Assembly: GCA_963921825.1 (NCBI GenBank)
Contig: OY997593.1
Location: forward strand, 60,620,039-60,684,038
Source of the DNA: Erodium maritimum
Lineage: Eukaryota; Streptophyta; Magnoliopsida; Geraniales; Geraniaceae
DNA length: 64,000 nt
Direction of reading: 5' to 3'
Each line of letters opens with the position of its first letter. The stretch's first letter is position 1. The notes under the pieces were generated by a model, which worked only from the letters and a program-made list of their open reading frames with translations, was not told the origin of the DNA and searched no databases. Below are positions 1-64,000 of this stretch, one piece after another. The position numbers and the translations under genes were made by a program.

Positions 1-859
1 AAAGAGGATCAATGTTGTTCTTGTTCTAAGAACAAGCACCACTAACATATTACCAATCAGTTACCCTAGCACAAGAACTCGAGCTCCCAAAAAAACCAGC
101 TAGCGCTTCTACAAGGGAGGTTTAGCTCTAGAACTATTGCCCGTCCGTTCAGACCAACGAGACAATGCTAGTAGATTTAGTAGCTAAAGCCTGGAACCTT
201 AAAGAGCTTTTTGTTGACCACTGAGATGGTTTCATCTGCATGAGAAAAACACTACATCTAGCTCTATTAACTTTGACAAGCCTTTCAACCGTTGAGAAGA
301 TTTTCCTGGCCTTGAGTTGCTAAGAAAAATGAAAGGGGAACAGAAGAAAAGACTCAATCCCAACCAAACTAGGGTCGAGGAAAGGAAGAGAAATGGGGAC
401 GGGGGAGGCTGCACGAGATCCATCCTCAACCTCTCCCATACTTGAGTCGGGTTTTTAGTCTCTCCCTATGTAAGGCTTGAGTTAAACTGTTCTTTTAGAC
501 AAAGAACATTACAAGTGTTAAGCACAAATCAACATACTATATTCAGATTAACTAGCAATCACATTTTCAAACTTTGAATCTAAGAGTAAAGAGTGTCAAC
601 TTCCAAATGAAGGAACATGTTTAGAACCAACTCCAAATTTCTGATAAATGTTGCCTATTAAAACCGGTGCATTATTGTATCACTCTGTATTACTTGTGCA
701 TAGACAAGCAATGTTCATAGAATAGTGATTGGTGCTATCGAAATCCTTAAGATTTTACCTTTGAAGTGCAGTCTCAACAAACAAGTTCCATATGAAATCA
801 AAACACTCTTTAAGACAGACCTAACAGTAATAAGAACACAAACCAAATGCTTCGATCCT
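1..859. other. Intergenic sequence downstream of the IPMI gene
   Basis: No coding region or RNA gene is recognisable here. The stretch adjoins the 3' end of the minus-strand isopropylmalate isomerase gene, so its right part probably holds that gene's 3' UTR and poly(A) region. The short open frames are in low-complexity sequence and resemble no family I know. Confidence 0.5.
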
Positions 860-1618
860 CTAAGCAGCCATTGATGGAATCATACCAGTTTTCCTGGCGA
901 AGGCGAAGATTCCACCAGCCTCGATCACAGGCCCTGCGTCCCCAATCGGCTTCAGTTTGTACTCTTTCCCCGTTGTGTGATTAATCAACAAGCTCTCTGC
1001 CAGCTCAATCGTCACCACATCACCGGTGCTACACTCTTCACAGATCCTCACCTCCGACTCCAACGGATACACCTCCCCAGTCGCCACCGAATTCCTGAAG
1101 AATATACGCGCGTACGACTCGGCCACCACCGCCGTCACGCCCGCCGCCCCGAGCGCCACCGGCGCGTGCTCGCGGGAGGAGCCGCACCCGAAGTTGTCCC
1201 CGCCGATTACGATGGAGTATTTGGATTTGCTGGCCCCGGGCTCAACGAATCGAGTGGTGTAGGATTCGGGGAGGCCAATGAGGGCGTAGGAACCGAGCTT
1301 CTCGTACTCGGCGGGATTGGAGGGTACCAGGGTGAGGTACTCGGCCGGGATGATCTGGTCGGTGTCGATGTTGTCGCCGATGACATAGCAGAGGCCGTGG
1401 AACGAGGTGACAGGAGATTCGGAAGAGGCGGCGGCGCGTGGGGCGACGGTCGGAGCCAAGTGGAGTTTGGTTTGGTATTTCAGGATCTTCGCCGGGGATG
1501 CTGGTAAGGAAGGGAACTTGAGAGAAAATGCGGAGGAAAGAGAGATCGCGCCACCTCGTGATGAGACAGCGAAGGTAGGGTTTACGGAGGTAGCCGACGA
1601 AGCCATGGAAGCCGCCAT
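860..1618 (-). CDS. 3-isopropylmalate dehydratase small subunit, chloroplastic
   Basis: Small subunit of isopropylmalate isomerase. With the LeuC-type large subunit it converts 2-isopropylmalate to 3-isopropylmalate in leucine synthesis; related plant paralogues also act in methionine-chain elongation for glucosinolates. It is an intronless frame of 252 residues. Residues 1 to about 60 are rich in Ser, Ala and basic residues and look like a plastid transit peptide. The aconitase swivel domain follows, with GDNIDTDQIIPAEYL at 81-95 and GDNFGCGSSREHAP at about 140-153, both hallmarks of LeuD/IPMI small subunits. The first ATG at 1618 lies in a good context, and a second in-frame Met is at residue 5. 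The gene is divergent from the ribosomal-type promoter to its right. A 39-bp remnant of its 5' end recurs at 4801-4839. The family call is very secure; which paralogue it is (SSU1, 2 or 3) is not resolved. Confidence 0.96.
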   Translation of the reverse strand: MAASMASSATSVNPTFAVSSRGGAISLSSAFSLKFPSLPASPAKILKYQTKLHLAPTVAPRAAASSESPVTSFHGLCYVIGDNIDTDQIIPAEYLTLVPSNPAEYEKLGSYALIGLPESYTTRFVEPGASKSKYSIVIGGDNFGCGSSREHAPVALGAAGVTAVVAESYARIFFRNSVATGEVYPLESEVRICEECSTGDVVTIELAESLLINHTTGKEYKLKPIGDAGPVIEAGGIFAFARKTGMIPSMAA

Positions 1619-2305
1619 GGCTTATTGGTTTGGGAAATGGTTGAAGAAGAGCGTAGCGGCTCGCATGAGAACGACAAAGCGAAAGCGAAATTGGTTTCTT
1701 TGCGAAGAAACTGGGCCGCAATCACGCGAAGTACTTAAGATGGGCCCGATGGTGTTGATGTGAGGTCAGCGCAGCCAGGCCCAGGCCTAATTTCTTTCGG
1801 GTCACGACATTGGGTTATATGATCTTGGGCTGTAATGCTGCATACGACGTCGCATAAAGCTACACTTCCAGATTCAAGCTCTGATTACATCTCCCCACAT
1901 TTACAAGGAAGATAATTCACCAAATCCCAACTCCTTGTTAGCGAAAACCCTAGCTCGAGTCAGGTCTTCACTGAACTAATCGGTACTGTCTCTTTCTCTC
2001 TCTGTGTTAAGCTGTGGCCATTTTCGGGTTTGTAGTAGCTGAGCGTGATTTTTACGTTGTTTTACCTATCAATCTATTGGATTTGCAATTATGTGTTTGG
2101 CTGCCGAGAAATTTTTGGAAACATATCTGTTGGTCTATGTTACTTTTCGGAAATGAAAGAGCATACATTAGTTTGTTGCCAAGAACATATGCACATTTGC
2201 ATATGATTTGATAAAACTGTTCTGATTCGACTTTTCTCCCACAGAAACTTTCTTCGTTATCATTTTATTTGACTTACAAGTAATCTGAATTCAATGTTTT
2301 AATAT
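1580..2305 (+). repeat. Direct duplication, left copy (IPMI 5' end, promoter, RPL15 exon 1 and intron 1)
   Basis: This block matches 4801-5539 almost base for base apart from small indels. It covers the first codons of IPMI, the shared promoter, the RPL15 5' UTR, the four-base RPL15 coding exon 1 and most of RPL15 intron 1. Similarity stops within intron 1, just after a shared TTTTAATAT, before the RPL15 splice acceptor. In this copy the IPMI gene is intact, but the RPL15 start codon is altered (ATC at 1979-1981). The splice donor GTACTG at 1983 is kept. Confidence 0.9.
1619..1982. promoter_or_regulatory. Bidirectional promoter, ribosomal-protein type (left copy)
   Basis: This segment lies between the IPMI start codon and the 5' exon upstream of rps12. 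It contains several TGGGCC/TGGGCT (site II) motifs in either orientation near 1709, 1741, 1775 and 1825, and a telo-box AAACCCTA at 1945-1952. Site II elements plus a telo-box are the known signature of plant cytosolic ribosomal-protein promoters. The same block precedes RPL15 (telo-box at 5214-5221), so this copy is an RPL15-type promoter now facing rps12. Transcription start sites are inferred, not seen. Confidence 0.75.
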
Positions 2306-2313
2306 TCTCGCAG
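1983..2313 (+). other. 5'-UTR intron of rps12, derived from RPL15 intron 1
   Basis: The donor GTACTG at 1983 is identical to the RPL15 intron 1 donor at 5263. The likely acceptor TCTCGCAG ends at 2313, eight bases past the point where similarity to the RPL15 copy ends (2305), so it came with the unique sequence on the right. Splicing here joins the RPL15-type 5' UTR to an rps12 leader exon at 2314-2375. This is inferred from splice signals and needs cDNA. Confidence 0.65.
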
Positions 2314-2375
2314 AGAGCTAGTTACTCATCGAAGCGCAACCGATTCGTTCCTTCATATTCTCGTTGATCTAAGAG

Positions 2376-2458
2376 GTGAATGCTGATTTCAGCACATATT
2401 TCATTTTCGTTGTTGCAATTTTTTCATAATTTATATATATTTTTGCTTGATTTCTCAG
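2376..2458 (+). other. Probable second 5'-UTR intron of rps12
   Basis: An AT-rich 83-bp segment bounded by AAGAG|GTGAAT and TTTCTCAG|AAAATCC, close to the usual minimum size of plant introns. Removing it makes the ATG at 2467 the first AUG of the mRNA. If it stayed in, an ATG at 2379 in the same frame would add about 29 hydrophobic residues, which look less like a mitochondrial presequence. Confidence 0.55.
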
Positions 2459-2466
2459 AAAATCCA

Positions 2467-3273
2467 ATGGCTCTTTCGAGGATCGCAGTTCGGAAGGATG
2501 CTTCCATGCCCAGCTCTTGCTTCCGGTTACTCGCCAGTCGTTGGTCCTCCAGTCTTGTCAAGGCGAGCTCATCAGCCGACCCCTTGCCTTCTTTCTCTCT
2601 TCTCGCTCTCTCGCCCGAGAATCTGAATCAGAGTCTTCCCAATGCTCGCCGTAGTCTCCTGGATTCGATCCACACCAACTGGACTCAAATCAGCACAATA
2701 CCATACACGGGTCTCGCAGAAACCATGTCTCACACCCACCCATCTTCCAAATTCGTGTTGGATTCCGATCAAAGTCGCCTAGAAGCTATCAGGAAACAAA
2801 TGGGGATATCGAATCTCGACAGAGTCGCAAATGCCTGCCAGGTGTTTGATGAAATGATGCCACGAGCTGAAAATGGTGCTGATGGACTGTATTGTATGCC
2901 TACATTCAATCAATTGATCTCCCATACGAGGAGGGAAAAAAAGCGTAGCAGCCGTACCCGTGCCCTGGAAGGATGCCCTCAGAAGGCAGGAGTGTGTGTT
3001 CGAGTGTTCACGCGAGCTCCGAAGAAGCCCAATTCAGCTCAGAGGAAGCTGGCCAAGGTGAGATTGAGCAATGGGAAGGACACATTTGCGTACATTCCTG
3101 GGCAAGGTCATAACTTGCAGGAACATTCGATTGTTCTGATAAGAGGTGGCCGAGTTCCTGATCTGCCCGGTGTGAAGTTTCATTGCATTCGAGGGGTCAA
3201 GGATTTGATGGGACTTCCCAACAGGAGACAAGGTAGATCCAAGTATGGTGCCGAGAAACCAAAAACTGGGTGA
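2467..3273 (+). CDS. rps12: Mitochondrial ribosomal protein S12, nuclear copy with N-terminal presequence
   Basis: Component of the small subunit of the mitochondrial ribosome (uS12 family, decoding centre). The frame encodes 268 residues. Residues 144-268 (from ATG at 2896) are a full S12 domain, with [20 protein letters not shown], then [31 protein letters not shown] and a basic C-terminus [10 protein letters not shown]. It is closer to plant mitochondrial than plastid S12. Residues 1-143 are extra; the start ([20 protein letters not shown]) is rich in Arg and Ser and poor in acids, as in mitochondrial presequences. Residues about 100-130 contain [12 protein letters not shown], faintly like a PPR repeat, which may be chance. 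The start at 2467 is chosen because two leader introns remove all earlier AUGs. Positions I recall as edited Ser codons in mitochondrial rps12 are Leu (DLPG) and Phe (VKFH) here. Confidence 0.93.
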
Positions 3274-4800
3274 GTGGATCGAGCTCGAGTTCCTTGAGTA
3301 TATAAATCTAGGAAGACTTGTCCTTGTTTTGAAGAAATAAGCTCATGGTATGGCTTAAGATTTATGTATTGGTGGTTTTTTTATAGTTGTTCTGATCATT
3401 ATCAATTTGATTCAGCTTCAGATTTTGTATTTGGGTTTTATCAGTAACTGTTATTAAGATGATGCAGTGACTGTTTCTTTTCAATTTATCTCAAGACTGA
3501 TGTTGCTTTTATCCCTTTGTGAGTCTCATGAAGACAGTCTGATTAATGATAGTGAAATGAATACTCAACTGGGTTCAGCTTTGGAATATTGCTCTTTGGT
3601 TTACAACTACCTAACTGTTTTTGAGACAGTATAGTCATAAAAAAAAACTATTTGATAATGAAAAGTGACAAATCTCCCCATTTTTCAAAAAGGGTTCGGT
3701 GAATTTGGATACAAATTCTCATTCTCTGGCTTGAGTTGTATTTGACAAGAAAAAAGACTATTGTTTACACTGAGTTCGGATAAAAATTCATGCCTAGATT
3801 TTTTAGACGTTTCCGAAACTAAATTTACAGACCTAAATTTGCTGCTTATATGTATAATTAGTTAAATATGAAATTAAGAACTTGTGAAATTCCAGTTGCA
3901 ATGATCCCAGAAAAAACATAGGCTTGAATATCAGGATTGACATGTTGGAATCAAGAGTGTTGGCCAAACTAGAACGTAGAACCATACTGTTTAGCAATTC
4001 AATTGAAGTAACTCCTCATTGTAATGTGCACATCTTTGTGTTGAAATTGAGGAAAATATGGAAACCAGATTAGGGTTTTGCAAAAGTTTCTCTCATCTTT
4101 GTCTCTCTGGGTTTGTTTTTATATTAAGAGTATAATTTTGCCTCCTATTACCCATCATTTATTCAAAAATGTTAGAGAATCATATATAATAGATGTCTGA
4201 CACAATCATCTTGATAAGACAATTACCTCCTTTCACTCCAAAAGAGTTAATTTTAATTTCAAACTCTTATAATACTTTTCAGCAACCAGATTCAAACTAT
4301 TGTAAATTGTACTTGAGAAGTCATATGTAAAATAACATGGTTAAATTATACTTCGGTTATGTATATATATACAAAAAGAATAGTATCTCCTATATTTCAT
4401 CTACCATATGAATGATTTAGGTATTAAAATATTTGTATTCAATTTAATATATTTATAATAAAAATATTTATTGCTTGTTTCAAAATTTGTTTATCAGTTT
4501 CGATAGGAGAAGAGAATAATTATATTTGAAATAAAGAATGTATAGAGATAGTCTAATACATAGAATTAAATAAAAACAAATTTTATTTTTTTTAACAAAA
4601 AATATAATTTTATTAATATTATGAAGAGCTCTTACATGTAAAAAAAATATATTTTATTTTTATATCAATTATACATACAAATTATTGAACAAAAAAAAAT
4701 ATAATCCAACTACCTGAAGAGTTAATTTTTATTTTAAATTTTAATATATTTAACAATTATAGACAAAACACTCTACGAAATATTTTTAATTTAACCATTG
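3274..4800. other. rps12 3' flank and AT-rich intergenic DNA
   Basis: The first few hundred bases should hold the rps12 3' UTR and poly(A) site. From about 3620 onward the DNA is very AT-rich with runs of A and T and no coding signal. Two similar AGAGTTAATTTT-containing segments near 4243 and 4720 hint at a degraded repeat, but I could not define ends or target-site duplications. Confidence 0.5.
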
Positions 4801-4839
4801 GTTTACGGAGATAGCCGACCAAGCCATGGAAGCCGCCAT
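4801..4839 (-). pseudogene. Remnant of the IPMI small-subunit 5' end
   Basis: Thirteen codons starting at ATG 4839 (minus strand) match the first codons of the intact IPMI gene at 1618, with Ser-to-Trp and Thr-to-Ile changes, and then run into unrelated AT-rich DNA. It shows that the duplicated block was cut out of an IPMI-promoter-RPL15 arrangement. It cannot make a functional protein. Confidence 0.85.
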
Positions 4840-5258
4840 GGCTGATTGGTTTGCGTAATGGTTGAAGAATGGTTTGCGTAATGGTTGAAGAAGAGCGTAG
4901 CGGCTCGAATGAGCCCGACAAAGCGAAATCGGCTTCTTTGTGAATAAACTGGGCCGCAATCACGTGAAGTACTTAAGATGGGCCCGATGGTGTTGATGTG
5001 AGGTCAGCGCAGTCAGGCCCAGCCCTAATTTCTTTCAGGTCACGACATTGGGTTATATGATCTTGGGCTGTAATACTCCCAACTCGCATACGACGTCGCA
5101 TAAAGCTACACTTCCTATCGAGGAGTAAAGAACGGTCCAGATTCAAGCTCTCACTACATCTCCCCACATTTATAAGGAAGATAATTTACCAAATCCCAAC
5201 TCCTTGTTAGCGAAAACCCTAGCTCGAGTCTGCGGAGGGGCAGGTCTTCCCTGAACTA

Positions 5259-6751
<1,493 letters not shown>

Positions 6752-7200
6752 TGTTGTGGCTTGTTATTTATGGAGTTTGAAATTTTGGAGATTGAAATAC
6801 TTAAGGATTTTTTATTTTTAAATGCTACAGCATGAACTTGGTGTTGGTTAGTCAATGGTCAACGATTCGTTAACCTTATCAGTTTTGTGCTCTGGTGGTT
6901 TCATGATTGCTAGCTTTGCAACTGTAGTTGTTAGTTTAGTGATCACCTACTCCAAAATGTGTCTGATTTGAAAAAGATAAATTATTGATTTCATAATTTT
7001 GATGGCCAAACGACCAATAACTAGAAGAGGAAGCAAAACCTATGCTTGTTTGTCAGCACGCCAAGTGATCGAGCTTGTGGAGAACTGGAAATGTGAAGCC
7101 CTTATTTTATGAGGTATTAAAATCTTAATTTCAGCAGAGGAAAAAAATGAAGCCTGATACATGATACATGGGATGTGTCTGTGGTTCCAAAAGAAAGTAA
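6752..7200. other. Convergent 3' flanks of RPL15 and the oxidoreductase gene
   Basis: Short intergenic region between two genes that converge. It probably contains both 3' UTRs. AT-rich, without other recognisable features. Confidence 0.6.
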
Positions 7201-10189
7201 TTAGTTATTTTCGTCCATGACTTCCTCTATAGTTACAAACCTTCCCTTCTCTATAGATAGTTGACCTGCAACTCCAATGGCAACAGAAACCAATCCGTCC
7301 TCCAAGTTGACAGCAGGTCCTTGAGCACCTTCAGTTCTGATGGCAGACAAGAAGTTGAGGTGCTCCAAATAGCTAGAGCCATGATGCAACCCATCATACC
7401 TGAATATCATTTTGATTCTTTCAAAAATCTCATCGCATGAGGGAGCATATGTTCACCATTGAAGATAATAGAAGAAAAAAAGATAAGTAACTCACTTTAT
7501 TCGGCCATCTGTGGCCTTTAAAGTTTGTACACCTTCTCTCCCCGCCACTCGAGTACCAGTGCGCACAATACTCTCCGGAACAAAGGCCTCTCCCTGTTAT
7601 AAACCATAGGTACAGCCAAAATGAGAGGTAAAACATGTCCACACATTATGCAGTAACACTTACACAAATGAAACCAGTCATTGTTTGCATACTAATGACC
7701 TAGATTTCCAGTGGAATGTATAGGATGCATCCACAAGTTTGCCAATATGTGCGAATGCACCTTAACTTGCAGATGGTGTAGAAAGTTACCTTTCCTGTGT
7801 CCCCAACAACAGATATTTCTTGCTCATTTTTGCTCCCTTCAGCAAACATGCAGAGATCAAGCATTCCTCTAGAACCATTATCAAACTCAACAATAACATA
7901 TGCATTGTCGATTATATCAGGCACCTACAACAACTCAGACGGTGAATAAGCAATATGCCGATCATAACCCAAAATAACATCTGCGGTTCTGTTCATTTTT
8001 GCTCCTCTTTTTTTTTTACTGGGTTTAATGATATGATGGTGTGGTCTCCTATGATTGACACATTACACCAGTTCCTTTTTATTTCCTTCTTGGGTATATG
8101 TAGTCTAAGCATCAAAGTTAAAAAAAATGGACTTCAAAAATCCACCTTTCCATCATATATTTCATCTTTGTGGTTAACATCAACAGCTCCGGAAGCCATC
8201 ACCCGAACAGGATTTGCGCCAGCAAATAGCTTCATCAGATCAAAAAAGTGACAGCACTTCTCTACCAAAGTCCCCCCTGAGTTAGCATTGAATCGATTCC
8301 AGTTGTTGACCTATTACAATTAGAGGGTTGATAAGATCACTGGCTACAATGAGTAATTAGGAATGTTCAGTTTACTTGTATAAACTAACCTTAACCAAGA
8401 AAGGGAACCTATGTTCTCTGATTGCCACCATCTTGATTTGTCCAAGAGTTCCACGCTTGACTACTTCTATTAATTTAGCAACTGGTGGCATGTACCTGTA
8501 CTCCAATCCAACTTGTACCAGTATCTCTGGCCTCTTTTTAGCAGCATTTACAACCTATACCAAGGATTCTCAGAGGAAGACTGGATCTAAAAATTAGGCC
8601 AAAGAATGTGAAAGCGCAATATACATAAAAATGAAGCACAAATTCAACGCAAAGTGATGGCATAACTCAATTCTATTTTGATGATGATATTGATAACTTT
8701 CTAACACATCTACTAAAGTGGGTGGATGAGCCCTCAAACATCCAGTCATTATATATGGTTTTGGGATGAAGAGAATCACTTTTTTCTTGACATTCTTGCA
8801 ATTTTCTCACTGTCCTGGATCTTGTCTTTTTATCACGCATGTTCCTCAAATAAATAAATACACTCCATTAAGTTAATTATGAAAAAAATGACTAGGAATG
8901 AAACCCATTATTTCTGCCAATCTATTAGCTTCCTGCTAGTAAGAAAATAATCAAATATTAAAATGCAACACAACAGAGAGGCTTTTGCTCGCACACCCTA
9001 TGCACATTGAGGAGACTATTTACAAGATATATGTTGTAGATAGGAAAAGTTACTCAAGTAGCATTAAACAACACACCTTTTTGCAGTCAACCACTGTTGT
9101 GCATAATGGTTTCTCTACCAATACATGATGAGGCTTAGGGTGGTCGATGATATCCATAAGTATTTGAAAATGGGTCATGTTCGGACTTGAGACGACCACG
9201 ACATCACAGTGACCACTATCAAGTAGCTCCTGGTGTCCTGAAAACACCTATAAATATGTTTTAAAGTGATAACCATGCATACTTTACGCCGATTATCTAA
9301 TTGGTCAAAATTATATGACTAGAGTAACACTCTTTTCAACTTAGGAACTAGAAGTTTAAGCAGTACCACAAGACCTTTCTAGCATGAATTTACATGAGTT
9401 GCAGAATAACAAATAGCAGTGTTAGCAAGCCACTTCCAATTTAAAATTGTTTTTCTGACTTCCATGAAAAACACAGCATACTACTTGCGATACAAGAAAC
9501 TACGTCATCAATGAAGGAAGGCAGGTTACTAATTAAGAAGATAGACCAACTTTCAAACCCAAATATTCGGGTTAAAAGGCTTAAAGCTAACCTGAGCTAC
9601 TCCAAAAAAATTCAATTCCATTTCAAAGCCTATCGTGTCTCTCAAACTCGAAACTTCTAAGAGAATCATGTAACCTTGACACCAATTTCACAAATAGAAA
9701 CTCTACATCATGGCCAATACAGCATCAGAAGAAGCACACTAAATAATAATCATCATCATCATCATGTAACTATTGAATCCATAAAATTCCTAAATTCACA
9801 TTCTGTCATGATTGTTCATCAAAGCCAAGTTGAAGAGCTAATATATGAAATTCAAGATAAACTACAACACAATTTAATCAAATTTGACCCTGCTTAGACA
9901 AATATAGAAATCAAACATCAATATCAGCTGAAGTAGCCAACCACGAGTTGACTGAGTAAGCAATGCTCCGATGAATTAAATTTGAGGACGAAGAACCCAT
10001 AACCCGTACCTTAAGATGCCAGCCAAAAGACTCTGCTAATTTTAGGGCAGCCTGCTGAGAAGGAACATGAGGATCGGCTATGCACACGACAGCAACGCCT
10101 TCGCCGCGAAGATGATGCAGATTTATGAGGTGCTCTCTTCCCATCATCCCCACCCCTACGATTCCGTACTTCACAGTATCAGAAGCCAT
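7201..10189 (-). CDS. GFO/IDH/MocA-family NAD(P)-dependent oxidoreductase, 7 exons
   Basis: Predicted Rossmann-fold dehydrogenase of the glucose-fructose oxidoreductase / inositol dehydrogenase family; the substrate is unknown. Exons in order of transcription: 10189-10010, 9247-9077, 8554-8390, 8310-8146, 7924-7790, 7593-7496 and 7399-7201. All junctions are GT..AG and in frame, giving 1113 nt and 370 residues. The N-terminus has the dinucleotide-binding loop GVGMMG (12-17) and ends its first fold with the conserved EKP (105-107), whose Lys is the usual catalytic residue. [24 protein letters not shown] matches the conserved C-terminal-domain segment with a His that normally contacts substrate. 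No targeting peptide is obvious. It most resembles, from memory, Arabidopsis At4g17370. It shares a 262-bp intergenic region with the divergent PSD gene. Confidence 0.92.
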
Positions 10190-10451
10190 AACCGATCGCT
10201 TGAGAGCTCGTCCCTTTCGGGAGGAAGATAATAATACATGGCGGGATGAGGATTATCAATTATGTGATGTTTGGGACATAATAGTAATTTCAGTAAAAAA
10301 ACACTTTTACCAAACTATTTTCTGAAAATGGAAAAATAAAGGTTTGATTTGTCATTGACCACCTTCTTCTTCCCCAAGAAAAGCTCGGTGCCCATAACCT
10401 AGCCAAAGTGAGCGTCTCTGTAACTTGAACTTTCGAATCGCAACCGTGAAG
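10190..10451. promoter_or_regulatory. Short divergent promoter region between oxidoreductase and PSD genes
   Basis: Only 262 bp separate the two start codons, so both 5' UTRs and promoters must share this space. No site II or telo-box is seen, unlike the RPL15 promoter. An A/T-rich stretch at 10295-10345 could hold the core elements for both directions. Confidence 0.55.
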
Positions 10452-13400
10452 ATGAAATTCGGGGGCCGGCGCAGAGTCCCTCCACTCATTTTCAGTTCGG
10501 AACTGAGCCGTTTCCGAAACCAGACTCGCTTGTTCTTCACTACGTCAGTCAGAAGGCTCCAGACGACGTTTCGAGCTCGAGGTTTTAGTTTTACCTCTAA
10601 TGGCGGCGGAGGTGGTTCTCAAGGTCAGTTGCATATTCCCAGAAACTTTTTGTTGAATTGAAACTTCAATGTTGTTCGCGAATTTTATTTCTGTCATGTC
10701 TACCTATTGGAGAGTAGTGTTGCATATATTTCTTGAAGTTAGTTGAGGAAGATACTAAAACGCACTGTATCTGGAAAAACAATGACTGTACCCAACCAAT
10801 TGGAAATCAAACTTGCTTATGATTTCAATAGTTCGAGAACTATCAGCTGATATACAAATTTTTCTGTGTTGAAGCCAACACTTGCGGCTTTAATACTTCT
10901 CCACATATACCCAAATATGTGGTGGGTTGTAGCAAGTTTAGGACCAAGTTCGATGCAAAAAGGAAAAAGGATTTCTACTGCAAACTGTTTGTGGATCATT
11001 TGTTACTTTAGAAACTAAACACATGAAGCTTATTGTAAAAGATGTCTGTGCAGGTAACCCTTTTCTGCTGCCTGGTGCCACAGCTGCTACTATACTCATG
11101 CTTGGTGCTCTTCATATTCGTAGGATGTACAGTGACAAGAAGGTGCATATTGATTCTTAATCTTAATTGTTTGTCCTAAATTCTATGCTCAGAGGCTATA
11201 ATGAAGTGCTACTGAGTACTGTTCTGGCTGTTATTGTAATGTTCGTAAGCATTTCTGATCTAAATTTACTAATTTGTATTTGAGTGAATAAATTATATCT
11301 GGTGAACTAATAAATAGAAAATGTTGATTAGGAGCGATCATGTATATATATCCAAGCAAAGTAATGGACACTCATTGTGCCCATTAGATTGTGGGTTGTT
11401 TAGTTATTGTGAGATACTTTTCATACCTTACATCCTAGTTGTGTGAATACCCTTTATGTTTTCGTGTGTTTGTTTATCAAATTTATCTCTCTTGTTCAAT
11501 TATTTATAAATATTTAAGTTGGACATCTCTAAAGTTTGCTTTAAGATGATGCATTAGTCGGGTTGGTCCTGCATAACTTGCTTCATGGAATTAGTTAAAT
11601 CTTAAAATTGTGCTGCATTATAGTCATTTGGATTTGTTGTGGAGATGCTTGCATTCGATAGATTGTCAACTCTTCCACTAAAGCCTTTTAGGTGAGATGT
11701 TCTACATTCATCTGCTAAGTATTTCTCTCTTTTCTTCTTCTTTGTTGATAGATTGAAGAAGCACGGGAAAGAGGAATTGAACATGAATTTCAGCCCGACG
11801 CCAAAGTAACACGTCCACATTACCCATCAATATCTTTTTGTTTCTACAAACTTATTAATTGTAATTGGCTTACTTCTAAGTATATTTTTGGGAAGAATAA
11901 ACGAAGAAGGTTCAGCTAGAAAAATGCTATAGCTTTCCATGCCTAACTTCTTACTTAGCTTGATTTTTATGAGTTTGCCAACTGTAGGCTGCATTTCTGA
12001 GGCTGCTGCCTTTACGCTCCATTTCAAGAGTATGGGGTTCCTTGACAAGTGTGGTAAGTGATCTTTTTAGTTTACAAGCTGGAAGTTTCTACATAAGTAA
12101 TTTTGTGTGATTTACCTTGCTTCGTTAGCTCATCTTTATCTCACTCGGTGCACGTTATAGCCTGAGCTGTGTTGTATTTAAGATATATTTTTTCTTTCCT
12201 GTATAAAAAATTGATCTGCTCTGTCATATGTTAGGAGCTTTGATAACGGTCAGCGGTTACAAAATAATAAATAGCTGCATTATAGGCCATTTGTGCAGCA
12301 ACTCTTCATTTTTGCTTTCAATAAGGGTCTTTGCATATTAGGCTGTGTATACATATATAGTATGTGGCAGAAGAAATAAATCATGGAGAGTTTTTAGTAG
12401 TTAATTAGTTTACTTAAGTTACAGTAACTAGTTGTGTGGATGCAAAGAAGGTTTACCAGGTTGCAAACCCAGGACCATAACATCATAACTTTTATGAACT
12501 TTCTTCTCTTTCACTTGATAGCCGAGTGTTATAATATTTTGTAGATTAACAAGGACTAGACGTGTATAACATGCAGCTTATAGTTAAAAAAGAGTGAATG
12601 TTGATCAGATTCATCGAAAAAGCTTACAGTTGTAATTTTGTTTTAAAAGCTCTATCATATGTTCATCAATCGTTATCGGTATGTCTATCACATGTTCAAG
12701 AAGTTTTTGTTTTGTAAGAGTCATTTGTTTCTGGCTTGTATTGTTTCTAAAATTATACTCCAATTGTTTTCTTCTTATATTCTACCCTCTAAAAGAAGCT
12801 CCTTATAGGAACTTCCTCACTGGGTGCGTCCACATGTTTATAGAGCATGGGCTCGAGCATTCCATTCAAGTATGGTTATTTACACTTCCTAATCTCATTA
12901 TTGTAGTACTTAGTGATTTATTGTTTCTTGATAGAATCGTTTCAGCATGCATGCATACAAAGTAGGATTGAAGTATTTACAATACTGTATCTGGTTTATA
13001 TTCCAGATTTAGAAGAAGCTGCTTTTCCTCTGGAAGAATATGCTTCTCTGCAGGAGTTCTTTGTTCGCACCTTGAAAGAAGGTTCCAGACCTATTGATCG
13101 AGACCCACAATGCCTGGTAACTGGTAACCAGTTTCTTGGGCATCTTACTGGTCCATTATTTTATTCTATGAGCTATAGCTAACTCTTGTGGGACTTGTAT
13201 ATCTCTTCTGTTATGATCATAGGTTAGTCCTGTAGATGGTACTATTCTCAGGTTTGGAGAGTTGAAAGGAGTAAGGCCTATGATTGATCAAGTCAAAGGG
13301 TTTTCCTATTCCGTTTCTTCTCTGCTTGGAGCAAGCTCCTTCCTTCCACTGATAAATGAGGGAAATGTTCATGAAGGTAGTAGTGAAGAGGAAAAAACTC

Positions 13401-16400
13401 CTACAGAAAAGAGTAAGAAGACATGGTGGAGGGTTTCATTGGCATCTCCTAAAGTTCGGGACCCAGTATCAGTGAGGTAAGTGTACACTCTGCTACTAAC
13501 TTAATTCTTACCCTTGGCTGGGCCAGCTTTTTGGGAAATGTATATGTTTATGTGGCCAAGCACTGCTTTCCTTAAGCTGGATACCCTTCCCGATTTGCAT
13601 TCGAGCCCTACAAGCTTGATCCAAAATGGACTATAGATTATTTGATCTGTACCACACTATATTATTCTAGGGAGTATATCTTCAATGTAATTGTTAAATG
13701 CTCCTTGAAATCAAACCTAATGCAAGTTAATCTATAAATTGAAAATCTTCTTTGCAGTCCGTTGAAAGGCTTATTCTACTGTGTTATATACTTGAAGCCT
13801 GGAGATTATCATCGTGTACACTCACCAGTTGATTGGAGTGTTCTTGTTCGGCGGCATTTCCCAGGTAACTGGTTTTACATTATATCTGTAGAAAATAATG
13901 TATTTGACCACAGTGAATAATGATGTTTTAAGTTATATATTTGAATATTTGGGCATGTGCCTATTTAATTTCTCCAGATGTTCTTTGCAGACACTTTTAT
14001 GTGCCATAGCTTCAAAATTGATGTTCTTTCTGCATTCATTGGCAATCTAGGAAAGAGAGAATTTCGATGAAGAGATTTTCTAGAAGATGATATTAAATAT
14101 AATTGAGTGAGAGAGAAAGTAATAGTTCATAGATTTTGAGTTATAATTCTTTGCCCTGATGTCTGTTTTTTTTTACACCTGGGAAAGATATATGAAACTG
14201 TTGCTCTCCTCATGTCTAATATGGTATCTGCTTTTCTTTCATTGATCATTTTGACAAAGATCTCTTGGAAGCAGTGTTCTAAAAATCCCAATTTATCCCT
14301 GAGAACTTGGTCGAGTCCTCTTTCTTTTCTTTTTTCCTTCTTGTTTCTCCCTCCTCTCAGATCGTGGTCTCCTGCCCCGCCTTTCCTCCTCCTCTTTGTC
14401 GAGTCCTATGAGTGCTTGTTCAGGAGTCACTTTTAGGGTCGTTCCGCTATCTTCGGGTAGTGGTGAGGTGCGTTCTGCTCAGCCTCTTTGAGGCCAGAGG
14501 GTTCACCTTCTGTGGTCTCTTGTGACATTGCTCACTAGTTTGGCGTTAGGAGTTTTGGGCGGGTCGTTTCACCCATGCTGAGCGGTGCAGCTGATTCTTT
14601 GTTGAATTATGTTGTTTGTTTGGCGGTTTGTGGTTTCCTTCTCATAACCCATGCCGTTTTTATGCATTATTATTTTCGGATAAAAAAAATATAATTCGAT
14701 TTCACGGAGCATGAATTAAAATGTATTTGGAACTATCTTATTTTACTAAACTCTTGCTTCCTTTTGTCTTTAATATATTTGTTATTTATTTAATATAAAA
14801 CTCATTTTGCCAATATCACCTCAATAAGTTAAAAGATCCTCAATTGGCACCTCGCCAAGTTTTGACCGTTACGGAATATTAGAACCTTGCGTGGAAGTTA
14901 GCCTGTGATAAAAATTGGAGGTCCAGTTCCATAGGTGAGCAATGAGGAGGTGGAGTGATCATAACTAGACGTGTCATGGACTTGAGGAGGGGTGGTTCAA
15001 TGTTGTGCAGGGTTTAGCATACATAGTGTGTGTCATGGAAACTGGGTGTCTGAGTTGTTATACATCTTAAGTTAGATACTGGGAGATGAGGTAAGCTAAA
15101 TAATACTGAAAGCTAGTGTGCTGAGAACGATGACAAAGATTACCCCTTTTTACATCTTTTGTTGTTCATATCATTCTGTATAAACGATCTATCCTATTTG
15201 TACATATATGTGAGGGGTACATTGAATACTGTTTTGCTTGTTTGGTGGTTTCTGGTTCACTATGTATCAATAGTTATAATAGTTTAGATTCTAGTCTTTC
15301 TTTTATTTCTATGTATCTGTTTTCATTCTATCTTACGTCTATAATCACATTATGTACTACTATACAGGTAATCTGTTTCCTTTAAATGAGCGCGCCACAA
15401 GAACAATCAGAAACCTTTATGTGGAGAATGAAAGGGTAATTCATATCTTGTTTGGACTTGTATTATTTTTTAGATATTTATTTGGTTAACGGATTCTTTT
15501 TACTATGTATATATAGTTAATTCTTTTTTTTTATATTCTGATGTCATAGGTTGTGCTAGAAGGTCTATGGCAGGGAGGATTCATGGCAATGGCTGCAATT
15601 GGAGCAACAAATGTTGGGTCAATCAAGGTTAAGTAACTCTGCCCCTGAAACAGTATACCTCCAAAATCACATGCATGCACATAGAGAAGTTTATTTGCAC
15701 ATTTACTTGTGGGATTAACAACTATAAGGATAAAATTTTACGGAGCAATTTCACTTGTTCGTGGTATAAGCATGGTTTGTCTCCAAATATAATGTGAAAA
15801 TAGATGTTTGGTATTGATTCTACATAAACAGAAAAATCAAGACCTGGACTTGATGTTACTAGATGTGTTTGTATAAATGACTTATTTTGTATTCTCATAA
15901 ACAATAACCACAACAACTTATTTGTACCCTGATTTTTTTCTTGCAGTATATTTTTTCGTATGAAATAATTTAATTTTTCCTGACTAACATTGTTCTTTTT
16001 CCGTTTAACTCGTTAATGCCAGCTTTTTATTGAACCGGATCTAAGGACAAATATACCAGTAAGGAAGTTACTTCACTCACAGCAACCAGAAGAACGGGTT
16101 TATGAACCTGAAGGTGTTGGAATGATGCTGAAGAAGGGAAATGAGGTAATTTGATTAGATTTTCTGTAGTCAGAAATCTGATAGTCACAACTTACATGAT
16201 CAGTTTTATACAGAGAACAATATGAAATATACATATGAGTATTAATCCATCACTTAATCTGTCTCTAGTGGTTGAGTCCACAGCATTCTGTTTTTCTTCT
16301 TCTTAAGTTTTCCTTATGTGGATAATTGCTCTTCATATTTCCATCTGACATATTCGTAACTTTAAATTTGGTGCCTTTCATGCATATTTGAAAACCAATT

Positions 16401-16632
16401 GGAGGCTAGAATCAGTTCTGCAATGTGTTAGTGTATATGTTTTCATTTGATATTGTTTATTTTCATGTTGCTATCATGATTTCAGGTGGCTGCATTCAAC
16501 ATGGGATCGACAGTAGTGCTTGTCTTCCAAGCCCAAGTGTCGAAGGAGAAGGATTCCTCTTCAGAATTCAAATTTTGCATCAAGCGTGGGGATCGAATCC
16601 GTGTTGGAGAAGCACTGGGCAGATGGCACTGA
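10452..16632 (+). CDS. PSD1: Phosphatidylserine decarboxylase, mitochondrial type, 12 exons
   Basis: Decarboxylates phosphatidylserine to phosphatidylethanolamine at the inner mitochondrial membrane, using a pyruvoyl group made by self-cleavage. Exons: 10452-10623, 11054-11142, 11752-11805, 11988-12053, 12809-12869, 13007-13116, 13223-13476, 13758-13864, 15368-15435, 15550-15627, 16023-16145 and 16486-16632. Together these make 1329 nt and 442 residues, close to the roughly 450 of plant PSD1. The N-terminus is Arg-rich and fits a mitochondrial presequence. A membrane segment is near 60-77 ([18 protein letters not shown]). The family motifs SPVDGTI and [12 protein letters not shown] are present, and the self-cleavage site is the Gly-Ser-Thr at 401-403, with Ser402 as the predicted pyruvoyl precursor. 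Intron 8 is 1.5 kb and contains a retroelement fragment. Resembles Arabidopsis At4g16700. Confidence 0.95.
14300..14690 (+). repeat. Retroelement-like fragment in PSD1 intron 8
   Basis: A pyrimidine-rich, GC-richer island in an AT-rich intron, ending in TTTTCGGATAAAAAAAA at about 14675-14690. The composition and tail resemble the larger repeats ending at 22566 and 29434. No coding potential. The 5' boundary and target-site duplication are uncertain. Confidence 0.5.
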
Positions 16633-16996
16633 GTTGTAATATGAGACCTTTATTGCTAAGCAAATCTGTGAATTGTGGTTGGTTGAGTGCCATGCTTGTG
16701 CTAATATCCTTATTGATTAGGAAATCTTTTTAAATAGCCTAATTGCTATCCTACATGGACAAGTAGGAAGTAGGAATAGGAAATAGCGGTTGGTTGTTTT
16801 CCTCGTAATTAGAATCGTGATCACCTACCACCTGAACACATCAGAAATACGAAAGATTTGAGTGAACGTATTATACGAAGGGTTGCTCATAAACATTTGT
16901 ATTTGTAGTTTCACTGACTCCTTGATGGCTGATTGTGTTGATTATACTAGTTGCCTCTCCGCTATTGAGTTTTTCGAAGAGCATGTATAACGTATA
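16633..16996. other. PSD1 3' flank
   Basis: This contains the PSD1 3' UTR and ends at the solo LTR. The bases GTATA at 16992-16996 are the left copy of that LTR's target-site duplication. Confidence 0.65.
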
Positions 16997-18539
16997 TGTA
17001 AGAACCACTCCCGGTCAACGCCAGTCAAATCGGCGAAAAACGGAAATTTTTTAAATTTTTGGACAAACGTTTAAATGAACCTAAATTTGACCCCGAGGGT
17101 CATACCGGGCTTAAGTTGACCCCGATATCGATCAAAGTGAGTTCTGGGGGACTTAGGGAAACTTTCTGACCAATTTGGGAAATGTTGACTTTTTGTTGGA
17201 AAAGTCAACCGAGCGACGTTTTGGTCCGTTCGAGGCTCGTTTTGGATCCAAAAAGCTTAGTCGTCGTTGCAGCGGTCTTAGTTGAGCCGTTTCCTTGTAG
17301 CCCGTGAAGTTTCGTAATTTCTTGGAAAATGGGCCCGTTCGGGGCCCGAGATGGCCGAATTTCGCGAATCTGACAGAAAAATATCTACAAAGATATTTTT
17401 CTAAAGGTTGGGACCCACAAGACACTTGTCAGAAATGTGGTAGTAGTTGGTTTTTAAAATAAAGAAAAAGGAAAAGATGAGTGGTAGTTTGGTGGATATG
17501 GAGCAGTTGGTATTTTGGACAAAACAAAAGGGAATGGACTTGAGGTGTTCGGCCATTAACCAAAAAAGAGAGAAGAAATAGAGAGAGAAAGAGAGAGAAG
17601 AAGAGAAGGAGAAAAAGAGAAATGGGGGTTAGGGTTTTGTGATTTCCCGATCATCCGACCGACGGATCGTCTCAACGGTTGAAGAATCGAGCTCCCATCG
17701 TCATTCCCTATGGTGAGCACCTATTCGATTTTCGTTTTGGTACGTTTAAAAGTTAGGGTTTGTGTTGAAATGATTTAAATATGGATGAGTCGAGGTGTAG
17801 GGTTCGTTGGGAACGTTTTGGAGCGAAAAATGATCGGTTTCCAGTGACCGGAGGCTCGGGGGAGCTCCGGCCACCGTGGGTGGTGGCTGGCCGGAGCTAG
17901 GACCGGCCACCATGGTGGTGAACCGGTCCAAAACCGGTCCAGCCACCCACGGCTAAGGGTGGCCGGGTGGGGCTCACGTGTTCGGGTCTCGGGTTTTCGT
18001 GTTCGGGTGGTTTTGGACGAACCCCAAGTCGTTAATTCACACCCGGAACGAATTTTGGAATTAAATTGTGAAAGTTGGGAATTTCGGGTTTAGAAACTTT
18101 AAACGCGAATTAAATCGCTCGAAAGTCGGAAATTGATTCCGTCGATTGCATTGGAACCCTTGAATTATTCTAAGATCGTAGAAACGAAAACGGGAATTTT
18201 CGGAGCCCCGGAAGGGCGTTTTCCAATCCCGGGCAGATTCGCCGAGCCGGGCGAATCGGGCCTTTCCGGGCCCGTTGTTGACAATGTCGAGTAATTGGGA
18301 AGTTTGTGAGTGATCGGCATTACCAGGGTCGCTTTTGGGCGTCAAGTTCATTAAAATTCAGCTTTACCTGCAAACTTAAAAAGTGTTTTAATTGTGATCT
18401 TGATAGATCGTGCCGAGGACCGCAGAAAGGGAAAGCTAGGCGAGTGATCGTGAGCACGCCGGAGCTTGGTTGTGAACTTTTGGGAAAGCGTACGAGGTAG
18501 GGAAAAGTAGCCGGATCTCGGCCTTGACTAGGGAAAGTT

Positions 18540-18712
18540 AACAGTAGAAATGCATGTGACACTTAGTAGTGTCGTAGGATAATAAGTTTATCGAACACTA
18601 GAAATGCAGGCGACACTTAGTGGTGTCGTATGATACGTGAACGTATCGAACAATAGAAATGCATGTGACACTTAGGAGTGTCGTAGGATAAGTGAACATA
18701 TCGAACAATAGA
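18540..18712 (+). repeat. Tandem repeat, about 60-bp unit, 3 copies, in the solo LTR
   Basis: Three successive units share the core GAAATGCATGTGACACTTAG followed by TGTCGTAGGATA and a GTATCGAAC-like end. They differ by scattered substitutions. Confidence 0.8.
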
Positions 18713-18754
18713 TATACGAGTGGCTTTTAGTTGTGCCCTGAGGTCGATTGAATT

Positions 18755-19030
18755 GTTGTGTCTTGGGTGGCCATGAGTGCCCGTGGGGAGTTGCCCGTAT
18801 TTTACTGTTTGTGTGTCTTGGGTGGCCATGAGTGTCGTTGGGGTGTTGAACCCGTATATTACTGTTGGTGTATCGTGGGTGGCCATGAGTGTCGTTGGGG
18901 TGTTGAACCCGTATGTTATTGTTTGTGTCTGTGGGTGGCCATGAGTGTCGTTGGGGTGTTGAACCCGTATATTACTGTTGGTGTGTCGTGGGTGGCCATG
19001 TGTGCCCGTGAGGAGTTGAACCCGTGTTGG
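18755..19030 (+). repeat. Tandem repeat, about 65-bp unit, 4-5 copies, in the solo LTR
   Basis: Units carry GGGTGGCCATGAGTG, then GTTGGGGTGTTGAACCC and ATTACTGTTGGTGT. It directly follows the 60-bp array. It also creates spurious open frames on both strands with repeating His-Gly-His-Pro-like peptides. Confidence 0.8.
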
Positions 19031-19946
19031 TTGACTGACGTGCCGAGTGGTAGTTAGTCCTGTCGTCGTATTCTCTTTCTTTGCGGGGTGTTGTGTGCCA
19101 TTTGGTTGTGATTGTGATTGCCTGAGGTTGGGGGCCCGCTTGACAATAAAGGGGTCCTGTGGTCGCGCGCGTGGGGGTTGGCTAGCCTTCCGACTAACCA
19201 TCGGTAAAGTTGTGCATTCTTCGGCGATGGAGGGCGGCTCCCCTTCCGACCAGCTATCGGAAAAGTATTGCGTTATATGTCGCTAACAGGTCGACCGCCT
19301 GGCCCGACTGAGTGTCGGGGAAAGTTGCGTGGGGCAGGCTCGAGCCTAGCCGGTTAGCAACCGGCACTGAGCAGCTGGAGTGCGATCCTTTGTGATCTTG
19401 TTTGTTGTGTGCGATCCTTTGTGATCTTGGGTGTTGCGTGGTTATCTTTTGTGTCTTTGGTGGAGGTCGTAACCGCTGTGTCGGGTCTACATTACGTGTC
19501 CCGGTGTTGAGTTGGTCGGGGAAAGTAACAGTTCGTGTGACAGTCTGGTTACTTGAGTTTGGGGATAGTAGTCCCCGGTGTTTGGGTTGTTGTTGGTGTT
19601 TCCGGCATTTTCTGCTAGTATGCCGTAGTCAGTCTGGTATCCGTGGTGGTGAGCGAACGCTCACCCCTAGCTGCTTTTCCTACAGGTACTGGTCGCGAGG
19701 CGGACTAGGGGAGCTCTCGAAGCTTGAAGAGTTGGGAACGGGGGTCCGGGTTTCTTTTGGGAGTCTAGCGACGTACATGTTGGGTTTTGTCCGCTTGTTT
19801 TGGACGTATTTTGAGTTGTAAAATATTATTTTGATTAACTTAAGTGGTGATTTTAAGTGGTTTACTAAAATGTTTAACAATTGTTTTACTGTTTCATCAT
19901 TCGCGTTCCGGGTCCGATTATACCGAATTCGGGGCGTGACAGTATA

Positions 19947-20640
19947 AGTCAAGCACACGCCAACCACGAACTACCACCTGTGGCGTTTCTGCACGAGCCA
20001 CGATTTACGTTGCTGTTCTGCCATCGTTTGGTCGTTGTTGTTGCCATATTGAGCTTATTTTTGTCTCCCAAGTAAGTTTTCTTTTCTCTGTAGATCCCGA
20101 CCTAGATATAGATTTGTTAATAAAATTGGTAGACCTTTTAGGAGGAAATAACAAATTGCCCTTACTGTAGACATTTGAAGCATGTGTCCTTTGAATATAC
20201 ATGAAATAAGGAACGAAGATATTGCTAACATGGGGGCTTGGGTTGAGCTAGAAATAAGAATAACAAACAGTAAGATAATTGATAAAAATATTCAAAATCG
20301 AATAAATAAAGATAAAGAACATTAGAAGAATATGCTAATAAAAATCATTGCTATAGTGAAAACTCTTGGGAAGAATAATTTAGTTTTTTGAGGATCAAAT
20401 GAAAAAAACTATCAAGAAAATAACGATTTTTTTTAAAAAAGTTTGATTGAGATGATTGCATTTGAATTTTTGATTATTTTCAAAAACCAAACCTACATAA
20501 TTTTAGAAATGACTTAAGTAATGAATAAGAAATTGAATGCTCGTCTAATTGCTCCTTTGAGTAAAATAACTCGAACTTAAACCGAAAATACTACTTGACG
20601 ACCAGTGCGCTTGCCGCACCCACTTACTGTTGAAAACTCT
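19947..20640. other. Intergenic DNA, no gene recognised
   Basis: GC-rich start, then AT-rich from about 20100. No coding frame or known repeat can be supported. Confidence 0.4.
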
Positions 20641-20689
20641 CTCTAGAAAAAGCTCCAAACCGTACTTAAATCAAGCGCGGCCACACTTG

Positions 20690-22567
20690 GTTTCACCCGC
20701 CGGTGATGATCATGGCTCCGGCCAAGGTTGTTACCGACGGAGTTCCCTCATTCTCCTTCTTCCCATGTACCCTTCTTCCTTCTTGCCCTCTCTAAATCCC
20801 TGAACACACCCTTTCCTCTGTCATCTTCCTTCTGTCGGAGCTATTCGTGTCCGGCAGATTAAACTTGACGGCCAAAGGTGCAGGCCCTGTTGGCGACGGT
20901 GAAGCTTTAGGTGGCGCGTCTCGGTTCTGGTAGAAGATGATGTCTTGGGGGAAGATCGATTCTGGTGTCTTCTGTCGTTTTCCTGAGCTTTACTCGTGTC
21001 CGTAAGCCTGGACTCGAAGGTTTAAGGTGAAGGATCTCTCGGTACTCATCGAAGATGTCGTCTCGGGGGAGGTCGAATCTGGTGATTGGAGTTGAATTTG
21101 GTGTCTCTATTCTTCAGATATACTTCCTCCTCTGCTCTGGTGAGGTGTTGTGTAGCGGCGGAGTACGGGCTCGAAAATAAGACTTGCAGATGATGTGTCA
21201 GAAGCAAGTGTTGGAAGTGTCGTCTTGGTAGCAACGACTCCTTCGTCGGAGTTGGACTCGTCTCGAAGTGGTATTTCCGGCTTTGTGTTGGGGCTTTCGG
21301 AGTTGTTGCTCTCGGCGCTTAGTCGGAGTTCCTAGTGGTTTTGCGGCTTGGATGACCTTGTTCACCTGTTCCTCTTCCGGATGGATGTCCTTTCAAGGTC
21401 TACGGTGTTGATATGTTATTGGAATCGGTGGATCGTATAGAACCTTTTCAAATATGTCTGGGTTGGGGTTGACTCATGCTCGGTATAATTACAGGCTTTT
21501 CCCTTCGGGTCCTCGTTTGGTGTTGGCCGATAAGGGGTTATCTATCTCGGTATTGGAATGTTCAGCTTGAGTTCCGACCTCGTTTTCCAGGATCGTGATC
21601 TTTGTACAATTGTCTGTTTGGAGGTATGAACACATGTTCTCTTCCTGCCGACATGTTAGTTGGCCACTTCTCTGCTGGTTTGGGGGTCTAATTTGTCCAA
21701 GTTCGGGTAGGCGTGTGCTCGGTATTACTACAAGCCTTCCCTTAAGGGTCCTCGCTAGGTGTTGGTCGGCTAGGGGTAACCAGTCTCGGTTTCGGAACGC
21801 TCAGATCTAATTCCAACCTCGAATCCTCGGAAGTGATGACTTGCTGCTGCTTGCTTGGAGGTTAGTGCTCGTTCTCGGTAGAAATGTCGGTCCTCCTCCT
21901 TTTGGGGCCTTCTCTCGGTGTTGGCCGGATTTGGGTTTCGGAGGACTGAGTTTAAGCTCCAACGTCTGGTATTCTCTTTTCTATCTCTACTTAGCTTCTC
22001 CCTTTCTTTCCTCCCTCTCTTGTCGATTGGTTTTCGTTTCTTCTCGTTTCCGGAATGGCTCGAGCTCATCGGTTGAAGGTATTGACTGCCGGCGAGGGTT
22101 AAGGTTTTTACCTTCTTATAAGCCAATCGATCCTTTGATTGGGAATAAAGGAGTTCCCGATTGGGTTCTTGGAGTTGCTTAGTCAAGGATAAGGTTAAGT
22201 TATTATCGGTTTGTTGGCTTTGCTATTGGAAGACTATTTTCTTTGTTCTTCATGTTGGTTAAATCTGAATGTTTATAGTTCCTTTTTTCCTAATTAGCGC
22301 TTACTGGTTGTTAAACTAGGGTATTGGACCCAGTTTTAGTTGTTTCGTTTGTCCTTCTTCCTAGAGGCTTCCTACGTACAGCTATGTAGTATCTAGTCTT
22401 GGTTCTCTTTGGTTGTTTCTATTGGTTCTTTAAGGGTTGTAATCTTCTTGTTGTGGTTGGTGATTTGTTTTTTTTTTGTTCAGGAGTTTGTAGTTAAACT
22501 ATTTGATTGTACTCCTCTTTTTCCTTGAGAGAAGTTTAATTTAAATTTGCTTTGCTGATAAAAAAAA
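20690..22567 (+). mobile_element. Non-coding retroelement-like repeat (copy A)
   Basis: A GC- and pyrimidine-rich block that ends in TTTGCTTTGCTGATAAAAAAAA at about 22545-22567, the kind of 3' tail seen in plant non-LTR retroelements. Its segment 21700-21930 is clearly similar to 27990-28240 (CTCGGTAT..., GGTTTCGGAACGCTCA, GCTCGTTCTCGGTAGAAAT). Part of that segment is also tandemly repeated within this copy at 21475-21590. No reverse transcriptase or other domain is visible, so it is either a non-autonomous family or the untranslated part of a LINE. The left boundary is estimated. Confidence 0.55.
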
Positions 22568-22799
22568 CATTTGGTTTATAGCTTGACTTAACAGTTACAT
22601 CAGATTGCTTACACTAAGCTGCACCGTGCTACCAAATCTGTTTGATTCAATAACTCGACTCAAACAACATTTATAATTGAAAATAATTTCATTTAACATA
22701 CAATACAAAAGAAATTATAATTCCATTATTGACATAGAAAGTACACAACGATATCGAAATACTACTCATGAAAATTTATTTCAAAGGTGCTCGATGAGG

Positions 22800-23130
22800 T
22801 ATTCTTTGAATGTGTAATGAGTGCCCCGATCCGTGAGTCTTTCTTCATTCTATGTGATGCCATTGTTATTAACATCAAGGGGCGGGCCTCGTTGTGGCAC
22901 CATTTCAGACGACTCTTCTATGTCTAGCGGGTCAATAACTGCTTTGTATGTATGTTGTTTATTCTCCATTATCATGTTGTGGAGGATAATACAAACATTT
23001 ATGATCAGGGTGAGTGACTCTCTATCCCACATCGGCTTGGGCTAGTGATAATGTGAAGATGGTCTTGTAACACCCCGAATGCGTGTTCTATATCTTTCCG
23101 AGTTGACTCTTCGTGTTTGGCAATCAACTC
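22800..23130 (-). pseudogene. PIF/Harbinger transposase, C-terminal fragment
   Basis: On the minus strand, from about 23120 down, the sequence reads RKDIEHAFGVLQ, then after a frameshift MWDRESLTLIINVCIILHNMIMENKQ. The ERAFGVLQ and CIILHNMI elements are hallmarks of plant HARBI1/ALP1-like transposase C-termini. The fragment is frameshifted and lacks the N-terminal two thirds, so it is dead. Confidence 0.8.
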
Positions 23131-25690
23131 TCATTTCGGAAGTTGAGGAATCAATATTTTTTTCACAAAGGAAACATACGAAAGGGTATGTACCATCAGT
23201 TAAATACTAAAGAGTTGAGTACTCGTTCTCGTTGACGATGTACTTTACCTTCCATGGCTTCAGCGAAAAATTGAATTTTGGGGGGTTGGGGGAAGAGCTA
23301 GTCGTTGGGGACACGTGGCAGCAACACAATGTTTCTCTGACTAGTTGTTGTGGCGACATGGCAACAACACACTGGCTGGAGTTTCCTAGTCGTTGGCGCT
23401 GACGTATCTCAAGTCCTTGTTGTGCCACCTCCCAAGCTCAGCAACAAACGTCAACCTCCCGCACCACCTCCGTTGTGCCACCACCTTCTCTAATGCGTCG
23501 TTGTTCGCACTACATCGGCTCCATTTTGCTGCATTGTACATGCTCTAATTGTTCAATAATGCTAAGTTGGTTGTCTAATCCTACGGTTGTGCGGTATCAC
23601 CATTTATTTGTTGGGTTCTCCTAACAAGACAAGTTATTTGTTTTGGTTATTTTAGTGGTGAGTTTCCTTTTGCTTTTGATTGGGGTGCGGTGTTTGGGTC
23701 AAAGTTATTTTTTACGTGTTATTATTTTAGGATTTCGATTTGTTGTTTATAATATGAGATCTTCTTATTGAGGAGTCTGTCGAATGATTACATTTAATTT
23801 TAACCCTATATAGTCAGAAGTGATATGTTTCGTAACACTAATTATATATTTATGGGTAGGATTGTGCATAATAACCAAAATCGGTCATGTCGACCACATC
23901 TGACATCAAAATGTCGATTCTAGCAAGTTTCAGCGTGACGCTGGTAAGGAAAATGAGAACTGAAGATGGATTTGATTGGATATCAGTGAGCTGAGTAAGA
24001 TTTTACTGTTTAATTTCTAAAACCGATGCCGTCTATCCTCTGTTTCGTTGTCGCATCTGAAAAAGAAGAAGATGATTGAAAAGAACACAAATGCATCATG
24101 ACAATGCTAGGTGCTTAGAGGTAGAAGAAAAGATTATTGGGTTTGACCCCAAAACATTAAAACTTAAAATGTTTAAATTCCTAATCTAAATTAATTTATA
24201 AAAAAAAAATATACAACCTATTATCCAAGTTCATTCAATTACACAATTGCACTATTTTATACATGAAATACATTAAAATTATATTTTTATCACGTTTTTC
24301 TTCTACTACTTTACTTTCTTCATTTCTCTTTAAAACTACCACATGCAATCTTAAAAATTAACATAAAAATTAAATCCCCCTGATATAGTTCTTCGATTTA
24401 CAATTTCACTATCTCTTCGACCACTCCTTTTCATATTTTGCGTGATCTCATCATTTTTGGGTAGAATCTCCCTCTCTTTTCCCGATCTCGTCGTATTTTC
24501 TATCTTTACAACAACTCGATTAGTGTCGCTTAAAAGTGGTAACCAGCTAGTAGACTTTCTAGTTAGAAATCGTTAAAATATAATGTTTTTTAGTGTTGTG
24601 ATTTTGGGAGCTGGTGAATCTTGTTCGGTTATATTCGTTGGTATTATGGTCGGTTAACCTATCATGAACAACCCTACTTATGGGGTTGTCTCAACATTTC
24701 TTTAAAGTGTTCTCATTCATCTACGGAGGTTTTCTTTTCGTCTTGTCGGAATATATGAATGGTTGTAATTCTCTGAGCTTTCAATCGTGTTGAGATGTAC
24801 TTTTGTAGAAGGGCTTTACTTCTGCCCATTTGTTGTTCTTCATGGACATCCATTTCCTATGCCAAAGCCTTGTCTTTCCTCTTAAAGAATAGATAAACAT
24901 CTTGTTTTGTGGTATGTTTAGGGCCTCCTTATGTGAATCTCTTACATACGCTTTCAATTTCGCCAGGTGTTTGTAAGGATTATGCGGTTCTCGCCTTAAA
25001 CATATTTAATTTTTTTTCTTTCAAAGTTTGATACATTAGTAGTGAGGGGTTTAAGCATGGTTTGTGGGTTACCCCACATACATTAATGTTTTCCATTCTT
25101 TGGCGGCCAAATTTCTCATACTAATGTGGAATGGTATAAGTCCATCTTAGATAAGGTTACCTGTTATATGTGCTATCGTTACAATTCATCAATAATAAGG
25201 CCAAAAAACTTTCTCGACGCTAGTAGTGTAGTACAAAATTACTATCTAAACTATACACACAAGTGTACATGATCGAAGTCATATAATTTATAACCAAAAA
25301 TACGGGGTCGAACATATGGATGGAAGAGATAAAAAATTCTGCAACAGATAGCAAATTCGAGGAACATGAGGCACCGAAAAATCCATTATAAGATAATAAT
25401 TAAGATGGTGATGTTACCTGTCACGCCAATACGAGAGTGATAGTTGGATCTAGGTGCCAATTGCTTTCAAAAATCACCAAAGCTATGTCAACTTCACTAT
25501 CTTCGTATTCTACATAGAAAATGAAGACAAAAGACTATAAAGAACTGTTAAATTAAAATAAAATTTAAAAAATATTTGTTTACTATCTATAAATACCAAC
25601 ACCTCATTTCTCAATATTCCATCCAATCTTCATCTCCAACCAGTTCTCTCTCAAAACCTTGTTCCAAAAAAATCTCATTTCAGATTGATA
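23131..25690. other. Decayed repeat and AT-rich DNA without genes
   Basis: The part to 23550 is GC-richer and ends TTGTACATGCTCTAA, like the terminal repeats of Harbinger-type elements. The remainder is AT-rich with no coding frame I can support. Confidence 0.4.
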
Positions 25691-25692
25691 AA

Positions 25693-26400
25693 TGTCTGGC
25701 GACGGTAATATGACAGTCCTTCTTCCCCATTCGTGTTATACGTGGAGAAACCCGAGGGATTTGAACGTATATTGAACATCAAACAACCCATGTTCTCCAG
25801 CCCTTTCATGCAGCCACCAATCCCCAACCTTTACATGCAACCACATGTCCCCAACCCTTACATGTTTCTATCCATTGTCCTAACCTTGGCCCGTAATATT
25901 ACAATACATCCAAGAGTCCAAGGATGGAAGCAGAGACACCCGTTTTTCTTCACATTCGTCCTCCGAAGGAACATCAAAATCTCGAGGCACGAGAAAAATC
26001 TGGTCGGAGGACAAGTGGCTCATATCTTCTGGGTTACTAACATCTGAAGATATAGTTAAGGGTAACATGTGGTCGGGGGGGCGGGGGCTTTTGGGAGAAA
26101 CTAGCAAGGAGTTCAACGGGGAGACATGTTTCTGGAAAAGACATGGCTAGAGTGCAAAAACCATTGGAACAAGATTACACCTCATATCAGAGAATTCAAC
26201 CAGCATCTTATCCGAGCGGGCAAGAATTGAACCTGCGGAACCCATCAAGAAGACCTCGTCTGCATTGTTTTGGGTAAGTATGCACGAGATGAACATCCTT
26301 TGAAATTTGACGCTACCATTGGTGGGAAGAGTTGCGCAATGAAAAGGAATTATGAGAAGAGGAAGGCACGACTGGGGAGAAGCGACAAAGACTGAATAAG
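25693..26400 (+). pseudogene. PIF/Harbinger ORF1 (Myb-like) remnant
   Basis: A start at ATG 25693 (MSGDGNMTVL) is followed, across several frames, by IWSEDKWLISSGLL, WLECKNHWNKITPHIREFNQ and KYARDEHPLKFD. This order (a trihelix/Myb-like segment, then KNHWNKI..FN, then a KF motif) is that of the DNA-binding ORF1 of plant PIF/Harbinger elements. Stops and frameshifts are frequent. It may belong with the transposase remnant at 22800-23130, which faces away from it. Confidence 0.55.
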
Positions 26401-26985
26401 TCTGGGTCTTACAGCTCTACGATAATCGTTAAATGTTCAGAACCTCCCGCCGATGAGTCCCAACCGGATTGTGTTCCTGAGACTCAGAACGAGGAAGACG
26501 ATGAACGCGATGTCTCATCATCGCAAGTGCGTCTGTTGGGCCAGAGTCCTCGAAGAGAAAAGGAAAATTGTGGCGATGAAGCGAATGCAATGAATACCTC
26601 AAAGGCCGCATTTTATACAACAAAGGCGAAGAAGGTGGTGGGTATCATTTAAGTGGTCTGAGCAATGAGCCGCCATCTTCAGCTGATACTGCGAGATTGA
26701 AGAACATGACACATCATCCATGACTGAAGTAGAGCTTGAACGTTGTGCCAAATTCAAGTCCATGTTTTGAGACCCGTGTGAGGGAATTAACGATCACATG
26801 AAGTCACTTTGAATGATGGTGTTGTTTCTGCGTTTTTTGGTTATTTGTGTTATGTTGTATGAAATCCGGTTTCCCACACCCTGACAAGACCATAATTTTC
26901 ACTGTACTTGATGGTCGTTTTAATTTTCACTGTTCCGGTTGCAATGAAGTTTGTATTTTTCAATATATTATCCATTGTGTACTAT
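26401..26985. other. Downstream flank of the ORF1 remnant
   Basis: Probably the rest of the decayed Harbinger element. No further domain recognised. Confidence 0.35.
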
Positions 26986-26989
26986 CATA

Positions 26990-27160
26990 CTTAGAGATTC
27001 CAAAATAATTGACCCCATGTCTTATCAAACTCATAAATTCTTTGATAATTGACCGAGTTGTCTTATCAAACTCAGAGATTCTCTGATAATAATGACCAAG
27101 TTGTCTTATCAAAGCCAGAGATTCAAATTACTTTTTGACCGAAGGACCTATCAAAATACC
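26990..27160 (+). repeat. Tandem repeat, about 45-50-bp unit, 3-4 copies
   Basis: Units share GAGATTCTTTGATAATTGACC and GTTGTCTTATCAAACTCA with substitutions. They lie in AT-rich DNA right of the Harbinger remnant. Confidence 0.7.
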
Positions 27161-27725
27161 TCAATTTTGCAAATGTACACTGATATTCTCATTAACTATT
27201 TGGCATGTTGTGTAGTGATAATACACATGTAATCCGGAATGTATTACCGTTTGCTTCTATGAACAAATGTGCAGTTTATGTACTATTTCTAAACCAAATA
27301 AAAATTAAGTATATACTTGTGTTGAAGTTGATTTGTTTGAATTATAGCAATTATAAGTTACTATTCCGTATTATTTACTTGTTTTATTTCAATATTAAAT
27401 AAACTTAGCAAAACAATATTAATTATCTAGTCAGTAGACAAGAATTCTTACAAATGTTATGAAAAATAGTTGTTCCTCTAATCGATTCCACGTTTTCCAA
27501 AATTTCAATAGGATTTGAAACCTTTAAAAAGATCTCAACATTGTAGTTGCTCTTAATAACTCAACAACTTAATTATTTTCTCAATCAATCAATTGGATAA
27601 ACTCCTAAACTAAATACAAATGATTCACATTAAAAAAGAAATTCTCTTACCAAATCTTTGGTGATATTTTCTTTCCCAAACCTTATTAATACCTTATGCT
27701 TATACCCACGAATTTTTTGTTCCTT
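27161..27725. other. AT-rich intergenic DNA
   Basis: No gene. CATTGTAGTTGCTCTTAA at 27539-27556 looks like the right terminus of a Harbinger-type element or MITE next to a TAA target, but no matching left end was found. Confidence 0.35.
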
Positions 27726-27789
27726 TTTTTATCAGAGAAAAAATAATGCATAAATAAAAATGACATGAATTCCGGGATAGAAACCATGA

Positions 27790-29434
27790 ATCATCAAACC
27801 AAAGTCCAACAATAAAATAAAAAGAAAGTAGGTTCGTGGTTGAGGCCGTGGTTTAGCTCTGGAAGTCCGTTTCTTGGTGATGAGGTCATCCTTGGCTTTT
27901 GACGGATTTTGGGTCCTAGCCGGTGTCGTTTTGATTCGATCAGGTGCGGGCTTATTGTGATGTTGCGCTTCTCTGCTAGCTGTGGCGTCAGTTCTGTTTG
28001 GGTTTGGGTTGGCTCAGGCTCGGTATCATTACATGCCTTCCCCTGTGGGTTCTCGTCTGGTCTTCGCTGGTGAGAAGTAACCGTTCTTGGTTTCGGAACG
28101 CTCAACTCGAGTTCCAGCTTTGGATTCTGGGAGATTTGACTTGCTGCGATTTGCTCAGAAGTCTGAGCTCGTTCTCGGTAGAAATACCGATTCTCCTCTT
28201 TGGCCCTTCTCGGTGTTGTCTGACTTAGGTTTTGGAGGACTGAGTACAAGCTCCCATGTCTGATCCGTCCCTCACGGAATCGATTGTGGACCGTCTTTCG
28301 GATCATTGGAGGTTTCTAGCTCTGGTCGTGGGACGCGCTTCTTCATCCTCCCGGGTGGGGATCGTTGCAGAGCTGTCCTTCCTGCTTTTGGTGGTTCATC
28401 TACATGCCTGATGTTTCGCTCCAGATCTGGTCGTGGGACGCGCTTCTCCATCCTCTCGGGTGTTGATCGTCGTGGGTCTAGCGGTTCATCGTGGTACTTA
28501 TACTGGTATATCTCTCTCTACAACTTAAGTTTTGTGTCCTCGCATTGCCCCTTTTTCGATTTCGGTTTGATATGCATTTGCTTCCTTCCATTCTTGTGGT
28601 TAGGTCTCGCCGGTTTAAGGTGTTGGCCGCCTGTGAGGGTTTAGGCCTTTGTGTCTTTCAGTTTCTTTCTTACATATTCGCTTTAGGGGTTTATGTGTTC
28701 TGGTGGGTTCTACTCATCTAGACTGTCTTTATCGCTTGCGGTGTTGACCGTCGATGTGTTAGCGCTCGTCTTCTAGTCTGTGTGACTGGTTGATGATACT
28801 AATGAGACAAGGTGCTACACTTGCTTAGGCTGTTTGTTGATTTTATATTAGTATCTATTGTGCTTAAAGGTTGACAAATCAGGGTTGAAGACCTTTTTTC
28901 TTTTTTGAGCGCTTCATGGTTGAAAAACCCGGGTGTTAGGACCTTTACCTTTTTCCTTCGATGCTCTTCATGGTTGTAAAATTTGGTTTCTTAGACCTTC
29001 ATCTTCAGGGTCTGCGTACCCCTTCTTTTCAAAGTCTGTGTACCCTTTCATTGCTGGGTCTGTGTACCCATACTTAGATTCAGGGTCTGCGTACCCACTC
29101 AGCTTCAGGGTCTGCGTACCCATTCTTAGATTCAGGGTCTGCGTACCCATTCTTAGATTCTGGGTCTGCGTACCCACTCATAGCTTCAGGGTCTGTGTAC
29201 CCTTTCATTATGCTTGATGATCATCCCCAGTGTGGGGCTTCAGGGTCTATGTACCCATCCTTAGCTTTCATGAGGTTGAGCGGCATGGCAACGCTCGCTT
29301 CACTTGTTCCCTTATAAGACGACTTTGAGCGTCTTAGGGTCCTTTTTTGTTGGTTTGTAGGTACACCTTTTTTCCTCTTTTTTTCTCAAAAGAGGGTTTA
29401 CAAAACTTTCAATATGCTTTGCCGATCAAAAAAA
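27790..29434 (+). mobile_element. Non-coding retroelement-like repeat (copy B)
   Basis: Related to copy A through 27990-28240. It ends CAATATGCTTTGCCGATCAAAAAAAT at about 29410-29434, a variant of the copy A tail. A direct repeat of about 110 bp (GGTCGTGGGACGCGCTTC) is present at 28325 and 28427, and a minisatellite at 29005-29265. No protein domain found. The region's open frames have the biased composition of repeats. A second, inverted tail (TTTTTTTATCAGAG) at 27725 suggests another insertion abutting its left side. Confidence 0.5.
29005..29265 (+). repeat. Minisatellite, 24-30-bp unit, about 9 copies
   Basis: The core GGGTCTGCGTACCC recurs about nine times, spaced by TTCTTAGATTCA-like segments. 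The core is itself a short inverted repeat (GGGT..ACCC). The spacing is irregular, which argues against any CRISPR-like array. Confidence 0.8.
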
Positions 29435-30440
29435 TAAATAAAAGAAAGCAATACAATTACGATATCTCCCCCAAAACCCAAAAGCATGGTCCAATATGCC
29501 CAGCAAAGCCCTATAACGAACACTCCAAGAGGCCTTGAACTACCGCTACACAAGAAGGCACCAATGATCGTCAATAACAGGCGCACCCCACCATCTTCCT
29601 CATGTGAGCAAAACCACCGAACACGAACCACAACCTACCATCTGAACTACTACCAATCAGATGTTGCCGAACTTCCACCAAAACTAACGACAGAGACAAC
29701 CCGGGGGGGGAGGGGTGTCAATTCAAGCACCTCTATGACTCAAATAACCAAAAGAGGGAGAAGAGAACATCGGTGGGCAACACCAACAAACGACGACTCA
29801 ACACCTACGAATCAACTAGCATGGTTCGACACCTATTCAAAATCTTGGAATCCATACCTCTTGCTACCAAAGGATCGTCGTAGGCCAACACCTATCAACA
29901 ACGAGCCCTACAGAACCACCACCTTGACCCTTTTGCACAACAACATCCGGTGAAGCTCGCCAAGGTCAGACAACCAAATCCTGGCGCAGATGGATTGGCC
30001 CGTGCCAGCAAAGTACGGACCATAGAGACGCGAACGATCAGCAAACCAACGAACAAGGACCCTTGCAACGATTGACGGTCAGCCTTCGCACTAGAGCCGG
30101 CGAAGCACGCCGTGGTTAGCCGACCAAGAATCTGACACGACTACCCCGTGCCAGCAACACAGACCAAAGAGACCACAAACAAGTGGCGGTCAGGCGACCA
30201 AGGAAGGTCTTCTCAGGATGCATCGACAAATCCTCCACTGCTAGAGAGGAGCAGCGTCCACGGTCAGGATTGGCTAAGAAAAACGGCTCTAGTGCAACGG
30301 GCGAATGCAGGAAAAGGGAGGAGGCAAGGGAGAGGAAACCGGTGATCTCCATAGACACAACACCCAATGGAGGCCGTCGACAGCAAGCAACGGCTTAGAG
30401 AGAGGTCAAAAAGAGGGTACGAGGGGTAAGAAATTTAGGG
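29435..30440 (-). repeat. Repeat-like GC-rich block, probably minus orientation
   Basis: A purine-biased mirror of the composition seen in the neighbouring repeats, ending at AT-rich DNA at about 30440. Long open frames occur on both strands with no family resemblance. I read it as a transposon-derived sequence of unknown type. Confidence 0.35.
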
Positions 30441-32510
30441 CAACGAAGGGGGTGAAAAAGTAGTCAATGTTTTACCCACAACATTCGGTGTCATGTCGTC
30501 CTTGTGCTTTCTAATTTTTTTGTTGTCGTGCTTCCTAATTCTACTTCAGTCTTCACAATCACATTCTATTACATTTTCTCAAACGAACTAGAAACCAATA
30601 ATCTATTCAAGAGTACCCTGAACAATATATTGAGTGGGACTCCCATTTATTTGCAGCACCAGAGGGGTGCTTATCCTCCTGCTTGAGTATGTGTGACTTT
30701 AGTCCTTGGCACCACAACTGAACCCTCAAATGTCTTTCAAGTCCCATCCCTGCCAACACGCTGTATGGTCTTTTTCATGTGAAATAATGCAAAACTACAG
30801 AGCAATTGTCATTGCTGTTAGCCTTTTTCTTAACAGCAATTATTTAAATATATCAAAATTGTACTCAAAACCACTCCTTACGTATAAGAGAAGCATATTT
30901 TTGTCGCACAGGCCCAACAAAAGTTAGCAAGAAATAGAAGAGGCCTAACCAAAGTTAGAGAAACAAGGCTTCAGAAACACCCCAAGTACAAGTACTGAAC
31001 CAATTCGACAAGCAAGCGTTGATATTGCTATGCATCTAAATGTTGCGTTCTTTCATTTTAGGAACATATCATAGCTTGGTGCTATAGATATTACCCAACT
31101 ACCATACAACCCCAAAATTGAAAGGTGCAAGACATCAAAATGACCTGCCGATTCTAACGTCTATGTCCGCCTCAAAGGCATTCTGGTCCAGAACAAGAAA
31201 TAGGATAGCAGAGTGAGTTTACCATTAAACCTATCACTACATACCTGCAAAATGAGATACTGCTAGCTAATGCTGCCAATACATCCTAGCATATCCTTTC
31301 ATTTCAGTTAAACACTAAGTATGGTAATTACCTAGGCACAAGAGTTTTAAGATATAATCTAGAAGATGAAAAATGCTTATTAACAAAATAGTAACAATGA
31401 AAAGGAAGCAAACAAAAAAACATATCCTATAATACCCACCGGAAGTTTTTGTTTATTTTTCTGAAAAATCACAGATGTTCAAGTATCAGAAAACCTAGCT
31501 GCCAACTGTGACCTCAAAAGAATGGAAAAATAAAGCCAAGGCTGCTCACTCTTTCATGCCCCATCTAATGTGAGCTCTTTCAGGAGCTCAATAAAACTAT
31601 GAGAAGATTCTAATTCTGACAGAGATTAAATTCAAGTTGAGATGAAAAATAACACTAGACAAACCAAACAGATTTCGTAATTTATTTTCAGAAAGGTAAA
31701 TTAGGCAAAGCATGAGAACAAAATTCTTACTTTCGTCTAATCCAATGGTGGGAACATAAAATTCATTCCTTCCCTTCTTCCCAATTCAAAACCAAGTTGA
31801 GAAATGAAATCAACTACATCCTTATCAATTTATAATCACAATTAGAGTAGTAAAGTACCAACACATGATTGGAGTTTCAATAGCTTTACATTTGTAGAGT
31901 CAGGCAATCAGTCAAAAGGCAATCTTCTCTTCATTTCTCCTAAACTTGATAACCCGCATATATGATGTTCCAAATGTCTCTATATCAAAACTTTATTCCT
32001 GACATAACAACACAGAAAGCATTGAAAGATTAGTTGTCCGCAGATGAACCGAAATCAAACAGTTCAGTTTTGAACTACCATGCCATCCGAGTTACAGAAC
32101 ATATTTATCACTCAAGTTTACACCATATTCCCACCCTCAGTCGGTTCCGATGACAGTTTGTGTATCTAACATGCAAACTAATCAAAGTGAACATTTTGGA
32201 ACCAATTATAAAATTTCAATGGAGATCCAGAACATATTATTGTCAAATTCAGTAACTTTTTCCAGCAGATTTCACTATATTATGCAGATCCAAAAGATTT
32301 GCTTCCTAGAAACCAAACCTTTGTATTGCTAGAAACAAAGCTTTACATGGCAATCAAAAGAAACAAACAGCCAAATTTCAACTTTCACATTAATAAAAAA
32401 ACACAGAATTCACAAACATATTCGATTCCTGGAGAAGTCTAGATCCAAAAAACAAATCTCTGAAACCAAAATGAAAATTTATAATACAGTGGAACATAAG
32501 AAAGGCACAC
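30441..32510. other. Intergenic DNA
   Basis: AT-rich. The right end should contain the 3' UTR of the minus-strand small gene. No other coding or RNA gene is recognised. Confidence 0.45.
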
Positions 32511-32795
32511 CTACGTCTGTTTGGAGTATGAAGAAGAAGAAGGCACGCGCTTGTTACGGAACATCATGTACCCAACGGGCAACACCACTCCGATCATCAT
32601 GATCGCTGCTCCAAGCAAGTATCTGAGAGGGCTCGGTGGTTCCACCTCCAAAACCCTCCTGAGCTGCACCGATTCAAATCGAACGAATCAGAATTTTACA
32701 GAGGAAATTCGAATCGCACCAAAACCCTATGTAGTCCAGTGTGTGAGATCTGGATCAAGTTCTTATGGAGCGCCGAGAGAGAGACTTACAGGCAT
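32511..32795 (-). CDS. Small conserved single-pass membrane protein, 52 residues
   Basis: Two coding exons: 32795-32790 (only ATG CCT) and 32663-32511, joined across a GTAAGT..GCAG intron. The protein begins MPLRRVLEVEPPSPLRYLLG, continues with the hydrophobic stretch LLGAAIMMIGVVLPVGYMMF (about 18-37), then a basic NKR and a Ser-rich tail ending KQT. It should be a tail- or signal-anchored membrane protein; its function is unknown. I recall a very similar short plant protein (Arabidopsis At4g17310 or its paralogue), which fits the synteny, but this is from memory. The start is chosen because ATG sits in GCCGCCGATGCC and the exon join keeps frame. It is head-to-head with PurU. Confidence 0.8.
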
Positions 32796-33168
32796 CGGCG
32801 GCGAATGTAGCTCCGGGGAGACGATTCTTCAGTACAGTGGAGTGGGAACTGGAGATGATTGGGTCTGAGTTGAGGACGACGACTGTGGCAGCCTCGCCAC
32901 AGAGCAAGGTTGCTCCTAGAACTCTCTTCTGTGAGATCCGTCCAGCTGTTTCGGTAACTGTCCCAGATCTCGCCGCGTGTACGCCATAGCATGTTGCCTA
33001 CCGTAGGCAATCACCAATCAAGCATCCAATTACATCACTCCACGTGCCGCGTCTCAACAAATAACTGAACGTAGTCGTTTTAACAGTTATCTTCGTCGGG
33101 ATGGTCCAAAGTAGTGGGTAGCTCTGCAGCCTGCGCATTTGCATTTGCAGAGTGAGAGGAACCAAGGA
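32796..33168. promoter_or_regulatory. Divergent promoter region between the small membrane protein gene and PurU
   Basis: 373 bp separate the two start codons. It contains a CACGTG G-box core at 33041-33046 (CCACGTGCC) and a small palindrome TTGCCTA-CCG-TAGGCAA at 32994-33010. Both 5' UTRs must lie in it. Confidence 0.5.
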
Positions 33169-36056
33169 ATGACTCCTTTTATTGGCCGAAGAGTCCCTGA
33201 TGTTCTAAGATTTGCAAATAGGTCCTTCAAATCCACGAATTTCCTTGGGCAGTCCTCCCGGCACTCTTCCACTCTCGCCCACGGAATCCACGTCTTCCAT
33301 TGCCCCGTAAGTCACGATCCTCATTGCCACCGTATTGCTTTCTCTCTTTACCTCCTGTTTGGCTGGTGAGAAAATGAATGGGAAATTGGAAATTGAATTG
33401 ATTTTGTGATAGGATGCAGTCGGGATTGTGGCAAAGCTATCGGATTGCATTGCTTCAAGAGGTGGAAACATACTTAACGCAGATGTTTTTGTTCCTGAGA
33501 GTAAACATGTGTTTTACTCCAGAAGGTACTTTTTCTTGGTTGGTTTGGGTATTAGATTTGTATTGGATTGCTTCTTCTTCCTTGTTCATTTCAGATTTCA
33601 TTGCCTTTCAATTAATGCTAGTCTGTATTTTGATAAAGTTAATTGAAACAAACAGTTTAGGCATAGTATGTGCATAGACTTCATATTTTATCATCGTAGG
33701 TGTGTCTATGCCATGTAGAAGTAAAAGTTGATGTTTGGTTAGAATATAAAATTATAATTGTGTCTTTAACTATCAACTTGAACTTTTAATTTAGTTGATC
33801 CTAGTCACACGAGTTCAAATACTGCTATCTACAAAAATACTAATTTCTTTTTAATTTATCTAGTTTGCCCCTAATGGGTCAGCCCTTATATTTCGTCTCA
33901 ATGGCTTATCCCTCCTAAATATTTCACATACAAACCTGTAAACAGGCTTGTCCATGAGGGCACGTGTTGCTTTTAGAGGAGTTATTCCTCAAATAGTTCC
34001 TACAAGTGTGACAGTTTGATTAAAGTTCATTCTTTTTACAGACACAAGGTTGTTTTAGATTTCAGTATCATCTTTGACGTTTCTATACCTACTCTGCAAG
34101 AGAAGTTTGGTATTCTAAGAAGTAATGTTTGATTGGTTGCTGAAAGTTTCATTCTTGTTTTTCGTCATAGGAACAGCTGTTTTAGACTACGATTTGTGTA
34201 TGTTTTTCTGGTTCTTTTTGTGTCAGTATGTAGTTTGGTGAAATAAGTTAAACCTATCAGAAATTATTCGTTCATCGATTGCAGTGAGTTTGTTTTTGAC
34301 CCGGTTAAATGGCCGAGGGCACAAATGGATGAGGACTTCCTCAAACTGGGAAAAATGTTCAATGCAATGAGATCTGTGGTGCAGGTTCCAAATGTAGATC
34401 CCAGATATAAGATTGCCGTCCTTGCTTCAAAACAGGTAGATTTTGCTATATATTCTGATCAATTTGTTGTAAGATTTACATGTGAACCCATATTTATCTG
34501 TGCAGGATCATTGCCTTGTTGATTTGTTGCATGGATGGCAGGATGGAAGAGTTCCAGTTGACATTACGTGTGTGATAAGGTGAAATTCTAATAATTGTAT
34601 GATCTGTTTGGTATCTGGAGTACTGACTAGAGCCTTATTGCATGCTATCAGTAATCACGTTAGAGCTCCAAACACCCATGTGATTCGCTATCTCGAAAGG
34701 CTTGGCATTCCTTATTATCATTTGCCAACAACTGAGGACAACAAAAGAGAAGATGAGATATTGGAATTGGTTCTAAATTCTGACTTCTTGGTACTTGCCA
34801 GGTACATGCAGGTAAATCAGATTCTTAGATCTCATGATGCCTATTGTTGTTGCTGATAAGTATTACAATTGCCCATAAAAACGATCTGTGTTACAGTTTA
34901 TAATATTTGATTGGGACAAAAGGATTCTTCTTCTTGTCCGTTCAGCTCCCAAGTTGGAAAATAATAATTAATGAAAGGGTTAATTACAGGTATATATTTT
35001 GTGCTAAATCTTTTGCACATAACTATCCTCACCTTTAAACTTTAACATCCAGCTACCTAAACTTTCAAAAAATTAGTCACAGCTCTTTTCCGCCAAAAAT
35101 GACGAAAATTCCCTTGACCCTATCTTAAAAATACCATATTTCATCTTTGAAGGAGTCTTTTTCCATCCACTCAACCGTTTTCTACATCTAATCAAAATGT
35201 TTTTGGTAACTACGAAGTCTTTTTTGGGATTAGGATAAGGACATTTTCATCATTTTCTGTCGAAAAAGAGTTGTGTAATTTTTTAAAAGTTCAGGTAGTT
35301 GGATGTAAACATTTAAAGTCGGGGATAGTTAGGTGCAAAAGATGTGTATAGTACGAAATATCTATCTGCAATCAATGAACACTTAAAATAAAAGTATAAT
35401 AATAATCTTGGAATCTCCAGCTAAATCAACAGTGGCAATGTGTTCATGATACAGGTATTATCTGCAAAGTTCATAAGGAGCTATAGGAAGGATATTATTA
35501 ACATTCACCATGGCCTCTTGCCATCATTCAAGGGTGGACATCCATCTAAGCAGGTTTGATTTCACTTTCTTCTTTAGAAATCTCATTTATCTGATCATTT
35601 AAAGCTTCCTCCCTGATATTCCATCAACATATTATGCAAGATTATTTTTGCAGGCTTTTGAGGCAGGTGTGAAATTAATCGGTGCAACAGCTCATTTCGT
35701 GACAGAAGAACTTGACGAAGGACCAATCATTGAGCAGATGGTACTTCATTTTCATCTCTTTCTATTTTTATTTTCTTTTGAGTCAAGTCATACTTGTTGC
35801 TGGTAACTATCCACAGGACAAAATACACATATTCATAATTGTTGATTATTTACATGATTTTATGCTGTTAACTCCTTTGATTTATCAGCTGTGTTGGTTC
35901 AATTTGTAGGTTGAGAGAGTCTCTCACAGGGATAATTTGCAGACTTTTGTGAGGAAATCAGAAACCCTTGAGAAACATTGCCTTCTTAAGGCCATACAGT
36001 CGTACTGTGAGCTTCGAGTATTACCTTATGAAGGAAACAAAACAGTAGTATTCTGA
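33169..36056 (+). CDS. PURU: 10-formyltetrahydrofolate deformylase (PurU type), 8 exons
   Basis: Hydrolyses 10-formyl-THF to THF and formate; in plants the mitochondrial enzyme protects photorespiratory glycine metabolism by keeping THF available. Exons: 33169-33306, 33413-33525, 34285-34435, 34506-34579, 34652-34811, 35455-35553, 35654-35740 and 35910-36056, 969 nt and 322 residues. Residues 1 to about 36 form a basic, acid-poor presequence ([20 protein letters not shown]). The ACT domain follows ([21 protein letters not shown]...). The formyltransferase domain has the catalytic set Asn228, His230 (in [12 protein letters not shown]) and Asp266 (in ELDEGPII). All junctions are canonical. Intron 5 carries a MITE and another MITE lies 52 bp after the stop. 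Resembles At4g17360 and At5g47435. Confidence 0.95.
34980..35375 (+). mobile_element. MITE in PurU intron 5, long imperfect terminal inverted repeats
   Basis: The left end TTAATTACAGGTATA...CTTTTGCACATAACTATCC is repeated inverted at the right end (GGATAGTTAGGTGCAAAAG...ATCTGCAATCAA). Arms run well over 100 bp and include the GACGAAAATTCCCTTGACCC-like inner part. It is wholly intronic. A related element is at 41027-41354. Confidence 0.75.
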
Positions 36057-36098
36057 AGAAAGAGAGGAGGTGAAGCTAAACTTATTATGTTATTTGAA

Positions 36099-36521
36099 TT
36101 ATTTAAAGGGATAATTGTCAAAACATGCACTTATGTTTCGTCCACAAACGAAATAGTGCACAATGTTTTGTCCACGTCTTCTGGCTACCCTTATGAATCG
36201 TCCACGCACTTCTGTTAGAAAAGTGTAACAACAGAACCTGAATTGACAATTTTGCCCTTTTGGTTTGAAATTCAAAAATAAGAATTTCGTCCAAAAAAAT
36301 GAGTGGCTGAGGATTGTTAGGGCACTTTCGTCCAAAAAAATTTCATACACAAGCACATGACAGCACGTGAGGCTACAGATTCGAATATTCTGTTAATTTT
36401 ACTGACAGAAGTGCGTGGACGATTCATAAGGGTAGCCAGATGACGTGGACAAAACATTGTGCACTATTTCGTTTGTGGACGAAACATAAGTGCATGTTTT
36501 GACAATTATCCCTTATTTAAA
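36099..36521 (+). mobile_element. MULE-type MITE with 105-bp inverted arms, TSD TTATTTAAA
   Basis: The element itself is 36108-36512 (405 bp). The left arm GGGATAATTGTCAAAACATG... and the right arm ...CATGTTTTGACAATTATCCC are near-perfect inverted repeats of about 105 bp, meeting around a 190-bp AT-rich centre. The 9-bp direct repeat TTATTTAAA flanks it at 36099-36107 and 36513-36521, as for Mutator-like elements. It starts 52 bp after the PurU stop codon and so probably lies in that gene's 3' UTR. Confidence 0.9.
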
Positions 36522-36609
36522 TTAACAATTCAGGATGCTTTGTAAATTTCAAACTACATGAAGAGAAATGTCTATATGAGAAAGTTCATCATGATTTACA
36601 GTTACAAAA

Positions 36610-37480
36610 AGAATTTGATGTTTTTTTTATCAGCGAAAACATATTTAATTAAAACCTCTTCCGAGGAAGAAAAGGGTTACAAAAGATCAACCTAGCTACA
36701 GGTTGTAGAGGAAACAAGATACAAACCATTTTCAAAGTAGTTGTGAAATTATAAAGATGAAAGTGAGATAACAACTAAATCCCAACTGAACAATGAAAAT
36801 GCTGCTAATTTTTGTGCTATGGAAGGATGTTTCCTTCCCCAAAGATTTTGTTGATACTTGAGAATGGAGTTGAACTTGAGAGTCATGTGATTCTACATCC
36901 TTGATGCATGTTTGAAAGATGTTTGCTGAAAATCCTGAAGTTGAATGGATTGAGGCCCCTTGATGCTTGGAGCATGCCTTCCAAGAGAATGTTTCTCTAA
37001 ATGTTGTAAATGATGTTGTAACAGGATGAATGTTGAATGGAGATGCCGTGTTGCCAGAGTTCCTTCCTAGGACTTGAAGGACGAAGAACGACGACTGAAC
37101 CAACGAAACTTTAGAAACAGGGCCATAATAAGACTAGGACAAGCCCCTAGCTCCAAAAACTCCACCACCAACATCATCCCATAGGAACCGAATAGGAACC
37201 TAGCAACCAATCAACACCAGTTGCAACCCAAAAGGCGGGCCAGGACAAAACAAAACCAATCCCACCTAAAATCATCTAATCTCAACAAATTCACTACCAA
37301 AAAATTCTTCAGGCGAACCAAGGGCCAACAAACCCCACAGTGGCCAACACCAATTGTGAGGACTCGTCCTCACCACGAGGACGAGAAACCGAAGACTAGA
37401 TGGAAGAAAAAGAGAAAAAGAATAAAGCGATAAGCGGAGAGAGGAAAGTAAGAGCAAAAATAGAAACAAACCAAGTAGGT
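36610..37480 (-). mobile_element. Non-LTR retroelement 3' fragment, minus strand
   Basis: Read on the minus strand the block ends TTTTCGCTGATAAAAAAAAC at about 36630-36617, the tail type also seen at 22566 and 29434. Upstream there is an open frame of 123 codons without known domains. The 5' end near 37480 is estimated. Confidence 0.5.
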
Positions 37481-37799
37481 TTCAGACCATCCTTACTCTT
37501 CTAAGAGGCAAATGGGGAAGGGGAGCCGAGGACAAATCCAAAGCCTCCACCTCTGATGACCATCAAAACGAGAGTGACCAAACCCACAACTAATCCAATC
37601 GGAAAAGTTTCCCACGGGTGAGTCTGATACTCGTCGCCGAGAACCATGAGGAGCAAAGAGCTCTAACCGAAGCAGATACGAAATAAACGTGCAATGTCGT
37701 CTATACTTATAATCATGTACATGAGTCCATGTCCCTCGCTGATACGTAATAAACATGCAATATCGTTCGAATTCGGTCATCTCAGGTACTCTTGCCTGA

Positions 37800-38110
37800 A
37801 TTTAAGGATTAGATCCTTGCAAAAAAATTGAGGCACTATAGGATAGTTGATGCACTCATTCATACTTATTCATCTAACTAATCTATCGAGCAACCGCAAG
37901 CTATAATCCTCAATGCAATTGTGTATTTCTGGTATGAACTCAACGTTGGTTGTACTAGAGCGATAGGCTTTTGGACGAAACAGTCGTTCTGCTCCACCAT
38001 TGCCTCTATAATGTGAAGAAAAATATCTCGGGACATCCAGAACAGACGTTTCACAAAACGTATATTCCACAAAATAACCATTCATCAAGGTTCATACCCA
38101 TCATCGTGCC
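37800..38110 (-). pseudogene. PIF/Harbinger transposase, N-terminal fragment
   Basis: The minus-strand frame MSRDIFLHIIEAMVEQNDCF...LSSYQKYTIALRIIACGCSID, followed by LDE and MSASTIL, has the order of the plant HARBI1-like N-terminus (MSRxLFLxIV, a Q-KxTAAIR-like helix, the LDE segment). Three in-frame stops interrupt the segment after GCSID, each compatible with single-base decay. No C-terminal half follows. Confidence 0.7.
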
Positions 38111-38397
38111 CTCGGTCCAGATGCCTCTTCTTGCCATGACTCTGCAAGATCCTTCTCCGGGCAATATAGCTTCCCTCATCGCTTGTAGCTCATGCTGACG
38201 TGTGGTATCGCCTCTGCCCTCGTGCATTGGTTTCTTGCTTCAGTCTCTTATGTTGCCACGATAAATTCTCTGATCTTTTCTTTTGAGTAAGAGAAAGTAT
38301 GTCAATACTTGGGACTGTAATAGAAGGAAGAATGAATATTGTAAAGAATTATTGAGAATAAAAAGCGATGTTTGGTATTTATAAGGTAATTTTTGGA

Positions 38398-38840
38398 TGG
38401 TCGGTATACAGTAAAAAACGTCTTTATTGTACAAACTGCGAACTCACAAGAGACTGACACGTGTCCTTTGCACGTGCGCGCAACTCTTGTACCCCTCATG
38501 CAAAGTGCTGGTACCTTACATACACAGAAAAATGTTGGTACATTACAAACACAAGTGCTGGTACTTTACATACACAAGTACTGGAACCAACATGCAAAGT
38601 TGTGGTACCAGGTACCAACACTTTGGATGCGCGAAAAAGGACATGTGTCAACATTACATGTAAGATACCAGCACTTTGTATGCGCGAAAAAGAACACGTG
38701 TCAGTATTTTATGTAAGGTACCGACACTTTGCATAAGGGGTACCAGAGTTGTGTGCGCACGAACAAGAGTTGTGCGTGCGTAAAGGACACGTGTCGCCCT
38801 CCTGTGAGTTCGCAGTTTGCACAATAAAGACGTGTTCTCA
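38398..38840 (+). repeat. Foldback element with repeated ACGTG motifs
   Basis: The left part 38398-38505 (ACGTCTTTATTGTACAAACTGCGAACTCAC...) recurs inverted at about 38725-38840 (...GTGAGTTCGCAGTTTGCACAATAAAGACGT). Between the arms are shorter direct repeats containing GGTACC and GCAAAGTGCTGG-like words. GACACGTGTC occurs near each end, with variants in the centre. The transcribed form would be a long hairpin. Open frames here overlap on both strands and are by-products of the repeats. Confidence 0.8.
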
Positions 38841-39277
38841 TTTGATACCAAACCACTTTGGATTACGCAACAGAAGAAAAAAACATGGATTCACCCAAAA
38901 CGAGAAGCCACGGACAGTGGTTAATTTGTTATCCCAAAATAAGAATCGACTTTGACTAAATCAACTGTTCGCGGCATTGTTAATGTGAACTAATACGGCT
39001 TCGACAATAGTCTCTTCTCGCCTTTCTACAACGGTGAGAGGCGGAGCCCTCTTATCACAACATCGTTGATAGCATGATTGACCGCACTCCACATGCTTAA
39101 ACCATCCTCATACAAGCCCGTTTCATGTCCGACTTAAAGTTGCGATCGTGATAAATGAACGTATAATTTTTGAAATGTTACCCTTTTCTCTTACATATTA
39201 TTATTAGAGAACCAACTCACTAACGATTCAAGCTGATAATTGAAGGTCCAATATTTTAACACGTATGAACAAAAGGA
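38841..39277. other. 3' flank of the VAN3-binding-like gene
   Basis: No feature beyond the expected 3' UTR of the minus-strand gene. Confidence 0.45.
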
Positions 39278-41635
39278 TCATAACCCATCACCCACATTCA
39301 AGAACTCAAATGCATCAATGCAACTGACTTGGCAAAACAGATGGCGCATCCCATCGACCCATTTCTGCTTGTGGGACTTGTTCTGGCACTTGAACTCCAT
39401 CAGACCTTGCCCCGTTTTCAGGCCGAAATAAACCTCTTCCGAGCTCTCCCTCTCTCTTAGATACGGCCAAGCCGCACTCTCGTCACATATCCCATAAACA
39501 AGACCTGCAAAACCATACAAGTTTAGTTACACAAAAACAGTAACACCCAAATACGCTTTCTGCTTACATTTATTCTTCTTGCAGAATGCCCCTCCCGCCT
39601 TCTTGCTTTTCACCGTAACCATCACCTGTTGGTACAGTCATGTTAGTGACCTATGCAAATGATTTAGCCAATTAATCAATGTGTCATTGTTCTTTCTACC
39701 TGAGATCTTTTGTTGATGTATACTGATACAATCCTCCATTGCATCATTCCTGACAATCCAAACAACAAACAGTATTTACAGAGGAAATAAAGGATAATTG
39801 CATTCTTTTTCACCTAACTATCCTTGATTTTCACGTAGTTTTACCTAACTATCCCTGATTTTCATCTAACTACACCAAAGTCCAAACTATTAATTTCATC
39901 TCGGAGATACCCTACCTTTTCAAAAAAATCACTATACTACAAAAGAAAAAGGTAGTGATGCGAAAATGAGTATTGCGCAGGTCAACTTTTGGAAAGTTAA
40001 GGTACTGTCTATACATATTTGTATTGGGTATAGCTAACTACGTGAAAAACCGGTTTAGTTATGTGTAGATCAGTGTAGTTAATCCTACATTTATTTCCAG
40101 TAAAATAATATTAATTTTTTAACCAAAACAAAAAATAATATTATTTACGGAGAAATAATATTTATTTATTTACTTATAATGACATTTATTTCTAAATTTG
40201 TCATTTTAGAACAATTTGACACGAAATGCGACAAATTAAAAGTTCTAGACCACAATCTGCAACGATTAAAAGACCACCAATATCGTTAAAAAAAAGACCA
40301 CCAATAGTCTAGTACATTTTTGTCATCATCCCAAACAAGAACATGGATTAAGATGAATCTAAGCAAAAGTAACTATACCTTTTTGTGTGAGTTGCAGTAG
40401 CTCTCCAACCACAGGATAGACACACCTATCATAAGGACTTATCGTTGCATTCTTCTTCGGTTCTTTAGGAAATCTTGCCTTCAATGCTGATTCTCCTCGC
40501 AAAGCTTATGAGATCGTAAAATCAGATACAGTTGGTGTAAGTATGAGATCGTAAATTGAAGGAGTAGTACCTGTTGCAGCTGCAGCAGTGAGGGTCAATA
40601 GATCACCGGGCGTTTGAACATCTACCGCTGATCTGATGACTGAGTCAAGACGAGCATGATCAACTCCCGATGAATCAGCCAATTCAAGGCAATGTGAAGC
40701 CAATAGTTGAGCAGCTGAGGCCAAAGCCAAGTCCATCTTGGAGCCTGACCCATTGGCTTTCTGTGCACTGGCTAAAGCTGCTGCTAGTCCCGCTATGGAC
40801 ACGGTCGTGTGCACATGCGCATTCTCTACGCGCACCTTGTCTTTCCTCTTCACTGTACTATCACTTGAATCCTTGTGGAACCATTTCCCCAATCTCCTAC
40901 TACTTACTGGTACAATAGGCCTCCCTCTCCCTGCCTCCTAAACAAGGCCAAACCAAATCTCTGAATCTATGCTCACTACTTCAACCACAATCCACACTCA
41001 ACTGAAAACAATAACAAAATACAGGGTTGATTGCTGATCCATTATGTGCCTTTTGCACATAACAAATCTCAATTTCAAAACTTCATATACAGTACCTTGA
41101 TCATGTCTAAAAATACAACTTTTTTGAGAGATTTATCTTTTAAGATGTCTTTTTAGATCTAATCAATTGTTATTTGCATCTATCGTCCAAAGTGTTTTAT
41201 TATATAGTTACGAGGTATTTTTTTTTCCGATTAGGGTCAAGGGCATTTTCGTCATTTTCAGACAAATAAGAGCTACCTGCAATTTCTCGAAAATTAGGAA
41301 TATAGATGTAAAAATTCAAAATTGGAAATAATGATATGCAAAAGATGTAATTAATCCCAAACTAGATACAATAAGGATCTAAGTTTGAGTACCTGTGGGT
41401 GTGGTATTGAAACTGGGATTGCATCTGTGTTTCTGTCTCCTACAAATTGCTGCTCTTTATTGGAAAGGGCTTTGGTGATATCTGAAGCTGAAAGGGTCCA
41501 AGACCTTGCTAAGAACTCCATGGGTTCTCTGGGTGTTCTAATCTGAGAGATTGCTGGCATGGACTGATCCTTTTCTTCATCCACATTTTCAAGCCACTGA
41601 AGAGAATCAACACTCTTCCAATACCCATTTTCCAT
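39278..41635 (-). CDS. VAN3-binding / FORKED-like protein (DUF828 plus PH-like domain), 6 exons
   Basis: Member of the plant family that binds the ARF-GAP VAN3 and acts in auxin-guided vein patterning and vesicle traffic. Exons in transcript order: 41635-41393, 40937-40571, 40495-40379, 39749-39700, 39625-39568 and 39504-39278; 1062 nt, 353 residues. Recognisable parts are EPMEFLARSWTLSASDITKAL (DUF828 start), then the Ala-rich HTTVSIAGLAAALAS...LDLALASAAQLLASHCLE-type helix block, SPYDRCVYPVVGELLQLTQKG, and a PH-like C-terminus with WRIVSVYINKRSQ, AWPYLRERESSEEVYFGLK and KQKWVDGM. It is somewhat short for the family. Resembles At4g17350. Introns 1 and 3 contain MITE-like inverted repeats. 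Confidence 0.9.
39792..40089 (+). mobile_element. MITE-like inverted repeat in the VAN3-binding-like gene (intron 3)
   Basis: Left end GGATAATTGCATTCTTTTTCACCTAAC...TTTTCACGTAGTT is roughly mirrored by AACTACGTGAAAAAC...GTGTAGTTAATCC on the right. Arms are imperfect. It is related in style to the other TAATTA-ended elements here. No clear target-site duplication. Confidence 0.5.
41027..41354 (+). mobile_element. MITE in the VAN3-binding-like gene (intron 1)
   Basis: Starts TTGATTGCTGATCC...TTTTGCACATAAC and ends ATATGCAAAAGATGTAATTAA, an imperfect inverted pair. The inner GGGTCAAGGGCATTTTCGTC block matches the element in PurU intron 5, so both belong to one family. Confidence 0.65.
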
Positions 41636-42528
41636 TTCTAAGTAACAACAAATCCTCTGCTTTCTCCTGCAAGCCCCTTCTCTCAGATCAAGGAACCCAA
41701 CCACAACAATGGATTTCAATTCCCTGAAGCACAAATCAAGGAACCCACAAAATGCAGATCAGGATTTCACAGAAAATATTGGGAATCAAAACAAGGAATG
41801 TAGAAGAAGATCCCATTTGGGGGCAGAATTCAATTACCAAGCTACCAAATTCAGAAGCTCCAAGTGCTTAGTATGTACCAAATATATATATATACACGCA
41901 AAAGTTTCAAACTTGACGACCCAAATAGATTACACGAGCGGCAATCGAAATCTAGTGCTTTGAACTTGCACGAATTCAGGTGCTTTACCACAAAGCAAGC
42001 AAGTGTGATACAAAACTATATAGGACAGACGAATGAGAACTTTCAACCACGAGACTCGAAGAGGAATAAAAAAGTATGGTACAAGAGAATAAGTAGCAGA
42101 AATTAAGGAACATAAGCAAAAACACCAACCCATAAATAGCGGGTTCTGGTCATGCATCTATAATCACGAGTACTGGAATTGGAATGAATAATAATAACAT
42201 CATAGTACTAAGTACGAGGCCGACCTTAATTTGAGTATTGGGTTGAGTTTCTGGGCGGAGAGAGAGAGAGAGAGTCTAAAGAGTAGTACGTGCAGTGGAG
42301 GACCGGGCACGGCCATGCATGAACAATGAACATTTTGTCATTGAGCCACAAGCGGTGGTTGTGGGTTCGGCTAAGGGATCATATATTATTGATTTTTAGG
42401 CTCCACCCATTCTAAACGTTCGTCCCTGTCGGCTATCGGTTCCCCTAACCAGTATGTTAATAATTTTTTAGAAAATCCATGGTATTTATAATTTGTAAAG
42501 GTGATAAAACAAAAAAAATGCAAGTAAG

Positions 42529-42530
<2 letters not shown>
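41636..42530. other. Upstream region of the VAN3-binding-like gene
   Basis: Promoter and 5' UTR of the minus-strand gene, then intergenic DNA. A GA-rich microsatellite (GAGAGAGAGAGAG) at 42259-42272 could lie in the promoter. No other gene. Confidence 0.45.

Positions 42531-42533
<3 letters not shown>

Positions 42534-42577
<44 letters not shown>
42534..42577. repeat. (TA)n microsatellite, left part
   Basis: About 22 uninterrupted TA units immediately left of a MITE. Confidence 0.95.
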
Positions 42578-42580
<3 letters not shown>

Positions 42581-42834
42581 GATAACAATCAGGTACAAAC
42601 TTCTATCTTTCGTCAGAACACAGAACTTTTAATCTGGACCCTTGGATCAAAGAATTAAAGGCCCAGATTTGATGCATATCTTTTAATATCTTTTTAATTA
42701 ATGCATATCTTGTAATTGATTTCGTAATCAATCACCACCCACCACCCTGAATTTCGGTGGTCATCTGATCTGGATAATCAATGGCCCAGATTAGTTCTAC
42801 GTTCTGACCCGAAATAGGGTTTGTACTTAATTGT

Positions 42835-42838
<4 letters not shown>
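42578..42838 (+). mobile_element. MITE inserted in a TA microsatellite
   Basis: The left end GATAACAATCAGGTACAAAC...CAGAACACAGAACTTTTAATCTGG is mirrored by CCAGATTAGTTCTACGTTCTGACC...GTTTGTACTTAATTGTTCTC. Both flanks are TA repeats, so a TA target is likely but its exact length cannot be read. No coding capacity. Confidence 0.75.

Positions 42839-42867
<29 letters not shown>
42839..42867. repeat. (TA)n microsatellite, right part
   Basis: About 14 TA units to the right of the MITE, ending 21 bp before the left TSD of the LINE. Confidence 0.95.
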
Positions 42868-42997
42868 CTAGACCATACATGTCAAACTGTACGAATAACA
42901 AGAAAACAGACTCGTCCCTAATGGACTCTGCTAGGGTTGTTGTGCGGCGCCGTCAGCATAGCCACCCTTCCTTCCGGCAACGGTCTGGTGTTGCCAC

Positions 42998-44701
42998 TGT
43001 TAGTCTTAGTGCCCGTAGTTCAATCCTAAATGTCCAAATGTATATATCATCGTTAGCAATAAAATTAAAGCGGCTTTATATTACTTATGTGTTGGAGTAA
43101 TATATCGATGTGTGCTCTGATCTATGCCCACCATGCGAATAGAACCATAGATCGAGATAGATCACACTCGATGGGTCCCTAGTCAACAAAGCTTCACTAG
43201 AAGCGACTAGTATGAAAGATGGCTCTTTATGGCTTACGTTCTGTTAGTCATTGGAATGGGATTCCGGAGTCTGATCATAGATATCATGTGGGACATGATA
43301 TTGGACGACCCGCCCTGAATATGTGCCATAGATTAAGTCATGAACATATTCAGTGTTGTAGCTTGTCATGTATCCTTAGACCAAGGAGTCTTTGTGATCG
43401 CTATGTAGTCAACAACTGAGTTTGACCTGAGCCTAACGTTGTCCGTAACAGGGCTTCCATAACGGCCAGGATTGGCTTGGGGACGGGCTACATGAGTGAC
43501 ACGAAAGACGGCTAAGGGATTTATCCCTCATACTAAGGTATGGGAAAGATATCGGTTCTCGGCCACTTGATCGAGAGTGACTGGAAGAATAGCATGGCCA
43601 TGCACATGATACTGGGTATCATATCTTCAGTCATCTCACATATCAAGGAACGGTGATTGAGAATAATAAGGATGACGGCTCTATGCCTTATCTCAATCAG
43701 GATATCGGAGATAAAAGGATAATGACAGGGACGACGGAAAGGTTAGAATCGACAGGGTCGATTCGTTATGTAGTGTCAGGCAATACTAAAGTCTCGTTAG
43801 TTTCCACTTAAATAGGATCAAGTAAAATGGGATTTTACGTTGATCTATTGACATGCATAAACCTAAGGGTCACACCGGAGGATGAAACTCATTGACACAT
43901 TTATGGAGAATGGCCAAAAGGGAGTTGTCTCGGGACATGACCAAAACTGGGTTTTGGGTCATGTGCCCGTAAGTGAATAGGACTTCACAGATCGAGACAA
44001 GGCTTGGAGTCTTGGGATTGATCGCGTCGGATAATGTTGGACATTTCCGGTATGGAAGGCATGGAGGCGATGAGCGAATCACGGGACCTCGTTGAAAATG
44101 GCCACGGGCCATGTTCCAAGAGGCCCATGAAAGGCCCATGCAACCAAGGCCCATGCAACCAAGGCCCATGGAACTAATTAATCAAGTCTTGATTAATTAG
44201 TACTAAGTAAGCAAGACAAGGATTAAGGTGTTGGTGATTCACCACCTAACCCAATCTTGTCTTGCCATACTTTGTCCTATTTACACCTTACTTGACACCA
44301 TACTTGTCCCATGCCTTTAGTTGGACAAGTATGGGTTTTGTTATGTTTAAGTCATCTTTTTTTCAACATAACAAACACAAGACAAGAATAGGAAACACAT
44401 TTTCTCTCCCTCTTCCATGGCCATTTCGGGTTTGGCTAGTTTCCACCTCCATGTTTGTGTTCTTGAGTCCTCAAAGAGAAGAACTACGTGGCTTTGATTC
44501 CCATGTGGATACGTAGGCGTCTTGGAGACTCAAGCCAATCATTCGTTAACCGGTGTTCTTGTTTTGGTAAGAACTAGTGCTGAATTTTTCTCTTGTTAAT
44601 CCATTCTTTGTTAGTTGTTTCACGGTTTTAATTGTCTCTTGGTTTTCATTGATTTTCCGCTGCGAGTTGGTTCATCTCTAACCCTACCTAGAGACCCAAC
44701 A
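42998..44701 (+). repeat. 5' LTR of the copia element
   Basis: Starts TGTTAGTCTTAG and ends GAGACCCAACA. It differs from the 3' LTR by an extra 15-bp unit (AAGGCCCATGCAACC repeated near 44140-44160) and at least two substitutions (near 44096 and 44679). It contains four consecutive stem-loops at 44173-44375. The open frames within (for example 43219-43419) are identical in both LTRs and are not genes of known function. Confidence 0.95.
44173..44375 (+). repeat. Four consecutive stem-loops in the LTR
   Basis: H1: ACTAATTAATCAAG 44173-44186 with 44188-44201, perfect 14 bp and a one-base centre. H2: imperfect 27-base arms 44211-44237 and 44239-44265. H3: CCATACTTGTCC 44298-44309 with 44323-44334, perfect 12 bp. 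H4: TTTGTTATGTT 44337-44347 with 44365-44375, perfect 11 bp. The same array occurs in the 3' LTR, shifted by 6777 bases (50950-51152). Confidence 0.85.
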
Positions 44702-44702
44702 G

Positions 44703-44714
44703 TGGTATCAGAGC
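44703..44714 (+). other. Primer binding site (initiator tRNA-Met type)
   Basis: TGGTATCAGAGC, one base after the 5' LTR, complementary to the 3' end of plant initiator tRNA-Met, the usual primer of copia elements. Confidence 0.93.
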
Positions 44715-46260
44715 CGTGCTACCTTCGGGATTCACAAGACGGTGTTCAAAGTTTCGGTTTTGCTTGAAAGTTTCGTTTTTGGCATGTTGTTTTGCTAAAT
44801 TGTTTGATAACATGTTTTAAATTATTGTTTATGGATTTAATGCATGTAAAATGAATTTTTGAAAATTATTTCAAATCTGGAAATTTTGAAAAAAAAATTT
44901 GATTTTTCGGGTCTCGGGAGCGGGACTCTCGGGGAGCCGAAACCGGGACCGAACGGGGCTCCGTTGGACGGAGCTAGGCCAAGCATGACCATTGGATGGT
45001 TGATATGCCAAGGCTAAACCGTTTTGTTAGTTATGACGAGTTTGGAACCGTCATGACGAACTCGAAGATCAAATGTTCAAAAGTTTCATTTTTGAACGGT
45101 TTCGATAAACCGAGCATCAAAAAAATTTCGAAACTTGGCTATTAATTAAAACCGAAAAATCACATGATGTTTGATAACATGCTTGTTTGATAACACGATG
45201 TGTGATGTGATGTTGACATGGTGTACATAATAGCCCCGAGCTCAATTTAATTATTTATCGCTTTTCACGGCCTGCGAGCCGTTAGAGTTAACGTGTAATT
45301 ATTCTTTCAAGGTGTGGTCGTCGAACCACTTGTTTGTAATATTTATTTATTCCCGACCTGCGAGTCGTGTATTAAATTGTAATATTTTACTCAAGACGAA
45401 GAAAGGGCGAAAAGGTCATTTGGTGGCTTTTCGGGTGTTGGCATCGGCTTGGAGTCGGTGGAGCTCAAGAAGCTAGTGGGAGTTAGTTTAGGGGGCTATT
45501 ATGTGCACATTTATCGCTTTATGCTTGGTTTAGTTTATGCATGATTAATTCTATGTGTTTTAGAATTGCATGCTTAACTTTATTTACCGAGCATATCACC
45601 TCACATGCAAAGATAAAATTGGACTTTTAATCCTTGTGTGTGAACCCTTAGAATCGTCATTGCATTGGATGTAGTTGACGGGTTCAAAGGAAGAATTATA
45701 TTGGATGTAATTTGAGGCATCATTGCATTTGGAATGTAGTTGATGTGCTCATCGCATCTAGGATGTGCCAAAGTTTTGAACACAACTGGACAAGTAAAAG
45801 CGGGTCATGTCCGATACCTCCCAATCATCAACACCTTACTACCTCCCTGTCCTATGGTTGTCGTGCGCATTAGCGGAGCATCCATGGGGAAGCGGGGTAG
45901 TAGGTTTGGACGACATATGTGGGTGTCGTGCGCATTAGCGGAGCACCTACATAGTGACGAGCCATAGTTGAAAATTGGTGGACCCGACTACGATTCTCGG
46001 CCTGAGGTTGAGCTAGGGTAACAGATAGGGTAAGTCGTGTACATAAGTACATACCCTAGCCAAGAGTCACATTGGATGTGATTGGATGGAGTCCTACCTA
46101 CATAGCTCGATTAAGTGGTGAGCATTAGTTCAGCTTAATCGAGTGAATCAAGGATCTTGGTTTCAGATTCTAAAGGTTTAGAATTGATTGTTGGTGTTTA
46201 AGCTTGATCTTCATAAAATTTATTCAGTTTACTGATTGAATTTTATCTGTTGTAGATCAA
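44715..46260 (+). other. Copia untranslated leader
   Basis: About 1.5 kb without coding potential between the primer site and gag. It includes short direct repeats (GTCGTGCGCATTAGCGGAGCA at 45860 and 45925, and TGGATGTA-rich words). It would hold dimerisation and packaging signals if any are functional. Confidence 0.6.
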
Positions 46261-49200
46261 ATGGCAAATTCAGCGAACATTAATAGTTTGTCATTAAAAA
46301 CCATTCTTGACAGGGTCAAGCTAAATGGGACAAACTATTTGGACTGGTACAGAATTTTGAGGATAGTCCTCAAGTCTGAACGCAAAGAATATGTCCTTGA
46401 CAAGGCTGTCTCTAAGACCATATCAGAGTTACATGAAGTGTCATCAGCTGCTGAGAAGAATATCTCAGGGATCTGGGATCCAAGGATATTCTGATGGTCA
46501 ACAAGGGAATTGGAAGTGGCAAGGGCTGGGCCCATGCGCACTTGGCAGGAAAGATGAGACACCTGAGAATGTCTGCTTCTACTGCCAACAGCCTGGTCAT
46601 TGGAACCGGGATTACAGGAAGTTCACGGCTGATCTGAAGAAGGGCAGTGGGACTGCGCCTTCATTAAATAGCCTGGATGATCTGAAGAAGGGCAGTAGGA
46701 CTACGCCTTCATCAGGAAACCTGGATGATCTAAGGAAGGGCGGTGGGATCGTGCCTTCATTCGGTATTAACTCTATAGAGCTACATCTCTCTACTTCCAA
46801 AGATTCATGGGTATTAGATACCATGACTGAATCTCATACATGCACTAATATATGGTGGCTGAAAGTAGGAGAGATTTGGAAAGCACGAAATGGACCTCAG
46901 AGTTGTGGCAACTGCTGTAGGATCCATGAGTCTTGCTTTGCCAAGAGGCCTTGTCTTAGTATTGTATAATGTATATTGCATACCTACTTTTAGTAGGAAT
47001 ATTATATCTGTATCCGTGTTTGACAAGGAAGGATATAATGTTAATATTGGAAATGGAGTTTTCAATGTTCTATGCAATGATATGTTTTATACCAGTACTG
47101 ACATGGTTGGAGGATTGTACATATTAGATATGGGTAACAATTCCTCAAGTTCTATATATTCCGTTAATACCAAGAGGTCTAAATCCAACGATTTAAACCT
47201 AACTCTGTTATGGTACTGTCATTTGGGTCGCATAAACAAGAAGCGCCTATCAGCACTTCAGAAGTGCGGGCTTTCAGGTTCATTCGAATTCCATTCGATC
47301 GATAGGTGCAAGGTTTGTTTGATGGGAAAAATGACTAAAGTGCCCTTTATCGATCGCGATGAAAGGGCGGGTGAATTATTGGGGCTGATACACTCGAATG
47401 TGTGTAGACCAATAAGTTCACTTGCCAGGAGGGGTTTTAGCTACTTTATCACATTTACTGATGATTACAGTAAATATGGTTATGTCTATTCGGTGAGACA
47501 TAAGTCTGAAGCTTTTGATAAATTCAAAGAGTTTAAGACTATAGTAGAAAACCAGCTCGACAAAGGTATTAAGGCACTTCGATTGGATCGAGGTGGAAAA
47601 TACTTGACCACAGAGTTATTAGATCATCTAAAAGAGAATGGGATCCTTTTGGAATGGACTCCTCCTAGGTCACTGTAGTTGAAAGGTGTAGCCAAACGGA
47701 GAAATCGGACATTGTTAGACAATGGTCTGTTCCATGATTAGTTGGACTGATCTCCCAATCTCTTTTAGGGGTTTTGCTCTAGAGACGACCGCATTCATAG
47801 TGAATCGGGCTTCGACGAATGGTGTGGAAGGGACACCATTTTAAAAATGGTACGGGATGATGCCCGCTTTGTCCTTCCTAAAGATTTGTGGTTGCGAGGC
47901 TTATGTGAAACATTTGGTTTCGACTAAGCTCGAACCAAGATCTAAGATATGCACCTTCGTGTGGTATCCCAAAGCAACAAGGGGATACTATTTCTACAAT
48001 CCCAGTGAGAACATGGTGTTCGTCGCTTGGGGTGGGGTATTTATGGAAAAGAAGTTTTGTTTCCAAAGACGTCATTGGGAGGACTGTGCATCTCGAAGAA
48101 ATTCAGGATGGTACAGATCTGTCTAAACCAATTGACAACCCAGTAGAAAGGAGCCAGAGATTGTCGTAGAGTAAGAACCAATTCCTGTTACAATTCTGGA
48201 AGGTCCAAGGCGATTTGAAAGGATCAATCTTCCACCTCCAAGATATGGTATCCGGAGGTGACACTGAAGTCATGGTGGATCACGATGATCCAGCCACCTT
48301 TCAGGAAGTCGTGGATGGGCCCAACTCCGAGTTATGGCTGGGAGCCATGAGGGAGGAAATGCAATCCATGTCGGAAAACCGAGTCTGGGAACCGGTTGAT
48401 CCCATCAATGGTGTGAGGACCATAGGATGCAAATGGATCTTCAAGGTGAAGATGGACATGGATGGCAACCCTCTGACTTACAAAGCTCAACTGGTGGCGA
48501 AAGGTTATAGGCAGATCCAATGGATTGACTATGAGGAAACCTTCTCCTTAGTGGCTATGGTCAAAATCGATCCAAATTCTTCTTGACATAACTGCGTATC
48601 ATAATTACGAGATATGGCAAGTGGATGTCAAAACCGCTTTCCTAAATGGAAATTTGACTGAGTACGTTTGTATGTCTCGGCCCAAAGGTTTTGACGATCC
48701 GAAGAATAAAGGAAAGATTTATAAGTTGTTGAAATCCATTTCTGGATTGAAACGAACTTCTCGGAGTTGGATCCTTCGTTTTGATGAAGCTGTAATTGGA
48801 TTTGGCTTAATCAAGAACGAGGATGAATCTTGCGTTTATAAGAAGGCTAGTGGGAGCAATATTACATTTCTGGTTCTCATTGAAAACGACATCCCAACCT
48901 TGCACGAGATTAAAGCTTGGTTGAGGAAGTGTTTTTCAATAAAGGACTTAGGTGATGTTTCTCATATCTTAAGGATTAAGATATGTAGAGATCTCACCAA
49001 GAGGGTCTTGGATTTAAGTCAGGGAACCTATGTGAACAAGGCATTGAGTAGGTTCTTAATGCTCGATTCAAAGAAAGGACTCTTACCCACTAGTCATGTC
49101 ATTCATCTCAGCAAGACTCAGTTTCCTAAGACACCTGATGAGCTGAAAAGGATGATGAGAATCCTATGCGCCTGGGGGCAGGATCGATCATATATGCCAT

Positions 49201-49720
49201 GACATGTATGAGACCAGACGTCTCGTAAGCCTTATGTTGTACCAGTAGACATCATTCTAACCCGGGGGAAAGATGATGCTGAACTAGTCGTCGAAGGATG
49301 AGTAGACGCTAGTTTTCCAAGACAAATCCAGATGACTTTAGAAGTCAATCAGGATATGTGTTTACGCTGAATGGCAGAGCTTTAGCTGGGAAAGCGTAAA
49401 GCAAGATACCATTGCCGAATCTACGACAGAGGCCAAGTACATGGATGCTGCAGAGGCAGCTAAGGAGGCTATGTGGATTTGGAAATTCATGGCAGGGCTG
49501 GGTGTAATTAAAAACCCATCCAGTCCGGTGAATTCATTTTGCGACAACACAAGGGCCATTGCGCAAGCTAAAAGCCTAGATCGCATAACAAATCCAAACA
49601 TGTACTGCGGCGTATCCACCTCATAAGATAAATACTGAACTGAGGTGAAGTGAAGATAACCGATATTGCAACAGATGATAACATAGCCAACCCTTTGACT
49701 AAGGCAGTGTCACTGCCTGA
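46261..49720 (+). pseudogene. Copia gag-pol remnant
   Basis: Gag begins ATG 46261 (ILDRVKLNGTNYLDWYRILR) but loses its middle; a zinc knuckle CFYCQQPGHWNRDYRKF follows at about 46575. Three 16-residue repeats (DLKKGS.T.PS) follow at 46633-46770. The protease site reads Asp-Thr-Met at about 46820, where the family has Asp-Thr-Gly. Integrase (46890-47880) has its first catalytic Asp as Asn (LIHSNV) and the catalytic Glu as Lys (GVAKRRNRT). RT motif DVKTAFLNG is at 48627, but the YVDD motif is missing around 48880 (FLVL runs straight into IENDIPTL). RNase H remnants (EAAKEAMWIWKF) lie at about 49460. Frame changes and stops occur throughout. Confidence 0.9.
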
Positions 49721-49778
49721 ACATGTTAGACATGTAAAGTCGATGGGGACATATTGGAGTTTAGATTGGAACTAGGGC

Positions 49779-49788
49779 AAGTGGGAGA
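49779..49788 (+). other. Polypurine tract
   Basis: AAGTGGGAGA, one base before the 3' LTR, the usual plus-strand primer of plant copia elements. Confidence 0.9.
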
Positions 49789-49789
49789 T

Positions 49790-51478
49790 TGTTAGTCTTA
49801 GTGCCCGTAGTTCAATCCTAAATGTCCAAATGTATATATCATCGTTAGCAATAAAATTAAAGCGGCTTTATATTACTTATGTGTTGGAGTAATATATCGA
49901 TGTGTGCTCTGATCTATGCCCACCATGCGAATAGAACCATAGATCGAGATAGATCACACTCGATGGGTCCCTAGTCAACAAAGCTTCACTAGAAGCGACT
50001 AGTATGAAAGATGGCTCTTTATGGCTTACGTTCTGTTAGTCATTGGAATGGGATTCCGGAGTCTGATCATAGATATCATGTGGGACATGATATTGGACGA
50101 CCCGCCCTGAATATGTGCCATAGATTAAGTCATGAACATATTCAGTGTTGTAGCTTGTCATGTATCCTTAGACCAAGGAGTCTTTGTGATCGCTATGTAG
50201 TCAACAACTGAGTTTGACCTGAGCCTAACGTTGTCCGTAACAGGGCTTCCATAACGGCCAGGATTGGCTTGGGGACGGGCTACATGAGTGACACGAAAGA
50301 CGGCTAAGGGATTTATCCCTCATACTAAGGTATGGGAAAGATATCGGTTCTCGGCCACTTGATCGAGAGTGACTGGAAGAATAGCATGGCCATGCACATG
50401 ATACTGGGTATCATATCTTCAGTCATCTCACATATCAAGGAACGGTGATTGAGAATAATAAGGATGACGGCTCTATGCCTTATCTCAATCAGGATATCGG
50501 AGATAAAAGGATAATGACAGGGACGACGGAAAGGTTAGAATCGACAGGGTCGATTCGTTATGTAGTGTCAGGCAATACTAAAGTCTCGTTAGTTTCCACT
50601 TAAATAGGATCAAGTAAAATGGGATTTTACGTTGATCTATTGACATGCATAAACCTAAGGGTCACACCGGAGGATGAAACTCATTGACACATTTATGGAG
50701 AATGGCCAAAAGGGAGTTGTCTCGGGACATGACCAAAACTGGGTTTTGGGTCATGTGCCCGTAAGTGAATAGGACTTCACAGATCGAGACAAGGCTTGGA
50801 GTCTTGGGATTGATCGCGTCGGATAATGTTGGACATTTCCGGTATGGAAGGCATGGAGGCGATGAGCGAATCACGGGACCTCGTTGGAAATGGCCACGGG
50901 CCATGTTCCAAGAGGCCCATGAAAGGCCCATGCAACCAAGGCCCATGGAACTAATTAATCAAGTCTTGATTAATTAGTACTAAGTAAGCAAGACAAGGAT
51001 TAAGGTGTTGGTGATTCACCACCTAACCCAATCTTGTCTTGCCATACTTTGTCCTATTTACACCTTACTTGACACCATACTTGTCCCATGCCTTTAGTTG
51101 GACAAGTATGGGTTTTGTTATGTTTAAGTCATCTTTTTTTCAACATAACAAACACAAGACAAGAATAGGAAACACATTTTCTCTCCCTCTTCCATGGCCA
51201 TTTCGGGTTTGGCTAGTTTCCACCTCCATGTTTGTGTTCTTGAGTCCTCAAAGAGAAGAACTACGTGGCTTTGATTCCCATGTGGATACGTAGGCGTCTT
51301 GGAGACTCAAGCCAATCATTCGTTAACCGGTGTTCTTGTTTTGGTAAGAACTAGTGCTGAATTTTTCTCTTGTTAATCCATTCTTTGTTAGTTGTTTCAC
51401 GGTTTTAATTGTCTCTTGGTTTTCATTGATTTTCCGCTGCGAGTTGGTTCATCTCCAACCCTACCTAGAGACCCAACA
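49790..51478 (+). repeat. 3' LTR of the copia element
   Basis: 1689 bp, matching the 5' LTR apart from one missing 15-bp unit and at least two substitutions. Followed by the right TSD GCCAC. Confidence 0.95.
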
Positions 51479-52088
51479 GCCACCTCTCCCTCGGATCGCC
51501 CGACCTCGACCCTCCCTTTAATCGACTCCCTCAGCCTGTTGGTTGGACGAGATTGAGTCTCAGGCCTCCTTCTCGGATCGCCGTCGTCGACTGCAATCTC
51601 TCAGGCGGACGTGGTTCCCTCGGAACCCCCACTATGTGGAGGGTGGGACATCGTCGCCGACACCAGGTCTGCCTTTATCCCCCTGACTACTGTGGACTCG
51701 GCCCTGGTTGATGGCCGTCTCCCCCTGATTTTCTCCTCAACGGTTTCACCGGCACCCGGGTTGGGTGAGATTGGGTCCTAGACAAATGCCTCGGGTCCCC
51801 GCCGTCGATCTCAAAACAGGCTTGATCCTCCTCAAGTGATCCCAATTCATTGGGGAACAGGGTGGAGCCGTCGGTAACAGGGATGCACCCAATTCAACCT
51901 GTGCCATCGTCCCGGGAAATTGGACATCCGGTATCTTTCGCAGATGGGGACTGAATGGGATTGGATCACATGGATCGTCACCTCCTAGGGTTTATCTTCC
52001 AACCCCGGAATCCTCCTCCCCGTCGCCTTCATCTGCGCACTCTCCCTAATGCAATTGGGATCCGGGTCTGGGAACCTCGTCAACACGG

Positions 52089-55000
52089 ATGAAGCCGAAT
52101 CTGCAGGTTCTCGCTTGGAACTGTCGGGGGATGAGTACATGATTGCATAAGCAGCAACTCAGGAAACTGATTAGTGCTCATCGACCCCATCTCTTGTTTC
52201 TTTCAGAATCGTTACTCGATACCCAGAACTGTGCCTTCCGGTCAAGATCGTTGGGCTTTCATGACCATATTTGTGTCCCCTATTTTAGGGGGTCGGGGAC
52301 CGTGGTAAGCCAAAGAGGTCTGGCCCTATTCTGGGTGTCGGGTGTAGGGGTGACATTCAGGGCCTCCTCCGACCGGTATATCGACGTGGAGGTCTCAGTT
52401 CCGGGACATGACGAACTAAGGTCAACAGGAATTTATGGGGAACCCCGGCGGGATAGAAGACACCGGACTTGGGAAATGATCTGAAGCCTTCATACCTCCA
52501 CAAGGCCCAACTGGATCCTTATAGGAGACTTCAATCGTATTCTGGATGCAGATGAAACTACGGGGGGATCATATCCTATTAGTCTTATGGACGACTTTGG
52601 CTCGTTGGTGCACGATCTCCACCTGGTAGACGTCCCAATGACTGGCCACCCGTATACATGGTTTAGGGGCCGCAGGCACTATGCACATATCCAATCTCGG
52701 CTAGATAAGGCACTGGTATCGAGTGCTCTTTTCTCTTCGCTGCCTGATCTGGACTTCCGCAATACAGGGGTGACAACTTCGAAACACTAGCCGATTCTTC
52801 TGTCCCTGGCCCGGCAAATGAGACACTGTGGTCCCCCGAAATTCCGTTTCCAGTCCCAATGGATTTGCGACCCATATAGTGGTCATCTCATTCAGTCTTC
52901 TTGGGATAAGCGGCCAGCGAGGCCTATTGGAGAGGTCATCAACACGGTGGGAAAATCCATCTTTGAGTGGGATCGAGGGCACTTTCGTCGTAATCTCAAC
53001 CATATAAAGTGGTGTCAGTGGCGGATCGCAAATCTGAATGTAAAGGATGGATAGGGCAGGAATACATCTGTGAGAGGCTATTCAAATTCAGTATGAACGG
53101 GTGTTGGGGGAACAGGAGGCGTTCTGGCGTCAGTGTGCGAAATAACATTGGCTAGCCGAGAGAGATCGAAATACAAAAAATTTCCAGGCAGCCTGTTCGT
53201 ATAGACGTCGTATCAATGTGGTTTTATCCCTGACGACGGAATAGGGGGACTTGGTCACATGGGACACGAGTATGAGAGAGCTGATTGTGGATTATTTCAG
53301 TACACTATTCACGACGAGCTTGCCGGACCTTCGAGATTTCCCCATAGCTCTGCCCCCAATGTATCACCCCGACGCAGAATCAAGTACTTTTATCCCCTTG
53401 CTCAGTGACAGAGGTCCGAAAGGCGGTGTTTTAGATGGGGCCTAATAAATCACCGGGTCCTGGTGGTCTTAATCCCCGGTTTTATAAGCATTATTGGCCG
53501 ATTGTAGCAGACGAAGTGGTCCGGTTTATAAGTGAGGTGCTGGCGTCGCGGAATTTTGACCCCATTCTGAATGAAACCTCCATTGTCTTAATACCGAAGA
53601 AGCCTGACCTGGACAAGATCACTGATCTTCGACCGATTGCCCTATGTAATGTGATTTTCAGAATCCTCTCTAAGGTCTTGGCTAACCGCCTACGACCCCT
53701 TCTCCACTTTGTCATCTCGGACACCCAAGGGGAATTTATCCCAGGCAGATGTATTCAAGACAACATCTGGATAGCATTTGAGGTCATCCATTTCCTCCGA
53801 CACAAGTGCCAAGGTGTGGTAGGCTATATGGCGCTCAAACTTGACATGAGCAAAGCGTATGATCGAGTCGAGTGAGATTACTTACTTCAGATTATGGCTC
53901 GGCTGGGTTTCTCAGAGGAGTGGATAACATTAGTGGCGTGTTGTGTGAAATCTGTCCACTACACTATATCGTCTGGGGGAAGGGAGACGCCACAACTAAC
54001 ACCGACACGAGGACTAAGGCAGGGCGATCCACTCTCACCCTACCTCTTTCTCCTCTGTATGGAAGGGCTCTCTTTTCTACTGCGTCAGGCTCAGACCGAG
54101 GGACGAATGCGGGGCGTTTGTGTCGCACGAGGAGCTCCGGAGATTTCGCATATGTTCTTCGTAGACGATTGTTATATCTTTTTTCGGGCAACCCCTGAGG
54201 ACGCTCAGACAGTCACATACATCCTAGGTCTGTTTGGGACCCTTTTGGGGTAGGTACTGAATCTGGAGAAGTCATCAGTTATGTTCAACAAGAACACCTC
54301 GCCGGCCATCAAACTACAATACTGTCAAATCCTAAATATAGTTGAAACCTCCGCGTCATCGATGTACTTGAGTGTCCCGAACATGGTCGGTAGGAATAGC
54401 AATGTCGCCATGGCATATCTGGGTCATAGGGCTGTTAAGCGTATCCAGTCATGGGACGGGAAACTTCTCTCGCCGGTAGGAAGGGAGGTAATGATTTGGT
54501 CAGTCCCGGCCTCTCTCCCCGTTTATGTCATGTCCGTATTCACCATACCTGCCAGGATTATTGCTCAGATCCACGTGGCGCTAGCTCGGTTTTGGTGGGG
54601 TGGGAAGATGGCGCGTCCGATTATCTGGAAGGACTAAGATAAGTTATGTATACCAAAGGAGGCTGGGGGTATGGCGTTCCGTCACTTGAACGACGTTAAT
54701 AAGGCACTCCTGGGTAAACAAGCCTGGAGTCTTATCTTTCGCTCTACTTTCCTGATGGCACGAGTGCTTAAGGCCTGTTATTTCGCGAAGGTTACATTTC
54801 TTGAGGCCGGAGCTGGTACGAACTCGAGTTTCATCTGGGCGAGTATTCTGTCAACCAATGAATTACTTAGGAGCGGCCTTCGGATAGCGATTGGGGATGA
54901 CAGAGATACCCTTGTCTTGGGTACACCGTGGCTGCTCGGGCCGAACCCGGAAGTTACTTCTTCAAACTCGGCGTTGGTTAGGGCTCGGGTTGCGGGGCTT

Positions 55001-56132
55001 ATGCAGCCGGGGCGACTAAGGTGGGATGTGGCCGGATTGAGGAAAATATTCTCCATTGAGGAACAAAATAATATTCTTCGGGTACCCCTCTCGGCGCTCC
55101 AGCCTAAGGACACTTGGTACTGGGCGGCTGAACATCATGGAATGTACACTACAAAGATAAGGTATATGGTACTGGCTATGGCAAGGCAGGTCGCGCGGCA
55201 GCAGACGTCATTGATAACATGGTCGGTGTTGTGGTCTATCCCGGATCCTCCCCAACTATTGATCTTCTAGTGGAGAGGCTTGACGGATACTCTCCAGGTA
55301 TCTACTAATATGACCCGTAAGTTTGTTCCTGTCACGGTGACTTGTGATATCTGTGGGAGAGAACCTGAATTAGTGGATCATTTATTTCTCGAGTGTGGCT
55401 TCGCTAAGACGTGTTGGGCGCATGCGAGAGATCTTATCCCACAAGGCCTTGGTGGGAAATTTGTGCAATGGTGGGAGGGGATTGCAAGTGGGAGGTCATG
55501 GGAGAAAGTGGCGGAGGTTCTATCCATTCTATGGGAAATCTGGAAAGCACGAAATGAGCTCAAGAGGAGAGGGACGCCCCCAGCAGCTTTGAGGGTCATT
55601 TCCTCGGCGGTTGCACATCTGAAGGCTTGGAGTTAAGCAAAGGCTGCCTCCCCGCAACCAAATCATACACCTTCTGTCTGGCCGTCAAAGTGGACACGTC
55701 CGCCCTCAGGCACTGTTGTTATCAATGTGGACGGGGCTGTCTTTCAGGATACACAACAATCTGCTTGGGATCTCATTGCTAGAGACCATAGTGGCACAGT
55801 CCAGCTGGTTGCAAATGGTATCCTTCTGGGGATCAGGGTTACATTAATGGTCAAAGCATGTGCCCTGGCGACAGCTTTGAAAAATGTTCCAAGCCTGGGG
55901 CCTAATATCATTATCCATTGGGAAATTTATTAGGGACAACTCGGATGCCCAGATCCTTCTTTATCTATTAGCTAAGGGTGACCCGTCGGTATCACCCATT
56001 GGGACATTTATTAGGGATATTCGGGAGCTTATTTCTCAACAAGAGAGGACTACCCTTCAATTTGTAAAAAGAACTGCGAACAAAGCATCCCACTGGCTCG
56101 CCAGGAAGGCCCGTTCAATGCTTGTTCTTTAG
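52089..56132 (+). pseudogene. LINE ORF2: endonuclease, reverse transcriptase, RNase H
   Basis: ORF2 starts at ATG 52089 with the typical LQVLAWNCRGM of the apurinic endonuclease; IGDFNRILDADE and HPYTWFRGRR belong to the same domain. Reverse transcriptase follows, with NKSPGPGGLNPRFYKHYWP, LRPIALCNVIFRILSKVLANRL, LDMSKAYDRVE, LRQGDPLSPYLFLLCMEGL and an intact catalytic FVDD (about 54155). Next are a zf-RVT-like Cys/His segment (CDICGREPELVDHLFLECG) and a plant LINE RNase H (VINVDGAVF). About 1,350 codons fit the usual ORF2 length. The frame is broken by a handful of stops (52137, 52484, 52790, 53875, 54253, 54637, 55270, 55636) and by frameshifts at 53050-53430 and near 55900. Several stops are Trp-type TGA changes. 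Confidence 0.9.
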
Positions 56133-56319
56133 TGGTCAGGTTCTGTACCTGACGCACTCCAGTGTATCGTGAATTCTGATTTATAATAAAATTTCGCAGC
56201 ATTCGTTCAAAAAAATTGTACGAATAATATTGTTGAGAATTATCTCAAATTCTAACCATACGAACCATTCATTTTTTTTCTTACTGGCGTCTTCTCATTT
56301 TCCAAACATTTAACCGAAA

Positions 56320-56880
56320 AGTGGTGTTGAGCACCATGACGAAGGCTTGGAAGACTAGGGGCTTTGCTATCAAAGATTTCGGTTATGGGATCGAGGGTTC
56401 TACCTTGCATTACAGAAGATCAAGGGCTGGATTTGGAGGAACAAGCCCTCGTATTTCAAAGGACCTCGTTGACATTTCATTGATGGTGGTGCCCTCCGAG
56501 ATTCGGTCTTATCCAGCTTTAGACGCACGCCACAAGGCTCTTGTCGGATGTCATGACAAGGGAATCAGGGACAATGATTGGGAATGCTATGGGGAATGTG
56601 TTCACATTGGTCGTGACCAATGGGGCTTTAGCTAGGGCATAGCGATGTGGGTAAGGTTACGATGAATTCGGTGAGGTCACTCCGACATTTTGTCGTCCTC
56701 GCTTTCTTGAGATATCAGCAGGCTTTTTGGGTGAGCCTCTAGTACAAAGACTCCCCCTCTTCTACTTTACTTATGTGTAGATTGGTCACTCCAACCATGA
56801 CTGCAAAGATCTCTCGTTTGGAATAGTTGTGTTGCCGACTAGATACGACCTCTTGCTCCGATATGAGTCGGATAAGCTAT
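56320..56880 (+). pseudogene. LINE ORF1 remnant (DUF4283 and zinc knuckle)
   Basis: TKAWKTRGFAIKDFG, then in another frame VMTRESGTMIGNAMGNV, and then RLPLFYFTYV-IGHSNHDCKDL fit the plant LINE ORF1 order: DUF4283, the IG..IG segment, and zf-CCHC_4. It has many stops, and the zinc knuckle has lost Cys residues. It belongs to a different LINE from the one ending at 56216, because it lies beyond that element's TSD. Confidence 0.65.
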
Positions 56881-56999
56881 TGAGGGTTAGAGGCTATGGG
56901 AGAGGTTGGTCGCTCAGGGGGTTATTGGTAGGTCGATTGTTCCACGAGCTGCACAGTCTATGCGAAGTTTAGTTGAGGTTCTGGTGGCTTAGGAATTGT

Positions 57000-59900
57000 G
57001 GTTAGCACGTAACGATTGTGTTTTTTCAGGAGGTCTGGTCGGAGGTGGTCGTTATTGTGGAGTAGGGTAAAAGGAAGGTTGGCAAGTAGAGGAGTGATAG
57101 GGAAACCTATCGCCATCAAGAAAGATCTAGTAGGGATAGCCAAGAAAGCGATAAGCCAAGAAAAATATTGGAACTTAGGCAGAGTCGAGTTCTTCCAAAC
57201 TACAGATGCCTAGAAAACCGAGTCCATCCCGCTTTTGCTACAAAATGCATCAAAGGCTCTAGAAGTCAAGAAACCTTGAGAGTCCAAAGACCATGACAAC
57301 TTGTCTGGCTAGGAAAAGTCGAGACGAACGCCCAAGAAAAAGGTGTGGAGGCCCTCAAAGGTAATGAGCTCTCTATCAAGAAGTTGACGTTGGAAAGTAA
57401 AGTTCCAACCATCGTTTTCCTGAAAATGAATAACTGGCTGACCTTGCTCCACCAACAATAAAAAAAAGGTGAGGAAAAATAGTCGAAAGTGGAACATTCG
57501 TGATTCATGCATCCTCCCCAAAATGGATGAAACAACCAGACTCTAACAACCATCGAACCTCAGTTGGACCAAAAATCTTAGGAAAACGGGGATCTTGAGC
57601 CAAATGAGCAATATGATGAATAACCAACAAAGAGAAACCATGTTCGAGCAAAAGACAAGAGAGATTCCATTCGAACTCGACCCAACCGTGACAAGCGCAC
57701 AACACCCTCCGCCATAAGGAAGTTCTCTCAGTGGGAAACCACCGCCACCACTTTAGGAGCAAGATCTTTTTGACCACCTCCCGACTAAGGACACCAAGAC
57801 CCTCTGCGAACTTAGAGCGGCATATTATATCCTAAATTACCTTATCCAAACAACCCCTAGTCGAAGAGGGAGCCTAGAGGAGGCACCAATGGAATATCTC
57901 CATAAGAAGTAAGACCTGCTTTTGAGCTCAAAAAACTAACATGTAAAATATCGAGAGGCTGGCTAAAGTGGACCGAAGTAACATGAGGTGACCCCAAAAA
58001 GAAAGAAGATGAGCTTGTCACACCTCAAACCTCGCCTAGAACTTGGAAATAATTGGGGGTCCCAAAGGATACATGTCTTGGGTTAGCTCCAAGCTTAAAG
58101 CCCAGATAAGTAATTGGGAATGTGACCAAAGTCGCAGTCAAAAGCTAAGGAAAGAGTGAAGTTGGAGGACGTATCAATACCAAAGGTTAGAAGAATTGAC
58201 TTGTCAAAATAGATACGCAATCTCGATATCAACTCAAAAAATGAAGCAACATACGAACGTGATAAAGTTGTAGGGGAACAACCTCCAAGAACAACAAAAT
58301 GTCATCTACCAACTAGAGGTGAGAGACATAGATGTCAACTCCAACCCGAACTCCACTAAATAACCTCAATCTAATACCATGTTCAAATAAATAATGAAGG
58401 CTCTCGACGGCAATGACAAACAAAAAATGGGAGATAGGGCACCCTTGGAAAACGCCTCAAAGAATGAGAAACTGAGTAAATAGGGTTCCGTTAGTAAGAA
58501 CGAAAGAGTGGCCCTCGAGACAATAAAAAATCCACTTGATCCATCGAGACCCAAAACCCATAGCCATCATCACTCGCTTGAGAAACAAACAATCGACCTT
58601 GTCAAAAGGTTTCTCAAAATCAAGCTTGACTAAGGTTGCACATCTATTCTTACAATGGATGTCATCCAAAACCTTTTTAGCCATCATCACACTATCAACC
58701 AACTAACAACACTCAATGAAAGCAGACTGAAAATCACTAATAAGGCTACCAATAACAGAACGAATGCGGGGGAGGGGGGTTTTTTGGCAATAACCTTATT
58801 TGTGGCAATGGTAAGGTTAATGGGCCGAAAATCGAAGAACTCCCTAGAGTAAAAAAAAACCTTTAGAATGAGAACAATTGCTCGAATCCAAGCCTTTTTC
58901 GACCATGCCAGTGGTAAAGAAGTAGTGGACAAAGCTCAAAAAGTCATCTCGAATAATGTGCCAAGCGATCCTAAAAAAGAGTATATTAACCCCGTCCGGG
59001 CCTGAGACTTTATCTTCGTCGCAAGACGAGATAGCAAGACGAATCTGTTCCTCAGAGAAAGGTCACTCCAAATGATTAGCATCGATATGTGAAAGGGTCG
59101 AGAAGATGATATGTGGGATTCTGAATTTCTCTATCCCATTAGAATGGAGCCTAGAAGCAAAATGAGAAGCAATAGATGCTTTAAAAGCAACGAGATCCAA
59201 GTACTCTGCCCATTCCACTACAACCGAGGTGATGTGATTCCTGAGCGCTCTACCTTTCGCTATCTTGTGAAAATAAGCCGTGTTACGATCTCCCTCGAAG
59301 GCCCACTTGACGGGAGACTTTTTTTTTCACAAGACGACGCGCTGACCAGCTTTAGAGTTAAGTTGACTGTCATAAGTGGCCCTATCATGAAGCTCCTCCT
59401 CGGTAAGAGCCCTAGATTCGGCCAACACATCAAAGGCTACTACTTTGAACTCAAGGCCGGCAACAACGATGTCTAGCTGACCAAAAACTATATTGCTCCA
59501 ACTATGAAGATCATTTCGAAGATGCTTGAACTTTGACCATAAAACAAAGTGAGGTTCCCCAACAACCGTATAAGATTCCCAACAACGCTCAAAAAAGGGC
59601 AAGAATTTCTCATAGTCTACCCAAGAAGAAATGAAGCGAAAAGGGCGAGGACCCCAATCTGTCTGAGAGAAAGTTAGCAATATAAGAGATTGATCCAAGA
59701 GCATCCGTGTGAGGCCAGATTGGATAGAATTCGAAAATAATTCAAGCATATTTGTAGATAGGAGGAACCGATCGATGCAATTACAACGAGAACGAGGAAC
59801 ATAACAAGAGTACTACTTGTTTGACATAGGGAGATAGACTAACCCTGAGGTTGAAATAAAATCGGTGAAATCACCACTATTTGCATGAACTCTACTACCT

Positions 59901-60000
59901 AGAGACACCTCGTCCAAGGATGCAATCATGTTGAAATCGCCTCCTATACAATAGTAGAAAAATGAATGGATGAAGAGATGACGGATCAAAACTCCCATCG
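57000..60000 (-). pseudogene. Degenerate LINE ORF2 on the minus strand
   Basis: Reading right to left: endonuclease GGDFNMIASLDEVS (about 59940), the linker DWGPRPFRFISSWVDY (59640), reverse transcriptase pieces FFDFRPINLTIATNKVIAK (58830) and LVKLDFEKPFDKVD (58620), the segment LLKWWWRFP-like LLKWWRWFPTERTSLWRRV (57750), and zf-RVT-like FQRQLLDRELITFEGLHTFF and FQYFSWLIAFLAIPTRS down to 57100. There are multiple stops and frame changes. It is more decayed than the plus-strand LINE and not the same copy. Confidence 0.8.
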
Positions 60001-60027
60001 AGCAACATATGTTAATGAAGCATAGAC

Positions 60028-60334
60028 ATTTTTTTGGGGATCAGCTTAGAAAATTTTATTCGAAAGAGTCATTCCAAAAAGGAAAGCAAACTCGAGAAAA
60101 CACGATTATATAAGAGCTCCCAGCAATAAATGTTAAAGGCAAAAACCTTTAAAACCAAAAAGAGTAGTCCCCGAAAACAAAAAAGAAACTAAACAAGGAA
60201 ATCACCAAAAAACTCATTTCCTTAACACCCACAAGGGCGCCCCTTAGATGACTGATTCCACATATTTTTCTCTGAAGGGGCAGCTTGAACAGCTCTCTCC
60301 CGGCTCATGTACCTCTTTCTAGGTTTGGTATAAG
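60028..60334 (-). mobile_element. 3' end of another non-LTR element, cut by an LTR insertion
   Basis: On the minus strand it reads a basic C-terminus (KPRKRYMSRERAVQ...WNQSSKGRPCGC, stop), then a T-rich 3' UTR ending CTAAGCTGATCCCCAAAAAAA at 60030. The right side is interrupted by the LTR at 60335. Confidence 0.6.
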
Positions 60335-60620
60335 TGTAAGAACCGCCCCCGGTCAACACCGGTCGAACCGGTGAAATTTGGGAAAAGTTGACTTTTCGCC
60401 GGAAAAGTCAACCGATGACTCCGGGAGTCATTCGGGACCTATCCGGGACCCAAAAATCTTAGTCGTCGTTACGATTAGCTTAGTTAGGTCATTTCCTTTC
60501 AAATTAGTATTTTTGTGAAAAAGTCAAATTCGGGTCAAACGGGGTCGAATTAGGAGTTTTATCGGATTAATTTAATTGGGCTGGGAAAATTGTGAGTGGA
60601 GGTGAACCCCACATGGACAC

Positions 60621-61540
60621 ATGTCCATGTAGGGCTGTGTTCGGTCGGATATCCGGTCCGACCCGTGTATATTTAGGCCCACCCGTAAATTTACGGGTCG
60701 GATGTCATTTGCTTCCAACCCACCCATCGAATCATATTTCTGAATTAAATCCGACCATTCGGATCTAGATCGGATCGGGCCAGGCCCGTGGATATCCGAA
60801 AATGTAAAACAATGAACGTCGGCATAGGATTTGGGACTGTTGAGTTCCGGCTGAGACGAGATCGGTACCCTGACTTGGAGTTCCTCGCCGCGAGTTCCTC
60901 ACGCGGTTGGTGTCTTGGGAGACCCTCACCGCGAGGCCGGCGAGGCCGGTGAGGGTGTGGCGTGGGAGGACTGCGAATCCAGTGGTGAGGGTTTGGCGTG
61001 GGAGGACAACGAGGCCGGTGAGGGTTTCTGGCTTTAGCGTGGGAGGGCGGCGTGTAGGCGACTGCGGAAGAGAGAGAGAGAGAGAAGATAAGAAGAAGAT
61101 GAAGAGATAGAGAGAGGATGTCTACTGCTGAAATTAGGGTTAGGATAAGGATGAGAGATGATGAGTGAATATGAAGAGGTTTGTTGTGAAACTGAATCGT
61201 GTGTGTGTTGTATGAGAGAATCTGAAAAGGTTTAGAGATAAGATAAGGTTTAGGTGTGAGGTAGATAGACATCCACGTAGCTTAATCTTATCCGTTTGTT
61301 TAAAATATCAAAACCAGATCTACGGTTCTAATTAAAACGTATATCAAATCTATTATTCGGTCGGATCGGTTAACCCGCGGGTAGTCCGGGTCCGATCCGA
61401 GACCCGTCCGAAAATCATCGGATACGGTATATTCCAACCCGGACCCGACCCATTACCCTTTGGATGAGAGGCTCACGGGTGGCGGGCCGGTCGGGCTTTC
61501 GGGTGGGTCACGGGTCAGATGGACAGCCCTATGTCCATGT
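60621..61540 (+). mobile_element. 900-bp DNA transposon, TSD ATGTCCATGT, nested in the LTR
   Basis: Element 60631-61530 begins AGGGCTGT and ends ACAGCCCT (8-bp exact inverted ends). It is flanked by the perfect 10-bp repeat ATGTCCATGT at 60621-60630 and 61531-61540. The ends are rich in CCGACCCG-like words. The TSD length suggests a Mutator-like non-autonomous element, though the inverted ends are short. It contains a 175-codon open frame on the minus strand (61272-60745) with Pro/His-rich sequence and no known domain, overlapping short GAGGCCGGTGAGGGT-type repeats. Confidence 0.85.
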
Positions 61541-63090
61541 ATCTTGGAGAAGAAGAAAGGGGTGGGAGAAGACCCATTTGACCCCACCTTTTGGGCTTAA
61601 GGGGGAAAAGGACAAAATGGGCAAAAGAGACATTTGTACTTTAGGTTAAAGGACACATGTGAGCAACAATTCAGCCATTCTTCTCCCTTGGCCGAAAATC
61701 ACAAGAGCAAGAGTGAGAAAGAGCTCCATTTTTTAAGAAGAAGAAGAAAGGGAAGAAAAATGAGGTCTTTTGCTTGATTTCCACCACAAATCTTCTACAA
61801 ACCTTCATATTTCTCATCCCCTCTTCATTTCTTAAGGTGAGCACTCAATAAAACCCTCTTTTGATGAAATCCTAGTTGTGGGTTTTGTAGAAAATGCATG
61901 AACTAAGCTTGGGTATCATGGGTTTGAAGTTCTTCATTGTTAAATGGATGATTTAGAATGAAAAGTGGAAGATTGTAAGGGAAATTAATTGGGTTGTTGT
62001 TAATTGGATGAAACCCAACCTTGGGTCTTGAAGTTTTTGAGTTGTTGAGGCTAATTTTGAGGTTTTGGAGCTTAACAATGGAGTTTTGAAGGTTTGATTT
62101 CATGGGTTTTACTTTTTGGAAAAAAGGGAGATATTTTTCCGGCGAACGTAGGTCCGTTGGAGCTCCGAACGGTCACCGGAGCTCCGGGCACCGAGTGATG
62201 TGACCGGCCATGGCCGGAGGAAGAGCCACGGGACCGTGACCGGCCACAACGGTGGTGGTCCTGTCCGGCCACTTACGGTCCAAGTGTGGCTGTGGGGCCC
62301 ACTTGGCCGGGGTGCGGTTTTGTCGTGTTCGGGTGGTCTTGGGTGAACCCCGAATTGATAATTCACACCCTGAACGAATTATGGAAGTGATTCGTGAAAA
62401 TTCGGAAAATGTGGTTAGAAACTTTAATTGCGGAATTAGAACGCTCGAACACGTGAATTTAATTAGAAATGATAGAAATGAAAATGGAAATTTTTGGGGC
62501 TCCGAGAGACGTTTTCCCGATCCCGGGCAGATTCGCCAAGTCGGGCGAAATGGGCCATTCCGGGCCCATTTTGACAAGTTGAGTAATTGGGGGTTAGTTT
62601 GGATGTTTTCTCTTTAAATCACCCTTGAATTATTATTAAATCCCGTATTACTTTGTGATCTTAGACGTTGTTTCCGATCGCGGCGGAGGAGGCTACTAGG
62701 CGACTCGTGGTTGTTCGTGTTGGATCGCGGTTGAGGTAGGGAAAAGTAGCGAATATTGGTTTAAATGCGGAAAGTTACTAGAATTGTATATAGGATTTAA
62801 GTAACCGGAATATTGTAGAATCACATGTAGGATGTGAATAACTAGGGTAGTCATTTAAAATATGGAACCACTTGCGGGCCATGTCGTTCCCGTAGGTGTG
62901 AGACTTGTTGTGCTGTAGAATTGCATGTGGGTCATGTCGTGCCCGTAGGATTGTGTGATGATTGCGCTTGTTTGTGATTAGTAGATTTGGAATGATTAGT
63001 CTGTGGTATGTTCCGGTGTTAAATTAATGATCATGATGTGCTATGAGAATGTGGTGAATGTTAGTGTGAACTATTGTCTTGTGACATGTA
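61541..63090. other. LTR body, no gene
   Basis: Continuation of the second LTR. Open frames around 62100-62620 follow the conserved LTR segment and are not credible genes. Confidence 0.6.
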
Positions 63091-63094
63091 TGAG

Positions 63095-63935
63095 ACCTTG
63101 TATGTGTGTACCCCGGTAGGATATTTAGGCCGAGGATGGTGTTCCGGTCCAATATCGTGGCCGATACTGTGTGTTTCGGCACGATATGTTTCGAGGCTAG
63201 GTGTTCTAGTACGATATCTATACCGTAGAGGATTCCGGTATAGGATATCTAGGCCAAGGATGGTGTTACGGGGTGATATCCATACCGTAAAGGATTCCGG
63301 TATAGGATATCTAGCCCGAGGCTAGGTGTTCCGGTACGATATCTATACCGTAGAGGATTCTGGTATAGGATATCTAGGCCGAAGATGGTGTTCCGGGGTG
63401 ATATCTATACCGTAGAGGATTCCAGTATAGGATATTTAGCCCGAGGCTAGGTGTTCCGGTAAGATATCTATACCGTAGAGGATTCCGGTATAGGATATCT
63501 AGGCTGAGGATGGTGTTCCGGGGTGATATCTATACCGTAGAGGATTCCGGTATAGGATATCTAGCCCGAGGCTAGGTGTTCTGGTATGATAACTATACCG
63601 TAGAGGATTCCGGTATAGGATATCTAGCCCGAGGCTAGGTGTATAATATCCTGACCGATACTGTGTGTTCTGATATACGTATATCTAGACCGATAATGTG
63701 TGTTCCGGTATGATACCTATACCGACGGAGGATTCCGGTATAGGATATCTAGACCGAGGCTGGGTGTTCCGGTAGGATACCTATACCGACGGAGGATTCT
63801 GGTATAGGATATCCTGACCGAGGCTATGTGTTCTGATATACGTATACCCTGATGTTGTGTGTTTCAGTATGATACCTATACCGACGGAGGATTCCGGTAT
63901 AGGATATCTAGACCGATGTTGTATGTTCCGGTGTG
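63095..63935 (+). repeat. Tandem array of about 100-bp units in the second LTR
   Basis: Units alternate GATATCTATACCGTAGAGG, ATTCCGGTATAGGATATCTAG and CCGAGGCTAGGTGTTCCGG, eight or so copies with drift. Each holds inverted words (GGTATAGGATATC against GATATCTATACC). It occupies the same part of the LTR as the unrelated 60- and 65-bp arrays in the solo LTR. Confidence 0.85.
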
Positions 63936-64000
63936 TATTGGTAATGATTTACTGCATGTATTTACTCGGTGAATCTTTAAGATATGGTTTGGATGTGAAC

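Follow-up and report, generated by a model that had tools for sequence, protein, structure and literature searches.

A duplicated IPMI/RPL15 promoter block in front of nuclear rps12 in Erodium maritimum: probable promoter replacement in a younger copy of a gene of mitochondrial descent

Introduction

In the nuclear DNA of Erodium maritimum an rps12 gene (+) lies between IPMI (-) and RPL15 (+), at the left end of a stretch of 64,000 nucleotides (C6:60620039-60684038; contig OY997593.1 of assembly GCA_963921825.1, which comprises 763 Mb in 40 contigs) that is referred to here as the window. The locus raises the question of where this rps12 obtained its promoter and whether that promoter was the gene's first in the nucleus. 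An earlier sequence-only reading of the window proposed that a local duplication of the RPL15 promoter had supplied expression signals to a gene that had moved from the mitochondrion. The analysis described here points to a different history, in which the duplicated IPMI/RPL15 block probably replaced the promoter in a younger duplicate of an rps12 that was already nuclear and already equipped for expression.

Genes at the locus

The small subunit of isopropylmalate isomerase (IPMI, 252 aa, aconitase C-terminal domain) is encoded on the minus strand at 860..1618, as read from the list of open reading frames and a Pfam match to Aconitase_C (E 5e-18), and is a divergent gene sharing the left promoter copy with the rps12 side. 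The rps12 coding sequence (2467..3273, +) translates into 268 aa with a Pfam match to Ribosom_S12_S23 (E 8e-35) and consists of an N-terminal extension of 143 aa (2467-2895, +) and a uS12m body (2896-3270, +), the best PDB match to residues 144-267 being plant uS12m 6xyw (E 2.6e-64). The uS12m body marks the gene as mitochondrial by descent and its place on C6 beside IPMI and RPL15 marks it as nuclear. The 143-aa extension is common to the C6 copy and to the copy on contig C1 described below and has a putative role in import only; a search of the extension for a presequence donor returned 0 Pfam families, with PDB matches no better than E 0.77. RPL15 is intact, with exons at 5259-5262, 5558-5724, 6194-6391 and 6506-6751 (+) and a spliced translation with 0 internal stops. 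An Rfam scan of the whole window gave 0 matches, and among viral contigs two stretches fitted a pattern, neither of which encoded a relative.

The duplicated IPMI/RPL15 promoter block

A block holding the promoter, exon 1 and intron 1 region of RPL15 is present twice in the window, where the sequence-only reading had placed it. The left copy (1579..2305, +; blastn and repeats D1-D8) comprises the first IPMI codons, the promoter, the RPL15 exon-1 leader and most of intron 1, and the right copy (4800..5539, +; blastn and repeats), upstream of RPL15, has the same content with a truncated IPMI start. The two copies, each about 0.73 kb in size, were joined by blastn in a single alignment (E=0.0) that spans 801 columns, of which 621 are identical, 45 mismatched and 135 gapped, the ungapped pieces D1-D8 showing 84-100% identity. 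The left block runs on into IPMI and stands in the right orientation before the intact rps12, while the right block runs on into RPL15 exon 2 and the donor gene is intact, both as had been claimed; the truncated IPMI of the right block meets a stop soon past the repeat border. The block had no further match in the rest of the window (blastn), and a genome-wide DNA search with it reported two places, both in the window, at a sensitivity that missed a diverged relative on C1 detected by other means. Seven indels and many substitutions separate the left and right blocks, so the repeat is no artefact of assembling a single sequence two times over.

The left block retains the site II motifs, telo-box and donor GT sequence ascribed to it by the sequence-only reading. 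A motif scan located TGGGCY at 1712, 1741 and 1826 (+) and at 1778 (-) and the telo-box at 1945 (+), the site II/telo-box region covering 1712..1951, and the four TGGGCY motifs and the telo-box lie at matching positions in both block copies. In the left block TGGGCY occurs four times against 0.3 expected, a number equalled in 1 of 2000 mononucleotide shuffles, and AAACCCT once against 0.05 expected, equalled in 90 of 2000. Site II and telo-box elements are common to mitochondrial and cytosolic ribosomal protein (RP) genes according to the available excerpt of PMC3212954.

In a three-way alignment the former RPL15 start codon reads ATC in the left block (1979..1981, +) and ATG in both the right block and the C1 homologue, whose agreement makes the polarity clear, with ATG to ATC appearing as a derived change in the left block. 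On its own the loss carries little weight, being one substitution within a block at 6-7% divergence.

The genome contains one IPMI paralogue, at C1:155295851-155296597, to which the window IPMI is 88% identical. At this place, 155.29 Mb on C1, IPMI and RPL15 stand head to head with a single promoter region and no rps12, so that the C1 pair shows the uninterrupted arrangement. The source of the promoter is next door to the window rps12, as the sequence-only reading held. Polarising the block changes by the C1 homologue assigned 17 to the left and 28 to the right copy, counts that are rough since the C1 promoter region aligns poorly with the block.

Older nuclear copies of rps12

A DNA search of the genome with rps12 identified three places, the window, C1:148229369-148230182 (93%) and C7:1386555-1387356 (77%). 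A protein search returned nine rows. Four fall on these loci, two of them on C7, and the other five, weak at 39-43% identity, are probably plastid-type rps12 pieces. The C1 reading frame is intact at 268 aa and its protein is 90% identical to that of the window, while the C7 gene is decayed by stops and frameshifts. A segment of about 1.48 kb at 2307..3789 (+) is 91.3% identical to the C1 gene (blastn), from which it was copied, with homology between window and C1 extending 516 bp beyond the rps12 stop codon. Leader introns common to the copies indicate copying of DNA rather than mRNA, and an origin as a retrogene was rejected on the kept leader intron and the homology past the stop.

Neither the C1 nor the C7 locus has the RPL15 block in front of rps12. 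Upstream of the point where the copied segment begins, C1 and C7 have about 70 bp more in common. The C1 upstream region carries site II motifs at 9577, 9598 and 9614 and a telo-box at 9642, with the copied segment beginning at 9669 (coordinates of the C1 stretch), and the motif scan found four site II motifs and no telo-box in the C7 upstream region. None of 2000 shuffles equalled the three TGGGCY motifs in 250 bp seen on C1, and 73 of 2000 contained a telo-box. When about 37 kb around the C1 gene was compared with about 30 kb around the C7 gene, blastn gave 13 rows. One is the gene itself, six upstream and two downstream of it lie in the same order, two belong to a further partial rps12 piece on C7, and the remaining two, on the minus strand, do not fit. 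The C1 and C7 rps12 loci are thus colinear, and the C1 gene is older than the window copy, which is a later DNA copy of it. The dS between C6 and C1 is 0.45 for IPMI and 0.16 for rps12, such that the copying of rps12 is younger than the paralogous IPMI pair.

Between C6 and C1 the whole rps12 reading frame has a dN/dS ratio of 0.275, with the extension at 0.473 and the S12 body at 0.131. With C7 as outgroup, 11 synonymous and 13 nonsynonymous changes fall on the window branch (p 0.014 against the neutral expectation) and 9 and 6 on the C1 branch (p 0.003), in nominal tests on small counts with a pseudogene as outgroup and 15 of the 54 differences unassigned. These figures suggest that both the C6 and the C1 rps12 have been constrained since their separation. 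The C1 promoter motifs did not travel with the C6 copy, for which the captured block is therefore the likeliest promoter.

The mitochondrial remnant of rps12

A nad3 query matched contig C38 at 92%, and Pfam detected nad3 and part of nad1 on C38, which was taken as the mitochondrial contig from these matches. Beginning 36 nt past the nad3 stop, C38 encodes GAEKPKSR followed by a stop, matching the end of plant uS12m (GAEKPKS). The first 9.9 kb of C38 held no larger rps12 piece (blastn), and a mitochondrial-type rps12 accounted for 0 of the 9 rows of the genome protein search. The nad3-rps12 pair is a conserved cluster in the account excerpted from PMC6092842. From the remnant after nad3, mitochondrial rps12 appears to have been deleted save for its last eight codons and stop, and among the contigs assembled the mitochondrial copy is lost.

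Leader and predicted splicing of the window rps12

The proposed leader intron 1 of the window rps12 (1983..2313, +) would combine the RPL15 donor with an acceptor from the old rps12 leader. The donor GT is kept at 1983 in the left block and the candidate acceptor AG ends at 2313, which lies in inserted DNA, in agreement with the sequence-only reading. The sequence of the acceptor site, CTCGCAG followed by AGAGC, is also found in the C1 rps12 leader, so old leader sequence probably turned splice acceptor. The proposed leader exon 2 (2314..2375, +), defined by alignment with C1 and C7, is old rps12 leader and is followed by a leader intron 2 of 83 nt (2376..2458, +) with GT and AG ends common to C1 and C7, the splicing of which is likewise predicted. 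Removal of both introns, together with a start near the telo-box, would give an rps12 leader without an ATG. On reading the sequence of the left block a rival AG with a pyrimidine tract was noted, ending at 2244; it could compete with 2313 and, if used, would add a short upstream reading frame to the rps12 leader.

Structure of the insert

An AT-rich repeat (3784..4799, given without strand), recognised by its genome matches and probably transposon-derived, separates the rps12 segment from the right block. A genome search with 3790-4799, in which 40 of 110 candidates were scored, found at least 51 matches, one of them the query itself. On C8 and C2 similarity to the repeat begins at window position 3784 and in other copies later, with right ends reaching 4787. 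The insert is thus composite, made up of the rps12 segment and the repeat. Inverted-repeat seeds in 11 stretches taken from 11 repeat matches revealed no consistent terminal repeat, and inspection by eye did not find Helitron ends at the insert borders.

Capture of the gene by a transposon was rejected, as far as the ends of the element were defined, since the repeat flanks the gene on a single side (3784-4799) and the duplication around the insert measures 0.73 kb, where capture would leave a short target duplication. Tandem duplication of the whole of RPL15 with later exon replacement was also rejected, as blastn aligned no part of 2306-4799 with RPL15 or with its 3' flank in the window. A long flanking duplication around a composite insert recalls the repair of a break with filler DNA; the C1 locus is intact and the insert composite, and a direct trace of a break was not seen.

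Divergence and timing

The noncoding parts of the two block copies differ at 33 of 548 sites, a count that sets aside the IPMI codons, the tail of exon 1 and intron positions 1983-2093, which align poorly; the intron part (2094-2305) contributes 11 of 212 and the promoter part 22 of 336, the latter being 19 of 336 in another alignment. Over the whole block there are 56 differences in 666 sites. Noncoding divergence between the C6 and C1 rps12 amounts to 45/649 (leader 15/143, 3' flank 30/506), equal to that of the block (Fisher p 0.56), which fits a single event. The fourfold sites of rps12 differ at 17/121 between C6 and C1, a higher proportion than in either the block or the 3' flank of rps12 (p 0.006 for each). 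As they exceed even the flank of the same gene, a higher rate of change at these sites seems likelier than a greater age.

Proposed history and its rivals

In the favoured history about 1.48 kb of the C1 rps12 gene, starting just downstream of the C1 promoter motifs, would have been copied as DNA and inserted on C6 between IPMI and RPL15, with the 0.73-kb duplication of the block on either side and the AT-rich repeat either coming along with the segment or joining later. The left block would still serve IPMI and now read into rps12, and the right block would keep RPL15 whole. The rps12 transcript would likely begin close to the telo-box. Its first splice would lead from the former RPL15 exon-1 donor (1982/1983) to the AG that lay in the rps12 leader (2313/2314), a second would remove the original leader intron (2376-2458), and translation would begin at 2467, the loss of the RPL15 ATG having taken away an upstream start.

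The proposal that the local duplication gave rps12 its first nuclear expression signals on arrival from the mitochondrion accounts for the loss of rps12 from the mitochondrial contig and for a promoter source next door, and is very improbable given the older colinear loci on C1 and C7 with their own upstream motifs and leader intron and no RPL15 block, and given a window protein 90% identical to that of C1. The sequence-only reading had itself named absence of the duplication where a nuclear rps12 already exists as a refuting result, and C1 and C7 present that situation; only first acquisition falls with it, while a local duplication that copied the promoter block and spared the donor stands. 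The C6 gene might also not be expressed from the captured block, being silent or using a cryptic promoter, the left block surviving only because it is the promoter of IPMI, with C1 as the working gene. IPMI does need the left block and C1 is intact with promoter motifs of its own, but this reading seems quite unlikely beside an intact frame of 268 aa, nonsynonymous changes on the window branch below the neutral expectation, and a left block in which site II motifs, telo-box, donor and acceptor are kept and the upstream ATG is gone.

The promoter replacement may also have been reached in several steps, with the block duplicated or the repeat inserted first and rps12 arriving later at the junction, or with rps12 and the repeat arriving as one composite. 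The composite insert is what such histories would leave, and the fourfold divergence of rps12 in excess of the block could reflect copying of rps12 before duplication of the block in a two-step history. A sequence of several steps is nevertheless judged somewhat unlikely, as the noncoding divergences are equal and a later insertion would have had to strike the exact junction. Promoter replacement in a younger duplicate of a nuclear rps12, possibly in a single event, is accordingly retained as the probable reading.

Comparison with known systems

Promoter shuffling at the nuclear rpl27 gene for mitochondrial RPL27 in rice was reportedly described by Ueda et al. in 2006. In rice, rpl27 as a nuclear mitochondrial-RP gene obtained a promoter from elsewhere by recombination, as given in the excerpt of PMC2631504, and the window rps12 is alike in this respect. 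Here, unlike in rpl27, the donor is a neighbouring cytosolic RP gene duplicated in place and left intact, and an older copy with its own promoter persists. The same excerpt describes rice rpl6, which received a 5' UTR from a transposable element after gene duplication (PMC2631504). As far as that excerpt goes, rpl6 and the window gene are both nuclear mitochondrial-RP genes duplicated as DNA with one copy given a new 5' region, whereas the new region of rps12 comprises the RPL15 promoter, exon and part of the intron, with the repeat lying 3' of the gene.

The study of telo-box acquisition (PMC3212954, in its available excerpt) likewise concerns site II and telo-box elements common to both RP gene classes, but acquisition is there inferred from motif enrichment, while in the window a copied cytosolic RP promoter is seen directly. 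That promoter, however, stands on a copy of a gene that was equipped with motifs of this kind beforehand. Wicker et al. (2010), as cited in the excerpt of PMC3445842, described how genes move when a double-strand break is repaired with filler DNA. The window rps12 resembles those cases as a non-colinear gene copy near a repeat without obvious transposon ends, and differs from the cases in that excerpt in a flanking duplication that is 0.73 kb long and bears a promoter.

The nuclear rps12 of Oenothera was reportedly described by Grohmann et al. in 1992 and is like the window gene in being nuclear after loss from the mitochondrion. In the account excerpted from PMC5435185, angiosperm mitogenomes seldom lose the gene, and Zostera has it in the nucleus with two exons of 133 and 377 bp. 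By that account Zostera resembles Erodium maritimum in a nuclear rps12 after mitochondrial loss, with the Zostera gene structured as those two exons. Published mitogenome descriptions of Lonicera, Viburnum, Punica, Eucalyptus grandis and Ludwigia include rps12 among their genes, and one for Oenothera mentions it only as a plastid pseudogene. Among the titles and abstract openings that made up a partial coverage of the literature none described an rps12 with an RPL15 promoter, which speaks weakly for the absence of such a report. Nuclear genes for mitochondrial proteins are already known to undergo promoter shuffling, and the window rps12 is a worked example of it.

Significance

Organelle gene transfer is usually reconstructed step by step from comparisons among species. 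In Erodium maritimum one genome seems to hold most of them, in the form of a mitochondrial remnant, an older nuclear locus, a decayed duplicate, an uninterrupted site and a newer copy. That the swap was favoured because it coupled one of two working uS12m genes to a cytosolic RP promoter, with literal co-regulation of cytosolic and mitochondrial ribosomes, and that the C1 copy under its own promoter and the C6 copy under that of RPL15 divide the work, is rather doubtful; the C6/C1 pair would permit a direct test of co-regulation. The promoter of a transferred gene would appear to be replaceable long after transfer, so that its present promoter may differ from the one that drove its first activation.

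The nuclear rps12 and the repeats near it

The 143-aa N-terminal extension of rps12 (window 2467-2895) matched no Pfam family, and nothing in the PDB resembled it convincingly. Compared with the older intact copy on contig C1, the window gene (2467-3270) differs at 17 of 121 fourfold sites, a higher proportion than in its own 3′ flank (30 of 506).

Downstream, an AT-rich repeat (3784-4799) with at least 51 matches in the genome, itself included, has both ends near the neighbouring junctions, namely the end of the rps12 segment (3789) and the start of the right promoter block (4800). The right promoter copy carries a 23-bp tandem duplication (4847-4892) that is absent from the left copy.

Other elements in the window

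Direct repeats approximately 6.8 kb apart (43000-51222), with 100% identity over the reported 300-nt stretches, flank ORFs for integrase and reverse transcriptase of the Copia type (46869-49199), a sequence arrangement that is probably a young LTR element. The RVT_1 reverse transcriptase fragment at 53435-53872 probably represents a LINE. An exon encoding an Auxin_canalis domain (E = 1.4e-34) lies on the minus strand at 40509-40937.

Copies of rps12 elsewhere in the genome

The main rps12 copy on contig C7 (G000:C7, 1386555-1387356) is decayed, with stops and frameshifts, at a locus colinear with C1, and a second, partial piece lies a few kb downstream. On the contig taken as mitochondrial (G000:C38), GAEKPKSR followed by a stop is encoded 36 nt past the nad3 stop (594-657 of stretch L049), and this is apparently the leftover of a deleted mitochondrial rps12.
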